Of a stretch of 48,928 nt of DNA, positions 1 through 48,928 are shown one piece after another. Both the position numbers and the translations under genes were made by a program. Numbering within the stretch: the stretch's first letter is position 1; each line of letters starts with the position of its first letter. The stretch comes from Bacteroidales bacterium (GTDB taxonomy: Bacteria > Bacteroidota > Bacteroidia > Bacteroidales > P3). Below the pieces are notes generated by a model that had not been told where the DNA came from, searched no databases, and worked only from the letters and a program-made list of their open reading frames with translations. The DNA lies in NCBI GenBank assembly GCA_017428115.1, contig JAFRRK010000048.1:1-48928 (forward strand), given 5' to 3'.

Positions 1-2
1 AA

Positions 3-512
3 AAGTACAGGGAGAATGCGTCAAGGCCCGCTTCCGAGAGAATCCCGATGAGGAAGAAGTATCAGGTGCCAAGGCTCCCCAACGGCGAGACTCGGGCGGA
101 GCTGCTGCACCGCAGTCGATACCTGCTCTACAAGTCGCCAGGTGATTTGACTGTATCGCAGAGACAGAGAGCCCGCCTGCTGTTTTCTTGCTTCCCCGGC
201 CTTGAGGATGCCTACATCCTGTACATCCGTTTCAGGGAATGGTACTCGCCCGACCCTTCAGGCGGAAAAGACTTCAAGGACCGGCAACTCTCACTCTGGA
301 TCAAACATGCCAGGGAACACAAGCAGAAACCATTCGACGACTTCTGCTCAATGATTGAGAACAACCGCGAGTACAACGTAAACTATTTCGACGGATACCG
401 CACAAATGCCATCGCGGAAAGCACCAACGCCAAAATCCAACTCGCAACAATAAAGAACCGCGGCTCCCGTGACCTGGATTTCTTCCTCTATCGTATCGCT
501 AATTTCTTATAG
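3..512 (+). CDS. ISL3/ISAon1-like transposase, C-terminal part (cut by window edge)
   Basis: C-terminal part of a DDE transposase of the ISL3 type. Recognisable are the segment NGETRAELLHRSRYLLYK, an alternation of charged helices, and the end NYFDGYRTNAIAESTNAKI...FFLYRIANF, which corresponds to the family motif N-Y-F-(D/N)-x-R-x-T-N-A-x-A-E-S-x-N-A-K-I that holds the last catalytic Glu. The reading frame is open to the window edge, so the first ATG (position 48) is internal and not the start. A second frame (from position 2) is also open until about position 145, so a frameshift close to position 45 cannot be excluded. No second gene of the element is visible here; the right inverted repeat must lie between 513 and about 568, but I could not delimit it. 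The right edge of the window starts another element of the same kind. Confidence 0.75.
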   Translation, partial: KYRENASRPASERIPMRKKYQVPRLPNGETRAELLHRSRYLLYKSPGDLTVSQRQRARLLFSCFPGLEDAYILYIRFREWYSPDPSGGKDFKDRQLSLWIKHAREHKQKPFDDFCSMIENNREYNVNYFDGYRTNAIAESTNAKIQLATIKNRGSRDLDFFLYRIANFL

Positions 513-568
513 CTTTTCACATCAAAATTAAATTAACCCGAATTTCGTGATGCTTTTGGGGTCAAAAA

Positions 569-1230
569 TCACTCCATCTCATCGAGAGAATCTCTAATGG
601 GAAAAAAAGAGCGTTTAGTACTTCCCAAAAAATTACGACATTTTACGGTATTTGAATACAGTTCTCTAATATAAGCATAGTTATTATTGTTAAGTTTCGA
701 TGCTATTAATCCTATAATACAATGAGTATCCATCCCTGAACAATTAGGGTTATACTCATACAGTGGATTTGTATTATACATTTTGTCTATTGATTCTACA
801 CAAGAATTGGTATTGATATAGTTAATTGCATTGTCAAGCATCGGGATTAGTTGTTTAATAATTTTACTAATATCTTGTATCGAGTGCACCGAGAATCTTT
901 CTTTTTGATTAATTTGTAGTTTCCATTGCGTATCACTTGTATAAGTATTATTTAAAACGGACTCAAAACGAATAAATTGATAAAAGCCGTGTAGTTAAGG
1001 TTAAACCCATGTTTTTCACATATATTGTGAATAGCATCTATCTTTATCTCAACATAGGGTTGTATTTGTATATTTTCCAACCCCGACATATGTTCGAATG
1101 AAATTGAAGCAGAACCCATCAAGGTCTTTTTGTTCATCAAAAAATGCCCTTTACTTATCTTAAATCCATTAGTGGCAGCGAAAGGGGTCAGCCCAACTAA
1201 CAGTTCATTCTTTACTTCGCTAAGTTTCAT
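569..1230 (-). pseudogene. DUF4304-like protein gene broken by a 1-nt frameshift
   Basis: Two overlapping reading frames join into one protein of about 220 residues. The N-terminal half starts at the ATG at 1228-1230 (MKLSEVKNELLVGL) and has the pattern NGFKISKGHFLMNK...IQPYVEIKIDAIHNICEKHGF before running off frame at about 995. The C-terminal half is in the next frame, which is open from about 994: it continues GFYQFIRFESVLNN...DTQWKLQ, then TDTHCIIG-like helices to the stop at 569. Joining at GFNLNYT/GFYQFIRF restores an uninterrupted protein, so one nucleotide appears lost near 985-992 (or miscalled). The order of elements (GFK..KG.F, then I.PYVE.K, then a C-terminal helical part) resembles DUF4304-type proteins, which often sit beside toxins as presumed immunity proteins; this assignment is tentative. 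The region is AT-richer than its neighbour. It lies 46 bp downstream of the 764-aa gene and may be co-transcribed. Confidence 0.6.
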
Positions 1231-1276
1231 GCTTTTGCTATTAGGGATGTTATATTTTGCAATACTCGTCACTATT

Positions 1277-3571
1277 TCAAAGCCCTCTTGTCCTGCGGGG
1301 AGCAGAGGAAATAACGGCATTGCGAGGGCGGACGTTGGAAGCGCTTTTGCTTGCCGGCTTGCTTTTGGCAGGAGAGGCTGCCGGTTTGCTCTTGCTTGTG
1401 ACCCTGCTTGCCGGCTTACCTGAAGGCTTTCCAGCCGTTCCAGATGTCTTGGGTACGGGCTTTGCCTCTGTCGCAACAGGCTGGGAGGGACTTTCGTAAT
1501 CCGTGGGGGTGTAGTTGCCGCGATTGCGCTTGTAGTTGGTCATAGAGTTCACACGGCTGATGCGCGACGAGAGGTTATGCCCCCCGGTGGTCAGCAGGTC
1601 GGCGTATGTGATGATGAGCGACGAAGTCTTCATGTATCGTCCCGTGTTGCCCTTCAGGTTGGCGGCAAACCAATTCTTCACATCCTTCAAGTCCATCCCC
1701 AAGAGGTCGAGATTATTCTTGCCCACCCCGCGCATCAACTGGTTCACTTTCCGCCCGCGCAGAAAGGTGTTGTAGCTCTCGCGGTCGTGGATTTTCACCC
1801 CGCGGGGATAGGAGAGGTATCGTGCCAACTGCTTGAACTGCTCTTCGCTGAGGCTGCCCAACATATCTTTGACCTCTTGTATATTCCGGCTAATACCTGC
1901 CTTTGTGTCGCGGTGCACATTACGATAGATAGCATCTATATTCTCCTCCGAGTAAGAGATGTTGTGCTTCTGTTCGTTCTCACGCAGTTGCTTGTCGATG
2001 TGCTCCTTCTGAAAGTCTCTGAAACTGCGTTGTGACAGGCTGTCGGCCAGCAAACCAACCTCCTCATCACTCAACTGTCGAATCTTATCAAGCAACTCCA
2101 CCGTGGGCTTGTACAGCAAGAAAGGCTTGTTCTTCGGGAACGAGGCGTAGGTGTTGCCCGAGTAGCTGATGTTGTTGTCGATAAACAGCTGGTACAACGC
2201 CGTGTACTGCACCACCCGCGCCAAGTCGGTGTTACCAAGTGTGGCGAAATATTGGTAGGCCTGGCTCTCGTAGCGATAGCCTATCGACTGGCTGCGCTCC
2301 TGTGAGTTGAAGTAGCTCACCGGCAGTGAGCCTGTACGGCCCAAGGTGTAAATGGTGTAACCTTCACGGTCGATGGCATACATTGCTCCGGCGGTGTTCC
2401 AATTGTATACCAGTTCGTTCAGTCCCAGTTTCTTGAACAACGGCTTGTCGAAAGGATAGTAGCCCGGCTCTGGGTAGCGGTAATAACCCTCCTTGATGGT
2501 GCCGCGTTCCGACCAGTCCTTCAACAGCACGTCGGTGATAGTCATCAGGTCGCCAAACTCGGTGTTCTCCAGCTCGCGACTCAGGTAGGTGGGACACCAG
2601 TCGCGTCCGTTGTTCATCTTGCCAGCCATCAGGTCGTTGATGTCCAGGCTTTGCGACAGCTCTTTCTCGGTGGTCGAGGCCAGCAGCAGGATGCTCTCTA
2701 TCTGCAACGGTGGCAGCTCATTCAGCGGCGATTGGCGTTCACGGCCAATAATTACCAGCGTACTGCTGTCGGCCAAGGCTCCCAGTATCAGGTCGGCATC
2801 CAGTGTGAATTGACGTATGTCGCCCACCTGTGCGGCAATGTCCTCATTCTTCGCCACCGCCCAGGCCACAAAACCCGGCTGCTGGCTGAAATAGACACCC
2901 CTTGCCTGCGCTGCAAAGAGGTCGCTGATGGTCATCACCTTGCTGGTGTCGTCGAGATGAATAAACCCCTCGCCTTCCTCCATAAACCAGGTGTTAAACT
3001 CGTTCAGCGTTATCTGGTAGTCGATGCTCTCCTTGGCGAAGTACCGTCGTATCTCCTCAGCGGGCAATGTCATCACAGTTGGTTTGTAATCACTGAAAAA
3101 GAGCTCCTTGTTCAGCCGCTTGAGCAGTCGGTCGCAGTTCTCCTGCGTGGCATTGCCCAGCAGGATAAGCATATCGGTCGTGTAGCCGTCGTAGCCGATT
3201 GAGTGCTTGCGTTGCTCTGTCTTGTAAGAGAACTGGGCAAAGATAGGCGCGATGGAATCTGTCTCGAAATGTGGAGGTAAGTCGCTCAGCAGAATCATGC
3301 GGCTGCTGTCTGAGAACGACGCCATCCCGACGGTCTGGTAATGGAAGCGGTACTTCTTGCGAAAGTCCTTGTAAATCGAATCTTCCATCCCCGCCGCCTC
3401 GCACCGGTCAATGTCCACATTCTGGTTCGGGATATACTCATAATCAAACAGCCGCGCACTCCCCCGCTTCACACTCTCCCCAACCCCCGTCCGCGACAGC
3501 AATGCAATCACCACCCCAATTGCCGCAATAGCAACCAGCCAGACGAGTGTTTTATGAGGTTTATTGATCAT
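1277..3571 (-). CDS. unrecognised 764-aa membrane-anchored protein with basic C-terminal tail
   Basis: I do not recognise a family. The protein starts MINKPHKTLVW and has one hydrophobic segment at residues 9-25 (VWLVAIAAIGVVIALL), which would anchor it in the inner membrane with the bulk outside the cytoplasm, or act as an uncleaved signal. The central 600 residues are mixed alpha/beta with many aromatic residues. The last 85 or so residues are low complexity and strongly basic, rich in Lys, Ser, Pro and Ala with repeated SKPA/SKSKPA blocks, and end in PRRTRGL. Such tails may bind nucleic acid or cell wall, but this is a guess. It follows the Bro-N gene on the same strand after 63 bp that contain a perfect 7-bp hairpin (3606-3622). 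Confidence 0.7.
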   Translation of the reverse strand: MINKPHKTLVWLVAIAAIGVVIALLSRTGVGESVKRGSARLFDYEYIPNQNVDIDRCEAAGMEDSIYKDFRKKYRFHYQTVGMASFSDSSRMILLSDLPPHFETDSIAPIFAQFSYKTEQRKHSIGYDGYTTDMLILLGNATQENCDRLLKRLNKELFFSDYKPTVMTLPAEEIRRYFAKESIDYQITLNEFNTWFMEEGEGFIHLDDTSKVMTISDLFAAQARGVYFSQQPGFVAWAVAKNEDIAAQVGDIRQFTLDADLILGALADSSTLVIIGRERQSPLNELPPLQIESILLLASTTEKELSQSLDINDLMAGKMNNGRDWCPTYLSRELENTEFGDLMTITDVLLKDWSERGTIKEGYYRYPEPGYYPFDKPLFKKLGLNELVYNWNTAGAMYAIDREGYTIYTLGRTGSLPVSYFNSQERSQSIGYRYESQAYQYFATLGNTDLARVVQYTALYQLFIDNNISYSGNTYASFPKNKPFLLYKPTVELLDKIRQLSDEEVGLLADSLSQRSFRDFQKEHIDKQLRENEQKHNISYSEENIDAIYRNVHRDTKAGISRNIQEVKDMLGSLSEEQFKQLARYLSYPRGVKIHDRESYNTFLRGRKVNQLMRGVGKNNLDLLGMDLKDVKNWFAANLKGNTGRYMKTSSLIITYADLLTTGGHNLSSRISRVNSMTNYKRNRGNYTPTDYESPSQPVATEAKPVPKTSGTAGKPSGKPASRVTSKSKPAASPAKSKPASKSASNVRPRNAVISSAPRRTRGL

Positions 3572-3605
3572 TCTAGATGTGTTCTATCTATTCGTTCTCA
3601 TTGTC

Positions 3606-3622
3606 GCGTCCCTTCGGGACGC
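3606..3622. terminator. 7-bp hairpin between Bro-N gene and 764-aa gene
   Basis: gcgtccc (3606-3612), loop ttc, gggacgc (3616-3622). There is no T-run on the minus strand side, so it may be a transcript-stabilising hairpin rather than an intrinsic terminator. The sequence just before it (gtgttctatctatt..cattgtcgcgtc) recurs in the intergenic region at 29118-29161. Confidence 0.35.
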
Positions 3623-3634
3623 AACTAGTTCCCT

Positions 3635-4495
3635 TTATTCTGGACTATCACTGGGCTCTATCTGTTTCACATCCTCTATGTTTGTGTCAAGGGCGAGTTT
3701 GTCGGTGGCGTTGAGGGGACTGACAACGGGTTGGCCTGTACGCTGCTCTATCTCGCGGCGGGCGGAGCCTGCCACATTGCCGCCCTCAATGGCTATACTT
3801 CTACTTTCAGCAAACGACTCGGGTTGGCGACTACGTGAAATGGCTGTGGTGGTAACTTCCGCCAACATATTGAGCACAAACTCGAGGTTAGTCATATTAT
3901 TTCTCAGATTCTCTTTCTTCAATCCTTTCACCTCTTTGTAGTCACGCACCGTGAGGCCGCTCCACGCGCGGGTCATCTCATTTGTCAGTATGGCGTAGTC
4001 TCTCTCTTGGTCAATACCACGGGCTTTCCATTCGTCGGTCAGCTCCTTGCGCATCTCTATCGATTGTAGCCGCTGGTTGGTCCATCCCTCGTTGTAGCCC
4101 TTGGCTCGGTAGAAATCGGCCCCCCGGACAATAGCCTTCTCTGGGTCGGCAATCTCGTCCAGCCGCTCGGTCCCCACCTGCGCCAACCACTGCTTGAATG
4201 GCTCTGCCTTGGGCGATGGGATAGATTGTATAATACGGAAGACCGCCTTGCTGTCAGCAGCAAGTGTCTTTCGCCGTTTCCCTGTTTCTGTCATCATTTC
4301 TACCTGGGGACAGTTTGTCCCCATGAACGCTGCAAGTTCCGGGTCACGCTTGCGCATCTTCTTTAGGTAATCAGTCGGATTTATAGAATCCGTCAACACC
4401 CCGACAACATCTACCACCGAGAAGTACCATTCCTCCTTTTCCCCATCCCAGTGGGTGCGAACCTTCTTGTCTTGAAATATCTGAACTTTTTCCAT
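3635..4495 (-). CDS. Bro-N domain protein (DinD/BRO family)
   Basis: 286 residues. The N-terminal 120 residues match the Bro-N fold: HWDGEKEEWYFSVVDVVGVLTDS, then YLKKMRKRDPEL, then KTLAADSKAVFRIIQSIPSPKAEPFKQWL with the typical end QWLAQVGTERLDEI. Bro-N is a DNA-binding domain found in viral BRO proteins, phage antirepressors and the bacterial DinD-like proteins. The middle part (RGADFYRAKGYNEGWTNQRLQSIEMRKELTDEW...) is the conserved extension of the chromosomal DinD-like branch, followed by a less conserved tail. No phage genes are near, so this is probably the chromosomal type rather than a prophage remnant. The gene has its own Bacteroidetes promoter (4572-4602). Confidence 0.85.
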   Translation of the reverse strand: MEKVQIFQDKKVRTHWDGEKEEWYFSVVDVVGVLTDSINPTDYLKKMRKRDPELAAFMGTNCPQVEMMTETGKRRKTLAADSKAVFRIIQSIPSPKAEPFKQWLAQVGTERLDEIADPEKAIVRGADFYRAKGYNEGWTNQRLQSIEMRKELTDEWKARGIDQERDYAILTNEMTRAWSGLTVRDYKEVKGLKKENLRNNMTNLEFVLNMLAEVTTTAISRSRQPESFAESRSIAIEGGNVAGSARREIEQRTGQPVVSPLNATDKLALDTNIEDVKQIEPSDSPE

Positions 4496-4571
4496 CTATC
4501 CATGTCGGCTTTATCTCTATTACTTTAATAATCATACCGATGCACTGCATTTTATGCATGATATAACTTTA

Positions 4572-4602
4572 CAAAGATACAAAACTTCGGTAGAATGGCA
4601 AA
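4572..4602 (-). promoter_or_regulatory. Bacteroidetes sigma-ABfr promoter for the Bro-N gene
   Basis: On the minus strand TTTG (4599-4602), 19 nt, then TATCTTTG (4572-4579), an exact match to the TTTG-N19-TAnnTTTG pattern. It begins just inside the end of the upstream DUF1294 gene. Confidence 0.7.
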
Positions 4603-4604
4603 AC

Positions 4605-4874
4605 CTAATGCAGTATAAGCACATTCACAGACAGCACCACCACAACCAGCTGCAACACAAACATAACTGGCACCCCGTAGCGGAACTTCTTCTTTTGTGT
4701 CTTGTGGCGGAAGAGCTGCATCGCCAGCCATGCGCCCACGCTGCCGCCCAACGCCGCAAGCGCCAGCAACGTGGCCTCCGGCACCCGCCAACGTCCACGC
4801 CGAGCCTTCCACTTATCTAAGCCGAAGACTACAAACGTCAGCACATTCATCATCAAGAAGATATATATTAGCAT
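4605..4874 (-). CDS. DUF1294 family small membrane protein
   Basis: 89 residues with the DUF1294 signature: FGLDKWKARRGRWRVPEATLL, then LGGSVGAWLAMQLFRHKTQKKKF, then a last hydrophobic segment (VMFVLQLVVVVLSVNVLIL). Three to four transmembrane helices fill most of its length, which is normal for the family. Function is unknown; relatives are often found alone or fused to a cold-shock domain, absent here. ATG start at 4872-4874. Confidence 0.85.
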   Translation of the reverse strand: MLIYIFLMMNVLTFVVFGLDKWKARRGRWRVPEATLLALAALGGSVGAWLAMQLFRHKTQKKKFRYGVPVMFVLQLVVVVLSVNVLILH

Positions 4875-5049
4875 GATTGCTTAAATGTTTTCGCTAAGCC
4901 GAATCCATACAAGCCCGATTGTTTGGTGAGATAAGAAAACTTCATATAATTAATAACGCCATATCGCGCACATTATTGTGTTCTTCATAAAGCATCCTTT
5001 ATCTTGGTTCATCCGACAAACGAAAGTGCGAGAGTGTAGCGTGTTTCTT

Positions 5050-5200
5050 CCCGTTTTGGGTACACCTTGCCTCCTCTCTAGGAGCGAAGGCAGAGCGAAG
5101 GCAGAGTGGAAGCAGAGTGAGTGTCGACCGTCTATTATAGTTATACCAAAAAAGGGAAAAAACAGGGTGCCACTTTTGTGACAAAAAAGTGACACCCGAT
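5050..5200 (+). repeat. dispersed repeat family A, copy 1 (11-bp tandem units plus hairpin)
   Basis: Within the 579-bp gene-free stretch 4875-5453. Three tandem 11-mers gagcgaaggca (5082-5092, 5093-5103) and gagtggaagca (5104-5114) are followed by gtgagtgtcgac, ttatacc, aaaaaaggg and a hairpin gggtgccactttt/aaaagtgacaccc (5165-5197). The same order of elements occurs, in reverse orientation, at 18270-18430. No gene is apparent in the rest of the stretch. Confidence 0.7.
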
Positions 5201-5453
5201 AACAATAACAATAACAAAAGGGAAATATACTTTAATTCCCTCGCGGGGGTGAAAAGTGTAGGAACGTTGTCTTGGAGAGGTCTAATGTGCCTCTTTTCCT
5301 AACTATGAATGTAAACCTTTATCTTCTCCATAAAGTAATAATAATACTCTCCTTACGTTATTGAGGTAGTTGAGATTTGCTCTTTTTTTGTTTGGGCTGT
5401 AACAAAAGGGTGCTGTTTTGCTACATACGATAAGACGATAATAAGTTAGTAAA

Positions 5454-6500
5454 GTGAAAGAACTAATACTGATACAGGGTGCTGGTCGCACCGAGGTAGA
5501 GCAGATATTGCGCCAAGTGGCGCAGCAGCTCGACCCCGAATCCTCCATCACTTCGCTCGGGCTCTTCGCCACCCGCCGTGGCGACATCTTTGCCGTTCGT
5601 CCCAGCCGCCTGTGCGAGGGGTGGGACTTCTCCGACCTCTGCCTCCACCTCAAGGCCGCCCTCGCCGACCATAGCGGCATCACCGCACAGGCGTGGCTTC
5701 AGCTCCCCAGCGACACCATGAACGGACTACCCGCCCACCAGATGCTCTGCATCGGTTTCGACCTACCCTCACCCGACGAACTGACCATCACCGACCCCGA
5801 CGGCACCTGCTACGTATTCAACATCTACACCGACGAGGAAAGTGGTGAGGAATTCGTGCTGGCCGAGCTAGCCGGCACGGGCGACTACCACCCCCGTCCC
5901 AAACTCCAGCTGCAGCCTCTCTGCCACATCGCCGTGGGCGAACGACGCCCGTTCAAACGCCTCCGCCGCCTATACGAGACGATGTGGGAAAGTGACTCCG
6001 AGTGGATAGTGGGCCTCGTATCGATCCTTTCCATCGTCGCCTTCTTCGCCCTCATCATCGTTGCCATCTTGGGTGCCTGGGATTTTTCCGAGACCGTGTT
6101 GCCCTTCTCCATCCCCGACCGTGCACCGTTCATCTGCTTCCCCGCCGTCGGCCTCGTTCTCGCCCTGCTCAATGTGACGTTCAAAAAATGGAACTTCTGG
6201 GGACGTTTCGTCTACAGCACCATCGCCACAGCCATTGTGACGGGGCTGCTGATGGTCGCCGTTTTTTCCACCAACCGCCTCATACCCGCCGCCGACCCCG
6301 TCGTGGGGCAAGGCGTAGTCACTCGGCATATTGAGAACAAAGACTCTAACAACTACTACATCGACGTCACCGCCCCCGTCAAAGGCACCATCTACTTCCG
6401 CATGCATGGCGACGGCACCCTCCGCATCGGCGACACCGTCAAGCTCACCCTCCGTCGAGGCATCTTCGGCATGTATCATACCAAGAAGGTAGGCAGTTGA
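5454..6500 (+). CDS. unrecognised membrane protein with three transmembrane helices
   Basis: 348 residues from a GTG start at 5454 (MKELILIQGAGRTEVEQ); no ATG is available upstream. Residues 1-170 are soluble and mixed alpha/beta (RTEVEQILRQVAQQL, then TSLGLFATRRGDIFAVRP), with no signal peptide, so they should be cytoplasmic. Helices span about 184-207, 224-242 and 250-272. The last 65 residues form beta strands, probably on the periplasmic side (TAPVKGTIYFRMHGDGTLRIGDTVKLTLRRG), ending KKVGS. I do not recognise a family. It converges on the rRNA methyltransferase gene, with only 3 bp between the two stop codons. The codon use is GC-rich (CCC, GCC, ACC), unlike the AT-rich leader before it. 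Confidence 0.7.
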   Translation: MKELILIQGAGRTEVEQILRQVAQQLDPESSITSLGLFATRRGDIFAVRPSRLCEGWDFSDLCLHLKAALADHSGITAQAWLQLPSDTMNGLPAHQMLCIGFDLPSPDELTITDPDGTCYVFNIYTDEESGEEFVLAELAGTGDYHPRPKLQLQPLCHIAVGERRPFKRLRRLYETMWESDSEWIVGLVSILSIVAFFALIIVAILGAWDFSETVLPFSIPDRAPFICFPAVGLVLALLNVTFKKWNFWGRFVYSTIATAIVTGLLMVAVFSTNRLIPAADPVVGQGVVTRHIENKDSNNYYIDVTAPVKGTIYFRMHGDGTLRIGDTVKLTLRRGIFGMYHTKKVGS

Positions 6501-6503
6501 GCA

Positions 6504-7259
6504 TTACCGCACCTCATTTCTACACAGTTCGGCAAGAAGGATGGCGCACGCCACCGAGGCATTGAGCGACTCGGCTGTGCCGCCCAGATTGGGAATTGTC
6601 ACACGCCGAGTAACGCACTGTCGCACCTCGGGGGTGATACCGCGCGACTCATTGCCGATGACCAGCACAGCACCTTCTGTAGGAAGAGGTAGCGGCTGGC
6701 TTTCGCCCCAAATATTCTCCCCGTCGAGCATCGCGCCGTAGACCGTCATCCCACAGCTTTGCAGATAGTCCGGCAGAGAGGTGTATATGACCTCTGTGCG
6801 GAACAGGCCGCCCATCGTCGCCTGCACCACCTTGGGGTTGAAACACGATACTGTGCCTTCGGAACAGACAATGTGCCGCACCCCGAACCAATCGGCAGTG
6901 CGGATAATGGTGCCCATATTGCCGGGATCCTGCAAGTGGTCGATAGTCAGCACCAAACCGCCCTTTTGCGGCAGGTGTGCCGAGGGGCGTGGCAGGAGCA
7001 TCCACACCTCGTTGGGAGTACGTAGGCTGCTCAGCCTTTCGAGTGCAGCATCATCAACTTCAATCACTTCCGTGTCTGGAGGTAAAATATCATGCTGTGA
7101 GAGCCACCAATTTGTTGCACATATCACCCTGATAGGGCATTTTGCAGCCAACACCTCGTCGCACATTTTCACCCCTTCCACAACAAATACAGACTCTTCT
7201 TCACATGCCTTTTGCTGCTTATACACAGCAAGTTCCTTTAATTTTGCCTTAGATATCAT
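6504..7259 (-). CDS. TrmH/SpoU-family RNA 2'-O-methyltransferase
   Basis: A SPOUT methyltransferase that should 2'-O-methylate rRNA or tRNA with S-adenosylmethionine. The three SpoU motifs are all present: motif 1 DHLQDPGNMGTIIRTADWFG, motif 2 LVIGNESRGI, motif 3 IPNLGGTAESLNASVACAIL. The N-terminal 90 residues form the substrate-binding domain typical of the RlmB/TrmH branch (VFVVEGVKMCDEVL). I choose the ATG at 7257-7259 (MISKAKLKEL): a TAnnTTTG promoter lies directly upstream, at 7264-7271, so transcription would start just before it and the next upstream ATG (7274) would lie outside the transcript. The 5' leader must be very short. 251 residues is normal length. Confidence 0.92.
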   Translation of the reverse strand: MISKAKLKELAVYKQQKACEEESVFVVEGVKMCDEVLAAKCPIRVICATNWWLSQHDILPPDTEVIEVDDAALERLSSLRTPNEVWMLLPRPSAHLPQKGGLVLTIDHLQDPGNMGTIIRTADWFGVRHIVCSEGTVSCFNPKVVQATMGGLFRTEVIYTSLPDYLQSCGMTVYGAMLDGENIWGESQPLPLPTEGAVLVIGNESRGITPEVRQCVTRRVTIPNLGGTAESLNASVACAILLAELCRNEVR

Positions 7260-7263
7260 GTGG

Positions 7264-7271
7264 CAAAGATA
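7264..7271 (-). promoter_or_regulatory. -7 box of the SpoU methyltransferase promoter
   Basis: TATCTTTG on the minus strand, a few bases ahead of the chosen start codon. Transcription start would fall almost at the ATG, implying a nearly leaderless mRNA. Confidence 0.55.
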
Positions 7272-7291
7272 CAATTTTTTTTGAAATTATT

Positions 7292-7322
7292 TTTGCTATG
7301 TCAGAAAAAGTTAGTAATTTTG
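7292..7322 (+). promoter_or_regulatory. promoter of tRNA-His
   Basis: TTTG at 7292-7295, 19 nt, then TAATTTTG at 7315-7322. It drives the tRNA gene starting 22 bases further on. It overlaps the divergent promoter region of the methyltransferase. Confidence 0.7.
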
Positions 7323-7344
7323 CACCCGATTTTCAAATCAGCAT

Positions 7345-7419
7345 GGTGGGCGTAGTTCAGCTGGTTAGAGCGCCAGATTGTGGATCTGGAGGTCGTGGGT
7401 TCGAGCCCCACCTCCCACC
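7345..7419 (+). tRNA. tRNA-His (anticodon GTG)
   Basis: Cloverleaf reads: G-1 at 7345, acceptor GTGGGCG (7346-7352), D arm TTCAGCTGGTTAGAG, anticodon stem CCAGA/TCTGG with loop TTGTGGA (anticodon GTG), T arm GTGGG-TTCGAGC-CCCAC (7395-7411), acceptor 3' CTCCCAC (7412-7418) and discriminator C (7419). The extra G-1 opposite C73 is the hallmark of tRNA-His. There is one C-T mismatch in the acceptor stem (pair 6-67). CCA is not fully encoded: only CA follows the discriminator. Confidence 0.93.
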
Positions 7420-7429
7420 CAGGAAAAAG

Positions 7430-7456
7430 GACAGGACGTAGAGCCTGTCTTTTTTA
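7430..7456 (+). terminator. intrinsic terminator of tRNA-His
   Basis: Stem gacagg (7430-7435) and cctgtc (7444-7449) with loop acgtagag, followed by TTTTTTT. Confidence 0.85.
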
Positions 7457-7538
7457 TTCTACCCTTTCAACTCCCCCCCCAAAAAGGGTGCTTGCAATGG
7501 TGAATTGGCCCCATGGGTGTTAAAAAAAATATAAATAT

Positions 7539-7554
7539 CTAAAGTTTGACAAGC
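7539..7554 (+). repeat. solo 16-bp repeat end (ctaaagtttgacaagc)
   Basis: Identical to the terminal inverted repeat of the 541-bp element at 18020-18560. No partner repeat was found nearby. It sits in the gene-free stretch 7457-7949, where the only open frame (7739-7930 +, 63 codons) has no recognisable features; the stretch also holds a hairpin at 7893-7920. Confidence 0.8.
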
Positions 7555-7892
7555 AAGATAAAGTCATGAAACTTTGTTTTTCCTTTGATTGACATCCGTT
7601 TTTTCTCTGTTGGGTCTCCGTCTTATTAACACAGAACAAACGATAATTCAATAGCTAAGTAATTGCAACTCAACAATGTATGATGGAAGAATAAAGGCGT
7701 TGTTATTTTTCTTATCAAGGCTATGACTTACGCCGATAGTGGCGTATGTGCGGACGGTGTGCCGGGAGTACGAAACGTTGCGGAGGAGCGGATGGAGCAG
7801 CCCTGTGTACTTCCGCCTGCACTGCGAGAGGCCAGACACGACTCATCACGAAGAATTATCGGTGCCGGATGAGAAGGGCGACCTAACTAAGA

Positions 7893-7920
7893 AGAGGCAC
7901 TCCCTAAATGGGGTGCCTCT
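7893..7920 (-). terminator. hairpin downstream of lipoprotein gene
   Basis: agaggcac (7893-7900) and gtgcctct (7913-7920), extended inward by ccc/ggg with one bulged T and loop TAAAT. It lies 30 bp after the stop of the minus-strand lipoprotein gene. No clear T-run, so terminator function is only likely. Confidence 0.45.
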
Positions 7921-7949
7921 CCATAATTAACTAAAATGAGAATGACTTG

Positions 7950-8498
7950 TTATTTGCTGAAGACGGTGCGGTAGCGCATGTCGCCAGTGATGGTGGCAGA
8001 AACGGGCATGCCTAGGATGGTGGTGGAGGCGGTGCCTTCGGCCACGCTGACCCATTCCATTTTGCCGTCGACAGGGGGTTGGATGACTGGGTGCGTCATG
8101 CTGACGCTGGCGGAGAAGTTGAGGGGGAAGTTGAGAACGGTGGTGTCGATGGTGATGGCGATGGTGTCGTTCTGCAGGTGCAGGCCGGCGGTGTCGACAA
8201 CGCCACGAAGATACAGGCCGTCGCTGCTAGACATGATGATGCCGTGTTCGACTTGAGGGTCGCTCTTGATGGTGACGGTCTCGACATCGAGGTCACGGTC
8301 GAGAGGGAAGGTGAACATGTTTAGGGCGGTGATGGTGAGGTCGGTGTGGCGGGTCATCAGATATTTGCCTAGGTAGGGTGTGATGTCGATGACGGGTTCG
8401 TCGGGTGTGGTGTTGCCGTTTGGGTCGGTGGGTTCTTTTTCGCAGCTGCACATCATAAGTGCGGTAAGGGCGATAAGGGTGAAGATTGATTTTTTCAT
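7950..8498 (-). CDS. lipoprotein of unknown function
   Basis: 182 residues with a SPII signal peptide: MKKSIFTLIALTALMMCSCEK, so the mature N-terminus is C17 or C19. The linker is Pro/Asp/Thr rich (EPTDPNGNTTPDEP). The rest is a beta-rich domain (TPYLGKYLMTRHTDLT, then SDGLYLRGVVDTAG and TITGDMRYRTVF) that could be a lipocalin-like or calycin-like barrel; I do not recognise it. The ATG overlaps the stop of the upstream coiled-coil gene as ATGA, so the two are translationally coupled. Confidence 0.8.
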   Translation of the reverse strand: MKKSIFTLIALTALMMCSCEKEPTDPNGNTTPDEPVIDITPYLGKYLMTRHTDLTITALNMFTFPLDRDLDVETVTIKSDPQVEHGIIMSSSDGLYLRGVVDTAGLHLQNDTIAITIDTTVLNFPLNFSASVSMTHPVIQPPVDGKMEWVSVAEGTASTTILGMPVSATITGDMRYRTVFSK

Positions 8499-8827
8499 AA
8501 TGTATCGTTTTGATTAGTTAAACTATTAATTCTGCTTAGTAGGTTGTCGCGAATGTCGCGGAGGTTGTCGATTTGTTTTTTAAGGAGGTTGTTTTCGTTT
8601 TTTAGTTGTGCATTGTGTTTTTTTATTTGCTTGAAGGGCTCGGATTGTTGTATGTCGTTGCGTAGTATGTCGTTGGTTTGTCTCAGTAGGTTGAGGTTTT
8701 TGGCCTGCTTTTCGATTTCACGTTTTAGTGACTCGTTTTTCCTTTGAGATTCTTTGAGTTCTTTCTCTAGGGCGACATATTTGTCGGTGAGCATTTTGCA
8801 GTATATTTCTAAATCGTTGCCAGCCAT
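8495..8827 (-). CDS. small coiled-coil protein
   Basis: 110 residues, nearly all heptad-repeat coiled coil: VALEKELKESQRKNESLKREI, then QIKKHNAQLKNENNLLKKQI, ending LTNQNDTL. No signal peptide or membrane helix, so cytoplasmic. Rich in Lys, Asn, Glu and Gln. It overlaps the downstream lipoprotein gene by ATGA. Function unknown; a scaffold or filament-associated role is possible but unsupported. Confidence 0.75.
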   Translation of the reverse strand: MAGNDLEIYCKMLTDKYVALEKELKESQRKNESLKREIEKQAKNLNLLRQTNDILRNDIQQSEPFKQIKKHNAQLKNENNLLKKQIDNLRDIRDNLLSRINSLTNQNDTL

Positions 8828-8935
8828 GTTGTTATGATGATGTTGTGTGTTGTGTTTTAATGATAGCGCTTATTGTGAATTGTAGGTTGTTGATAAGATT
8901 TTTTATATAACGCGAGTTGCATGGAAAAAATTGTG

Positions 8936-8943
8936 TACTTTTG
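8936..8943 (+). promoter_or_regulatory. -7 box of the thiL promoter
   Basis: TACTTTTG. Transcription should start near 8950, which rules out the in-frame GTG at 8931 as the start of thiL and supports the ATG at 8967. Confidence 0.65.
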
Positions 8944-8966
8944 CATCTGTTTTAATAATATTAACA

Positions 8967-10013
8967 ATGGAGCATTTGGAATATCAAGAGGGTCGCACGG
9001 AGTTGGAGACCTTGGGAGAATTTGCATTGATAGAACGCCTTACTGAGGGTTTTGGGCGTGTGAATAAGAGCACCGTGAAGGGTGTGGGTGATGATTGTGC
9101 GGTATTGGGTACGGGAAAGAGGAAGACGGTGGTGACGACCGATATGTTGGTGGAGGGCATCCATTTCGATATGACGTATACGCCACTGCGTCACTTGGGA
9201 TATAAGGCGATAGCTGTCAACTTGAGCGATGTGTGTGCCATGAATGCCACGCCTAGGCAGGTGTTGGTGAGTGTGGCGGTGAGCAATAGGTTTTCGGTCG
9301 AGGCTTTGGAGGAGCTGTATGCCGGCATACGTCTCTGTTGTGAGCGGTATGATGTGGATTTGGTGGGTGGCGATATTTCGTCGAGTCGTGTGGGTATGAT
9401 GATTTCGGTGACGGCCATTGGCGAGGTGGATAGCGACCGCATCACTTATCGTAGTGGTGCTAAGTTGCATGACCTTATTTGTGTGAGCGGTGATTTGGGC
9501 AGTGCCTATAGTGGCCTGCTTGTGTTGGAAAGGGAGAAGGTGACTTATCAGGCCAATCCGAATTTCCAGCCTGACTTGGACAGCTACGACTATGTGTTGG
9601 AGCGCTATTTGAAGCCCGAGCCGAGAGTGGATATTGTGAAGTGGCTGGCGGAGAAGGATATTGTGCCAACGTCGATGATAGATGTTAGCGACGGACTGGC
9701 TAGTGAGTTGCTGCATATATGTAAACAGAGCAAGTGTGGTTGTGAGGTGTATGAGGAGAGGTTGCCGATAGACTATCAGACCACACGGGTGTGTTCGGAG
9801 ATGAGCCAGAATATGCTGCCAGTGAGCAATGCGCTGAACGGGGGTGAGGATTATGAGCTGTTGTTTACTATCAGTCAGAAGGACTATGAGAAGCTGAAGG
9901 AGAGCCGCGAGGTGCATATTATAGGGCATATCACTGAGGAGGGCACACCTGCCGTGATGGTTACCCCTCAGAACAGTACTATTCAGTTGCGGGCACAGGG
10001 TTTTAAGGAGTAG
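8967..10013 (+). CDS. thiL: thiamine-monophosphate kinase
   Basis: Phosphorylates thiamine monophosphate to thiamine diphosphate with ATP, the last step of the pathway. PurM-like fold motifs are intact: GDDCAVL (41-47), TTDMLVEGIHFD (58-69), NLSDVCAMNATP (85-96), VGGDISSS, VSGDLGSA, IDVSDGLASELLHI and ALNGGEDYELLFT. 348 residues from ATG 8967 is normal length. The ATG is preferred because a TAnnTTTG box lies just upstream. No thiamine riboswitch or other thi genes are visible nearby. The pcm gene follows after 17 bp, so they are probably co-transcribed. Confidence 0.95.
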   Translation: MEHLEYQEGRTELETLGEFALIERLTEGFGRVNKSTVKGVGDDCAVLGTGKRKTVVTTDMLVEGIHFDMTYTPLRHLGYKAIAVNLSDVCAMNATPRQVLVSVAVSNRFSVEALEELYAGIRLCCERYDVDLVGGDISSSRVGMMISVTAIGEVDSDRITYRSGAKLHDLICVSGDLGSAYSGLLVLEREKVTYQANPNFQPDLDSYDYVLERYLKPEPRVDIVKWLAEKDIVPTSMIDVSDGLASELLHICKQSKCGCEVYEERLPIDYQTTRVCSEMSQNMLPVSNALNGGEDYELLFTISQKDYEKLKESREVHIIGHITEEGTPAVMVTPQNSTIQLRAQGFKE

Positions 10014-10030
10014 GGAGGTTGTGGCATATT

Positions 10031-10702
10031 ATGATACCTGATTCACCTAAATATCAAGGTTGGCGTGAACGCATGGCTGAGCAGTTGGCTGAGCGAGGCA
10101 TTAGCGACCAGAATGTGCTGGAGGTTATGAAAAAGGTGCCGAGGCACTGGTTTTTTAGTGATACTTTGCTAGATAAGATAATATATGATATCGAAAGGTC
10201 GTTTGATATTGGCTGCGGTCAAACTATTTCGAAGCCTTACACGGTGGCATGGCAGACAGAGTTGCTTATGCTGGCTCCCCAGATGACGGTGTTTGAGGTG
10301 GGAACGGGTAGCGGCTATCAGACTGCGGTATTGTGCGAAATGGGTGCCAGCGTGGTAACGGTGGAGCGTCAGTATGCGCTTTATAGAAAGACTAAGGAGT
10401 TGCTGAAGGGGTTGCAGTATACGGCTAGGTGCTTTTTGGGAGACAGTTTCAACGGTGTACCAGAGCTGAAGGGTGTTGTATATGATCGAGTATTGGTAAC
10501 TTGTGGTGCACCCAAAATACCTGAAGGGTTGATGCATTTGTTGAAAGTTGGGGGGATAATGGTGATTCCGGTAGGGGAGGGGGAGCAGCGGATGCTGCGT
10601 GTGTTTAAGGATGGGGAATCTCCCAGCCAATGGAGGGTGGAGGACCATGGTGACGCTATGTTTGTACCCATGCTGCAAGGCCGGAATATCCGTCAGAAAT
10701 AA
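10031..10702 (+). CDS. pcm: protein-L-isoaspartate O-methyltransferase
   Basis: Methylates isoaspartyl residues in damaged proteins with S-adenosylmethionine. Motifs: RHWFF (38-42), GCGQTISKPYTVA (61-73), VFEVGTGSGYQTAVL (87-101, the SAM-binding loop), then VTVERQYALY and a C-terminal VLVTCGAPKIP...LKVGGIMVIPVG. The in-frame TTG at 10019 is too close to the ThiL stop and a GGGAGG stretch; the ATG at 10031 (MIPDSPKYQGW) gives 223 residues. Located directly after thiL. Confidence 0.93.
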   Translation: MIPDSPKYQGWRERMAEQLAERGISDQNVLEVMKKVPRHWFFSDTLLDKIIYDIERSFDIGCGQTISKPYTVAWQTELLMLAPQMTVFEVGTGSGYQTAVLCEMGASVVTVERQYALYRKTKELLKGLQYTARCFLGDSFNGVPELKGVVYDRVLVTCGAPKIPEGLMHLLKVGGIMVIPVGEGEQRMLRVFKDGESPSQWRVEDHGDAMFVPMLQGRNIRQK

Positions 10703-10729
10703 GCGTGGACGCAGTGCTTCCCCGAAGGG

Positions 10730-11353
10730 TTATATGAGTATTACTTGGGCGGTGCCGCTGACGAGATATTTTTTGTTGTCGTCGAGTCCGAGGCAAATCC
10801 ACCGAGTGCGTCGTTTTTCCAGTGCTCGAAAGCTCTTTTGGGGGTTGGCGGCAATGCGGAAGGCGGTGCCTGGTGCCAGCTGGTTGAGCGTAAGGTCGTT
10901 GGAAGGAGAGTAGTCGGGGTCGTAGCGACGTAGTTGGGCATCGATTTGTTTCTCAATGGTACGGCTGAGGGGGATGCGAGAGGTATAGGAGATGATGAGC
11001 GAGGCGATGTCGTTGGGGAAGCATGGGAGGTATTGGAGTAGCAGTTGGCGGTATTCGCCCTGCCATTCGTGACCGTGGGGCTGCACTTCGTTGCCGTGGC
11101 GTTGGTGAGTGTTGAGGTGTGCCATTTCGTGAAGAAGCACCATTAGGAATTGGTAGGGGTTCATGTCGCCATTGACGCTTATCTCCTGATAGTTGTGGCG
11201 TGGCTGCGGCCAGCGGTAGTCGCCCAGTTTCGAGGTCCGTTTGCGTGTGATGTGGAAGAAAACGTTGTGGCGGCTCATGAAGGCGTAGACGGGGTCAACG
11301 GCAGCATGGGGAAGGTATTTGGCAAGTATGGATTTGTATTCCTCAGGCGACAT
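10730..11353 (-). CDS. SprT-like zinc metalloprotease
   Basis: 207 residues from the ATG at 11353 (MSPEEYKSILAKYLP); the frame extends upstream only as overlap with the small lipoprotein gene. Zinc-protease motif HEMAH (75-79) with the third ligand in PHGHEW (93-97), as in SprT/Spartan N-terminal domains. The C-terminal part (PGTAFRIAANPQKSFRALEKRRTRWICLGLDDNKKYLVS) resembles the beta-hairpin end of Bacteroidetes SprT proteins, lacking an obvious zinc ribbon. Cytoplasmic, presumed DNA-protein crosslink or stress function. It is the last gene of the operon and overlaps its upstream neighbour by 11 bp. Confidence 0.85.
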   Translation of the reverse strand: MSPEEYKSILAKYLPHAAVDPVYAFMSRHNVFFHITRKRTSKLGDYRWPQPRHNYQEISVNGDMNPYQFLMVLLHEMAHLNTHQRHGNEVQPHGHEWQGEYRQLLLQYLPCFPNDIASLIISYTSRIPLSRTIEKQIDAQLRRYDPDYSPSNDLTLNQLAPGTAFRIAANPQKSFRALEKRRTRWICLGLDDNKKYLVSGTAQVILI

Positions 11354-11519
11354 ATATTGGATATTGCGGGGCTTGTGAGAGTGCGAAGGTGGGGCAGTCG
11401 CAGTTGCGGCGTTTGCGATGCTTGGGCATGTGTACGCCTTTGCTGCTGCATCCCGCCGCAAAGGCGAGCAGCAGGATGGCGAGCAGGGTGAGGGATAGGT
11501 TGCGTCGTGTGTATTTCAT
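11343..11519 (-). CDS. small lipoprotein, C-terminal CPTF motif
   Basis: 58 residues: MKYTRRNLSLTLLAILLLAFAAGCSSK, a SPII signal with C24 as the lipidated Cys, then a short basic, Cys-containing tail (HMPKHRKRRNCDCPTF) and an end in QAPQYPIYVA. Small lipoproteins with the RNCDCPTF/W motif recur in Bacteroidetes, but their role is unknown. It is embedded in the nine-gene operon, overlapping the SprT gene by 11 bp. The upstream extension of this frame, rich in His and Pro, is a shadow of the beta-barrel gene. Confidence 0.75.
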   Translation of the reverse strand: MKYTRRNLSLTLLAILLLAFAAGCSSKGVHMPKHRKRRNCDCPTFALSQAPQYPIYVA

Positions 11520-11560
11520 TGCCGATAATAACGGCGATGAAGGTTTTTTATTGTGCGGAC

Positions 11561-12211
11561 CTAGAATGCCCAGCCCATTTTGATGCCGAGGGTGGCGTAG
11601 CCGTAGTAGACGGCACTGCTGCCTGGATTGTCGGTGGTGTGGAACGGGCCTTTGAGCAAGAGCGGTCGGTTGTAGCCGAGGTAGGGGGTGAAGACGAAGC
11701 CGTGGCGCGAGATGAATTGTCGACCTAGGATGATGCCTAGGGAGAGGTGGTTTTCGTGGAGGGTGGTGCGCTGGGTGATGATGTCCCAACCGTTATTGCC
11801 CATGTAGACATCGTAGCTGCTCCATTGGTGCACGTAGGTGAGGCGTGGCTTGACGAAGTAGCCGACGCGTGGCAGGCTGCCAGCGCGTGCCATCGCCTTG
11901 CTGCGTTTGCCTGCAGGGAAGTAGAATTTGTAGCCGATGGTGGTGGCGATGCCGGGACGGGTGGTGGCTCCGACATATTGTAACTGTCGCCAGTGAAGTC
12001 CTTGTGCTCCTAGCTCCACCTCGAGCGAGGCGCGGTGTGGGAGGGCATATTCGTAGGTGAGGAGGCAGGCATCGGCTAAGTAGGTGAAGAGGTCGATGGT
12101 GACGGCGTGGTGGCGCAGGGGCTGGTCGATAATCAGGGTGTCTGGTACTTGTGCCTGCGTTTTGCCGACCAGCAGCAGGGACATAAATATGAGTAGTAGT
12201 GTCTTTTTCAT
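11561..12211 (-). CDS. outer-membrane beta-barrel protein (DUF3575-like)
   Basis: 216 residues. Sec signal peptide MKKTLLLIFMSLLLVGKTQAQ, cleavage after AQA. The mature part shows alternating amphipathic strands, with ends in aromatic residues: TIGYKFYFPAG, VGYFVKPRLTYVH, HLSLGIILGRQF, VFTPYLGYNRPLLLK and a final strand ending MGWAF, an outer-membrane C-terminal Phe. Such barrels in Bacteroidetes carry the DUF3575-like label. It follows the 126-aa lipoprotein by 12 bp. Confidence 0.75.
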   Translation of the reverse strand: MKKTLLLIFMSLLLVGKTQAQVPDTLIIDQPLRHHAVTIDLFTYLADACLLTYEYALPHRASLEVELGAQGLHWRQLQYVGATTRPGIATTIGYKFYFPAGKRSKAMARAGSLPRVGYFVKPRLTYVHQWSSYDVYMGNNGWDIITQRTTLHENHLSLGIILGRQFISRHGFVFTPYLGYNRPLLLKGPFHTTDNPGSSAVYYGYATLGIKMGWAF

Positions 12212-12223
12212 GGCAGTGAGGTG

Positions 12224-12604
12224 TTAAAGGGTTATTTTCCAGCAGCGGCCGGGGAAGAGGATTAGTCTCTGGTATTCGTCGCGATAGCGGCCTCTAAGCA
12301 GGGTGTCCTGTCCATAGAGGGCTATGAAGTTGAAGTTATAGTAAAAATTCTTTCGCCACTCATATTCGGTTTTGGTGACATCGAAGTTCCAGAACAAGAA
12401 TCCGAATCGGCCAAGACTGTCGGTGGTGGCATGGCCGAGGTATTCCTTGTCGATGTTGCAGAACCATACGGTGTCGTTGGCGACAGGTGTGGAGAGGGTG
12501 CTGTCGGTGTAGAGGGTGCCCGAGATGATGGTGGGGTATTCGGGTGGTTCGCAGGCGGTGAATAGAAGTAAGAGGCAGGAACTAAGAACTATGAGTTTTT
12601 TCAT
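12224..12604 (-). CDS. lipoprotein with carboxypeptidase-regulatory-like domain
   Basis: 126 residues, SPII signal MKKLIVLSSCLLLLFTACEPP with C18 as the lipidated Cys. The mature part begins IISGTLYTDSTLSTPVAND and continues with HATTDSLGRFGF, the pattern of a CarboxypepD_reg/Ig-like beta-sandwich (extended by a Cys at the end, GRCWKITL). The signal-peptide codons are built of heptad micro-repeats shared with other genes. Located between the radical SAM gene (22 bp) and the barrel gene in the operon. Confidence 0.75.
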   Translation of the reverse strand: MKKLIVLSSCLLLLFTACEPPEYPTIISGTLYTDSTLSTPVANDTVWFCNIDKEYLGHATTDSLGRFGFLFWNFDVTKTEYEWRKNFYYNFNFIALYGQDTLLRGRYRDEYQRLILFPGRCWKITL

Positions 12605-12625
12605 GGGGAATAGGGATTAATGGGG

Positions 12626-13738
12626 TTAATGGGATTGTTGGGTCTTTTGGGGGAGAGTTTTGCGGTAGTGGCAGTTGATTACTTCTTGGCAGTCGCCGTG
12701 CCAGTTGTGCATACCATTGCCAAGGCAGTTGCGGAAGGCTTTGCAGTTTTTGCACATTCCACGGCGGGCCCAGCTGCGGTCGCGGAAGGGATGAAAACGG
12801 GTTTGCCAAACCTGCCATAGGTTGTCTCGGTAGATGTTGCCTTGAGCAAATACTTGACGGTCGATGTTGGGGCAGGCGCAGATGGTGCCATCTATTAGGA
12901 CTGATGCGATATTGATGCCGGCATGGCAGAAATAGGGATTTTGACGCACCTTGCGCTCGTAGCGGCCTAGATAGCCTTCGCAGCTGAAGGTGACGTTCAT
13001 GAACGAGTTAGTGTGTGAGCGTGATAATGTGTGAGTGGCTTCGCGTTTGTCTTTAATGAATTCCATGAGTTGGTCAAACTGGGAGTCGGTGAGGTGCAGC
13101 TCGGGGTGGTTGCGGGCACGGCCGATGGGGATGATGGTGAAGATGCGCCATTGCGGCACGCCGAGCGAGGCAAGGAGGTCGTGAATGGCCTGCAACTGGG
13201 GGAGGTTGCGTTGGTTGACGCAGGTGACCACGTCGAAGTTGATGCGTCTCTCCTGTGCCGCGATGGCGATAGCGTTGAGGGTGCGTTGGTAGCTACCGCG
13301 ATGTCCCCGCATCCAGTCGTGCTCTTTTTCCAACCCGTCGAGGCTGATAGTGAGGGCACCCAGTCCGGCTTCCATCAGTCGGCTGTGCATGGCACGGTCG
13401 TAGAGGTAGCCGTTGGAGACCAGACCCCAGCCCACACCACGGCGGCGCAGGGCATGGCCTATTTCGCTCAGGTCGGAGCGGAGCAGGGGTTCGCCACCAG
13501 TCAGTACCACAGTGAAGTTGTGTGGCAGTTCGCTTTTGGGGATGGTGTCGAAGGCACATAGGAAATCCTCAAGCGGCATGTCCTTGTCGTCTGTGGCGGC
13601 AGCGCAGTCGCTCCCACAATGAAGACAGTGGAGATTGCAGCGGGTGGTGCATTCCCAGAAGAGGTAGTTCAGCTCGTGGACTCTTGTTTCGTTGGCGCGA
13701 AACAGTCGGAACATCATATTGCTGACGCTATTGAGCAT
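12626..13738 (-). CDS. radical SAM/SPASM protein of the rSAM/lipoprotein system
   Basis: 370 residues. The radical SAM cluster motif is CNLHCLHC (C34, C38, C41 as CX3CX2C), followed by the glycine-rich TGGEP (80-84) and the SAM-binding end of the barrel (LTISLDGLEKEHD). The C-terminal SPASM-like part is Cys-rich: C271 (FCHAG), CACPN, CKNC (329-332), C338, C350 and C356, suited to bind auxiliary iron-sulfur clusters. Together with the lipoprotein immediately upstream it matches the pair known as the rSAM/lipoprotein system (TIGR04133 with TIGR04134). The substrate of the family is unknown; a modification of the lipoprotein is assumed. The gene overlaps the lipoprotein gene by 11 bp. Confidence 0.85.
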   Translation of the reverse strand: MLNSVSNMMFRLFRANETRVHELNYLFWECTTRCNLHCLHCGSDCAAATDDKDMPLEDFLCAFDTIPKSELPHNFTVVLTGGEPLLRSDLSEIGHALRRRGVGWGLVSNGYLYDRAMHSRLMEAGLGALTISLDGLEKEHDWMRGHRGSYQRTLNAIAIAAQERRINFDVVTCVNQRNLPQLQAIHDLLASLGVPQWRIFTIIPIGRARNHPELHLTDSQFDQLMEFIKDKREATHTLSRSHTNSFMNVTFSCEGYLGRYERKVRQNPYFCHAGINIASVLIDGTICACPNIDRQVFAQGNIYRDNLWQVWQTRFHPFRDRSWARRGMCKNCKAFRNCLGNGMHNWHGDCQEVINCHYRKTLPQKTQQSH

Positions 13739-14120
13739 GGTTGGTTTTGCTGAGGACTATCTTGATGTCGTGGTGATAGTCGTTGTTGATCAGGGTGTCT
13801 TTGACGGCATAATCGGGGTTGTCAGCAACGAAACGAAAGAGGATTTGAGAGTTTTCGCTATAATTATAATCAACCCATACCGATGCAATGCCTTCATCGT
13901 TGGTGTAGCCGAGCAGATACCACTCTTGGTTGGTGTCGTCAATCTGCAGTTGCGAGCGTATCTTCACATGGGGCATGGGGCTGCCATCCTCGGCGGAGAC
14001 TACATGGAAGGTCATGTTGTTTTCGACGTACCAACCTTCATTGGTGCCATAACAAGCTTGGAACACGAACATGGCAGCGGTCAAAGATATGCCTTTCAAT
14101 AGGTTTCTAATAATTTTCAT
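13728..14120 (-). CDS. lipoprotein partner of the radical SAM enzyme
   Basis: 130 residues with a SPII signal: MKIIRNLLKGISLTAAMFVFQACYG. The mature part starts CYGTNEGWY and forms a beta sandwich (FHVVSAEDGSPMPHVKIRSQ, then WYLLGYTNDEGIASVWVDYN, then HDIKIVLSK). This is the pattern of TIGR04134-type lipoproteins, which in other Bacteroidetes are always next to a TIGR04133 radical SAM gene. Its 3' end overlaps that gene by 11 bp and its ATG overlaps the membrane-protein gene as ATGA. Confidence 0.75.
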   Translation of the reverse strand: MKIIRNLLKGISLTAAMFVFQACYGTNEGWYVENNMTFHVVSAEDGSPMPHVKIRSQLQIDDTNQEWYLLGYTNDEGIASVWVDYNYSENSQILFRFVADNPDYAVKDTLINNDYHHDIKIVLSKTNHAQ

Positions 14121-14692
14121 GGTATGTTTTGTTTAATGGTTTTGAATTTCTCTTCGAGTCCGAGGAATGAGCGGTATGCAATCACGAAGTTGACCGCCAT
14201 CGCCACAGCGGTAATGCCCATCCAAAGCCAGAATACCCAGCGGACGGCAAATGGGTCGAGTCCTAATAGCGGCAGCAACAGGGCGACGACGCAGATGGTC
14301 AGCGGCACTTTGATGTAGAGGGTGTAGCGGCGGTCCCATCGGTGTATGAGCTCAAGACGCTCTACATATTCTGCCACTTCGCTCACACTACGAGAGGGGT
14401 CGATGTGGCGCAAGGGAAGATTCATCTGAATGGCTATGAGCACCCGTACGATAGTGATGAGCTGCACCACGATGTAGCATATCATATAGCCTATGTGGTG
14501 AATATACAGCGGCATCAGGCAGGCCACGCCAACCATCAGCACCATGCTGCCCACAAGCCCGGCACGCAGCCGGGTGAGTATCCCGTCATAGTCGCTGCGG
14601 CCTCTTGCCGGAGGCGTGAACCCCTTTGCAGTGCTTTTGTGAGGCATTTGTTGTAGGCGTTGGTCGCGTAGTTGCTCTATCAAGTCTTCCAT
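14117..14692 (-). CDS. membrane protein, possible anti-sigma factor
   Basis: 191 residues with a basic cytoplasmic N-terminus (MEDLIEQLRDQRLQQMPHK) and about four transmembrane segments: LVGSMVLMVGVACLMPLYI, GYMICYIVVQLITIVRVLIA, LYIKVPLTICVVALLLPLL and VFWLWMGITAVAMAVNFVI. The N-terminal helix plus membrane domain, and the position immediately after an ECF sigma gene (shared base TAATG), are what one expects of an anti-sigma factor, but no recognised anti-sigma domain is visible. It overlaps the next gene by ATGA. Confidence 0.65.
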   Translation of the reverse strand: MEDLIEQLRDQRLQQMPHKSTAKGFTPPARGRSDYDGILTRLRAGLVGSMVLMVGVACLMPLYIHHIGYMICYIVVQLITIVRVLIAIQMNLPLRHIDPSRSVSEVAEYVERLELIHRWDRRYTLYIKVPLTICVVALLLPLLGLDPFAVRWVFWLWMGITAVAMAVNFVIAYRSFLGLEEKFKTIKQNIP

Positions 14693-15171
14693 TATTCGTC
14701 ATTTAGTTTTTTCAACTTCTGTTTGATACGATGTATGCGCACCCCCACTGCGGTCGTCGTGATGCCCATCACGGTGGCAATCTCCACCTCGCTAGCTCCA
14801 TCGATATACATATATATCAATGCTTTGTCTGCCTTGGGTAGTAAATCGATGAGGCGGTAGAGTTCGTCGCGCAGTGGGTCGGCAGGCTCGTCACGCAGCC
14901 ATTGCTCCATCTCTTCGGGCAGTGGCACCACCCGGGGTTGCCTCACCTCTTTGCGCCAGAGCGATATGGCGGTGTTCAATGCCACGCGATACATCCAGCT
15001 CTTGGGTGAGCAGTCGCCGCGATACTTGTCGCGGCTGCTCCATAGGTTGCACACCATCTCCTGATAGAGGTCGCGTAGGGCTTCCTCATCGCCTTTGGCG
15101 AAGGTGTAGCCAACGTGGTACAGCAGCCACTCGTGCTGTTTCAGCATCAACGTGAACTCGTCGTCCGTCAT
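14692..15171 (-). CDS. ECF-type RNA polymerase sigma factor
   Basis: 159 residues with the two ECF domains: region 2 (EEALRDLYQEMVCNLWSSRDKY ... SWMYRVALNTAISLWRKE) and region 4 (LPKADKALIYMYIDGASEVEIATVMG, then TTTAVGVRIHRIKQKLKK, a helix-turn-helix). The start overlaps the preceding lipoprotein gene as ATGA. It should activate its own operon; a candidate ECF promoter is seen at 15667-15693. Confidence 0.9.
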   Translation of the reverse strand: MTDDEFTLMLKQHEWLLYHVGYTFAKGDEEALRDLYQEMVCNLWSSRDKYRGDCSPKSWMYRVALNTAISLWRKEVRQPRVVPLPEEMEQWLRDEPADPLRDELYRLIDLLPKADKALIYMYIDGASEVEIATVMGITTTAVGVRIHRIKQKLKKLNDE

Positions 15172-15638
15172 TCGCTCATGCGGTAGTCGTCGTCTGTAAC
15201 CACGAGGGTGTATCGGCAGTAGCCGGCATGGCCTTTGAATGTGACTTTGTTCATGCGAGGCTGATAGATGTAGCGCGAGCCTGCGTGGTTGGTGTCGGCA
15301 AAGCTATAGAGGCCGCCGTCCTTGTCGCTGAGGGCGTAGTACTTCAGCGTCCGCCCGTCGTCAAATATCACTTGCACACTGTCACCGTAAATGTCGTAGC
15401 GCACATCCTGCGACACTTCGGGGATCTCGGCATAGCCCATGCCGCCATTGGCATACACCACGGTGTCTGTTTCTGCAGGAGCGCTGACGGTCCTGAGATG
15501 GCGTGTCGTGTCTAGCGACTGGATGGTCAGGTCGTGCTCAGTCTTATTTTGGATGGCAAAGTCGAAACTGTAGCCAGGGTCGCAGGCTGTAAGCAATAGG
15601 GCTGCTGTGGCGAGGTAGAGAATTTTTTGTTTTTTCAT
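15168..15638 (-). CDS. lipoprotein, first gene of the sigma-factor operon
   Basis: 156 residues, SPII signal MKKQKILYLATAALLLTACDPG with C19 lipidated. The mature part begins GYSFDFAIQNKTEHDLTIQSL, followed by repeated beta-strand patterns and acidic loops; it looks like a single beta-sandwich or barrel. I do not recognise the family. Being first in an operon with an ECF sigma factor suggests a surface sensor or a client. Its stop overlaps the sigma gene as ATGA. Confidence 0.75.
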   Translation of the reverse strand: MKKQKILYLATAALLLTACDPGYSFDFAIQNKTEHDLTIQSLDTTRHLRTVSAPAETDTVVYANGGMGYAEIPEVSQDVRYDIYGDSVQVIFDDGRTLKYYALSDKDGGLYSFADTNHAGSRYIYQPRMNKVTFKGHAGYCRYTLVVTDDDYRMSE

Positions 15639-15666
15639 GGGATTGATTTTTTATTCTATACTATGT

Positions 15667-15693
15667 AGACGCACAACATGCCGAAATCTTACA
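15667..15693 (-). promoter_or_regulatory. candidate ECF-sigma promoter of the nine-gene operon
   Basis: On the minus strand TGTAAG (15688-15693), 16 nt, then CGTCT (15667-15671). This -35/-10 arrangement with a GTC core fits promoters used by ECF sigma factors and lies 29 bp ahead of the first gene. No TAnnTTTG box is apparent here. Inference from pattern only. Confidence 0.4.
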
Positions 15694-15755
15694 TCCTGTT
15701 GAAAAAAAATTAGGTTGGGGATGTATGCGGTAGTTTTATTGTCTCTAGCGACACG

Positions 15756-16787
15756 CTAGTTTTGTGAAAACTCCTTGATTCTCTGCTCTTCGCTGCGACG
15801 GCAGACGAGTATCTGTCCGCCTTTCTCGGAGACGATATACCCATCCAACCCCTGGAGCACCACCTTCTTGGCATCCTCAGCGTGGACCACACAGTCCTTG
15901 CATTCGTAGAGGTGGATGTTGCCCACGGTGCCGTTGCCATCCTTGTCGAGCGTCAGTTTCTCATGCAACGAAGCCCAGTTGCCTAGGTCGCTCCAGCCGA
16001 AGTCGGCCGGGTGGGTATACACCTTGCCCTCGGCGGCGGCAGGCTCCATCACGGCATAGTCGATGGAAATCTTCTCGCACTGGGGGAATATGGTCTGCAC
16101 ATCGGCATCTGTTCTCATGCACTCCATATCTTCGGCCAGATTGGGTTTGTATGTGCGGATCGCATCTGTGATGGTGGCGACATTCCACACAAATATGCCA
16201 GCGTTCCACAGATATCCGCCCTCGGCAAGATACTGCTTGGCAGTCTCTAGGTCAGGCTTTTCCTTGAATGCCTCGACCGACATGATTTCACCTTGCGGAG
16301 ATGCTCCACCGCACTTGATATAGCCGTAGCCCGTTTCGGGACGATTGGGCTTGATGCCTATGGTGACAATGTCATTGTTTCTTTCGGTGAACGCGAGGGC
16401 GTTGGCAATCACGCGGCGGAACTCTTCGGGGTTCATCACCACCGCGTCGGCAGGTGTTACCACTACGTTGGCATTAGGCGACTCCTGCTTGATGCGCCAG
16501 CATGCCCATGCGATGCAGGGTGCCGTGTTGCGGGCTGCAGGCTCGGCAAGAATGTGGTCGACAGGCATGTCGGGGAGCTGCTGGCGCACAATGTCAACGT
16601 AAGCCGCATTGGTCACCACCCAGAAATTCGTTACAGGGCAGATGCCTCTAAAACGGTCCACTGTGAGCTGTATCAGCGTGCGTCCGCAGCCCAATATGTC
16701 GATGAACTGCTTAGGGTATTCGGGAGTGCTCAGTGGCCAGAATCGACTACCGATGCCGCCCGCCATAATGACTACTTGGGTATTCAT
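15756..16787 (-). CDS. manC: mannose-1-phosphate guanylyltransferase
   Basis: Makes GDP-mannose from mannose-1-phosphate and GTP. The nucleotidyl-transferase loop GGIGSRFWPLS (10-20) is intact, then KQFIDIL, LAEPAARNTAPCIAW (activation/binding), PADAVV, and FKEKPDLETA with WNAGIFVW (the second catalytic motif), and DFGWSDLGNW. 343 residues, typical of the short type without a fused phosphomannose isomerase. It is not in a polysaccharide operon; trpS lies downstream after 129 bp of mixed repeats. Confidence 0.95.
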   Translation of the reverse strand: MNTQVVIMAGGIGSRFWPLSTPEYPKQFIDILGCGRTLIQLTVDRFRGICPVTNFWVVTNAAYVDIVRQQLPDMPVDHILAEPAARNTAPCIAWACWRIKQESPNANVVVTPADAVVMNPEEFRRVIANALAFTERNNDIVTIGIKPNRPETGYGYIKCGGASPQGEIMSVEAFKEKPDLETAKQYLAEGGYLWNAGIFVWNVATITDAIRTYKPNLAEDMECMRTDADVQTIFPQCEKISIDYAVMEPAAAEGKVYTHPADFGWSDLGNWASLHEKLTLDKDGNGTVGNIHLYECKDCVVHAEDAKKVVLQGLDGYIVSEKGGQILVCRRSEEQRIKEFSQN

Positions 16788-16916
16788 GATGAAGTTTTTT
16801 TGAAGTAAGAGTTAAGAACTATGAAGTAAGAAGTTGAACGCTTGATTGTTATTATTAAATTGGGAATTAAGTATTATCTGGGTGCGGCAGCTAATTATCA
16901 ACTTTCAATTCTCAAT

Positions 16917-17927
16917 TCAATTGCGGTATCCTATCACACGGCGCACTTCGTCGAGTGTTCTGCGGGCGCTCTCATGAGCTTTCTCCTTGCCTTGGTCCAT
17001 CACACGGCGCAGGCGGGCATCGTCGGCCTGATATTCGATGATGCGCTGGCGTATTGGTTCCACAAAAGCCACCATGTCTTCAGCCAGCTGTTTCTTCAGG
17101 TCGCCATAGCGTATCTGACAACGGTTATAGAGGTCGTCGAAATACTCCACCGTCTCGGTCGTCGACACTGCCTGAAGCAGTTGGAATAGATTCTCAATTT
17201 CTTCGGGTTTTTGTTGGTTCATCTGAGTGGGACCGCTGTCGCTCTTTGCCTTCATTATTTTCTTGCGTATTACCGAAGGTTCGTCAGTTAGAAATATTGT
17301 GCTTGCCTCGCCTTCGCTCTTACCCATTTTGCCGGCGCCGTTTAGGGCGGGAATCTTCACTAGGCCGGTGGAGGACCCTATAGCCAGCGGTAGTGGGAAC
17401 ACCTCAGCGTTATACATATTGTTGAACCGTTGTGCGAACGTCCTGGTCATCTCTAGGTGTTGCTCTTGGTCTTTGCCTACTGGTACGCGGGTGGCCTTAT
17501 GGATGAGGATGTCAGCGGCCATAAGGGTAGGATAGGTCAGTAGTCCGGCATTCACATTGTTGGGGTTTTGCCTTACCTTGTCCTTAAAGCTGGTCACTCG
17601 TTGCAGTTCGCCTAAATAGGCGTTCATGTTAAAGAAGAGATACAGCTCTATGGTCTCGGGTAGGTCGCTTTGCAGGTAGATAGTCGCCTTGTCGGGGTCG
17701 AGACCTGCCGCCAGGTATGCTGCCATTATTTTACTTGCATCGCCATAGATGCTTCCTGGCGTAGGGTGGGTGGTCAGTGAGTGGTAGTCGGCTATGAAAA
17801 AGTAGCAGTCGTGTTCTTCTTGCATTCTCACAAAGTTGCGTAGCGCACCGAAGTAGTTGCCTAGATGCAGGTTTCCAGTTGGGCGGATGCCGCTGCACAC
17901 CGTTTCTCGTTTGATGGAGTCGTTCAT
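16917..17927 (-). CDS. trpS: tryptophanyl-tRNA synthetase
   Basis: Charges tRNA-Trp. Class I synthetase with HLGN (21-24) in place of HIGH and KMGKS (200-204) in place of KMSKS, plus the conserved GIRPTGNLHLGNYFGAL start, ADYHSLTT, and the tryptophan-site segment TYPTLMAADILIHKA with VPVGKDQEQHLEM. 336 residues is the usual length. ATG start at 17927. Downstream region toward manC contains (TCAATTC)n micro-repeats. Confidence 0.95.
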   Translation of the reverse strand: MNDSIKRETVCSGIRPTGNLHLGNYFGALRNFVRMQEEHDCYFFIADYHSLTTHPTPGSIYGDASKIMAAYLAAGLDPDKATIYLQSDLPETIELYLFFNMNAYLGELQRVTSFKDKVRQNPNNVNAGLLTYPTLMAADILIHKATRVPVGKDQEQHLEMTRTFAQRFNNMYNAEVFPLPLAIGSSTGLVKIPALNGAGKMGKSEGEASTIFLTDEPSVIRKKIMKAKSDSGPTQMNQQKPEEIENLFQLLQAVSTTETVEYFDDLYNRCQIRYGDLKKQLAEDMVAFVEPIRQRIIEYQADDARLRRVMDQGKEKAHESARRTLDEVRRVIGYRN

Positions 17928-18019
17928 TGGTAATATGCGATTAGTGAAAATAATACTCTATTTATTCTTAATAACGTCTACCCTCCCTCTTTATTGTGCT
18001 ATGAGTGTTTAAAAACTAT

Positions 18020-18560
18020 CTAAAGTTTGACAAGCCATTTTTCTTCAAAAAGTGACATGATAATTTTTACAAATAGCTGTTTCTTGGTATCATTTGTAAT
18101 AAAAATCAGTGTGTTGTCAACCTGGCTGTTCTTATTTGTTTCCCCAAGGGGCGATACGTGCATCCATCCCTATTGTCATTGTCATCGTCATCATGTCCCA
18201 TCTTACTTCTTGAGGTCGCTTTGGCTCGACAAAGAAAGCGGGCTTTCTTTGTTCGCGCTTTGTAAAACGTTGTGCCACTTTTTTTTCTAAAAGTGGCACC
18301 CTAAAATTTAGCCCTTTGTCGGTATAATTGTATCAGAAGGGTGTCAGCACTCACCTCAATCACACACAGTGCCTTCGTCATGCTTTCGTTGTGCCTTCGT
18401 TGTGTCTTCGTTTCCAGAGACGAAAACAGAAAGAATGCAGGAACAAGGCGGTAAGCTTCCATCATCTAAACAGCCCGACTTACAACCGTGAAAAGGGAAA
18501 CAAAAGCGTATGGCAAAAATGACTCAGAATGCAAGCCGGATTATGCTTGTCAAACTTTAG
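18020..18560. mobile_element. 541-bp MITE-like element with 16-bp inverted ends (repeat family A, copy 2)
   Basis: Bounded by ctaaagtttgacaagc (18020-18035) and its exact reverse complement gcttgtcaaactttag (18545-18560). It has no open frame with transposase features, so it would be a non-autonomous element. Inside are four tandem 11-bp units ((g/a)tgcc/ctttcgtt type) at 18369-18412, a ttatacc-containing stretch and a hairpin gtgccactttt/aaaagtggcac (18272-18299). The same order of motifs, in reverse orientation, occurs at 5050-5200. A single 16-bp end also occurs at 7539-7554. It fills most of the 790-bp gene-free gap 17928-18717. Confidence 0.65.
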
Positions 18561-18665
18561 AACTATATTGTCTCTCAATTTGCGCTATGAGCAAGGAGAT
18601 GTAGTCTGTTTTTTAGCGTGGCAATGTGTTTGTGGAAGGGAGTGTTGTGGAGTAAGGATGAAAAA

Positions 18666-18695
18666 AATAAGACCGGCCATGCAGCCGGTCTTATT
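18666..18695 (-). terminator. strong intrinsic terminator of small lipoprotein gene
   Basis: 12-bp perfect stem aataagaccggc/gccggtcttatt (18666-18677, 18684-18695) with loop CATGCA, followed on the minus strand by seven T (18661-18667). Confidence 0.9.
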
Positions 18696-18717
18696 CATTT
18701 GTCGTGTTTTGTTCTGC

Positions 18718-18912
18718 TTATTCAGCAACAGCTTCAGCGGTAGCTTCAACAGCTTCCTCAGCGGCAGCCTCAACGAGAGTGTCGCAAGTGGGCTCCTCAA
18801 CGATCTCTTCAGCGGGAAGGGTGTCAATAACTTCCTCAGTAGCGTTGTTGTTGTTGCAAGCTGCAAAGGCGAACATGCCAGCGACAGCCATAAAGAACAT
18901 TACTTTTTTCAT
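18718..18912 (-). CDS. small acidic lipoprotein
   Basis: 64 residues: SPII signal MKKVMFFMAVAGMFAFAACN with C19 lipidated, then about 45 residues made almost only of Glu, Ala, Val and Thr (EEVIDTLPAEEIVEE ... VEAAAEEAVEATAEAVAE). Short acidic, Ala-rich lipoproteins of this type are abundant in Bacteroidetes envelopes. The gene has its own TAnnTTTG promoter (-7 box 19004-19011), a leader of about 85 nt and a strong terminator, which suggests high, independent expression. Confidence 0.85.
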   Translation of the reverse strand: MKKVMFFMAVAGMFAFAACNNNNATEEVIDTLPAEEIVEEPTCDTLVEAAAEEAVEATAEAVAE

Positions 18913-19003
18913 CTTTTTTTGATTTTTAAAATTGTCTATACTAGGTTTTTAAAATATTTACTTTGCTTATTCGTTGTCACCCCTCGGGGTTTCAAATCGG
19001 TTG

Positions 19004-19011
19004 CAAAAGTA
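19004..19011 (-). promoter_or_regulatory. -7 box of the small acidic lipoprotein promoter
   Basis: TACTTTTG on the minus strand, about 90 bp ahead of the ATG. The stretch 18913-19198 between this gene and rnfA holds only the promoter, the leader (including the short hairpin ccct/cggggt) and an AT-rich tail. Confidence 0.6.
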
Positions 19012-19198
19012 CTACATTTTCTACGACTAAAAAGAAAAAAAATGTCAAAAAATCTTAACGTTATCTCAAAATGTTAAAATTCAAAATGTTAAAAATGTAC
19101 TTTTTTTGGGCAAAAACAACTTTTCCCTTTGAAATTCAGCCATTTTTATGAGGCGTTTTCAACTTTTTTGCCTTTTTATTAGCCGTTTTTTTCGCTCT

Positions 19199-19786
19199 TT
19201 AGGGCAGTGGAACTAGGCCATTGAAACCCATAAAAGCCATGGCTAGGATGCCGGCGGTGACCAAAGCAATGGGCACACCCCGCATGCCCTTAGGAGTGCC
19301 GGTAAGCTCCATCTGTTCGCGCAGGCCGGCAAATATCACCAGTGCCAGTGTGAATCCTACGGCGATGCTGGCGGCATAGATGATGCTCTCGAGGAGGTTC
19401 ATGTTTTTCTGTACTACCAGAATGGCTACACCCAGTACGGCGCAGTTTGTGGTAATCAGTGGCAAAAACACGCCGAGGGTCTGATATAGAGCCGGTGCAA
19501 TCTTTTTGAGTACAATTTCGACCATTTGCACTAGGCCTGCGATGACTAAAATATATGCAATGGTTTGGAGGTATTCCAGTTTCAGTGGTATCAGTACATA
19601 ATAGTAGATAAGGTATGTTACTAAGGTGGCGAGTAGCATAACAAATAGCACCGCACCTCCCATACCGAGAGAACTCTTTACATCCTTTGAAACACCCAAG
19701 AAGGGGCAGATGCCTAGGAATTGTGCCAACACTACATTGTTTACAAATATGGCACCAATGATGAGAGCAAAAATACTAATTCCCAT
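19199..19786 (-). CDS. rnfA: Rnf electron-transport complex subunit RnfA
   Basis: 195 residues of the RnfA/NqrE type, six transmembrane helices: N-terminus MGISIFALIIGAIFVNNVVLAQFLGICPFLGVSK with the FLG-(I/L)-CPF motif, then KKIAPALYQTLGVFLPLITTNCAVLGVA with the second half of the inverted repeat (TNCAVLG) and its Cys. The Cys residues in the two repeats bind a [2Fe-2S] cluster in the membrane. The match is to RnfA rather than NqrE (ILIPLKLEYLQTIAYILVIA...EIVLKK). Normally the last gene of rnfBCDGEA; here the upstream gene is a C69 peptidase and the downstream a lipoprotein, so it stands alone with its own promoter. Confidence 0.9.
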   Translation of the reverse strand: MGISIFALIIGAIFVNNVVLAQFLGICPFLGVSKDVKSSLGMGGAVLFVMLLATLVTYLIYYYVLIPLKLEYLQTIAYILVIAGLVQMVEIVLKKIAPALYQTLGVFLPLITTNCAVLGVAILVVQKNMNLLESIIYAASIAVGFTLALVIFAGLREQMELTGTPKGMRGVPIALVTAGILAMAFMGFNGLVPLP

Positions 19787-19834
19787 ATTATTATCTATTT
19801 ATTAATAGGTTTGTATACCTGTTGTTTCAAATTG

Positions 19835-19842
19835 CAAAGATA
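19835..19842 (-). promoter_or_regulatory. -7 box of the rnfA promoter
   Basis: TATCTTTG on the minus strand, 48 bp ahead of the rnfA start, inside the AT-rich gap after the peptidase gene. It shows that rnfA is not simply the tail of the upstream operon. Confidence 0.6.
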
Positions 19843-19903
19843 CAAATAATTTAGAATATATTAATATTTTAATAGTTTTTTTTGCCTTTTTTATATTGTA
19901 GGG

Positions 19904-21598
19904 TTACTTTACTTGCAGTATATCACCGTGGTCGTTGACTATCTGACGGTAGAACCAGTCGGGGTAGGGTGGCTGTTGTGGGAATCGTACCACGCCGGTG
20001 GGGGTTGTCTCGATACGGTTGTCTTTCACGTGCTTGATGTTGCCGTCGATGTATTTTGTGAGCAGCAGTTGGTCAAGGCGGTTCCATCCCTCCATCATCT
20101 CATTGGCAAGGCGGTGGCTGAGGCGGGTCAGTTCAGCAGGGGTGGCGTTGTCGGTCAGCCAATTGACGGTAGAGATGAAGGCTTCTTCATAGGATTTCTG
20201 TGTTGTGCGTACATCCTGAATCATGGCATCATAGCGCAGGTAGCAGAAGTTGCTGACGCGGTTGAAGAGCCAGAAGGCGGCGGTGGGGGAGTACTGGCTC
20301 ATGGAGCCGTTGCCTTCGCGGAAGCAGAGAGGCACGCTGTCGATGCAGCAGAACATGGGGCAGTAGCAGGTGCTGTAGGTATCATCTACACCGAACCAAA
20401 GGATGCCCCCCACAGGATTGGGGAGCCAGCGACGGCATTGCGCCACGAAGCTGAATCCAGTCTGCTGGGTGCTGATGGCACGCTCGTGGATGTATTTCTT
20501 ACCATCGACTTCAAACTCCATAGGCCGCCAGCGGTAGGGGCAGTGAAAGGGACCTGCGCCCACGTCCTGTGTCATGTCCATGGGGGTGCCTTCGAAGTGG
20601 TCGCGCATCAGTTCCATCACCTCGTGTACATTTATCTTATGGTTAGGCTGAATCCATAGGGGCAGCCGCTTGGCTGTGGGGTCGCCCATGGCGAAGGCTT
20701 CATACTGCCTCATGCCGTCGGCCACGCGGTTGAACATGGCGTAGACGCGAGCCTCGCAGGCGCGAAGGCCGGAGAAGGTTAGGGGGTTGTAGGTGTCGGC
20801 AAAGCTGAAGTCGGCGTCGGTGTTTTTGGGCTTTGTAGTGTATACGGCATAGCCGTTCTTCTTGGCGAAGGTGATGACATCATGGCTGTAGACGCATTCC
20901 ACCTCAGGGTTGTTGATATATTCGAGATGCTTACTGCTGATGGCAGGGTGCGAGGCGTTCTTCTTCCAGCGGGCAGGCTCCTGAGGGAAGGTGGTGATGC
21001 GAGCTTGGTTGGCGTGGGCGCTGACATAGCCTTCGGGCACACGGCGTGCCACCCACACGGCACCTTTTTCACCGCCCTTGCTGGTTATCTCGAAGAGCCA
21101 CACCTCCTCGGGGTCGCAGAGGGAGAAGGTCTCGCCTCCGTCGGCATAGCCGTAGGTGGCTACTAGGTCGGCCATCACCTTGATAGCCTCGCGGCAGTTG
21201 CGGGCGCGTTGGAGGGTGAGGTAGATGAGGTTGCCGTAGTCAATGCCTTCGGTGTTGCCTTTGGAGAGCGGCTCAATGCCGCCCCAGGTGGTCTCGCCCA
21301 TGGCAAACTGGCACTCGTTGATGAAACCCACTACTCGGTAGGTGTATGCCACCTGCGGGATTTCGATTTGGAACTTGAGGCTCCCGTAGTTATAGAGCTT
21401 GATGGTTTCGCCGGGCTGATGGCTGCCGCCGGCATGATAGCGCAGTTGCCCGTATCGGGTGTGGCTGTCGGCGGCATAGGTAATCATAGTGCTGCCGTCG
21501 GCGGTGCTGCCTTTCGAAAGGAGAAAATTGGTGCAGGCCTGGGTAGGGGTGGCTGCTAAAAGTAAAAGGTAAAAGCTAAAAACTAAAAGGTGTTTCAT
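19904..21598 (-). CDS. C69-family dipeptidase, exported
   Basis: 564 residues. Signal peptide MKHLLVFSFYLLLLAATPTQA followed directly by CTNFLLSKGSTADGSTMITYAADSH; after cleavage Cys22 becomes the N-terminal nucleophile (Ntn hydrolase) of peptidase C69. Family motifs GFINECQFAMGETTWGG and YGYADGGETFSLCDPEEVWLFEI follow, then the acid and aromatic-rich second half. It should hydrolyse short peptides in the periplasm or outside. Its ATG overlaps the stop of the 1754-aa gene as ATGA (21595-21598); see that gene for the reason this overlap is odd. The signal-peptide codons consist of CTTTTAG/CTTTTAC heptads. Confidence 0.9.
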   Translation of the reverse strand: MKHLLVFSFYLLLLAATPTQACTNFLLSKGSTADGSTMITYAADSHTRYGQLRYHAGGSHQPGETIKLYNYGSLKFQIEIPQVAYTYRVVGFINECQFAMGETTWGGIEPLSKGNTEGIDYGNLIYLTLQRARNCREAIKVMADLVATYGYADGGETFSLCDPEEVWLFEITSKGGEKGAVWVARRVPEGYVSAHANQARITTFPQEPARWKKNASHPAISSKHLEYINNPEVECVYSHDVITFAKKNGYAVYTTKPKNTDADFSFADTYNPLTFSGLRACEARVYAMFNRVADGMRQYEAFAMGDPTAKRLPLWIQPNHKINVHEVMELMRDHFEGTPMDMTQDVGAGPFHCPYRWRPMEFEVDGKKYIHERAISTQQTGFSFVAQCRRWLPNPVGGILWFGVDDTYSTCYCPMFCCIDSVPLCFREGNGSMSQYSPTAAFWLFNRVSNFCYLRYDAMIQDVRTTQKSYEEAFISTVNWLTDNATPAELTRLSHRLANEMMEGWNRLDQLLLTKYIDGNIKHVKDNRIETTPTGVVRFPQQPPYPDWFYRQIVNDHGDILQVK

Positions 21599-24500
21599 AG
21601 GGTTGATGGTATTGATAGGATTATTTCTTTACAAGTTTGAGATATGTCACAAGTTCTTGTGGAGCGCATGGAGAGGCATCGTTCGCGTCGGCTGGTGTTT
21701 CCTACTACCTCGTCGGGGGTGCCGACGACGCCGACTTCGCCAGTGGTGGGATTGGGTTTGAGACTCGGGGCAGAGGGTCTGTATGCCCCGTCCGCTTCAC
21801 GGCTGACAGGCTCACGAGTGGACGATTTTGGGGACGCTAGCAAATCTAACGAAGGGACACAGTATGTCCAGATGCATAATTTATCGTTTTGGCATACCAG
21901 GGCGTAGACACATGCTTCGCTAGTGTTTTTCAAGTCGTTCTGACGAAAGGCGCACAACCCGTTCACTGCCGGACTCGCGTAGGTGTAGTTGACAACTGCC
22001 TGCGGCTCGCTCCAGACGGACAGCACGTTTGTCACGCCCGGCACGTCGAGATAGAAGTTGCAATAGACGGTGTTGTCGTCCGAGATGGTTCCATTGGTTG
22101 AAATGCTCCCTGCTGTTTGATTGTTACAGTTGGCTGTAGGCATGAGGTCGACGCTGAAGTCTATCGAACATTCGGCACAGTTTTCGTCCAAGAGGCGAAA
22201 GACGACTGTCGACGGGTCGAGTGCTGTCACGTCCAAAGTGATGGTGAATTGAAAGCAGTTGCTGGGAGTGAGGGTGGTGGGGGTGAAGGTATTGCCTGTA
22301 ATCGTGATGTTGCCTGCCAACGGGTTGAACAGCGGCAGCAGCGAGTTGAAGCAGTGGGTCCTTCTCGAATTGTTGCACACCGTCACGGCAATATCGTATA
22401 TTAGATGGCAGTTTTGGACAGATGTGTTCTTGCAGGTATAGCTGATGTCGATGCTGTCGCAGGGGCACAGGTCGGCATCTTGAATCACAAGGGAGCGGGC
22501 AGAGGCATGGCAGTTGGAGAAATAGTTTACCGAGAGGTCGTATTTGCCTAGTCCCACCAACGGAAGATTCAGCGGGGACGGCTGGGGGCCGAGAGGGCTG
22601 CTGGCATAGAGGCTGTTGTTGTGGTACCATTCCCAGCCATAGGATTGAAGCCGTGGCAGCAAGCCGTAGACGGGCAGCGACGCATTGGCGATGTCGTAGC
22701 ATACGTCGTAGCAGCCCGTCAGCAGGGCGTCGAAGTCGGGGGCGGCAGGGATATGGATGACGGCGGAGTCGGAGCGGCAGCCCGACACGGGGTCGTAGTA
22801 ATAGGCCAGGGCTACGCCTGGATAGTGGTAGTCTGCCGTGTTGCCGTAGTCGCCGTTGCTCCAGTTCAGCATCTGGCTGGGGTTGTTGCAGGCTAGCCTT
22901 ACGTAGCCTTGGTCAATGCAGTTCTGGTTAGGGGCCATGCTGATGCTTGGGGCAGGTGGTGGGGCGACGACGGTGATAATGACAGGTGCAGCCTGGGCGG
23001 AGCAGCCTTCGCCGTTGGTGACGGTCATATTTACGGTGTAGGTGCAGGCCGTGTTGCCGGTGGGGAACGACAGTGTGCCGGTGGTATTGGTCGTGGGCGT
23101 GGTAAGTCCCGTCACGCTGTTGAGTACCGTCCAGTCGTAATGGTAGTTGCTATGCTCGTCGGGCTTGCCGTTGAGGGAGACGGTCTCCCCGGTGCAGTAG
23201 TAGTACTTCTTGGGGATGATGATTGCAGACGGCCTGTTTTTGAATCTCACGTTGGCAGCCGCCTCTGTCTTGCAGTAATGTTCGTTGGTGACTACTACGC
23301 TGTAGTCCCCAGTGTAACTGACAGGCTGTCTGTAAAAGTTTGTACACGGAGTCGTGCTCCAATTGTAGGTTGTGACACATGTGGGAGGGTTGGGTGGAGG
23401 ATTGTCATTAATGTGGTATTCAAGCAATATCTCATTACCCGGGCAGATTGGCGCGTTTGTTGGCACCCACACAGATGGATCCTTTAATTCATTGTCAAAA
23501 GAGTTGATTTGTAATCCTCCGTTATGTGTGCATCCGTTTTCGTCGGTGATTGTTACTGCTACATTGTATTGATAATAACCTTGAATAGTGACTCGATATT
23601 CGAATGTATGAAAGACATCATTACCGTTGGTGTCAAGGCAGGTTCCATTATCGCCAAAGTTCCAAAACGAATGGATGATGGTATGGGGCGACTGTAGCGA
23701 CGCGGTCAGCCGGATGGCGGTGTTGTCACAGGTCCAATGTTCCAATCCCACAGGGTTGGCGGAGGTGACGTCCACGGTCAGGTTGCTGGTGTTTTCGATG
23801 TAGACCGAGCCGAGTGGGCAGTTTATGGTTATGCCGTCGTACATGACCAGTGAGAAGGTATACGTGCCATCGCACGGTATTGGATAGGTTATAGACCGCT
23901 GGCTGACGGGGAAGGTGAGATAGTCCGCCGTGCCGCCACTGCGGGTCACCATAATCTTGACCACCTTGCTGCCGTCGAGCGACAGCGAGCGGTTGTGGAC
24001 GACGATGGTGGAGCACGCCTTCTGTAAAGAGAAGTCCGGCATAAAGTCGACGGTATATGCCATAGTCGCAGAGTAGCATGGATCCTCTTCGGTCTCCGCC
24101 CTTACTATCAGGGTACCGACGGTGCTGACGGGTATCTCAATGTTTTCGTTGTAGTCGCCACTGACCGTCCAGTCGTTATCCTCCCTCCCCAGGATGGTCC
24201 AAACAATCGGTGTGGGAGGATTGTCCACACTGAATGATACAGTCTTGTTGCAATAGTCGACGGATGGCGTTCCCACAGTTAGGGGCTGGCAGGGCTTCAC
24301 CTCGTTCTTTACTATTGTAGTGCAACTTGGATTGGTGTGGCTGATGACCGTGCAGGAATATTCAGACCCTCCGGGGGTGGCGGACACCACGTTGCTGTTG
24401 TCGGGCAGGTGACCCCATTGGAAGTCGTAGTCGGAGGGGTTGAGGAGCGATTGCGGCTCTACGGCGACGTACGTGCCGTCGTAGCTGATATAGTGTGCGG

Positions 24501-26859
24501 GCGGGTTGGGAATCACCTGCACTATGCGGTTCGCCGTCGGCAGGTAGTCGCCGTTGGTGCATACGTCGTACGGGTTGCAGGTCAGCGTCACGAGGATGTC
24601 GCCGGGCTGGTTGAAGGTATGGTTGGCGTTGGGTCCCGTCCCGGTCTGGTTGTCGTCGGAGAAATGCCATCGGTACCTGCCTACGCCACCGCCACAGGCG
24701 GTGCACCCACGACCCGTGAGGTCGACGTTGGTGCCCTGGCAGATGGGAGCCTGTGGGTCGATGCTCAGATTCAAGGGCTGGGGCAGGGCGGCTATGGTGA
24801 CATGGACGGTGGCGGTGTCCTCCTGTCCGCAATATTTCCTGATGAGGTATACGTCGAAGGGGATGTTCTGGTCGATGATATGGTCGATGTCGTTTACCAG
24901 CAGTGTGACGGCATTGGCGTGGATGTCGCCCTCGATGGTGGCGCAATGCTGCTCTTCATCGCTCAGCAGCCACTCGTACAAGACCCCGTCTTGGTAGGGC
25001 ACCACGCTGTTGCCCCACACCAGCCGTGTGCCCGGGCAGACGGTGAGGGACTGGGGCAGATGGTGCTGGGCCAGTGCGAAGGGGACGACCATGTGGGTGT
25101 AGTGGTCGGCGGAGACGCATTGCAGCTCGCGGTCGTAGTAGTAGGCGTCCACGCCGCACACCTCTGGGCCGTAGGTGATGGAGACCTCCTCGCCCGACAC
25201 GCGGGAGGGTGCGGCGGACGCACAGACGGGTTTCCAAATGATGTTGTAGAGGGGGTTGGAGGGGGTAGCCTTCAGTAGTATGGTGGAGTGTGGGCAGGCC
25301 ACGGCGGGGTTGTCGGGGTCCATCTCCTCCACGGTGGGCGCGGGCGGCGAGTCCTTGACGGTGAGGATGAACGAGGCCTCGCTGCAATAGCCGCCGTTCT
25401 CCGCAGTGACGCGGAACCTGCCCGCGCTCTGGATGACACTGGTGGCGAATTGTGCCGTGGGCGCGGGGGAGGTGTAGACGGGTTGGTCGCTGCCCGGCTC
25501 GTAGACCTTCCATGTCATGAGGTTGTTGGTGGTGGGGGCATCGGTGGTGAGGGTGGCGGTGTTGGTCAGGCAGACCTCGTTGTCGCCTAGGATTCTGATG
25601 CCGGGTCGAACGACGACGGTAATGCTCTCCGCGGCGAACTCGCCACAGGCAAGGAAGTCGCACTTATATCTCACGGATATTTGGTACGTGCCGGGGCTGG
25701 TGAACTTATAGGTCATCTTGTTGGCGCCGTTGACGGGAGTTGAGTCCACCCCGGCAGTGGGCGTGATGCTCCATGCGTAGCGTGTGGAGCCGTAGAGGGG
25801 TACGCTGTAGAGCACCGCATCGCCCACGCACGCCTCGGTCTGCCCGTCGATAGGCACCCCGTTCTGGATGATGGGGATACGGACGCTCAGGCTTCCCTGG
25901 CAGACATTGCCTCCGCATAAGGTGCCGTCGAGGCTGATGATGCCGTAGCCGTCTGTCGGGCTGTCCCACACGACGGTGATGTCGGGTGTGCCCTGCCCAT
26001 TGACAAGGTGTCCGCCCTCGACAGTCCAGAAGTATTCGTCGCAAACCGGGGGGGCACCGGTGTGGTAGGTGACGGTGCTGCCCTCGCAGGCCGTACCGTA
26101 GCAGGAGAGCTCTAGGGGAGCACCCTCCAGCACCTCGATATAGAAAAACTCCTCGTCGTAGCATCCGCAGTTGTTGTAGACGCGGTGGGTCACCGTGCAT
26201 GGCATGGTGACGCTCTGTAGTAGGAAGGAGTGTGAGGATGAGGTGCTGCCGCAGCCCTCCCAGTAGTAGCCTGCGATGTCGCTACTCTGGGTGTGCGACT
26301 GGTCGGCGAACTCGACGTCCATGCCCTGGCAGACATAGATGACGTGGTCGGCGTTGTACCCGGGTACGGAGGAGGCAGCCGCGATGGGCGACTCGATGAG
26401 ACGTACCGTTTGGTGGTGCGTATAAGTGTGGCCCGATGCGGTGGTGACGGTGACGACCAGTTGTCCCGTCGCTTCGGTGCCCCAAATGACGGTCGCCTCG
26501 TTGCCAGTGTAGCTGACCGATGCGGCACCGTATACTGTCCATGCCCAGTTAATCACCGCGTCGCCGTCGGTGCAGGCATAGGCGGTGTATGTTACCTCCT
26601 GATTCTGACATGCCACGATGGTGTTCGACAACTCGTCGTGGTAGAGATGTCCCGTACCGTCGAGGAGACACTTGGACTCGAAGTCGCCAATAATAGTGAC
26701 GTTGTACTGAGGGCCGCTGGGATTACTGCCCGGGTCACCGCCTGGTTCGGGCGGGTTAACAATAGGGCTTTGGGCAACGGCACAGAGTGGAAAGAAGAGG
26801 TAAGGGCAAAGAACAAGGAAGGCGGTAAAGAATGTGGAAAAATGTAAATAGTTTTTCAT
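21595..26859 (-). CDS. giant secreted PKD-like repeat protein with a damaged T9SS sorting domain
   Basis: 1754 residues, signal peptide MKNYLHFSTFFTAFLVLCPYLF. The mature part is a long series of Ig/PKD-like beta-sandwich modules: repeated phrases such as NWAWTVYGAASVSYTGNEATVIWG, RYRWHFSDDNQTGTG, YAWSITPTAGVDST, and FWNFGDNGTC. Cys-rich throughout. The final 56 residues start SLKPNPTTGEVGVVGTPDEVV (residue 1699), the start of a type A T9SS C-terminal sorting domain, but then the reading frame runs into sequence without the usual strand pattern. In another frame the DNA reads ...TYLKLVKK and stop (TAA at 21621-21623), the normal end of such domains. The domain thus seems shortened by a deletion and frameshifted, so export through the T9SS may fail. 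Function: an adhesin-like or matrix protein. Confidence 0.8.
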   Translation of the reverse strand: MKNYLHFSTFFTAFLVLCPYLFFPLCAVAQSPIVNPPEPGGDPGSNPSGPQYNVTIIGDFESKCLLDGTGHLYHDELSNTIVACQNQEVTYTAYACTDGDAVINWAWTVYGAASVSYTGNEATVIWGTEATGQLVVTVTTASGHTYTHHQTVRLIESPIAAASSVPGYNADHVIYVCQGMDVEFADQSHTQSSDIAGYYWEGCGSTSSSHSFLLQSVTMPCTVTHRVYNNCGCYDEEFFYIEVLEGAPLELSCYGTACEGSTVTYHTGAPPVCDEYFWTVEGGHLVNGQGTPDITVVWDSPTDGYGIISLDGTLCGGNVCQGSLSVRIPIIQNGVPIDGQTEACVGDAVLYSVPLYGSTRYAWSITPTAGVDSTPVNGANKMTYKFTSPGTYQISVRYKCDFLACGEFAAESITVVVRPGIRILGDNEVCLTNTATLTTDAPTTNNLMTWKVYEPGSDQPVYTSPAPTAQFATSVIQSAGRFRVTAENGGYCSEASFILTVKDSPPAPTVEEMDPDNPAVACPHSTILLKATPSNPLYNIIWKPVCASAAPSRVSGEEVSITYGPEVCGVDAYYYDRELQCVSADHYTHMVVPFALAQHHLPQSLTVCPGTRLVWGNSVVPYQDGVLYEWLLSDEEQHCATIEGDIHANAVTLLVNDIDHIIDQNIPFDVYLIRKYCGQEDTATVHVTIAALPQPLNLSIDPQAPICQGTNVDLTGRGCTACGGGVGRYRWHFSDDNQTGTGPNANHTFNQPGDILVTLTCNPYDVCTNGDYLPTANRIVQVIPNPPAHYISYDGTYVAVEPQSLLNPSDYDFQWGHLPDNSNVVSATPGGSEYSCTVISHTNPSCTTIVKNEVKPCQPLTVGTPSVDYCNKTVSFSVDNPPTPIVWTILGREDNDWTVSGDYNENIEIPVSTVGTLIVRAETEEDPCYSATMAYTVDFMPDFSLQKACSTIVVHNRSLSLDGSKVVKIMVTRSGGTADYLTFPVSQRSITYPIPCDGTYTFSLVMYDGITINCPLGSVYIENTSNLTVDVTSANPVGLEHWTCDNTAIRLTASLQSPHTIIHSFWNFGDNGTCLDTNGNDVFHTFEYRVTIQGYYQYNVAVTITDENGCTHNGGLQINSFDNELKDPSVWVPTNAPICPGNEILLEYHINDNPPPNPPTCVTTYNWSTTPCTNFYRQPVSYTGDYSVVVTNEHYCKTEAAANVRFKNRPSAIIIPKKYYYCTGETVSLNGKPDEHSNYHYDWTVLNSVTGLTTPTTNTTGTLSFPTGNTACTYTVNMTVTNGEGCSAQAAPVIITVVAPPPAPSISMAPNQNCIDQGYVRLACNNPSQMLNWSNGDYGNTADYHYPGVALAYYYDPVSGCRSDSAVIHIPAAPDFDALLTGCYDVCYDIANASLPVYGLLPRLQSYGWEWYHNNSLYASSPLGPQPSPLNLPLVGLGKYDLSVNYFSNCHASARSLVIQDADLCPCDSIDISYTCKNTSVQNCHLIYDIAVTVCNNSRRTHCFNSLLPLFNPLAGNITITGNTFTPTTLTPSNCFQFTITLDVTALDPSTVVFRLLDENCAECSIDFSVDLMPTANCNNQTAGSISTNGTISDDNTVYCNFYLDVPGVTNVLSVWSEPQAVVNYTYASPAVNGLCAFRQNDLKNTSEACVYALVCQNDKLCIWTYCVPSLDLLASPKSSTREPVSREADGAYRPSAPSLKPNPTTGEVGVVGTPDEVVGNTSRRERCLSMRSTRTCDISQTCKEIILSIPSTL

Positions 26860-29099
26860 GGCTTTATGATTTTATATTGATAATTATTTGTTGGGGTTAT
26901 AACCGATAGATAATATACTCCTGACGGTAGGTGTGCGATGTCAATTCTGTTGTCGGTGAGCGTTACCTGTTCTTGCCGTCCAAGGGAGGAAACGAGGCGG
27001 ACGGACGTAATAGTCTCCCTGTTGGAATTGACGTAGACGACATTTGTGGCAGGGTTGGGGTAGACTTGTGGTGCGGCATCCGTGACAATATCAACATCTG
27101 CGTTGCCCACCAAAAGGGTCTTTGTTAAGGGTTGGGCAGGGAGATAGTAGTAGTCGCCCGGCTGCGTGGCAGTGATGATAGCGGTGCCCTCATGCAGCAG
27201 GTGGAGCCTGTCACCTTCGACGTCGGCTATGGTGTTGTCGTTGCAGGTGTATACAACCGGCAGCCCGCTGGTAGCGGTGGCAGTCAGCGTCACAGGGCTG
27301 TCCGCCAAGGCAAACACCAAGTCCTGCTCCCACTCAATTGATTGTTCTTGCCTGTCTGACGGGTGCACGTAAGGATGTGCAAACTCAGGGTCTACATACT
27401 TGGCAATATACACCCGACTGGCATTCTGATTGTGGGTTATTGTGGTATCACCAAACGTGGCATTCTCCCAAATACTTCCAGTAAAATATACGATGCTATC
27501 AGTGGCATGGGGGGGACGAACAAGATTATCATCACTACTAAAACCATGTTTTTTTATAAGAAGTACATCTCCGTCATAGTCCCAAATAACAAACACATGG
27601 TCAAAATCAGAGTAGTGGTTTGCATATATTGTGGTGTCGCCAATGCTTATGCTCCATAAAAAGCCTATTTCAGAGAAAACTCTATTGTTGTATATATCTA
27701 ATTTGGGAAAGGAAATTACTTTCCCGTCTTCACCTGGTAGTGCCCGACCCATTGAAAGAAGACTGAGGTTATCTTTGTCCAGACGGAGCCAAAATCCAGA
27801 CCAGTTTGGTATGTTTAGAGTGTCGCCATTGTAAAAAATGTTATCAATGGTTGTATATGGTTCTGTCCAATTAACAGCACCAGACACAAATAGTGAGTTA
27901 GTGTTGTCGTCTATATAACTATCAAGGACATCTATTAGGGGTGTTGAGCCATTCCCTGTATACGACAACTGAATCAAGTTTGTTGCATATAGGTCTGAAG
28001 TGTATTTTATTATCCATGTTGAAGCCAATAGCGAGTCTCCTAAATGCAAAGAATTGGAATTGGCAATTCCTAGATGAGCCGGCATTCTATTTCCTAGCAT
28101 GGCTATATACAGATTGTCTTGCGCATCAATGTTGAATGAGTTAACCTTACTATAATGATGACAGAAAGTGGGGTCGAACACATACACGGCATCCAACAGA
28201 CTGTCGAAATGGGGGGAGAACTTCAGAATCTGCTGGTTACCATTGAATACATGGTCGGAAATAGGGTAGAAGATATTGCGTGTGCCGTCGACCACTATCT
28301 TCATTGCCCCGATGGTGCCACTGTCAATATTCCACTCTTGGAAAGCATTTATATCGTAATTAAAACGGCCAGTAACTTCTCCACTAAAGTAGCGTATGAC
28401 ATAGATGTTGCCCTCGCTGTCGATATTGAAACTTTCGGTCGACAAGGATACTGTATACAGCTGGTCGGGATAGGCTTCGCCCATTGTGAACCGATAGGTC
28501 AGCGCATTGCCGTTGGTGTCGGTATAGCCCAGGCAAAGGAGATGCCGCTCGACGGCGTTCCCGTCGAGGTCGAAGGTGATAAAGGCATTAAAGGAGGTCG
28601 CACCCTCGACGCTGTCGGTGGGCATCAGGTAGCCGTCGTTGCCCGTCAGCAGGGTGTCGAGGTAGTAGAGGTCTTCGTACTGGTTATATCCGTTGTCGTA
28701 TGGCAGACGGAACCGCACCATCGCCATGACTGCACTGTCGCCCACCATGCGCAGGGCATGGGCATAGCAGTGGGTCTTGACGTTGTAGATGGCCTTGTGC
28801 CACAGCAGCTCGCCCGACTGGGAGAGCTTGGCAATGACGATGCCATGCTTGAGCGGCGTTGTGATGACCGAGGAGGGGAGTAGCCTTTCGCCGCACAATT
28901 CGGCATACGGTGAGAACTCGCCAAGGATATAGAGGTTGCCTGCCGAGTCGACACACGAACCCACCAAATGGTTTGTCGTCACTCCGGAGGTGACCTCCGA
29001 CCCCGTGTAGGTGCGCACCCACTCAAAGACCTGCGCCCTTAAGGAATTGAGAATTGAGAATTGAAAAATAAAAAAAAGGAATATGATGGCTCTTTTCAT
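26856..29099 (-). CDS. secreted protein with intact T9SS sorting domain
   Basis: 747 residues, signal peptide MKRAIIFLFFIFQFSILNSLRAQ. The body holds beta-propeller-like repeats (SAGNLYILGEF, NIDSEGNIYVIRYFSG, NIDAQDNLYIAM), resembling SBBP-type repeats, with an Ig-like stretch near 590-670. The C-terminal 70 residues are a full type A T9SS sorting domain: VYPNPATNVVYV, then VRLVSSLGRQE, then IDIAHLPSGVYYLSV and YQYKIIKP. It should be exported across the outer membrane and attached to the surface. The gene overlaps the next (1754 aa) by ATGA. The signal-peptide region contains an (AATTCTC)n micro-repeat. Confidence 0.85.
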   Translation of the reverse strand: MKRAIIFLFFIFQFSILNSLRAQVFEWVRTYTGSEVTSGVTTNHLVGSCVDSAGNLYILGEFSPYAELCGERLLPSSVITTPLKHGIVIAKLSQSGELLWHKAIYNVKTHCYAHALRMVGDSAVMAMVRFRLPYDNGYNQYEDLYYLDTLLTGNDGYLMPTDSVEGATSFNAFITFDLDGNAVERHLLCLGYTDTNGNALTYRFTMGEAYPDQLYTVSLSTESFNIDSEGNIYVIRYFSGEVTGRFNYDINAFQEWNIDSGTIGAMKIVVDGTRNIFYPISDHVFNGNQQILKFSPHFDSLLDAVYVFDPTFCHHYSKVNSFNIDAQDNLYIAMLGNRMPAHLGIANSNSLHLGDSLLASTWIIKYTSDLYATNLIQLSYTGNGSTPLIDVLDSYIDDNTNSLFVSGAVNWTEPYTTIDNIFYNGDTLNIPNWSGFWLRLDKDNLSLLSMGRALPGEDGKVISFPKLDIYNNRVFSEIGFLWSISIGDTTIYANHYSDFDHVFVIWDYDGDVLLIKKHGFSSDDNLVRPPHATDSIVYFTGSIWENATFGDTTITHNQNASRVYIAKYVDPEFAHPYVHPSDRQEQSIEWEQDLVFALADSPVTLTATATSGLPVVYTCNDNTIADVEGDRLHLLHEGTAIITATQPGDYYYLPAQPLTKTLLVGNADVDIVTDAAPQVYPNPATNVVYVNSNRETITSVRLVSSLGRQEQVTLTDNRIDIAHLPSGVYYLSVITPTNNYQYKIIKP

Positions 29100-29195
29100 A
29101 ATTGTGTGGTATTAGGTGTGTTCTATTTAATTTGCTTTCATTGTCGCGTCACTAAGAGACACAGCTTTGTTACCATTTGGTTATCACCGTACTGA

Positions 29196-29232
29196 GTCTT
29201 ACAACTATCAAAAGTCCACTGGTCTTTTTCTC
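29196..29232 (+). repeat. dispersed repeat family B, partial copy
   Basis: The stretch ending ..tatcaaaagtccactggtctttttctca matches the core of the longer copies at 35414-35535 and 48650-48792 (tatcagaagtccaccggacctctttca). In the gap 29100-29315, which also holds the hairpin aatcacacctc/gaggtgatt (29245-29267) and a stretch shared with 3583-3611. Confidence 0.55.
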
Positions 29233-29244
29233 AGTGTTGTTAAT

Positions 29245-29267
29245 AATCACACCTCTCTGAGGTGATT
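29245..29267 (-). terminator. hairpin ahead of the secreted-protein operon / after OMP gene
   Basis: Arms aatcac-a-cctc (29245-29255, one bulged A) and gaggtgatt (29259-29267), loop TCT. Positioned 48 bp past the stop of the minus-strand outer-membrane gene, so it is a plausible end of that transcript; no clear T-run. Confidence 0.4.
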
Positions 29268-29315
29268 TATAGAAGTCCCTGTTAGTTGATCTAATGTGGT
29301 TGATGCCTGTTGTGT

Positions 29316-30140
29316 TTACCAGTCTTGGACATGGCGGGCACCGGCGAAGGGGTTGAGGCGGTAGCCAAGCTGCACGAGGACGAGGGTGGGGTTGAGGTCG
29401 GTGTAGTCGGTGTGGGTGGTGTTTGTGTATTCGCTGATTTCGCCGTAGATATCGTGGCGGGTGGTGACGGTGCGGTCCCAGACGAGGGGTGCCTTGCCCA
29501 GCATTTGGAAGCTGGCGCCGAGGGTGACCTTCTTCTTAATCAGCACCCCAGCTCCTAGACGGAAGGCAAATGTGGTGGCGGATGTGTAGGAGCGGATGTC
29601 GATGTTGTTGTATTCGGGATAGGTGAGGTCTTCTTGTGGTGTCCAAGGGTCGTTGGTGAAGGTGAGCACCCAGTCGGTGATGAGGCGGCGGTTGATGCCG
29701 GCGAGGGCTTCGCCGTAGAGGTCGATGCCAGAGGCGATGGGGTAGCAGTAACGCACGCCAAGGAGGATGGGAATATTTCTGTAGTGTGGCAGGCGCATAT
29801 CGTAGTAGCTACACTGCGAGTAGCGACGTGTGTAGATGATTTCATAGTATTCACGCACGTCGCGATTAGGGTTGCTTTGCATAAAGTCGGCAGTGAGAGC
29901 TATTTCAAGCGAGGGGTGGAAGGGCATGGCAATGCTGATATCGATGCCTGCGTCCCATCCTCGTCCGGCACCCCCTTTGAGCTGGTGGCCTTCGGCAAAC
30001 ATCCATTCGTTGTCGCTCATGCGCGAGTCGGCATAATATCCTTGTGGGAGGGTAGCACCGCCATGTAGCCCTACGTATACTTGGGCGCGTAGGGCAAATA
30101 CAAGTAAAAGGTAAGAACTAAGAACTAAGAGTTTTTTCAT
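29316..30140 (-). CDS. outer-membrane beta-barrel protein
   Basis: 274 residues, signal peptide MKKLLVLSSYLLLVFALRAQ, then alternating strands typical of an outer-membrane barrel: VYVGLHGGATLPQGYY, ISIAMPFHPSLEIALTADF, NIPILLGVRYCYPIASGIDLYGEAL, FAFRLGAGVLIKKKVTLGASFQML and LVLVQLGYRLNPF. No family recognised beyond outer-membrane protein beta-barrel. Its signal-peptide codons are built of CTTAGTT heptads seen elsewhere. Single gene, likely its own transcript. Confidence 0.75.
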   Translation of the reverse strand: MKKLLVLSSYLLLVFALRAQVYVGLHGGATLPQGYYADSRMSDNEWMFAEGHQLKGGAGRGWDAGIDISIAMPFHPSLEIALTADFMQSNPNRDVREYYEIIYTRRYSQCSYYDMRLPHYRNIPILLGVRYCYPIASGIDLYGEALAGINRRLITDWVLTFTNDPWTPQEDLTYPEYNNIDIRSYTSATTFAFRLGAGVLIKKKVTLGASFQMLGKAPLVWDRTVTTRHDIYGEISEYTNTTHTDYTDLNPTLVLVQLGYRLNPFAGARHVQDW

Positions 30141-30240
30141 GGGTCGAAAAAAATTAGGAAGGGCTTTATTCCGGATTATTAAGTGTTAAGCAGTAGTCGA
30201 TAAGAACTTCTTAGTTCTTAGCTCTTACTTCGTGTTTCGA

Positions 30241-31125
30241 TTATGCTGAGTGGGCGTTGGCATCGGGGTTGATGCGCTTGACCATGCCTTGCAAGGCGGT
30301 GCCGGGGCCTACTTCGATAAATTCGGTGGCTCCATCAGCCAGCATGTTCTGCACAGTGGCAGTCCAACGAACGGGGGCAGTAAGCTGCTTGTTGAGGTTT
30401 TGTTTTATCTGTTCGGGGTCGCTGACAGGGAGGGCGCATACGTTCTGATAGCAGGGGCAGACGGGGGTGTGGAACTGGGTGGCATCGATGGCCTTTGCCA
30501 GCTCGGCACGGGCAGGCTCCATCAGGGGGCTGTGGAATGCTCCACCCACGGCAAGCGGCAGCGCGCGCCCTTTAAGTTCTTTCAGCTTCTCGCATGCCTT
30601 GGCTACACCCTCGATGGTGCCGCTGATTACCAGCTGGCCGGTGGTGTTGTAGTTGGCTGGCACTACGATGTCTCCTGCTGCGGTTATCTCAGCGCAAACG
30701 TCTTCAACGGTCTTATCGTCAAGCTTCACAATGGCTGCCATTGTAGAGGGGCGCAGTTCACAGCATTTCTGCATGGCGTTGGCGCGGGCTATGACTAGGC
30801 GCAGACCGTCCTCGAAGTCCATTGCACCGGCGGCAACGAGGGCGCTGAACTCGCCCAGCGAATGTCCGCCCACCATGTCGGGCTTGAAGTCGCTGCCCAT
30901 ATAGGTGGCCAAGATGGTGCTGTGTAGGAAGATGGCGGGCTGTGTCACCTTGGTCTGCTTGAGGTCGTCGGGGGTGCCAGCAAACATTAGGTCGGTGATA
31001 CGGAAGCCGATTATCTCGTTGGCGCGTTCAAACATGTCGCGGCAGCGGGCATTGTTGTCGTATAGGTCTTTGCCCATTCCAACGAATTGGGCTCCCTGAC
31101 CGGGGAAGATGTAGGATTTTTTCAT
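30241..31125 (-). CDS. fabD: malonyl-CoA:ACP acyltransferase
   Basis: Transfers malonyl from CoA to acyl-carrier protein for fatty-acid synthesis. Motifs: FPGQGAQ (7-13), QPAIF (62-66), nucleophile in GHSLGE (S89), ARANAMQ with R114, and GAFHSP with catalytic H198. 294 residues, normal. It is the last gene of an operon whose upstream member is a flippase (overlap ATGA), not the usual fab cluster. Confidence 0.95.
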   Translation of the reverse strand: MKKSYIFPGQGAQFVGMGKDLYDNNARCRDMFERANEIIGFRITDLMFAGTPDDLKQTKVTQPAIFLHSTILATYMGSDFKPDMVGGHSLGEFSALVAAGAMDFEDGLRLVIARANAMQKCCELRPSTMAAIVKLDDKTVEDVCAEITAAGDIVVPANYNTTGQLVISGTIEGVAKACEKLKELKGRALPLAVGGAFHSPLMEPARAELAKAIDATQFHTPVCPCYQNVCALPVSDPEQIKQNLNKQLTAPVRWTATVQNMLADGATEFIEVGPGTALQGMVKRINPDANAHSA

Positions 31126-32615
31126 TGCGATTCCTGATTGTTGATTATTGTTTTTAATTCATCTATGTCAATAAGTCTGAGTAGCACTGCCATCACCAAC
31201 GAGACTATACCCACCACGTTCAACCTAATCCACCATGTCTGTGTTTGGGGAGAGAGCAGGTTGCTACTAACCACTAATAACGTAAAAAGTGCTATTCTTA
31301 GTATGTAGCTGCCCGAAGGATGGAGGTGAAATGTTTTTGTGGCAGCCCATATCTGTGTGAGTGTCATGAAACTTTGGGCTATAAGGCTGGCCCATGCCGA
31401 CCCCACTGCTCCCCAGCGGGGGATGCAGACGAAGTTGACGGCTATGTTGATGACTAGGGTACAGATGGCGAAGGTGTTGAGTTGCCGCAGACACCCTGCC
31501 GCAGTGAGGAGAGTGCCGTAGACGTAGGTGAGCGATATAGGGATGATTCCATACACCAATATGCGGAACACGGCAGCCGACTCTGCGGTGTGCTCGGCAT
31601 AAAGGAGCCCCATCAGCACATTGTCCATGCCTGAGAGGGTGACGGCGGCGGTGATGGAATAGACCAGCATGAGCGAAGTGACAAGCCGTGTAGTAGAGGC
31701 CAACTCGTTAAATTGAGAATTGGAAATCGAGGTTCGAGAAATCTCTTTCCTGTTTGGGGTTTTGGTGAGTCGTGCGTAGATGGGCAGCAAGGGGACGCTC
31801 GCCAGATAGGCTATCATCGTCAGGGCGTCGAGCAGTCGGAAGGCTGAGGCGTAGATGCCGGCGTTCTGGTTGCCCATGCCGGCAGGCGACAGTTTCTGCA
31901 GTAGTATGGGGTCTAGGCGATTGTAGGATGCCATGAGTAGCACTAGTAGGGCAAAGGGAAGGCTCTGCCTAAGTATGGACAGGGTGAATGGACGCGAGAA
32001 TCGCAACCCCGAAAAACCTGTCTTGCCGATAAGCACGGTCAGTGCTGTAAGGGCAGTGAGGAGGTAGGCTGCGGTCTGGGCGTAGACGAAGTATTCTATC
32101 TTAAAGTCGGGATGCCTCGGCAGCCACAACAGCGCACCACAGATTAGAATCATTATCACACGATCCAGAATGCTGATTACACTGTCCCACTTGAAGAGGA
32201 GCAGCCCTTCGAAGTTGCTGCGCAAAAAAAGGATGAGCGAACTGAAAAACTGGTTGAAGCTGAGCAGTGCCAGCAGGTAGAACTGGCGCGATCCGTAGCC
32301 CAGCAACAATGCCGTGGTGAATGTCACCACTAGGTATAATCCCAGTAGCAGCAGCTTGATAGTCAGCAGTAGGGGCAGGTGCTTGCCGATGAGCTGGGGA
32401 TGCTGGGCAATGTTGCGGGTGTTGAAATTGGTGATGCCGATGTCAAGCAGTATGTTGAAGATATAGGCAAGGTTGAAGATGGCGAAATAAAAACCATACT
32501 CGTCGGCTCCCACAGCGTTCTGCACACCCACCTCTATCCCTAATAGCCAAAAGGGCTTGATGAGCAGGTTGAGCAGTAGCACCCAAAATAGTCCCGACAG
32601 CAGTTTCTTTTCCAA
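31122..32615 (-). CDS. polysaccharide/lipid flippase (Wzx-MATE type)
   Basis: 497 residues with 12-14 transmembrane helices. Start MEKKLLSGLFWVLLLNLLIKPFWLLG and phrases IGITNFNTRNIAQ, LPLLPIYARL and CIPRWGAVGSAWASLI are typical of polysaccharide biosynthesis exporters of the MOP superfamily. A loop segment (about residues 290-305, RTSISNSQFNE) is encoded by an AATTCTC-type micro-repeat and is probably an insertion relative to relatives. It sits between an Ig-like lipoprotein and fabD. Confidence 0.85.
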   Translation of the reverse strand: MEKKLLSGLFWVLLLNLLIKPFWLLGIEVGVQNAVGADEYGFYFAIFNLAYIFNILLDIGITNFNTRNIAQHPQLIGKHLPLLLTIKLLLLGLYLVVTFTTALLLGYGSRQFYLLALLSFNQFFSSLILFLRSNFEGLLLFKWDSVISILDRVIMILICGALLWLPRHPDFKIEYFVYAQTAAYLLTALTALTVLIGKTGFSGLRFSRPFTLSILRQSLPFALLVLLMASYNRLDPILLQKLSPAGMGNQNAGIYASAFRLLDALTMIAYLASVPLLPIYARLTKTPNRKEISRTSISNSQFNELASTTRLVTSLMLVYSITAAVTLSGMDNVLMGLLYAEHTAESAAVFRILVYGIIPISLTYVYGTLLTAAGCLRQLNTFAICTLVINIAVNFVCIPRWGAVGSAWASLIAQSFMTLTQIWAATKTFHLHPSGSYILRIALFTLLVVSSNLLSPQTQTWWIRLNVVGIVSLVMAVLLRLIDIDELKTIINNQESQ

Positions 32616-32649
32616 GATTGAAGTGTTTTTAATTCTTAATTCTCAATTC

Positions 32650-34518
32650 TCAATTTTTTATCGACCATTTCTCTTCCATATCCCAGTTTTCGCGTAGCTC
32701 AAGGGTCTTCTCGTAATAAATCACCTTCTCGGGTTGGCGATGCTGCCAATAGTCTCCGGCAGTCCATTGGCGGTTGCCGTCGGTGTCGACGATGGCGCGC
32801 AAGCCATACTTGCCCCCCTTCAGGTTGGCGAATGAGAGCTTTTGGCTTGCCTTGACGACACGTTGCTGAATCATGTCGCCCTTCTCGTTGGTGAGCTGTA
32901 TGAGTAGCTCAACCGGTTCGGCAGTGCTGTCGGTGGGTGTATCGAGGTGGAGGTCGATGATTATGTTGCCGTAGTTCTCTGTCTTCGTGTACTCGGTGTT
33001 GATGGTTATCGAGTCGGCATTGCTGTGTTGGTAGATGTCGGTGAAGTGGTTGGGCATCAGGGTGAGGCGGTATTTCTCGCCCGCTTTGCCCTCGAAGTTG
33101 ATTCGTGCACGGCTGCTGCCTGTTGGCTGTAAGTCGTAGGCCAGCGTGGTGCCGCAATAGCTGATGCTGCTGTCAGACAGGTGTAGGATTTCCACTACCG
33201 AGTCGCCCATGCCTGCCATGCTGTCGGTTATGGGGTTCTCAAATGCCACCCACAGCGTGTCGAAGTAGGGGTGCTTGGCTGCCACAAGGCTTCTCAGTAT
33301 CGACTTCTTGATGCCCTGAGGCGTAGGTATATTGCTCTTGGGGGCGTTCTTTTCGCGGTATTGTGTCTTCAGTGTGTCCAGCAGGTTGGTGTCGCTGATT
33401 AGTAGTGTTATCGAGTCGCAGCTCTCCTTTTCTGTCCATAGTTGCAGAGTGTCGCGGGTGCCGTTCATGCGGTAATAGAGCAATCCCCCTTGGTCGTACA
33501 GAGGGCTGATGGACAAGCTGTCGCTCAATGGACATTGGGTGATGATTTCTATCTGTCCCTTTTTCTTAAACTCGCATTTGGTGACGCGTTGCGTCTCTTT
33601 CTTGAGTAGCGAGATGTGTAGGGCAATGGGCTTTATCTCCTCGGCCAAGGATGCGCTGTCGGCGGGTGTGAGCTGCTGGGTGTCTAGGGCGGCAAGTGTG
33701 TCGATTGCTCCAACGCTGTCTGTCGTGGCTGTGCTGTCGGCTGAGAGGGTGCTGTCGTGGCTTGCGGTGTCAATGGGTGCGGGCATCTTCTGTGCGGTCA
33801 CCAGGCTGTCGAGGAATGCTGCCGCCTCGCCGGTGCCGAGCCTTAGGTTTTTGTCGGCATCTTCGTAGGCCAGCAGCAGATAGGTCCCCTTGCGCAAGTG
33901 GTTCAGCTCGAAGTTGCCCTCTTTGTCGCAGCGGGTCATATACATGGGGTGATTCTTTGCCACCACCGAGTCGCCACTGGGCATCAGCTGCCCAGCCGAG
34001 TCATTGGTGGACTGGGCATAGGCTACCACTGTCACCGTCTCTTTCCAAGGCTTCCCTGTGAAAGCGTCCAGCACCCGGCCCCTCAGGGTCATACTGTCGA
34101 TGCTGCCCCCGGTTGAGAATACATATTCAAAACTCTTCAGCGGATTGCCTTCGTTGTAGTCCGCGATGCCTTCTTTGAATTGGAACAGATAGGTGGTATT
34201 CTCCCGTAGGGTATCTTTGATTTTCACCAATATGCCGCGTCCTTTGGTGCTGTATTCCGGCTTTTGCTTCATGGGGGGCGACACCAATATGTTCTCATCG
34301 GCACTCTTCACCTGCACATACTCGTCAAACATGATGAGGAATTCTTTTGCATCGAAGTGGGTGGTGCCGTTGGGCGGTGTGGTACCCAACACCACCGGCG
34401 GGGTTTCGTCCTTAGGGCCTCCTGTAGGGTAGCCCTGCTTGGCACAGGCATACAGCAGCAATGTAGTCATCGCCAGCGATAGTCCCATTATGGCGGCACA
34501 TCTTACTCGTTTCATCAT
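32650..34518 (-). CDS. lipoprotein with Ig-like Big_5/SbsA-type domain
   Basis: 622 residues. Two start Met; SPII signal MKRVRCAAIMGLSLAMTTLLLYACAKQG with C25 as lipidated Cys. The mature part begins YPTGGPKDETPPVVLGTTPPNGTTHFDAKEFLIMFDEYVQVKSADENILVSPP, an SbsA/Big_5-like Ig fold that occurs in Bacteroidetes surface lipoproteins. A Ser/Thr/Ala linker (about 250-285, TASHDSTLSADSTATTD) follows, then beta-rich domains. It overlaps the phosphoesterase gene by ATGA at 34515-34518. Confidence 0.8.
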   Translation of the reverse strand: MMKRVRCAAIMGLSLAMTTLLLYACAKQGYPTGGPKDETPPVVLGTTPPNGTTHFDAKEFLIMFDEYVQVKSADENILVSPPMKQKPEYSTKGRGILVKIKDTLRENTTYLFQFKEGIADYNEGNPLKSFEYVFSTGGSIDSMTLRGRVLDAFTGKPWKETVTVVAYAQSTNDSAGQLMPSGDSVVAKNHPMYMTRCDKEGNFELNHLRKGTYLLLAYEDADKNLRLGTGEAAAFLDSLVTAQKMPAPIDTASHDSTLSADSTATTDSVGAIDTLAALDTQQLTPADSASLAEEIKPIALHISLLKKETQRVTKCEFKKKGQIEIITQCPLSDSLSISPLYDQGGLLYYRMNGTRDTLQLWTEKESCDSITLLISDTNLLDTLKTQYREKNAPKSNIPTPQGIKKSILRSLVAAKHPYFDTLWVAFENPITDSMAGMGDSVVEILHLSDSSISYCGTTLAYDLQPTGSSRARINFEGKAGEKYRLTLMPNHFTDIYQHSNADSITINTEYTKTENYGNIIIDLHLDTPTDSTAEPVELLIQLTNEKGDMIQQRVVKASQKLSFANLKGGKYGLRAIVDTDGNRQWTAGDYWQHRQPEKVIYYEKTLELRENWDMEEKWSIKN

Positions 34519-35372
34519 AGCTCTTCATATTTATAATCAACATCATCGCCCAGTGTCACCACCAGGTAGCTCGGCGTGTCCTTTTCTTCGTTCAGGTTGT
34601 CAGTCATCACATAGGGCACACCGCCTATCTGATGCTCCTCCTTGTGGTGGAAATGCCCCATCACCACCAGGCTCACATCGCTCTCGTCCATCAGCCTTAG
34701 CAGCTCGTAGTATTCATCTTCGGGCAGGTTGGCCGCCGGCGTAGTGCCGTAGTTGTAGCTCGTACGAAACAGGCAGGTGTGTGTCCCCACCACCACGTGG
34801 CGGTAGTCGCTGCGGTGCTGCAACACCTCGCGTAGCCATGCCAACTGTCGCTTGCCGTGAGTGGCATTGCCGCTGTCCAGGAATACAAATAGGTCTTTCG
34901 CCCCGCCCACCGTCTGCACCGTCACCGTATAGGTTGATGTGTGGAAATATTGCCTGTAGTACTGCTCGCAGTCGAAATAGATGTCGTGGTTGCCCAGGAT
35001 GACGAAACAGGTGTCGCCACCCAGCCGTGCCACGCTGTCCATTAGGCGGAAAGGCCTCTCTCCGCTCTCGTTGGCTATGTCGCCCAGCACAATGCTGAAT
35101 CTTGCCAGCGGGTCGGCATTCTCCCGCTCCACCACTGTCGCCACCCTTGTGGCATCGCCTTCGAGATGTATGTCCGAACAGACATACACCCTGTATCTCT
35201 CCGGCACCCCGGCTACGATGTTCTCGCCATGCTCCTTGTCCCATGCCAGCCAATCCTCCACACGCTCCTCGGTGTGGCTCCCGCTCGACCAAAACATACC
35301 TTTCACATCCAGCCTGTTGCACGAGCACAACGCCAAGGCTATTGCTGATAATATAAGTGTTTTTGCTTTCAT
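34515..35372 (-). CDS. calcineurin-like metallophosphoesterase, lipoprotein
   Basis: 285 residues with a SPII signal (MKAKTLILSAIALALCSCN, lipidated C16 or C18). All metal-binding motifs of the calcineurin-like fold are present: CSDIHLEGD, VLGDIANES, LGNHDIYFD, VVGTHTCLF and GHFHHKEEH. Surface or periplasmic phosphodiesterase; substrate unknown. First gene of a four-gene operon continuing with the Ig-like lipoprotein, the flippase and fabD. Confidence 0.9.
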   Translation of the reverse strand: MKAKTLILSAIALALCSCNRLDVKGMFWSSGSHTEERVEDWLAWDKEHGENIVAGVPERYRVYVCSDIHLEGDATRVATVVERENADPLARFSIVLGDIANESGERPFRLMDSVARLGGDTCFVILGNHDIYFDCEQYYRQYFHTSTYTVTVQTVGGAKDLFVFLDSGNATHGKRQLAWLREVLQHRSDYRHVVVGTHTCLFRTSYNYGTTPAANLPEDEYYELLRLMDESDVSLVVMGHFHHKEEHQIGGVPYVMTDNLNEEKDTPSYLVVTLGDDVDYKYEEL

Positions 35373-35413
35373 ACTCAGTTAATTCTTAAGGTGGGTTTTA
35401 TTAATTGCCCTCA

Positions 35414-35535
35414 ATTAAAGTCTTTTTTAGTTCTTCGCTGTGCTATCAGAAGTCCACCGGACCTCTTTCATATTGAATTCAAAATGTTTAATTCACATAT
35501 TCTCTGATTCTCAAATTCTTGATAAATAGAGAACC
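35414..35535 (+). repeat. dispersed repeat family B, copy 1
   Basis: attaaagtcttttttagttc..., through gtgctatc, gtccaccgg, tttca, attcaaaatgtttaatt and gattctcaaattcttgataaatagag. It aligns over its full length with 48650-48792. It fills most of the 164-bp gap between the phosphoesterase and the barrel-like gene, next to the latter's stop. Confidence 0.8.
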
Positions 35536-35536
35536 C

Positions 35537-36334
35537 TTATTGTTTCTTGCCTAACTTTCTCTCCGCGCCCAGGTGCATAAACCAGCCGTCGTAGCTGGCC
35601 GTCAGGTTCAGCGACCCCACTGGGTGGACACCCACCTCAGCGTTCAGTCGTGTGCCGTCGTTCAGCGTATAGTATCCCTTGGCACTGAAAAACCAGTTCG
35701 CCACCCGCTCCACCACAAAGTCGTTGTAATTGCTCCAACGCACTCCCACATTCCACTGCTGCGGTTGTGTGTGGTTGTTCCACCAGCCTTCTATGGCAAA
35801 CATCACGTTCATCGGCTCAAACACCGTGCCCATGCCCCCCTCAGTGCGCTGCACCAACGCCGCGCTGTAGCGGTTGCACAGCCCTAGGTGAAGGTCTGCA
35901 TGGCGGGCACGCCACCCCAGTTGCAGCGCGCTGGTAAACTCCTGCTGGTCGAGCGAGGGGTAGTGTCGCCACAGATATCCGTTCTCCAACGTCAGCCGCT
36001 GTCCCTTGCTTGTAGTCAGCAGGGTTGCCATCCCGCCCAGTTTGGCGGCGATACGGTTGCTACTGGCATATTCCACGCCTGCGCCCAAAGAGAAGGTCTG
36101 TGACACCCTCCAGTCAGCCATCAAGGCACCTCCGCCCACCCCGTCGGTGGCATAGTGGTAGTCGTAAAAGCCGTAGCCCACCACCCGTATGGGCGTACTC
36201 CCGTGTACGCCCTCTATGGGTAAAGACGTACTCCCCTGTACTTCCTCCACCTGTCCCCATAGAGGCGTACTCCCGTGTATGCCCACCATAATCATCAGCA
36301 AAGCTGCAAATATTTGTTTTTTGATATTCATCAT
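35537..36334 (-). CDS. predicted outer-membrane protein with a repeat-expanded N-terminus
   Basis: 265 residues. Signal-like start MMNIKKQIFAALLMIMVGIHG, followed by three related peptide units GSTPLWGQ, GSTSLPIE and GSTPIRV encoded by short palindromic DNA repeats (36190-36290). The remainder looks like a beta-barrel: VVGYGFYDYHYATDG, FSLGAGVEYASSNRIAAKLGG, SALQLGWRARHADLHLGL, FFSAKGYYTLNDGTRLNAEVGV. Not recognised as a known family. It overlaps the DUF4298 gene by ATGA. Confidence 0.7.
   Translation of the reverse strand: MMNIKKQIFAALLMIMVGIHGSTPLWGQVEEVQGSTSLPIEGVHGSTPIRVVGYGFYDYHYATDGVGGGALMADWRVSQTFSLGAGVEYASSNRIAAKLGGMATLLTTSKGQRLTLENGYLWRHYPSLDQQEFTSALQLGWRARHADLHLGLCNRYSAALVQRTEGGMGTVFEPMNVMFAIEGWWNNHTQPQQWNVGVRWSNYNDFVVERVANWFFSAKGYYTLNDGTRLNAEVGVHPVGSLNLTASYDGWFMHLGAERKLGKKQ
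36190..36290. repeat. palindromic GTACTCCC repeats inside coding sequence
   Basis: Three copies of a (g)cgtactccc(g/c)tgta unit (36194-36207, 36227-36240, 36266-36279). The flanks gtacgccctctatggg (36205-36220) and cccatagaggcgtac (36256-36270) form inverted arms. They encode the repeated GSTPL/GSTSL/GSTPI peptides right after the signal peptide, so the repeats were tolerated in frame. Confidence 0.75.
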
Positions 36335-36693
36335 TTTGTCAATATTTTGTCAGATATTTCTTGCATCCTTGTGGCAAGTTCCCGATTGTTGTCTAGCAAG
36401 TTCCAAATCCCATCCTCGCTCAGCACGCCTCGTTTTAAGTCGGCGGGTAGCAGTCCCTTTTCGTCATCGGCAAAATCCCGTCGCCATTCCTCGCTATCCA
36501 GATAGCCGGCGAGCCTCTCCACCGCCTCTTGTGCCGCCTCATAGCGCCCCAATGCCTCCTCCATCTGCTCCACCGCCTCCACCGCCTCCTCCAGCCGCCG
36601 CTCCATCTCCTGTATGCGCATTATCCCCTCTTGCGAGGGTTCCGCCGTCAGGCGGGGGGTATGTCCCTGTGCTGAGGTATGTAAATCATCCAT
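36331..36693 (-). CDS. DUF4298 family protein
   Basis: 120 residues, mostly a coiled coil: MRIQEMERRLEEAVEAVEQ, then ALGRYEAAQEAVERLAGYLDSEEWRRDFADDE and KGLLPADLKRGVLSEDGIWNLLDN, which is the DUF4298 consensus. Cytoplasmic; function unknown. The family usually starts near the internal Met25; the longer start at 36693 fits a promoter -7 box at 36717-36724 and would leave a leader of about 17 nt. Confidence 0.85.
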   Translation of the reverse strand: MDDLHTSAQGHTPRLTAEPSQEGIMRIQEMERRLEEAVEAVEQMEEALGRYEAAQEAVERLAGYLDSEEWRRDFADDEKGLLPADLKRGVLSEDGIWNLLDNNRELATRMQEISDKILTK

Positions 36694-36716
36694 AAACTGC
36701 AGTCATTTTAAAATTG

Positions 36717-36724
36717 CAAAGATA
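36717..36724 (-). promoter_or_regulatory. -7 box of the DUF4298/barrel operon promoter
   Basis: TATCTTTG on the minus strand; a TTGACA-like box (TTG at 36746-36748) lies 21 nt upstream. It is the boundary between the defence island and the chromosomal core. Confidence 0.6.
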
Positions 36725-36852
36725 CACATTTTTTTTATTTTGTGTCAATAAATCCTCGGACTTGTTGTCGCGACTGGGCAACATGCATTGTGCCGTATAG
36801 TGCTATGGAGCGTTATTTCGTATTTGGGATTGAGTTGCATGGAATGGGTATA

Positions 36853-39171
36853 TTATTTTATTACGTATTTCATCAAAGTTGCTAAGGATAAGCCTTCTGG
36901 CTCAGCACTCAAATGACCCTTTTTTATTATTCCGTCAAGACTCATCTTGGAGATATTCCATCTGACATTCTTAAACTCTTTTTCAGGCTCTGTGTCAGCA
37001 ATATCAAAAACAACATAGTAGTCTGAGGTTGGAGAGTATAAACTAGAATAAGGCATTTTCCCCAAGACTGCTTTCGACATCACCCTCGGACCCCTGTTGC
37101 CCAGCCGCAGTAGGAGTTGCTTACTGTCGTTATGCAGCAAGACATATTTCGCTGTCGTGATTTCTTGTTTCAATCTCAAGGAGCCACTCTTTGTTCCTGT
37201 TCTGGTATTGTAAATCTTATTTTTGAGTATCCAATTTAAATGGTTCTCATCGCGAAATGATCCTACCAACACAAAAGTCTCCTCTGGTATCAAACTGCGA
37301 TTATCACCATAAGGCTCTGGCATAGATTCACTGACCGTAAATGGCTCTTCTTTATGGATTTCATAAGTATGATATGCCATACGCTCGCGCTGTGAGGCTC
37401 TGTTTAGCATGTGTTCCAATATGTCGTGCAAGAAGTGTTCAATCTCCTTTGAGTCCTGTTCAAATCTGTCCGGACTGAGACAAAACGCTCCCAATCCGGG
37501 TAACACCTCATGAAAGCCTCTAAGTCTTTTGTTTTCTGTTCCGGGATAAAGAATGTATGCTCCGCTGGTGCGACGGATTGCATCTTTGTAAGCATGCATC
37601 TTAAGCAGATCCACCCGTTTGTATATGCCTTTTTCCTCCTCAAGTTTTTCTTGATTCATAATCAGCTCATCTTCGGTTAGGCCTTCATTGTCACTATCAT
37701 TGAAAGTATGAACTTCATCTATGTCTTTGTCGTTAAGCAGAATCCTGTTCAGTTTGTACTTTGCATCAAAATGGACGTGAACGATGATGTCTTGCTTTTC
37801 TGCATCCTCTTCATTGATGCTTCCTGGCCATATCGATAGGGTGTAGTCTGGACGCATGTCGGTTGTCCACGAGCCGCTTCCATCTAATTGACCTGATCCT
37901 TTGAAAGTTCTGTTATAATACAGTTTGATTTTCAATGTGCGGGAGGCTTCACGAAATTCTCCACCCACCATTGTCATGCGGCCTTGTCTGAGTTCAAGAT
38001 TGATGTTGTCCTTGTCGGTTTTTACCAACTTCTTTTCATCTGCTTCTGTCAGTTCCAGATGGAATGTCTCTTTGACTATGTCGAGCAACTTGAAAAACAC
38101 CCAATACTCGTATAGTGCAGCCACATTACGCATTCCTGCCCGATAAACATTGTCGCCGCCTTTCCACGTTATTTGTGCTGCTAGTTTTGACATCATCCAG
38201 GCCTGCAACACTTCCCTGTAGCCGTCTTTCCTTTGCAATGCAGGACTGTTCAGTGTCATGACCTGCAGGTTAGCCACCTCAAGGAAGAAACTGCGGCTCA
38301 GCCATCCTGTCAGTTTCTTGGCTGTCAGCTCAGCCTCGTTTTTCAGCCTTGGGCTGGCATTGTCGCATTGCTGGATAGTGCTGCAAAACGAAGCAAACGA
38401 TTGCAATACATATTTTACGAAACGGTTTTCAGCCACATCGATAGTGTCTCTCTTATAGGAGACATTCAGTCTGCGTGGTACACTTTCAATACCCAGGCCA
38501 TCACTTAATGGCAGTCGGTTCTTGCTGGATGCAATCTGTTTTATTTCGTGTCGGCCAAGTCTTTTTACAGCACAGATGTCTTTTTCCACGGTCGTCCCTG
38601 TCCACTTGTGGATAGGATTGTAGAATATCTTGTTCTGGGCTTCTTCAAACTCTTCGCTGTCCACCAAAGACTTCATAAAAGCAAATTGCTGGTATAGCGT
38701 CTTTCCGTCTTCATTGACATCTACTTCAAACCGTTGTGTGACAGGTGCACCTTGCATCATCACCAAATCCGTAAAATGTCGAGTGATGTCGTGAAGCATG
38801 CTACGATAATCCTCCCTGTAATCCACTTTTACGGAACGCACCTCAAAGCTCACTTCCGTCTCAAAGCCCGATTGATTGGCAACAGGCAAAGTCAGGCAGC
38901 CGACATAGATGCCTGTCTTAATCAACCCTCTCGAAGGCGTACTTTTTGATGGGCGAACAAGTTCATGCTCTTTAAAGTAGTACCCAACTGCTGGCCCATG
39001 CTCACCTTGAAACTCATACTCATAATCCTCCCCCTCAACCAACTGCCATCTCGCTTCACCCAAATCATCAGCCTGCTCCTCCTCAAACACTTTCGCATTC
39101 GATGACAGAGGGTATATTGTCAGTCTTACACCTTCCAGTTTGTTGATGGGTATTACGAGAGGCTTATCCAT
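36853..39171 (-). CDS. DUF2357 PD-(D/E)XK nuclease, McrC/LlaJI-type restriction subunit
   Basis: 772 residues. Residues 1-330 are beta-rich and then helical (VSYKRDTIDVAENRFVKYVLQSF, the DUF2357 core). A conserved YEYWVFFKL (354-362) precedes the nuclease core: RPDYTLSIW (440-448) gives PD at 441-442 and HFDAKYKL (468-475) gives the D-x-K. This is the catalytic PD-(D/E)XK pattern of nucleases that act with a McrB-like NTPase, as in LlaJI.R2-like or McrC-like partners. The last 150 residues carry beta hairpins, possibly DNA-binding. The gene is last in the operon, 34 bp after a DUF1016 fragment. It should cut DNA when the NTPase partner translocates on unmethylated (restriction) or methylated (type IV) sites. 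Confidence 0.8.
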   Translation of the reverse strand: MDKPLVIPINKLEGVRLTIYPLSSNAKVFEEEQADDLGEARWQLVEGEDYEYEFQGEHGPAVGYYFKEHELVRPSKSTPSRGLIKTGIYVGCLTLPVANQSGFETEVSFEVRSVKVDYREDYRSMLHDITRHFTDLVMMQGAPVTQRFEVDVNEDGKTLYQQFAFMKSLVDSEEFEEAQNKIFYNPIHKWTGTTVEKDICAVKRLGRHEIKQIASSKNRLPLSDGLGIESVPRRLNVSYKRDTIDVAENRFVKYVLQSFASFCSTIQQCDNASPRLKNEAELTAKKLTGWLSRSFFLEVANLQVMTLNSPALQRKDGYREVLQAWMMSKLAAQITWKGGDNVYRAGMRNVAALYEYWVFFKLLDIVKETFHLELTEADEKKLVKTDKDNINLELRQGRMTMVGGEFREASRTLKIKLYYNRTFKGSGQLDGSGSWTTDMRPDYTLSIWPGSINEEDAEKQDIIVHVHFDAKYKLNRILLNDKDIDEVHTFNDSDNEGLTEDELIMNQEKLEEEKGIYKRVDLLKMHAYKDAIRRTSGAYILYPGTENKRLRGFHEVLPGLGAFCLSPDRFEQDSKEIEHFLHDILEHMLNRASQRERMAYHTYEIHKEEPFTVSESMPEPYGDNRSLIPEETFVLVGSFRDENHLNWILKNKIYNTRTGTKSGSLRLKQEITTAKYVLLHNDSKQLLLRLGNRGPRVMSKAVLGKMPYSSLYSPTSDYYVVFDIADTEPEKEFKNVRWNISKMSLDGIIKKGHLSAEPEGLSLATLMKYVIK

Positions 39172-39205
39172 ACTATATCAGTATCGTCTTTACTATGTTG
39201 CGTAA

Positions 39206-39574
39206 TCAGATTAATTTGTCAGACATCTGACATATTGAATCGGATTTGTCAGATGTCTGAAAATTTGGATACATCAGGTAAAACTTACGCATATTGTTCA
39301 GATTGGGACGACTGTATCCGCGCCCTACTTTTGCTCTGAGTATTCTGGCAAGATTAGCCAATAGCGATGTCCCGTATTTGGCGCGGGCATTGCCTTGCTG
39401 CTCAAATTCCACGATATGTTGCCCTATTCTCCAATAGGTTGTCTTCATGGTCTCATTGATGCTGATAGCCAAAGCCAATCTGCTTTCTTCAATCACTCGT
39501 ACAATCCTATCGGCAAGAGTCAGCAGTTCCAAATCTGGCAACGCCACCTCTTTTTTCATTATTCCATTTGCCAT
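39206..39574 (-). CDS. stand-alone DUF1016 N-terminal domain (truncated YhcG-like)
   Basis: 122 residues matching the DUF1016_N domain: LTLADRIVRVIEESRLALAI, then TYWRIGQHIVEFEQQGNARAKYGTSLLANL, then RGYSRPNLNNMRKFYLMYP. Full YhcG-type proteins continue with a PD-(D/E)XK nuclease domain of about 180 residues; here the protein stops soon after, with an odd Asp/Ser-rich end (FQTSDKSDSICQMSDKLI). Its spacing is tight (14 bp after the McrB-like gene, 34 bp before the nuclease gene), so it may be retained as a helper. It could also be debris of an insertion. Confidence 0.75.
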   Translation of the reverse strand: MANGIMKKEVALPDLELLTLADRIVRVIEESRLALAISINETMKTTYWRIGQHIVEFEQQGNARAKYGTSLLANLARILRAKVGRGYSRPNLNNMRKFYLMYPNFQTSDKSDSICQMSDKLI

Positions 39575-39588
39575 ACTCTAATCAGTTA

Positions 39589-41259
39589 TTAGGCTTCTGC
39601 AAAACTAGTAAATCCGTTGTACACCACAGCGTGGTACATTCGTTGAATCTTCTCGGCCGACTCAGGATATTTGAAATCGGCCACATTGTACTCAGCATCT
39701 ATTTCTTTGGCCACGCCGTCTTTCAGACAGAGTTTCCACATAGCAGTTAGCACGGTCACCAATTTCTTTTTGGAGCCATGCAGTTTGGGGAGTAATTTTT
39801 GCAAGATGGCGGTGTCAATAGCTTTTTCTTTCTGTAGTCCGTCCTTATCGTCACCAGAAAAGTGGAGATAACGGCATATTTCATTCACCGTGCGGTAGCC
39901 AAACTCAGCATTTACCTGCTTCAATTCCTTGAAGAAAGATAGTAAAATATCTTTTTCCTCACCATTCTTTATCTCAATTTGCGACTTTGCTTTCTCTACA
40001 AAATCCACAGCCATATCAGCGCAGGCCGAGTAGGCCTTTTCAAGGTGGATATCTTTTTTCTCGTCGAGATATTGCTTCATCTCCTCTGGTGCAATCTTGA
40101 ACTCAATCACATTGGCGCGATCAAGCACCTTGGGGCTGAACATATAAGTGGTTTCATCCACATTGATGGTGCCGATGATAAACACATTCTTGGGGAGTGA
40201 TATTTCTGCTGGTACATCCTCGCCACCATCCCATAGTTTTATTTTCTCTCCCGACTCCATTGCACTGAGGAAGTCAGCAAAGTAACGCTCCACCACGCTG
40301 AGGTTCATCTCGTCGAGAATCAAGAAATAGGGTTTTGTGGGATCGTATTCAGCACGCATCAGCAATTGCAATACGCCGCTTTCTGGCATCACATATTCGC
40401 CACTTCTCAACGCATTGGGATAACCCAGCAACGGCTCGCGGTTTGTCCAATCCGCCCCGATTGAAACCGTGCAAACCTGCTCCTCAATATTCTCGCTCAT
40501 ACATTTGGCAAAAGCCAACGCCAACTGCGTCTTCCCCGAACCCGCCAAACCACTCAGTATAACAAAAGGCTTTGCCAACAAAGAATAGGCAAGGCGTTTG
40601 ATAAGAGTATCAGAATATATGAGACCGGTGGAGAGAATGTTTGCAATAACAGATGTTAATTGAAACGGTTGATATGTTTCAATTGTTTCTGAGGGAATCA
40701 TAGAACGCCACATTAGTGAGCGTTGCTTACTTGTAATCCCTCGGTATTCCATTGGATGATCTGGATTGACGATAGTTGCGCTAAAATGCAATTGAGATTG
40801 ATTTTGAATAGAAATATCATGTACAAACCAACATCCTTCAGGTGAACAGCCTATAGCTTCTTGCATTTTATCAATGCAAGACTGATTTGAGATGCCATTA
40901 TACGTAATGTATGGTGCATAACTAATAATCAATCTCCCGTCATGACTTTTAGAATGTTCTCGAACAAGTAATAGAACAAATTGAGAATCATCAATTTTTA
41001 TTTTATTAATAAATATCTCATGGAAAAGAGAGCATGTAATGACTTCTCTGTCACTGCTTCCGGCAGAAATATCCAATTTATCTCTTTCAGAAACACTCTT
41101 ATATGTCATACCGATAACCATTTCAACCACTTCTGGTCTGAAGTCATCTATACGACATTTTCTAGAATCATTCTGACCGATTGAGGTTCCCCATGCTGGT
41201 GTTGCTGTTTTGCCTTCAATTTTTGAATTGAAGAACATTGAAGTAATATCTACCTTCAT
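39589..41259 (-). CDS. McrB-like AAA+ NTPase, restriction subunit
   Basis: 556 residues. The N-terminal 200 residues are a specificity-type domain. The motor domain has Walker A GLAGSGKT (237-244), Walker B FLILDEMN (312-319), a sensor segment GTINVDET (363-370) and an arginine-finger-like KVLDRAN (377-383). The sensor/arginine pattern G-T-I-N-V-D-E-T fits McrB, and the family hydrolyses GTP or ATP to move DNA. The start overlaps the upstream methylase gene as ATGA. With DUF2357 nuclease it forms the restriction half of a LlaJI-like system. Confidence 0.85.
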   Translation of the reverse strand: MKVDITSMFFNSKIEGKTATPAWGTSIGQNDSRKCRIDDFRPEVVEMVIGMTYKSVSERDKLDISAGSSDREVITCSLFHEIFINKIKIDDSQFVLLLVREHSKSHDGRLIISYAPYITYNGISNQSCIDKMQEAIGCSPEGCWFVHDISIQNQSQLHFSATIVNPDHPMEYRGITSKQRSLMWRSMIPSETIETYQPFQLTSVIANILSTGLIYSDTLIKRLAYSLLAKPFVILSGLAGSGKTQLALAFAKCMSENIEEQVCTVSIGADWTNREPLLGYPNALRSGEYVMPESGVLQLLMRAEYDPTKPYFLILDEMNLSVVERYFADFLSAMESGEKIKLWDGGEDVPAEISLPKNVFIIGTINVDETTYMFSPKVLDRANVIEFKIAPEEMKQYLDEKKDIHLEKAYSACADMAVDFVEKAKSQIEIKNGEEKDILLSFFKELKQVNAEFGYRTVNEICRYLHFSGDDKDGLQKEKAIDTAILQKLLPKLHGSKKKLVTVLTAMWKLCLKDGVAKEIDAEYNVADFKYPESAEKIQRMYHAVVYNGFTSFAEA

Positions 41260-42332
41260 AATAGTTGAAAGAAAATGTGATTTAATAATATTCCAACAAG
41301 ATTAACATCCCACCCATTGCCAGCTCTTCGCCCTAGTTTTGTATAGTTTTGAGTTGGAGGGAAGAGGATTTCGTTATTAATTCCATCCATGTGGAATCCC
41401 ATAAGACGGAAGTGTTCATCTAAAGATAGCTTTCTGAAGCGTTCTTCCCCATTTTGCATTGGCTCAATAATGCGAATGACGTTATGTTCAGGAGGAGTGA
41501 CTGTCATGCAGATTCTGTCATAACGAATTTTCCGATTGTATATATCATAGCAAAGAGGTTCATCAACATCAAAAATGTCATTATGATGTATTTCGTGTAT
41601 TCGAGCAATTTGTCTCTGTGTTTTATATAAGTCAGGTGATGGATTTGGGTCAAGAAAATCAGCCAAATAACCTTGTAAAGGTTCTTCAGGTGGTACCAAG
41701 TTGAATTTTTCTGGTAACTGCCCCAAATACCCAAATATCCAAAGACGTTCTCTTGTTTGTGGAATACCATAATCTTTAGAATTAAGCACGGCATATCTGG
41801 TATCATATCCTATTCTGTGAAGCTCTTCTAAAATAATATCAAATGTGGCTCTCATCTTCCCTGTTAGCAGCCCCTTTACATTCTCCAGAAGAATGTACTG
41901 CGGCTGTTTGACTTCGCAAATTCTGATAATGTCGCCAAAAAGAGTACCACGCCCCCTTTCGTCATCCTGTCCTTGCCTTTTTCCTACAGTCGAAAAAGGT
42001 TGACATGGGAATCCTCCTGTAAATAAATCGAAATCAGGGCAACGTCGGCTATTGGGGTCTATTTGAGTAATGTCACCCAAGTTGCGAACATTTGGAAAAT
42101 TATAGTGGTATAGTTCAATAGCGTCCTCATCAACCTCCGAATAACCAACTACGCGATGTCGAACACCTGAACGTCTCAATCCAAAAGTCGCACCACCATA
42201 TCCGGCAAAACCTTCAAATACTCTGATAATATTATGTCTCGGTAATCTATGCATTATATTTTCTGTAGTTTTCAAAATGAATGTCCAACAAATCCTTGTC
42301 GGGAAGGAATCGTTTGGGCGTAATTCCAACAT
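41256..42332 (-). CDS. DNA (cytosine-5) methyltransferase 2
   Basis: 358 residues. C5-methylase motifs: I FEGFAGYGGATFG (39-51), IV GFPCQPFS with catalytic C110, VI LLENVKG, VIII QTRERLW (192-198), and X-like GNGWDVNLVG near the end; the target-recognition region lies between VIII and IX. The ATG at 42332 directly follows the stop of the caspase-like gene (TAAATG), but 26 residues precede the usual family start; the internal ATG at 42254 (MHRLPRHNII) is an alternative. Together with the second methylase it should protect an asymmetric site, as two C5 enzymes do in LlaJI. Confidence 0.9.
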   Translation of the reverse strand: MLELRPNDSFPTRICWTFILKTTENIMHRLPRHNIIRVFEGFAGYGGATFGLRRSGVRHRVVGYSEVDEDAIELYHYNFPNVRNLGDITQIDPNSRRCPDFDLFTGGFPCQPFSTVGKRQGQDDERGRGTLFGDIIRICEVKQPQYILLENVKGLLTGKMRATFDIILEELHRIGYDTRYAVLNSKDYGIPQTRERLWIFGYLGQLPEKFNLVPPEEPLQGYLADFLDPNPSPDLYKTQRQIARIHEIHHNDIFDVDEPLCYDIYNRKIRYDRICMTVTPPEHNVIRIIEPMQNGEERFRKLSLDEHFRLMGFHMDGINNEILFPPTQNYTKLGRRAGNGWDVNLVGILLNHIFFQLL

Positions 42333-42929
42333 TTACATTAGGTCGCTTAAGGATATACCTCCGTCGCCAGCAAAAACGAGACTTTCCTTGTTGTGCAGGA
42401 GTAGTATTTTATCTTTAAAAGGTAACGTATCTATAACTTTGTCGTATTTATTCAACATTATCTTGTAAGCAACATCCTTGGATTGCCCATTAAGCAGTTG
42501 TTTTAGTCCTTCGATTGCACAGTCAAGAAAAGCGTCCTCCTGTTCTCCAACATAAAAAGGGGCAGAATAACCTACAAAGAGACTTAATCCGATACGCATT
42601 AGATTTGGACATAGGTTCTGAGCACACAAACATGAAATAGAGTAGAAACCTTTATTTGCAAAGTTGTAGTTTGTTGTGCGAGTTGTAACTACATCTGCAT
42701 CATTCTCGTTATATACTCCATCTTCATCGCCGTGTGCAGCGATGAAACAGATTTTGTGGTCAGCCATAGGAGGAATGACATTGGCCTCTGTCAGTTCTGG
42801 TACGCCAACATAAGTATAATTATGGTTGTTGTCAACGCATATTTGTCGTGCTTCATCAGCGCATGACTGCATGAAGTTGTGCAAGACTGTACCAGGGTCA
42901 TTGTTGCATGCTATAAAGATATTAGCCAT
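42333..42929 (-). CDS. putative caspase/CHAT-like cysteine protease
   Basis: 198 residues, no signal peptide. The likely catalytic pair is H66 in KICFIAAHGDEDG (59-71) and C100 in FYSISCLCAQ (95-104), which fits the order His-Gly ... (S/D)-x-C of the caspase/CHAT fold. After it come SLFVGYSAPFYV and the helix EDAFLDCAIEGLKQLLNGQSKDVAYKIM, as seen after the catalytic Cys in CHAT-type proteins (repetition of a small/aromatic strand and an A-x-x-F helix). The protein is short: only a protease core. It overlaps the receiver-domain gene by 8 bp, so the two are probably made together; the receiver protein and kinase may control it. Identification rests on my reading of motifs and needs a profile or structure search. 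Confidence 0.5.
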   Translation of the reverse strand: MANIFIACNNDPGTVLHNFMQSCADEARQICVDNNHNYTYVGVPELTEANVIPPMADHKICFIAAHGDEDGVYNENDADVVTTRTTNYNFANKGFYSISCLCAQNLCPNLMRIGLSLFVGYSAPFYVGEQEDAFLDCAIEGLKQLLNGQSKDVAYKIMLNKYDKVIDTLPFKDKILLLHNKESLVFAGDGGISLSDLM

Positions 42930-43539
42930 TTGACTCCTCCGACTTTAGAAGTTGGTAAATATAGTATTCGTTCACCATCCCTTCAAATAATTTTCCGACC
43001 TCAGTCTGGAGTCGTAATTGCTTTAACATTTCCGCCCATGTGTATGAGTTGCCACCAGCCTCGCGGAAAGCAAATTTATCAGCATCTTCTGGATGTTTCA
43101 GTATCCATTTTTCAAGTATGCAGTCAAAACGTGTTTTCCAAAGATTTTTGATGCGATCAATAAGTTTGGAGGCATCAGTAAATGTACCATTATTTCTATC
43201 AAAAAACCAGATGTAGTCCTCATTAATCATTTCAATAATATCAAGACTGGATATTTGACTTATAGCATTTGCTGACATCATAACAATGTACAGTAATGAT
43301 GTCTTTTCTCTAATCTGCCTGAGGACGTTGATCCCTTGTAACCCATAGCCGTCAAATTTACAATCAAGAAAGACAATCATTTGGTTATTCAGGTTATTCA
43401 AAACATAGGTTAGTCCTTCCGATGGGTCTTTGAACACAGACAGGTCCGCATCTTTCTGGAACTTCCCTATAGACCGCACAAAAGGGTTATCCAACCCTTC
43501 TCTCATATTATCATCAATAAAAACTATTTTAAATGACAT
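42922..43539 (-). CDS. receiver-domain protein (response regulator-like)
   Basis: 205 residues. The receiver fold: KIVFIDDNM with the acidic pair D9-D10, IVFLDCKFDGYGLQG with phosphoacceptor D59, and YIVMMSA with S89 at the Thr/Ser switch. The usual switch Lys is missing (WFFDRNNGTF in its place). The C-terminal 75 residues (KTRFDCILEKWILKHPEDADKF, then REAGGNSYTWAEMLKQLRLQTEVGKLFEGMVNEYYIYQLL) are helical with no helix-turn-helix, suggesting a protein-interaction output rather than DNA binding. It lies 4 bp after the kinase-like gene and overlaps the caspase-like gene. Confidence 0.8.
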   Translation of the reverse strand: MSFKIVFIDDNMREGLDNPFVRSIGKFQKDADLSVFKDPSEGLTYVLNNLNNQMIVFLDCKFDGYGLQGINVLRQIREKTSLLYIVMMSANAISQISSLDIIEMINEDYIWFFDRNNGTFTDASKLIDRIKNLWKTRFDCILEKWILKHPEDADKFAFREAGGNSYTWAEMLKQLRLQTEVGKLFEGMVNEYYIYQLLKSEESNG

Positions 43540-43543
43540 GGTA

Positions 43544-45652
43544 TTATTTTTTAAAAGGTAATACTATCTTTATGGTTGTACCAATTGAACCAAATTCACT
43601 ATCAACAATTGATACCGATCCTTTTAAGGATTCTACACGTGTTTTGACAATATATAGACCAACGCCTGCACCACCTTGTTCTTGAGTTGTAGTGTTGTAT
43701 AGACCAAAAACCCATTCTCTTTTTTCAATAGGGATACCGTTCCCATTGTCAGAGATCTTTATGACAAGATCTGCGTCCTCACTAACAACAGAACATCTAA
43801 TCATTTTTTGATCTACATCTTTAAGTGCTTTAATCGAGTTGTCTAAGATGTTTTGAAGAATATCTCTAAAGAATTGTCGATGTGTGTTGCGTAAGGTTAT
43901 TCTTTCGGGAATAATAATGTCCGTATTGATATTGTTGTTATCAAATTGTGGCTGATACTCATTAAATATTTCTCGAATTGTATCATCAAGTTGAATGTCT
44001 TCCGGTTGGATGTTAGATTGGGAATAGCTCAACATATAATCAATCACCCGATTAGCATTTTTAAATTCGGAGAACATCTCTTTAGCATATCTTGCAAATA
44101 AGGCATCTTCTTCCGGGTTTGGGAAGAACATGTTGAAATATTCAACCCTATCTCGTATTTTGTTTAATGTGGTACGGACGGCATGGGTAATATGTATTGC
44201 ATATTCTTGCAATGACATTATACTCATGTAGATACTCTCTTTTCTGGCAAATTCTTTTTCGGCTTCTTTTTTGTTTCGAATAGCCGTTTTTACAGCCTTC
44301 CCTGTTTTTTTTGCTTGTTCTACTACAGGATCAAGTCGATCTTTTAGATTGGGGTTTTGTTGGGCAATTGTTTCGACAGACGAAATGAACGATTGTAAAT
44401 CTTGCCCCGCAGACTCTAAAGTATCGCTATCTTTTTTACGTTTTTCATCTCGAATATGTTTCTTGTAGTTTTCAATAGAATCAAGTTGCGTTATGATGAA
44501 GTCCTTAAGATCGTGGTATTCACCGTTATCCACAAAATCTTGGCGATTGGTGGCATCAATAATATTGGGGTTTTCTTGTTTCGATATCTCAACAAACCCA
44601 ATGATTTCTCTAGTGCTTACTCTATCGAAAAGGTTTCTCCATAATCTTTTGTCAATACCAAGAATGTCCCTTTTTTTATCATTATCAGATTCGTTTTCAG
44701 CAAAAGGTGTGGTGATGATGCCGTCGCGGTAGATTTTAATGCCATCAATTTGGCTATTAGGGAACTCCTTCCGATAGCGTCTGCGTGCAGCATCATCAAA
44801 ATAGTATACTTTCATTGAAATGCCGCCAAATGACTTTATCGGAACTTGACGAATGTCAATTATACCAGTTTCTTCGTTATAAAAGGATGTATCCTGAGTT
44901 TTGTTTAATGGATGAAAATCAAGTGAGAAATTGATGGTTGCAATATTGACATCCTCTATAGATTTAGTAGCAATTGTATTTATTCCGTATTCAGGAGCAA
45001 TGACTCTTATGGTCAATGGATAGGAGAGATTTGTAAATGGAGATACGAGTTTGGATGCCTCTACAATAAAGCGATTAATGTCATCTTTAAGCCAGATCTC
45101 TCGGATTTTGGTTATTTTGAGAGTTGTGCCATGCTCGGAAAGAGTCTGAGCTGGAGTGTAATCATAGTAATTATCAATGTCCGTAAATAGTGTTAATTGG
45201 CTGTTGGCCGTTTCAGTTTGGTTATAATATGAGGTCCAGTCTATTACAACATTCAGCCATTGATCATAATTGTTTTGCTTGGTAATGATTTTTACATTGT
45301 CACCAAGTTTGTCCACGGCGAACCGGCCTATTCCTTTTTCTCCCACGCATTTTCTGTTAAATGGAGATGGTGTATATGGATTCGATCGTTTATTGGAAGT
45401 CCCAATAACCATCCACTTGTCTCGTATATCAGAAAAAGACATACCAAAACCGTCATCAACAATACTAATGGATGAGTTGTCGTTGATTGTGCCTACATTA
45501 CCAAATGTTATTGTGACTTCTGTGGCATTAGCGTCATAACAATTTTTGACCAATTCAAATAAAGCAGTAACTCGGTCGGTAATCAAGTCACGACCAATGA
45601 GTCTAAATGTGCTTACATCAAAACGCCATTTTAATGTTCCGGATTCTCGCAT
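43544..45652 (-). CDS. dual GHKL ATPase: HSP90/MORC-like N-domain plus histidine-kinase C-domain
   Basis: 702 residues with two ATP-binding GHKL modules. N-terminal: LFELVKNCYDANAT (31-44, N box), VDDGFGMS (65-72), GEKGIGRFAVDKLG (104-117), as in MutL/HSP90/MORC proteins, with a following beta-rich transducer domain to about 370. A coiled coil spans 380-470. C-terminal: a H-box-like helix AIHITHAVRTTLNKIRD with H490 in the position of the phospho-acceptor His (compare H-E-L-R-T-P-L), then RQFFRDILQNILDNSIKAL (592-610), SDNGNGIP (634-641) and GGAGVGLYIVK (660-670), a HATPase_c domain. No transmembrane segment. Downstream lies a receiver protein, so it likely phosphorylates D59 there; the N-domain would be a sensor/clamp. 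Confidence 0.85.
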   Translation of the reverse strand: MRESGTLKWRFDVSTFRLIGRDLITDRVTALFELVKNCYDANATEVTITFGNVGTINDNSSISIVDDGFGMSFSDIRDKWMVIGTSNKRSNPYTPSPFNRKCVGEKGIGRFAVDKLGDNVKIITKQNNYDQWLNVVIDWTSYYNQTETANSQLTLFTDIDNYYDYTPAQTLSEHGTTLKITKIREIWLKDDINRFIVEASKLVSPFTNLSYPLTIRVIAPEYGINTIATKSIEDVNIATINFSLDFHPLNKTQDTSFYNEETGIIDIRQVPIKSFGGISMKVYYFDDAARRRYRKEFPNSQIDGIKIYRDGIITTPFAENESDNDKKRDILGIDKRLWRNLFDRVSTREIIGFVEISKQENPNIIDATNRQDFVDNGEYHDLKDFIITQLDSIENYKKHIRDEKRKKDSDTLESAGQDLQSFISSVETIAQQNPNLKDRLDPVVEQAKKTGKAVKTAIRNKKEAEKEFARKESIYMSIMSLQEYAIHITHAVRTTLNKIRDRVEYFNMFFPNPEEDALFARYAKEMFSEFKNANRVIDYMLSYSQSNIQPEDIQLDDTIREIFNEYQPQFDNNNINTDIIIPERITLRNTHRQFFRDILQNILDNSIKALKDVDQKMIRCSVVSEDADLVIKISDNGNGIPIEKREWVFGLYNTTTQEQGGAGVGLYIVKTRVESLKGSVSIVDSEFGSIGTTIKIVLPFKK

Positions 45653-45656
45653 AAAC

Positions 45657-46760
45657 TTAATTATTTCTTATATGTATTTTGATGCTTTCTGCGATGATCT
45701 CTCCTAATCTTGGTGGTACGGCATTCCCGATATAGCGGGATGCTTTTGTTAATGAAACTTCCTGTTCATTAGGGAAGAACCTATAGGATGTCGGAAATGT
45801 TTGGAATAGAGCTGCTTCTCTGGCTGAAATGGCCCTATCTTGAATAGGATGCCCAAAACGTCCGTTTCCAATACCTGTACAAAGTGTGGTCATGGTTGGC
45901 GCTGGCTCATCCCAAACCATTCGGCCATACACACTTCCAAAACTTTTACCACTTTTTCTTTTATGGCAATCCAACAACAATTCTTTCGGCCAATCTTTCC
46001 AACTGCCACCATAAGGCGTGACGTTAATTCTTCTTAGATTTAAATCAGATAAGGCTCTACATCTATGTAAAGGATCTGATATGCATGCCTCCCCCGCTTT
46101 TAATGGTGGTAGTTTTTCGATAGTATCACGAACAGTCACATATTCTTCTTTTTTATGTGTTGGAGGGATTAATTCAATTGTACCTAAACGAGAAGCTAGT
46201 AGAACTAATCGTTTCCGGGTTTGAGGAATGCCGTAATCTGGGCAATATACTACTTGATAATCCACTTGGTAGCCTTCCTCGTGCAACACTTTTACAAAAT
46301 CTGCCAAAACGGATTTCAATTTAAATGAAGCTATTGCAGGTACATTCTCCATCGTAACAATTTCAGGATGTATTTCTTTTACAATACGTCCAAATTCGTA
46401 CAAAAGATTGTATTTGTCTTTATCTTTGTGTTTGTTTGTATGTGCGTATGTGGAAAATGGCTGACAAGGCGCACAACCAGCGAGAACCCGAATGGCATTT
46501 TTCTTCTTTGAATAAAGTCTTTGGATTTCTTCGCCAGTTATCTTCTTTACATCTTTATAAAAAAAATGTCCACCCGTGTTGGTCTCGTATGCATATTTGC
46601 AAGTCCAGTCTGTATCAAATCCCGCAAGGATGTTAAAACCCGCAGTCTTCATGCCGTAGCTTAAGCCGCCGATTCCACAAAAGAGATCCACAACCTCAAT
46701 TTGGGGAAGTCTACCGCGCCTTTTATGTCCTCTTTCTACTTCCATAATAATCTTGCTCAT
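45657..46760 (-). CDS. DNA (cytosine-5) methyltransferase 1
   Basis: 367 residues. Motif I VVDLFCGIGGLSYG (23-36), motif IV GCAPCQPFS with catalytic C99, motif VI TMENVPA (136-142), motif VIII QTRKRLVLL (180-188), then a 110-residue target-recognition stretch and the end motif ASRYIGNAVPPRLG. All invariant residues are present. Its start overlaps the AAA gene by ATGA and its stop is 4 bp from the GHKL gene. The recognition sequence cannot be read from sequence. Confidence 0.93.
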   Translation of the reverse strand: MSKIIMEVERGHKRRGRLPQIEVVDLFCGIGGLSYGMKTAGFNILAGFDTDWTCKYAYETNTGGHFFYKDVKKITGEEIQRLYSKKKNAIRVLAGCAPCQPFSTYAHTNKHKDKDKYNLLYEFGRIVKEIHPEIVTMENVPAIASFKLKSVLADFVKVLHEEGYQVDYQVVYCPDYGIPQTRKRLVLLASRLGTIELIPPTHKKEEYVTVRDTIEKLPPLKAGEACISDPLHRCRALSDLNLRRINVTPYGGSWKDWPKELLLDCHKRKSGKSFGSVYGRMVWDEPAPTMTTLCTGIGNGRFGHPIQDRAISAREAALFQTFPTSYRFFPNEQEVSLTKASRYIGNAVPPRLGEIIAESIKIHIRNN

Positions 46761-47839
46761 AGGACAACGCTTCTTATCTCAATATTATTCTTGCAGGCTT
46801 CGGCAAGCCCCTCGTAGGGAAGGCGGTAGGCTTGATGTCCTTTGAGTTTCGTCTGCTCCAGTGTATAAAGGCTTAGTTCGTTTCTATATTCGGCGTGCTC
46901 TTCCAGCATTTCATTCAGGCGGTATAGCGTTTCTTTGCTGTGGGTCGTCACAAACACCTGTTTGTTGGTGCTCACAGCAAGGGCGAAAATGGCTTCCCAT
47001 AGCTTTTTGTATGCGGAATAGTGCAAGCCGTTTTCAATCTCATCAATCAGCAGGATGTTGTTCAAAGGATTGGCTGAGGCAGCGACAATGTTCAGATAAC
47101 GCCGCAGGCCGTCGCCCATCATGTTGACTGCCAGCAACTGGTCAATGCCTTCCAAGCCGATGTATGCCACACTATTTAGTATCTCCCATGTGGTGATGCG
47201 GCTGTCGAAGAGTTTCAGCTGCTCGGTTACGATATCCTTCCTCTTCCGTTTTGCCAGCTCAATCAAATCATTAGCGGGGGTGCTTCCCCCAAGGTCAGAA
47301 GACAAATAAACTGCACTGTTCTTTTCGAGATAGTTCTCAGCTGGTTTCTTGTTTGAGTTAAATCCTTGCTGGTTAACAGTGATGCTGCTCTCATAACTGT
47401 TTTTTTGGTTGCAGGATTCAATATCAAAAACCATCTTCAGCGTATTCTGGAAGGTCTTTGTCTCAGAAGTGGGTAGTTGTCCTGCCGGCATATCGGACTG
47501 CGACTTTTCGTCAAAGACATAGGTCAAATATAAAGCAAGACGACGCTTGGTTTCATCGAACATCTCGGATGAAATCTCTGGACTCACTTTCAAGTCGTAT
47601 TTATGAAACATATAACCAAGGTCTAATAAACTGCTGTGGTAACTGCGTGACCTAATAGAATTGATGGTTTGGGGCAGGTCAGGATTGGACATTCCCACTA
47701 GCAACAACAGGCATTCCAAAATAGAACTCTTTCCAGAACTATTCTGCCCAAGAAAGATATTGACCCTCGAAAAATCCTCTATTCTCAGGTGGTCGATGCC
47801 TCTGAAATTCTTTATTTCGATATTTTTGAATCCGTCCAT
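46757..47839 (-). CDS. AAA (ABC/SMC-like) ATPase of the defence operon
   Basis: 360 residues. Walker A GQNSSGKSS (31-39), a central helical insertion (70-210), a conserved MGDGLRRYL (241-249), Walker B LLIDEIENGLHY (263-274) and the His of VFVTTHSKE (296-303). It resembles AAA_15/AAA_21 ATPases of OLD/PARIS-like systems but lacks a TOPRIM nuclease domain; with only 360 residues it would have to act with a partner. It is the first gene of the nine-gene operon, driven by a TATTTTTG -7 box at 47934-47941. Confidence 0.85.
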   Translation of the reverse strand: MDGFKNIEIKNFRGIDHLRIEDFSRVNIFLGQNSSGKSSILECLLLLVGMSNPDLPQTINSIRSRSYHSSLLDLGYMFHKYDLKVSPEISSEMFDETKRRLALYLTYVFDEKSQSDMPAGQLPTSETKTFQNTLKMVFDIESCNQKNSYESSITVNQQGFNSNKKPAENYLEKNSAVYLSSDLGGSTPANDLIELAKRKRKDIVTEQLKLFDSRITTWEILNSVAYIGLEGIDQLLAVNMMGDGLRRYLNIVAASANPLNNILLIDEIENGLHYSAYKKLWEAIFALAVSTNKQVFVTTHSKETLYRLNEMLEEHAEYRNELSLYTLEQTKLKGHQAYRLPYEGLAEACKNNIEIRSVVL

Positions 47840-47933
47840 AGTGTTGGCTTGTTTGTGTGGCGGTTTTCTACTTGTTTGTCTTTCTTTGTATTGTGTGGGG
47901 ATACAATATCCCTTAAATATATATATTAACTTG

Positions 47934-47941
47934 CAAAAATA
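47934..47941 (-). promoter_or_regulatory. -7 box of the defence-operon promoter
   Basis: TATTTTTG on the minus strand, 95 bp ahead of the first gene (47839). The leader is AT-rich. No clear -33 box. No other promoter was seen inside the operon, which has gaps of at most 34 bp. Confidence 0.5.
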
Positions 47942-48064
47942 CGAAGAAAAAAAGAATTATCATAAGAATAATTCTATAAAAATAGTTTTTTAACAATGAG
48001 TTGAAAACACAATAAATCGACCTTTTGGGCGTTATGAGGGTGTTTCTTTTAATCGTTGACTGAC

Positions 48065-48469
48065 ATGGATGTTTATCGACATGAGGTGAAGTATTATGAG
48101 TGCGACCGGATGGGGATTACGCACCACTCGAATTATGTGCGCTTTATGGAGGAGGCGCGGGTGGACTGGATGGACCAGCTGGGCTATGGCTTTGACCGGA
48201 TGGAGGCGGAAGGGGTGGTGTCGCCCGTGGTGTCGGTGGAGTGCGCTTATAAGCACCCTACTACCTTCAAGGATGTCGTCGAGGTGGAGGTGAGCGTGCT
48301 GGAGATGAGCGCGTTGAAGATTACCTTCGGATACACTATGCGCGCCAACGGCCTGGTGTGCTGCACCGCCCGCAGCGTCCACTGCTTTATGGAGAAGGGT
48401 CGTCCGGTGCGCTTCGCCGAGCGATTCCCACAGCTCTACGAGGCCATCTGCCATCTGCCGTCGGAGTAG
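48065..48469 (+). CDS. acyl-CoA thioesterase, YbgC-like hotdog
   Basis: 134 residues from ATG 48065 (MDVYRHEVKYYECDRMGITHHSNYV); the in-frame TTG at 48056 is less likely. YECDRMGITHHSNYVRFMEEAR is the hotdog signature of the YbgC/4HBT family, with the catalytic Asp in ECDxMG. It hydrolyses acyl-CoA. It is the first core gene after the defence island, on the opposite strand. Confidence 0.85.
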   Translation: MDVYRHEVKYYECDRMGITHHSNYVRFMEEARVDWMDQLGYGFDRMEAEGVVSPVVSVECAYKHPTTFKDVVEVEVSVLEMSALKITFGYTMRANGLVCCTARSVHCFMEKGRPVRFAERFPQLYEAICHLPSE

Positions 48470-48649
48470 CCCAGTGGTGGCACGGCACCGCCTAGTTGTG
48501 GCTTTTTTGTTGCCAATCGCTGACTGCTCATTTGCTGTGGCAGGGTGGGAGAAGTGCCTCGCAATTAGTAAGATACGGTAGGATAAGGTACGAAGCCGTA
48601 GCGTCGGGTACGAAGCGCAGGAATGAAGCAATCCTTTTGATTGTCTGCT

Positions 48650-48792
48650 ATTAAAGACTTTGTTAGTTTTCGGCTGTGCTATCCTGCATGCAGGCAGACA
48701 GTTCGGAAAGACCACCGGGCTTGTTTCATTTTAAATTCAAGATGTTTGATTTGCAAATTCGATAATTCTCAAATTCTGGATAAATAGAGGTT
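48650..48792 (+). repeat. dispersed repeat family B, copy 2
   Basis: Starts attaaagactttgttag and ends ctcaaattctggataaatagagg; aligns throughout with 35414-35535, with a 20-odd-bp insertion (cctgcatgcaggcagacagttcgg). It fills part of the gap 48470-48858, where the remainder has gtacgaag-type short repeats (48587-48626) and no gene. Confidence 0.8.
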
Positions 48793-48832
48793 CATCTTCA
48801 TAACCCTGTGTTTACAATACGGAAAAGATTAT

Positions 48833-48840
48833 TATCTTTG
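48833..48840 (+). promoter_or_regulatory. -7 box ahead of the transposase gene
   Basis: TATCTTTG, 19 bp before the ATG of the partial transposase gene; the mRNA would have a short leader. Confidence 0.55.
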
Positions 48841-48858
48841 CAAGACAAAAGATAATAT

Positions 48859-48928
48859 ATGGAAGCCACGAAGGAATTGTTGAAGTTGCTGTTACCAGAA
48901 GACTTACGGGACAGCTTTGAGATTGTAG
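48859..48928 (+). CDS. ISAon1-like transposase N-terminal region, start only (cut by window edge)
   Basis: 23 codons from ATG 48859: MEATKELLKLLLPEDLRDSF then EIV. This is the typical start of the small first ORF of ISAon1-type insertion sequences in Bacteroidetes (E-L-L-x-L-L-L-P-x-x-L-x-x-x-F), which precedes an ISL3-like transposase ORF. Too short for certainty. A left inverted repeat could not be defined. Similar in kind to the transposase end at 1-512, same orientation. Confidence 0.55.
   Translation, partial: MEATKELLKLLLPEDLRDSFEIV

Follow-up and report, generated by a model that had tools for sequence, protein, structure and literature searches.

A conserved four-gene cassette places a putative phosphorelay and a predicted caspase-like protease behind a DNA methyltransferase. 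The unit consists of Dcm1, a fusion of MORC-like ATPase and histidine kinase, a receiver and a clan-CD protease. It runs from position 46760 to 42333 in a gut-type bacterium (Bacteroidales bacterium, GCA_017428115.1, contig JAFRRK010000048.1). The window, the whole stretch of DNA analysed, is 48,928 nt long. An open reading frame check identified nine co-directional minus-strand genes, g1 to g9, between positions 36853 and 47839 (Table 1). From g1 to g9 the junctions measure -4, +4, +4, -8, 0, -4, +14 and +34, negative values being overlaps. Hence, the coordinates and close spacing (at most 34 bp) reported in an earlier sequence-only reading of this DNA were confirmed. The locus sits in a variable region and sister species carry different modules there.

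Table 1. Genes, domains and key residues of the locus, by position in the window.
Feature	Position	Strand	Description	Matches and motifs
g1	46757..47839	-	AAA ATPase (AbiLi/OLD-like), separate neighbouring module	Pfam AAA_15/21; PADLOC AbiLi 4.2e-63
g2 (Dcm1)	45657..46760	-	C5-cytosine DNA methyltransferase, 367 aa	PCQ and ENV motifs; PF00145 8.3e-60
g3	43544..45652	-	MORC-like GHKL ATPase fused to histidine kinase, 702 aa	HATPase_c_3 and HATPase_c
g3, MORC-like ATPase part (presumed sensor)	44540..45625	-	residues 10-371
g3, DHp (phospho-acceptor helix pair)	44027..44227	-	residues 476-542; acceptor H490 at 44183-44185
g3, kinase catalytic (CA) domain	43547..44011	-	residues 548-702
g4	42922..43539	-	stand-alone receiver with C-terminal extension of ~75 residues; acceptor D59 at 43363-43365
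g5	42333..42929	-	predicted clan-CD (caspase/CHAT/gingipain-like) cysteine peptidase, 198 aa; H66 at 42732-42734, C100 at 42630-42632
g6 (Dcm2)	41256..42332	-	second C5 methyltransferase, opens the exchangeable downstream restriction module	PF00145 5.6e-60
g7	39589..41259	-	McrB-like NTPase, downstream module	Walker A at 237, NVDE at 366; PADLOC PDC-M26A 2e-48; Pfam AAA_5 below cut-off
g8	39206..39574	-	DUF1016_N truncated remnant, 122 aa	PF17761 4.8e-24
g9	36853..39171	-	McrC-like DUF2357 and PD-(D/E)XK nuclease, downstream module	PF09823 3.2e-37; PF04411 (PDDEXK_7) 1.3e-28

Relatives were collected by a scan for the kinase only, which favours near relatives, and figures rest on the best 80 of 119. 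Among these 80 loci, g2-g3-g4-g5 were complete and in the same order in 77. Two more are cut by contig ends and one lacks the protease. The proteases of 78 cassette loci fell into 73 clusters at 90% identity. In 55 of the 78 the receiver gene runs 1-8 nt into the protease gene, taking the first possible start codons. The partners are also co-inherited. Across 74 of the 78 loci (L014, L023, L030 and L031 were omitted from the distance matrices) r was 0.91 for kinase and receiver, 0.85 for receiver and protease, 0.78 for kinase and protease and 0.73 for Dcm and kinase. In each of five gene pairs, 0 of 999 permutations reached the observed r; the sequences are related, so this is descriptive. Some records are likely duplicates: L030, L040 and L063 of L008, L009 and L010, and L153 and L154 of L033 and L082. 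The block is conserved in other Bacteroidota, which contradicts confinement to a single genome, named earlier as the outcome that would speak against a system. The kinase-receiver-protease block had been drawn correctly but its boundary had not, since Dcm1 belongs to the conserved unit.

The protease was recognised by its fold. As a single protein, g5 had no match in Pfam, NCBIfam, PADLOC or the PDB. A profile of g5 and its relatives gave no significant match in the PDB (lectins at 0.04-0.05, caspases at 0.2-0.9), and Peptidase_C25 matched 2 of 80 members (best 6.2e-4). The predicted structure (pLDDT 97.8) has a clan-CD peptidase fold with a caspase-like alpha/beta core. It matches gingipain, SAVED-CHAT, separase and caspases; all comparisons of predicted models used VIA-align only. 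H66-G67 and C100 occur in 80/80 sequences and follow strands 60-64 and 94-98 of the model. The predicted fold identifies g5 as a putative caspase-like cysteine peptidase. This agrees with the earlier proposal of a caspase-like protein with a His-Cys pair, and C100 is a real codon. One candidate relative, L013 (genome G012, E 1.1e-4), has neither kinase nor receiver, was missed by a fuller profile and was taken as spurious. It is present in the first two alignments and was dropped from later ones. The protease of L023, cut by a contig end, was omitted from the fuller profile.

Alone, g4 matches Pfam Response_reg with E 0.0016, below the family cut-off. Among 81 aligned receivers Response_reg matches 71 at E<=0.01 (best 1.9e-11), and the g4 profile finds solved receivers (best 2.2e-10). 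D10, D59 and S/T89 are each present in 81/81 and K/R115 in 62/81. No DNA-binding output domain was recognised by Pfam in g4 or its relatives, and neither g4 nor g5 matched a PADLOC model at E<=0.01. The kinase alignment comprises 58 sequences, the window's g3 and those of 57 of the 78 cassette loci. HATPase_c_3 and HATPase_c are both present in 58/58. H490, N605, D635 and G637 are likewise invariant (58/58) and both ATP sites are intact. Hence, g3 and g4 together hold the phospho-acceptor His and Asp and the intact ATP site of a two-component system. H490 and D59 are real codons, and the earlier assignments of a GHKL kinase and a receiver with these acceptors hold. The predicted fold of the g3 N-terminus matches MORC3 in structure comparison and is that of a MORC ATPase. 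The AF2 model of the whole protein is of moderate quality (pLDDT 78.2, pTM 0.63), and its MORC-to-kinase geometry is unsupported.

We give roughly even chances to g2-g5 being a methylation-linked defence in which a MORC sensor activates a protease through a phosphorelay. Dcm1 would label host DNA as self. The MORC-like half of g3 would act as an ATP-driven DNA clamp or sensor, silent on methylated DNA and firing on foreign or unmethylated DNA. Firing would cause the kinase half to autophosphorylate at H490, and the phosphate would pass to D59 of g4. Phosphorylated g4 may then release or activate g5 through its C-terminal extension, and g5 would cut cellular or phage proteins so that the infected cell is halted. 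We infer this phosphotransfer, the receiver-protease contact, the sensed signal, the cleaved target and the defence outcome. Self/non-self recognition of the restriction type would thus be coupled to proteolysis, instead of or besides DNA cutting, and nuclease modules (McrBC-like, HNH, Vsr) would be optional neighbours.

The trigger is where the closest alternative differs. In 78 of the 80 loci (best 80 of 119) the gene directly before the kinase is a methylase, also where McrBC-like genes are not nearby. Since Dcm1 travels with the kinase-receiver-protease block even then, it is a cassette component; it may serve the McrBC-like module too. Across all loci, Dcm divergence tracks the MORC half of the kinase (r 0.77) more closely than the kinase half (0.61). 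Within clade 1 of the quick Dcm tree, correlations are 0.75 for MORC, 0.76 for the receiver and 0.76 for the protease; within clade 2 they are 0.59 for MORC, 0.61 for the coiled coil, 0.56 for the protease and 0.53 for the receiver. These values are similar across partners, so the Dcm-MORC edge vanishes inside the clades. Such unremarkable co-divergence would suit the same relay and protease answering to something other than methylation state, such as phage DNA ends, replication structures or nucleotide levels. Dcm1 would then be secondary, for instance by hiding the site on DNA that the sensor recognises. Consistent with this, the receiver and protease of L012 accompany a sacsin-like kinase with no adjoining methylase, and PMC8011034 offers the speculation that HATPase_c_3 has to do with NTP levels. 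However, the near-constant upstream methylase, seen also in all 6 of 6 cassettes of a divergent lineage B, is then hard to explain, and we regard a non-methylation trigger as rather unlikely.

Genes beyond the cassette vary. Among 66 testable loci, 21 have no co-directional gene adjoining it; Algibacter pectinivorans DSM 25730 (L059) is an example in a named strain. No Pfam family recurred in more than 2 of 43 scanned neighbours. R-M-like neighbours of stand-alone loci among the 43 were Vsr (1), GmrSD (1), PDDEXK_4 (1) and ResIII (2). A convergent Vsr gene lies 1 bp away in L084 and a Vsr gene upstream in L047. Because of these free-standing loci and the lack of a recurrent neighbour, the protease appears to be an output in its own right. 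Of the 61 loci where 2.5 kb or more follows the cassette, 29 carry at least one of McrB, McrC, HNH, Vsr or an additional Dcm on the cassette's strand within 4.5 kb (an ORF of L015 was annotated once as Dcm-like and once as McrC-like). These common R-M neighbours, and a proposal in PMC8011034 (2021) that such genes control R-M systems, would fit a regulatory module in which relay and protease adjust how much of the methylase or of a neighbouring restriction enzyme is made or degraded. That reading is improbable given the 21 of 66 free-standing loci, downstream partners that differ by locus and a receiver with no recognised DNA-binding output.

The variable genes after the cassette, with the same 21 loci, also mean that g6-g9 are a separate LlaJI/McrBC-like module. 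An McrB-like gene is downstream in 24 loci (among the best 80 of 119); two further methylases precede it in 4 (L025, L029, L075, L082), one in 7 and none in 13. The window shows the pattern of the 7. Dcm2 has at most 29% identity to other rows of the methylase tree. Relative to its counterpart in L114 (350 aa), g8 has ~655 bp missing; the DUF1016_N domain noted before is therefore genuine but belongs to a truncated remnant. A g1-type gene lies upstream of the cassette in 6 of 78 loci. The operon had been matched to LlaJI. In its favour, g7 and g9 resemble R1 (McrB-like) and R2 (PD-(D/E)XK) beside a C5 methylase, as described in the available portion of PMC1459862. Dcm1 and Dcm2 as the methylase pair was not supported: Dcm1 assorts with the kinase cassette, which would leave Dcm2 alone for restriction unless the two modules share Dcm1. 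LlaJI is a four-gene cluster, and the same portion of PMC1459862 mentions no kinase, receiver or protease. LlaJI as the primary unit of the cassette was rejected, given the pairing of Dcm1 with the kinase (78/80) and the loci without an adjoining gene, although the 7 loci with the window's pattern would allow Dcm1 to be shared.

The cassette is rare, since the g5 profile matched 1 of 395 genomes in a wider phylum sample, the source genome only. The fuller profile matched 13 of 393 genomes of the order. Six were known (the source genome, G070 and four cassette genomes), three carry lineage-B cassettes (G332, G139, G059) and four (G156, G264, G172, G265) have a g5 match without adjoining kinase or receiver. 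Lineage B retains Dcm-HK-receiver-protease; the HG and SC motifs occur in 6/6, and some receivers of this lineage could be identified only once aligned. A Stenotrophomonas rhizophila plasmid carries all four genes; its protease matches the lineage-B profile at 3.9e-12 and gives no match to the lineage-A profile at E<=1. Used as a single protein, g5 itself had no match in plasmids. More distant kinases of the same genus do not always come with the protease: of nine other genomes with a kinase match (E<=1e-20), 5 carry it and 4 lack it (L148, L149, L151, L152). Kinase and receiver are followed by HNH in L149 and viral L096. In L114, of the same genus, a Dcm is followed by a paraMORC that lacks the kinase part and by an HNH_2 nuclease, and this Dcm groups among cassette Dcms in the quick tree. 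The output slot is thus exchangeable.

Self-maintenance offers a further alternative. An addiction or anti-loss guard would monitor host methylation and kill cells that lose Dcm1 or the cassette, with no primary anti-phage role. R-M modules are discussed as selfish elements in PMC8011034, and an integrase or transposase adjoins a few stand-alone cassettes. Catalytic residues that stay intact across many lineages and scarcity on plasmids (a related kinase at E<=1e-30 in 2 of 72,556 records) make a guard very improbable. That unrelated defence genes came to lie together in an island by chance, as a variable region with other modules in sister species might suggest, has almost no probability, because the order is kept in 77 of 80 loci and the genes overlap.

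SAVED-CHAT is activated by cyclic nucleotides; activation by a receiver is predicted here. Detocs has a fused effector receiver. It is a three-gene two-component defence system (excerpts of the review PMC11249213), and kinase, receiver and effector genes are present here too. Its best-described effector is an ATP-cleaving PNP, and those excerpts mention no DNA methylase or clan-CD protease; the effector in our cassette has a predicted clan-CD peptidase fold instead. Csx29, a CHAT protease, is RNA-activated according to the available part of PMC10028731, in contrast to the receiver activation predicted for g5. Excerpts of Iyer 2008 (PMC2292703) on paraMORC/MORC R-M systems and of PMC12137116 on VcSduA/Shedu, with a paraMORC3-type domain, describe a GHKL ATPase of MORC-like type that neighbours methylases or is fused to an effector. 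Partners in those excerpts are nucleases and helicases, whereas here they are a kinase, receiver and protease. VcSduA is a precedent for our preferred reading: a GHKL domain fused to a nuclease, it is anti-phage, and a variant made to disrupt ATP hydrolysis loses activity (PMC12137116, same excerpt).

The nearest published arrangement is HEF_HK/Response_reg_2. Linkage of kinase, receiver and C5 methylase with paraMORC domains was published in 2021 (Bellieny-Rabelo, PMC8011034). There, a HATPase_c_3, DHp and HATPase_c kinase lies beside a receiver-like protein, with a C5 methylase upstream and Vsr often near; our cassette has the same kinase architecture adjoining a receiver and C5 methylase. 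The families differ. HEF_HK (PF19191) matched 0 of 58 kinases at E<=0.01 (positive control, the L107 kinase, 9.1e-28). Response_reg_2 (PF19192) matched 0 of 81 receivers at E<=0.01 and nothing in the source genome. Its receiver is long, 600 aa in PMC8011034 and 538-548 aa in L107-L109. In HEF_HK-type loci, g5 had no profile match in L097-L100 and no phmmer match in L107-L109, and the words caspase, protease and peptidase are absent from the text of PMC8011034. We found no methylase-kinase-receiver-protease system in the openly licensed (CC) PMC literature. Within that literature, the sequence-only reading was right that no such combination had been described once the protease is counted, but the kinase-receiver-C5-methylase part was already in print.

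In the usual picture of restriction-modification, a methylase is set against a nuclease. In 78 of 80 loci (best 80 of 119), what lies behind a restriction-type methylase and a MORC-like sensor is a putative phosphorelay ending in a predicted caspase-like protease. A broader form of our preferred reading, to which we give slightly less than even chances, is nuclease-free, methylation-gated immunity. A C5 methylase would define self, the MORC-kinase would read non-self and the relay would drive a caspase-like protease to kill or arrest the cell, with interchangeable outputs (protease, HNH, possibly HEPN). Single mutants are easy to design at the invariant residues, and the stand-alone cassettes are four-gene test objects. 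If true, recognition of self by DNA methylation can lead to arrest or death of the cell through proteolysis, and a receiver would be a new way of switching on a caspase-like enzyme. The cassette would then unite, in a four-gene bacterial system, parts familiar mainly from chromatin silencing in eukaryotes (MORC), from bacterial signalling and from apoptosis.

The four-gene cassette, encoding a C5 methylase (Dcm1), a MORC-like ATPase/histidine kinase, a stand-alone receiver and a caspase-like protease (g2 to g5), is conserved outside its own genome, which goes in favour of the sequence-only reading. A g5 search of 393 genomes of the order matched seven, its own included, and four of these keep the methylase-kinase-receiver-g5 order intact. 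The G012 match was taken as spurious, and the one in G070 is the methylase-free locus with a sacsin-like kinase described below. Because selection for g5 was to be avoided, we scanned GTDB genomes with the kinase alone. This found 119 relatives, and the best 80 of the 119 loci were analysed. Among these best 80, a receiver and g5 relative lie 3' of the kinase in 78, a C5 methylase lies directly upstream in 78, and all four genes occur in 77. Locus L031 begins, and L090 stops, within the kinase. The genuine exception is L093 (an archaeal MAG, 29% identity), where kinase and receiver precede the methylase and a Vsr gene is on the opposite strand. Judged by record title, the 80 loci are mostly from Bacteroidota, with one from Spirochaetes and one from a Kapaibacterium MAG; at 90% identity, their 78 proteases fall into 73 clusters.

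The cassette is almost certainly one functional unit. In 55 of 78 loci, the genes for receiver and protease share 1-8 nt, counted from the first possible start codons. Across 74 loci, again from the best 80 of 119, distance correlations are 0.91 for kinase-receiver, 0.85 for receiver-protease, 0.78 for kinase-protease, 0.73 for methylase-kinase and 0.54 for methylase-protease. Overall, methylase divergence is followed most closely by the MORC half of the kinase (0.77, versus 0.61 for DHp-CA). Within methylase clades the MORC half is no longer the best tracker.

In the window, the nine contiguous minus-strand genes reported from sequence alone were confirmed (see table). Family scans also upheld the assignments made there, save three. 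The single g4 protein scored below the cut-off for Response_reg, as did the McrB-like NTPase g7 for AAA_5, and g5 had no match in these scans. Hence, we used relatives to test these weak assignments. The DUF1016_N protein g8 (122 aa) is a truncated remnant; its counterpart in the same-genus locus L114 has 350 aa. Where the two genes correspond, their DNA identity is 93%; ~655 bp are absent from the window. The McrB-like proteins of the two loci are 90% identical from residue ~189 onward and unaligned before it, a pattern that suggests a swapped specificity domain. The g7 motif is NVDE; classical McrB is described with NxxD in the consulted part of PMC11090510.

Coordinates of the gene run, its parts and related loci
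Feature	Source	Position	Remark
Nine-gene run	window, minus strand	47839-36853	gaps/overlaps -8 to +34
g1, AAA ATPase	window	46757-47839	
g7, McrB-like	window	39589-41259	
g8, DUF1016_N	window	39206-39574	
McrB-like gene	L114	16164-17864	
Kinase-receiver-protease	L012	7060-11849	
Receiver and caspase-like genes	L156	10093-11423	CP031730.1

The cassette had been read as embedded in an LlaJI-type operon. This was not supported. At least 2.5 kb of downstream sequence is available for 61 cassette loci: an McrB-like gene lies there in 21, and 32 have no same-strand McrB, McrC, HNH, Vsr or Dcm within 4.5 kb, in a census by local profiles that other families may escape. Under a stricter criterion, the cassette has no co-directional gene next to it in 21 of 66 testable loci. 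These 21 have 65 listed neighbours. No Pfam family recurred in more than two of the 43 scanned (Vsr, GmrSD and PDDEXK_4 once each, ResIII twice). Where McrB lies downstream (24 loci), two further methylases precede it in four, one in seven, as in the window, and none in 13. This variation in downstream content and methylase number identifies g6-g9 as a separate LlaJI/McrBC-like module, which may also use Dcm1. Upstream, g1 is an AbiLi-like neighbour, of a type found in 6 of 78 cassette loci (best 80 of 119). A DUF3226-type gene (~210 aa) lies between the AbiLi-like gene and methylase in L026, L068, L069, L077 and L114, and is absent beside g1. In L034, a second kinase-profile match (624 aa) lies directly upstream of the cassette methylase.

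Natural exchanges show a recurring sensor kinase and receiver whose output differs from locus to locus. Four same-genus genomes carry related modules near the window's flanking genes. L110, L111 and L113 hold a divergent cassette, lineage B. In G802 (L114) the order is AAA, DUF3226, Dcm, a paraMORC that lacks the kinase part, HNH_2 nuclease and then McrB. The L114 methylase is 69% identical to Dcm1 and, in a quick tree, groups with 21 cassette methylases in a starred 22-row set. L110 occupies the same slot as the window's module; in L111, L113 and L114 the island lies across a thioesterase gene. A fifth locus, L112, is cut off within an AAA gene. Further lineage B cassettes are L143, L144 and L147, and the proteases of all six lineage B loci retain the HG and SC motifs. 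Receivers of L144 and L147 had no profile match and were assigned by alignment. Nor is the protease universal: nine other same-genus genomes have a kinase match, with the protease in five (G783, G809, G808, G799, G787) and without it in four (G810, G804, G806, G802). Of the loci in these four, L149 is Dcm-kinase-receiver-HNH_2, its receiver below cut-off (1.1e-5). Genes 3' of the kinases in L151 and L152 had no family match.

Viral contig L096 encodes kinase-receiver-HNH (Pfam HNH 5.2e-5, receiver assigned by eye), and viral contig L094 a Dcm-kinase pair with a receiver-like protein bearing a weak HEPN-like tail. A Stenotrophomonas rhizophila plasmid (L156) has the complete set; its record leaves receiver and caspase-like genes unannotated. 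In L012 (genome G070), a 1172-aa histidine kinase of sacsin-like type (PF25794) is followed by a receiver and g5-like protease, with no methylase adjoining: the cassette's output beneath a different GHKL sensor. Contig 325 of G070 (L150) holds a second, apparently broken copy. Weak g5-profile matches in L142, L145 and L146, the last within a protein of 760 aa that carries an Ig-like domain, have no neighbouring kinase or receiver.

In the best-supported reading, to which we give even chances, a methylation-linked sensor kinase (g3) would switch on the caspase-like protease (g5) via the stand-alone receiver (g4). The counts of methylases before McrB and of same-genus kinases lacking a protease lowered these chances slightly. 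Gene set, gene order and intact residues were observed directly, and the folds are those of protein models; phosphotransfer, activation, trigger, target and defence role we infer. The grades given here are judgements, not computed values. The predicted relay is very probably active, and activity of the predicted protease is just as strongly expected. A defence role is likely. A cell-stopping output is marginally favoured, while a methylation-gated trigger could equally be right or wrong. The trigger is the least certain step, because methylase-MORC tracking is lost within methylase clades and L012 has no adjoining methylase.

Several components have precedents in the consulted parts of the literature: paraMORCs in R-M systems (PMC2292703), paraMORC-HEPN fusions (PMC3710099), VcSduA (PMC12137116), LlaJI (PMC1459862), CoCoNuT receivers with CARD-like domains (PMC11090510) and Detocs (review PMC11249213). 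Receivers in conflict systems are treated in PMC7159879 and PMC8195603, whose consulted parts do not mention the cassette's gene set. The claim that no such system had been described survives for the four-gene set, since we found no methylase-kinase-receiver-protease system in the CC-licensed library searched. It fails for kinase-receiver-methylase linkage with HATPase_c_3, already published according to the part of PMC8011034 consulted. However, the domain families of those systems are matched by 0/58 kinases and 0/81 receivers here, and the words caspase, protease and peptidase are absent from the text of that paper. We conclude that the cassette belongs with paraMORC-kinase/receiver R-M systems, and that what is new is its regular fourth part, a protease family that matched nothing in the libraries.
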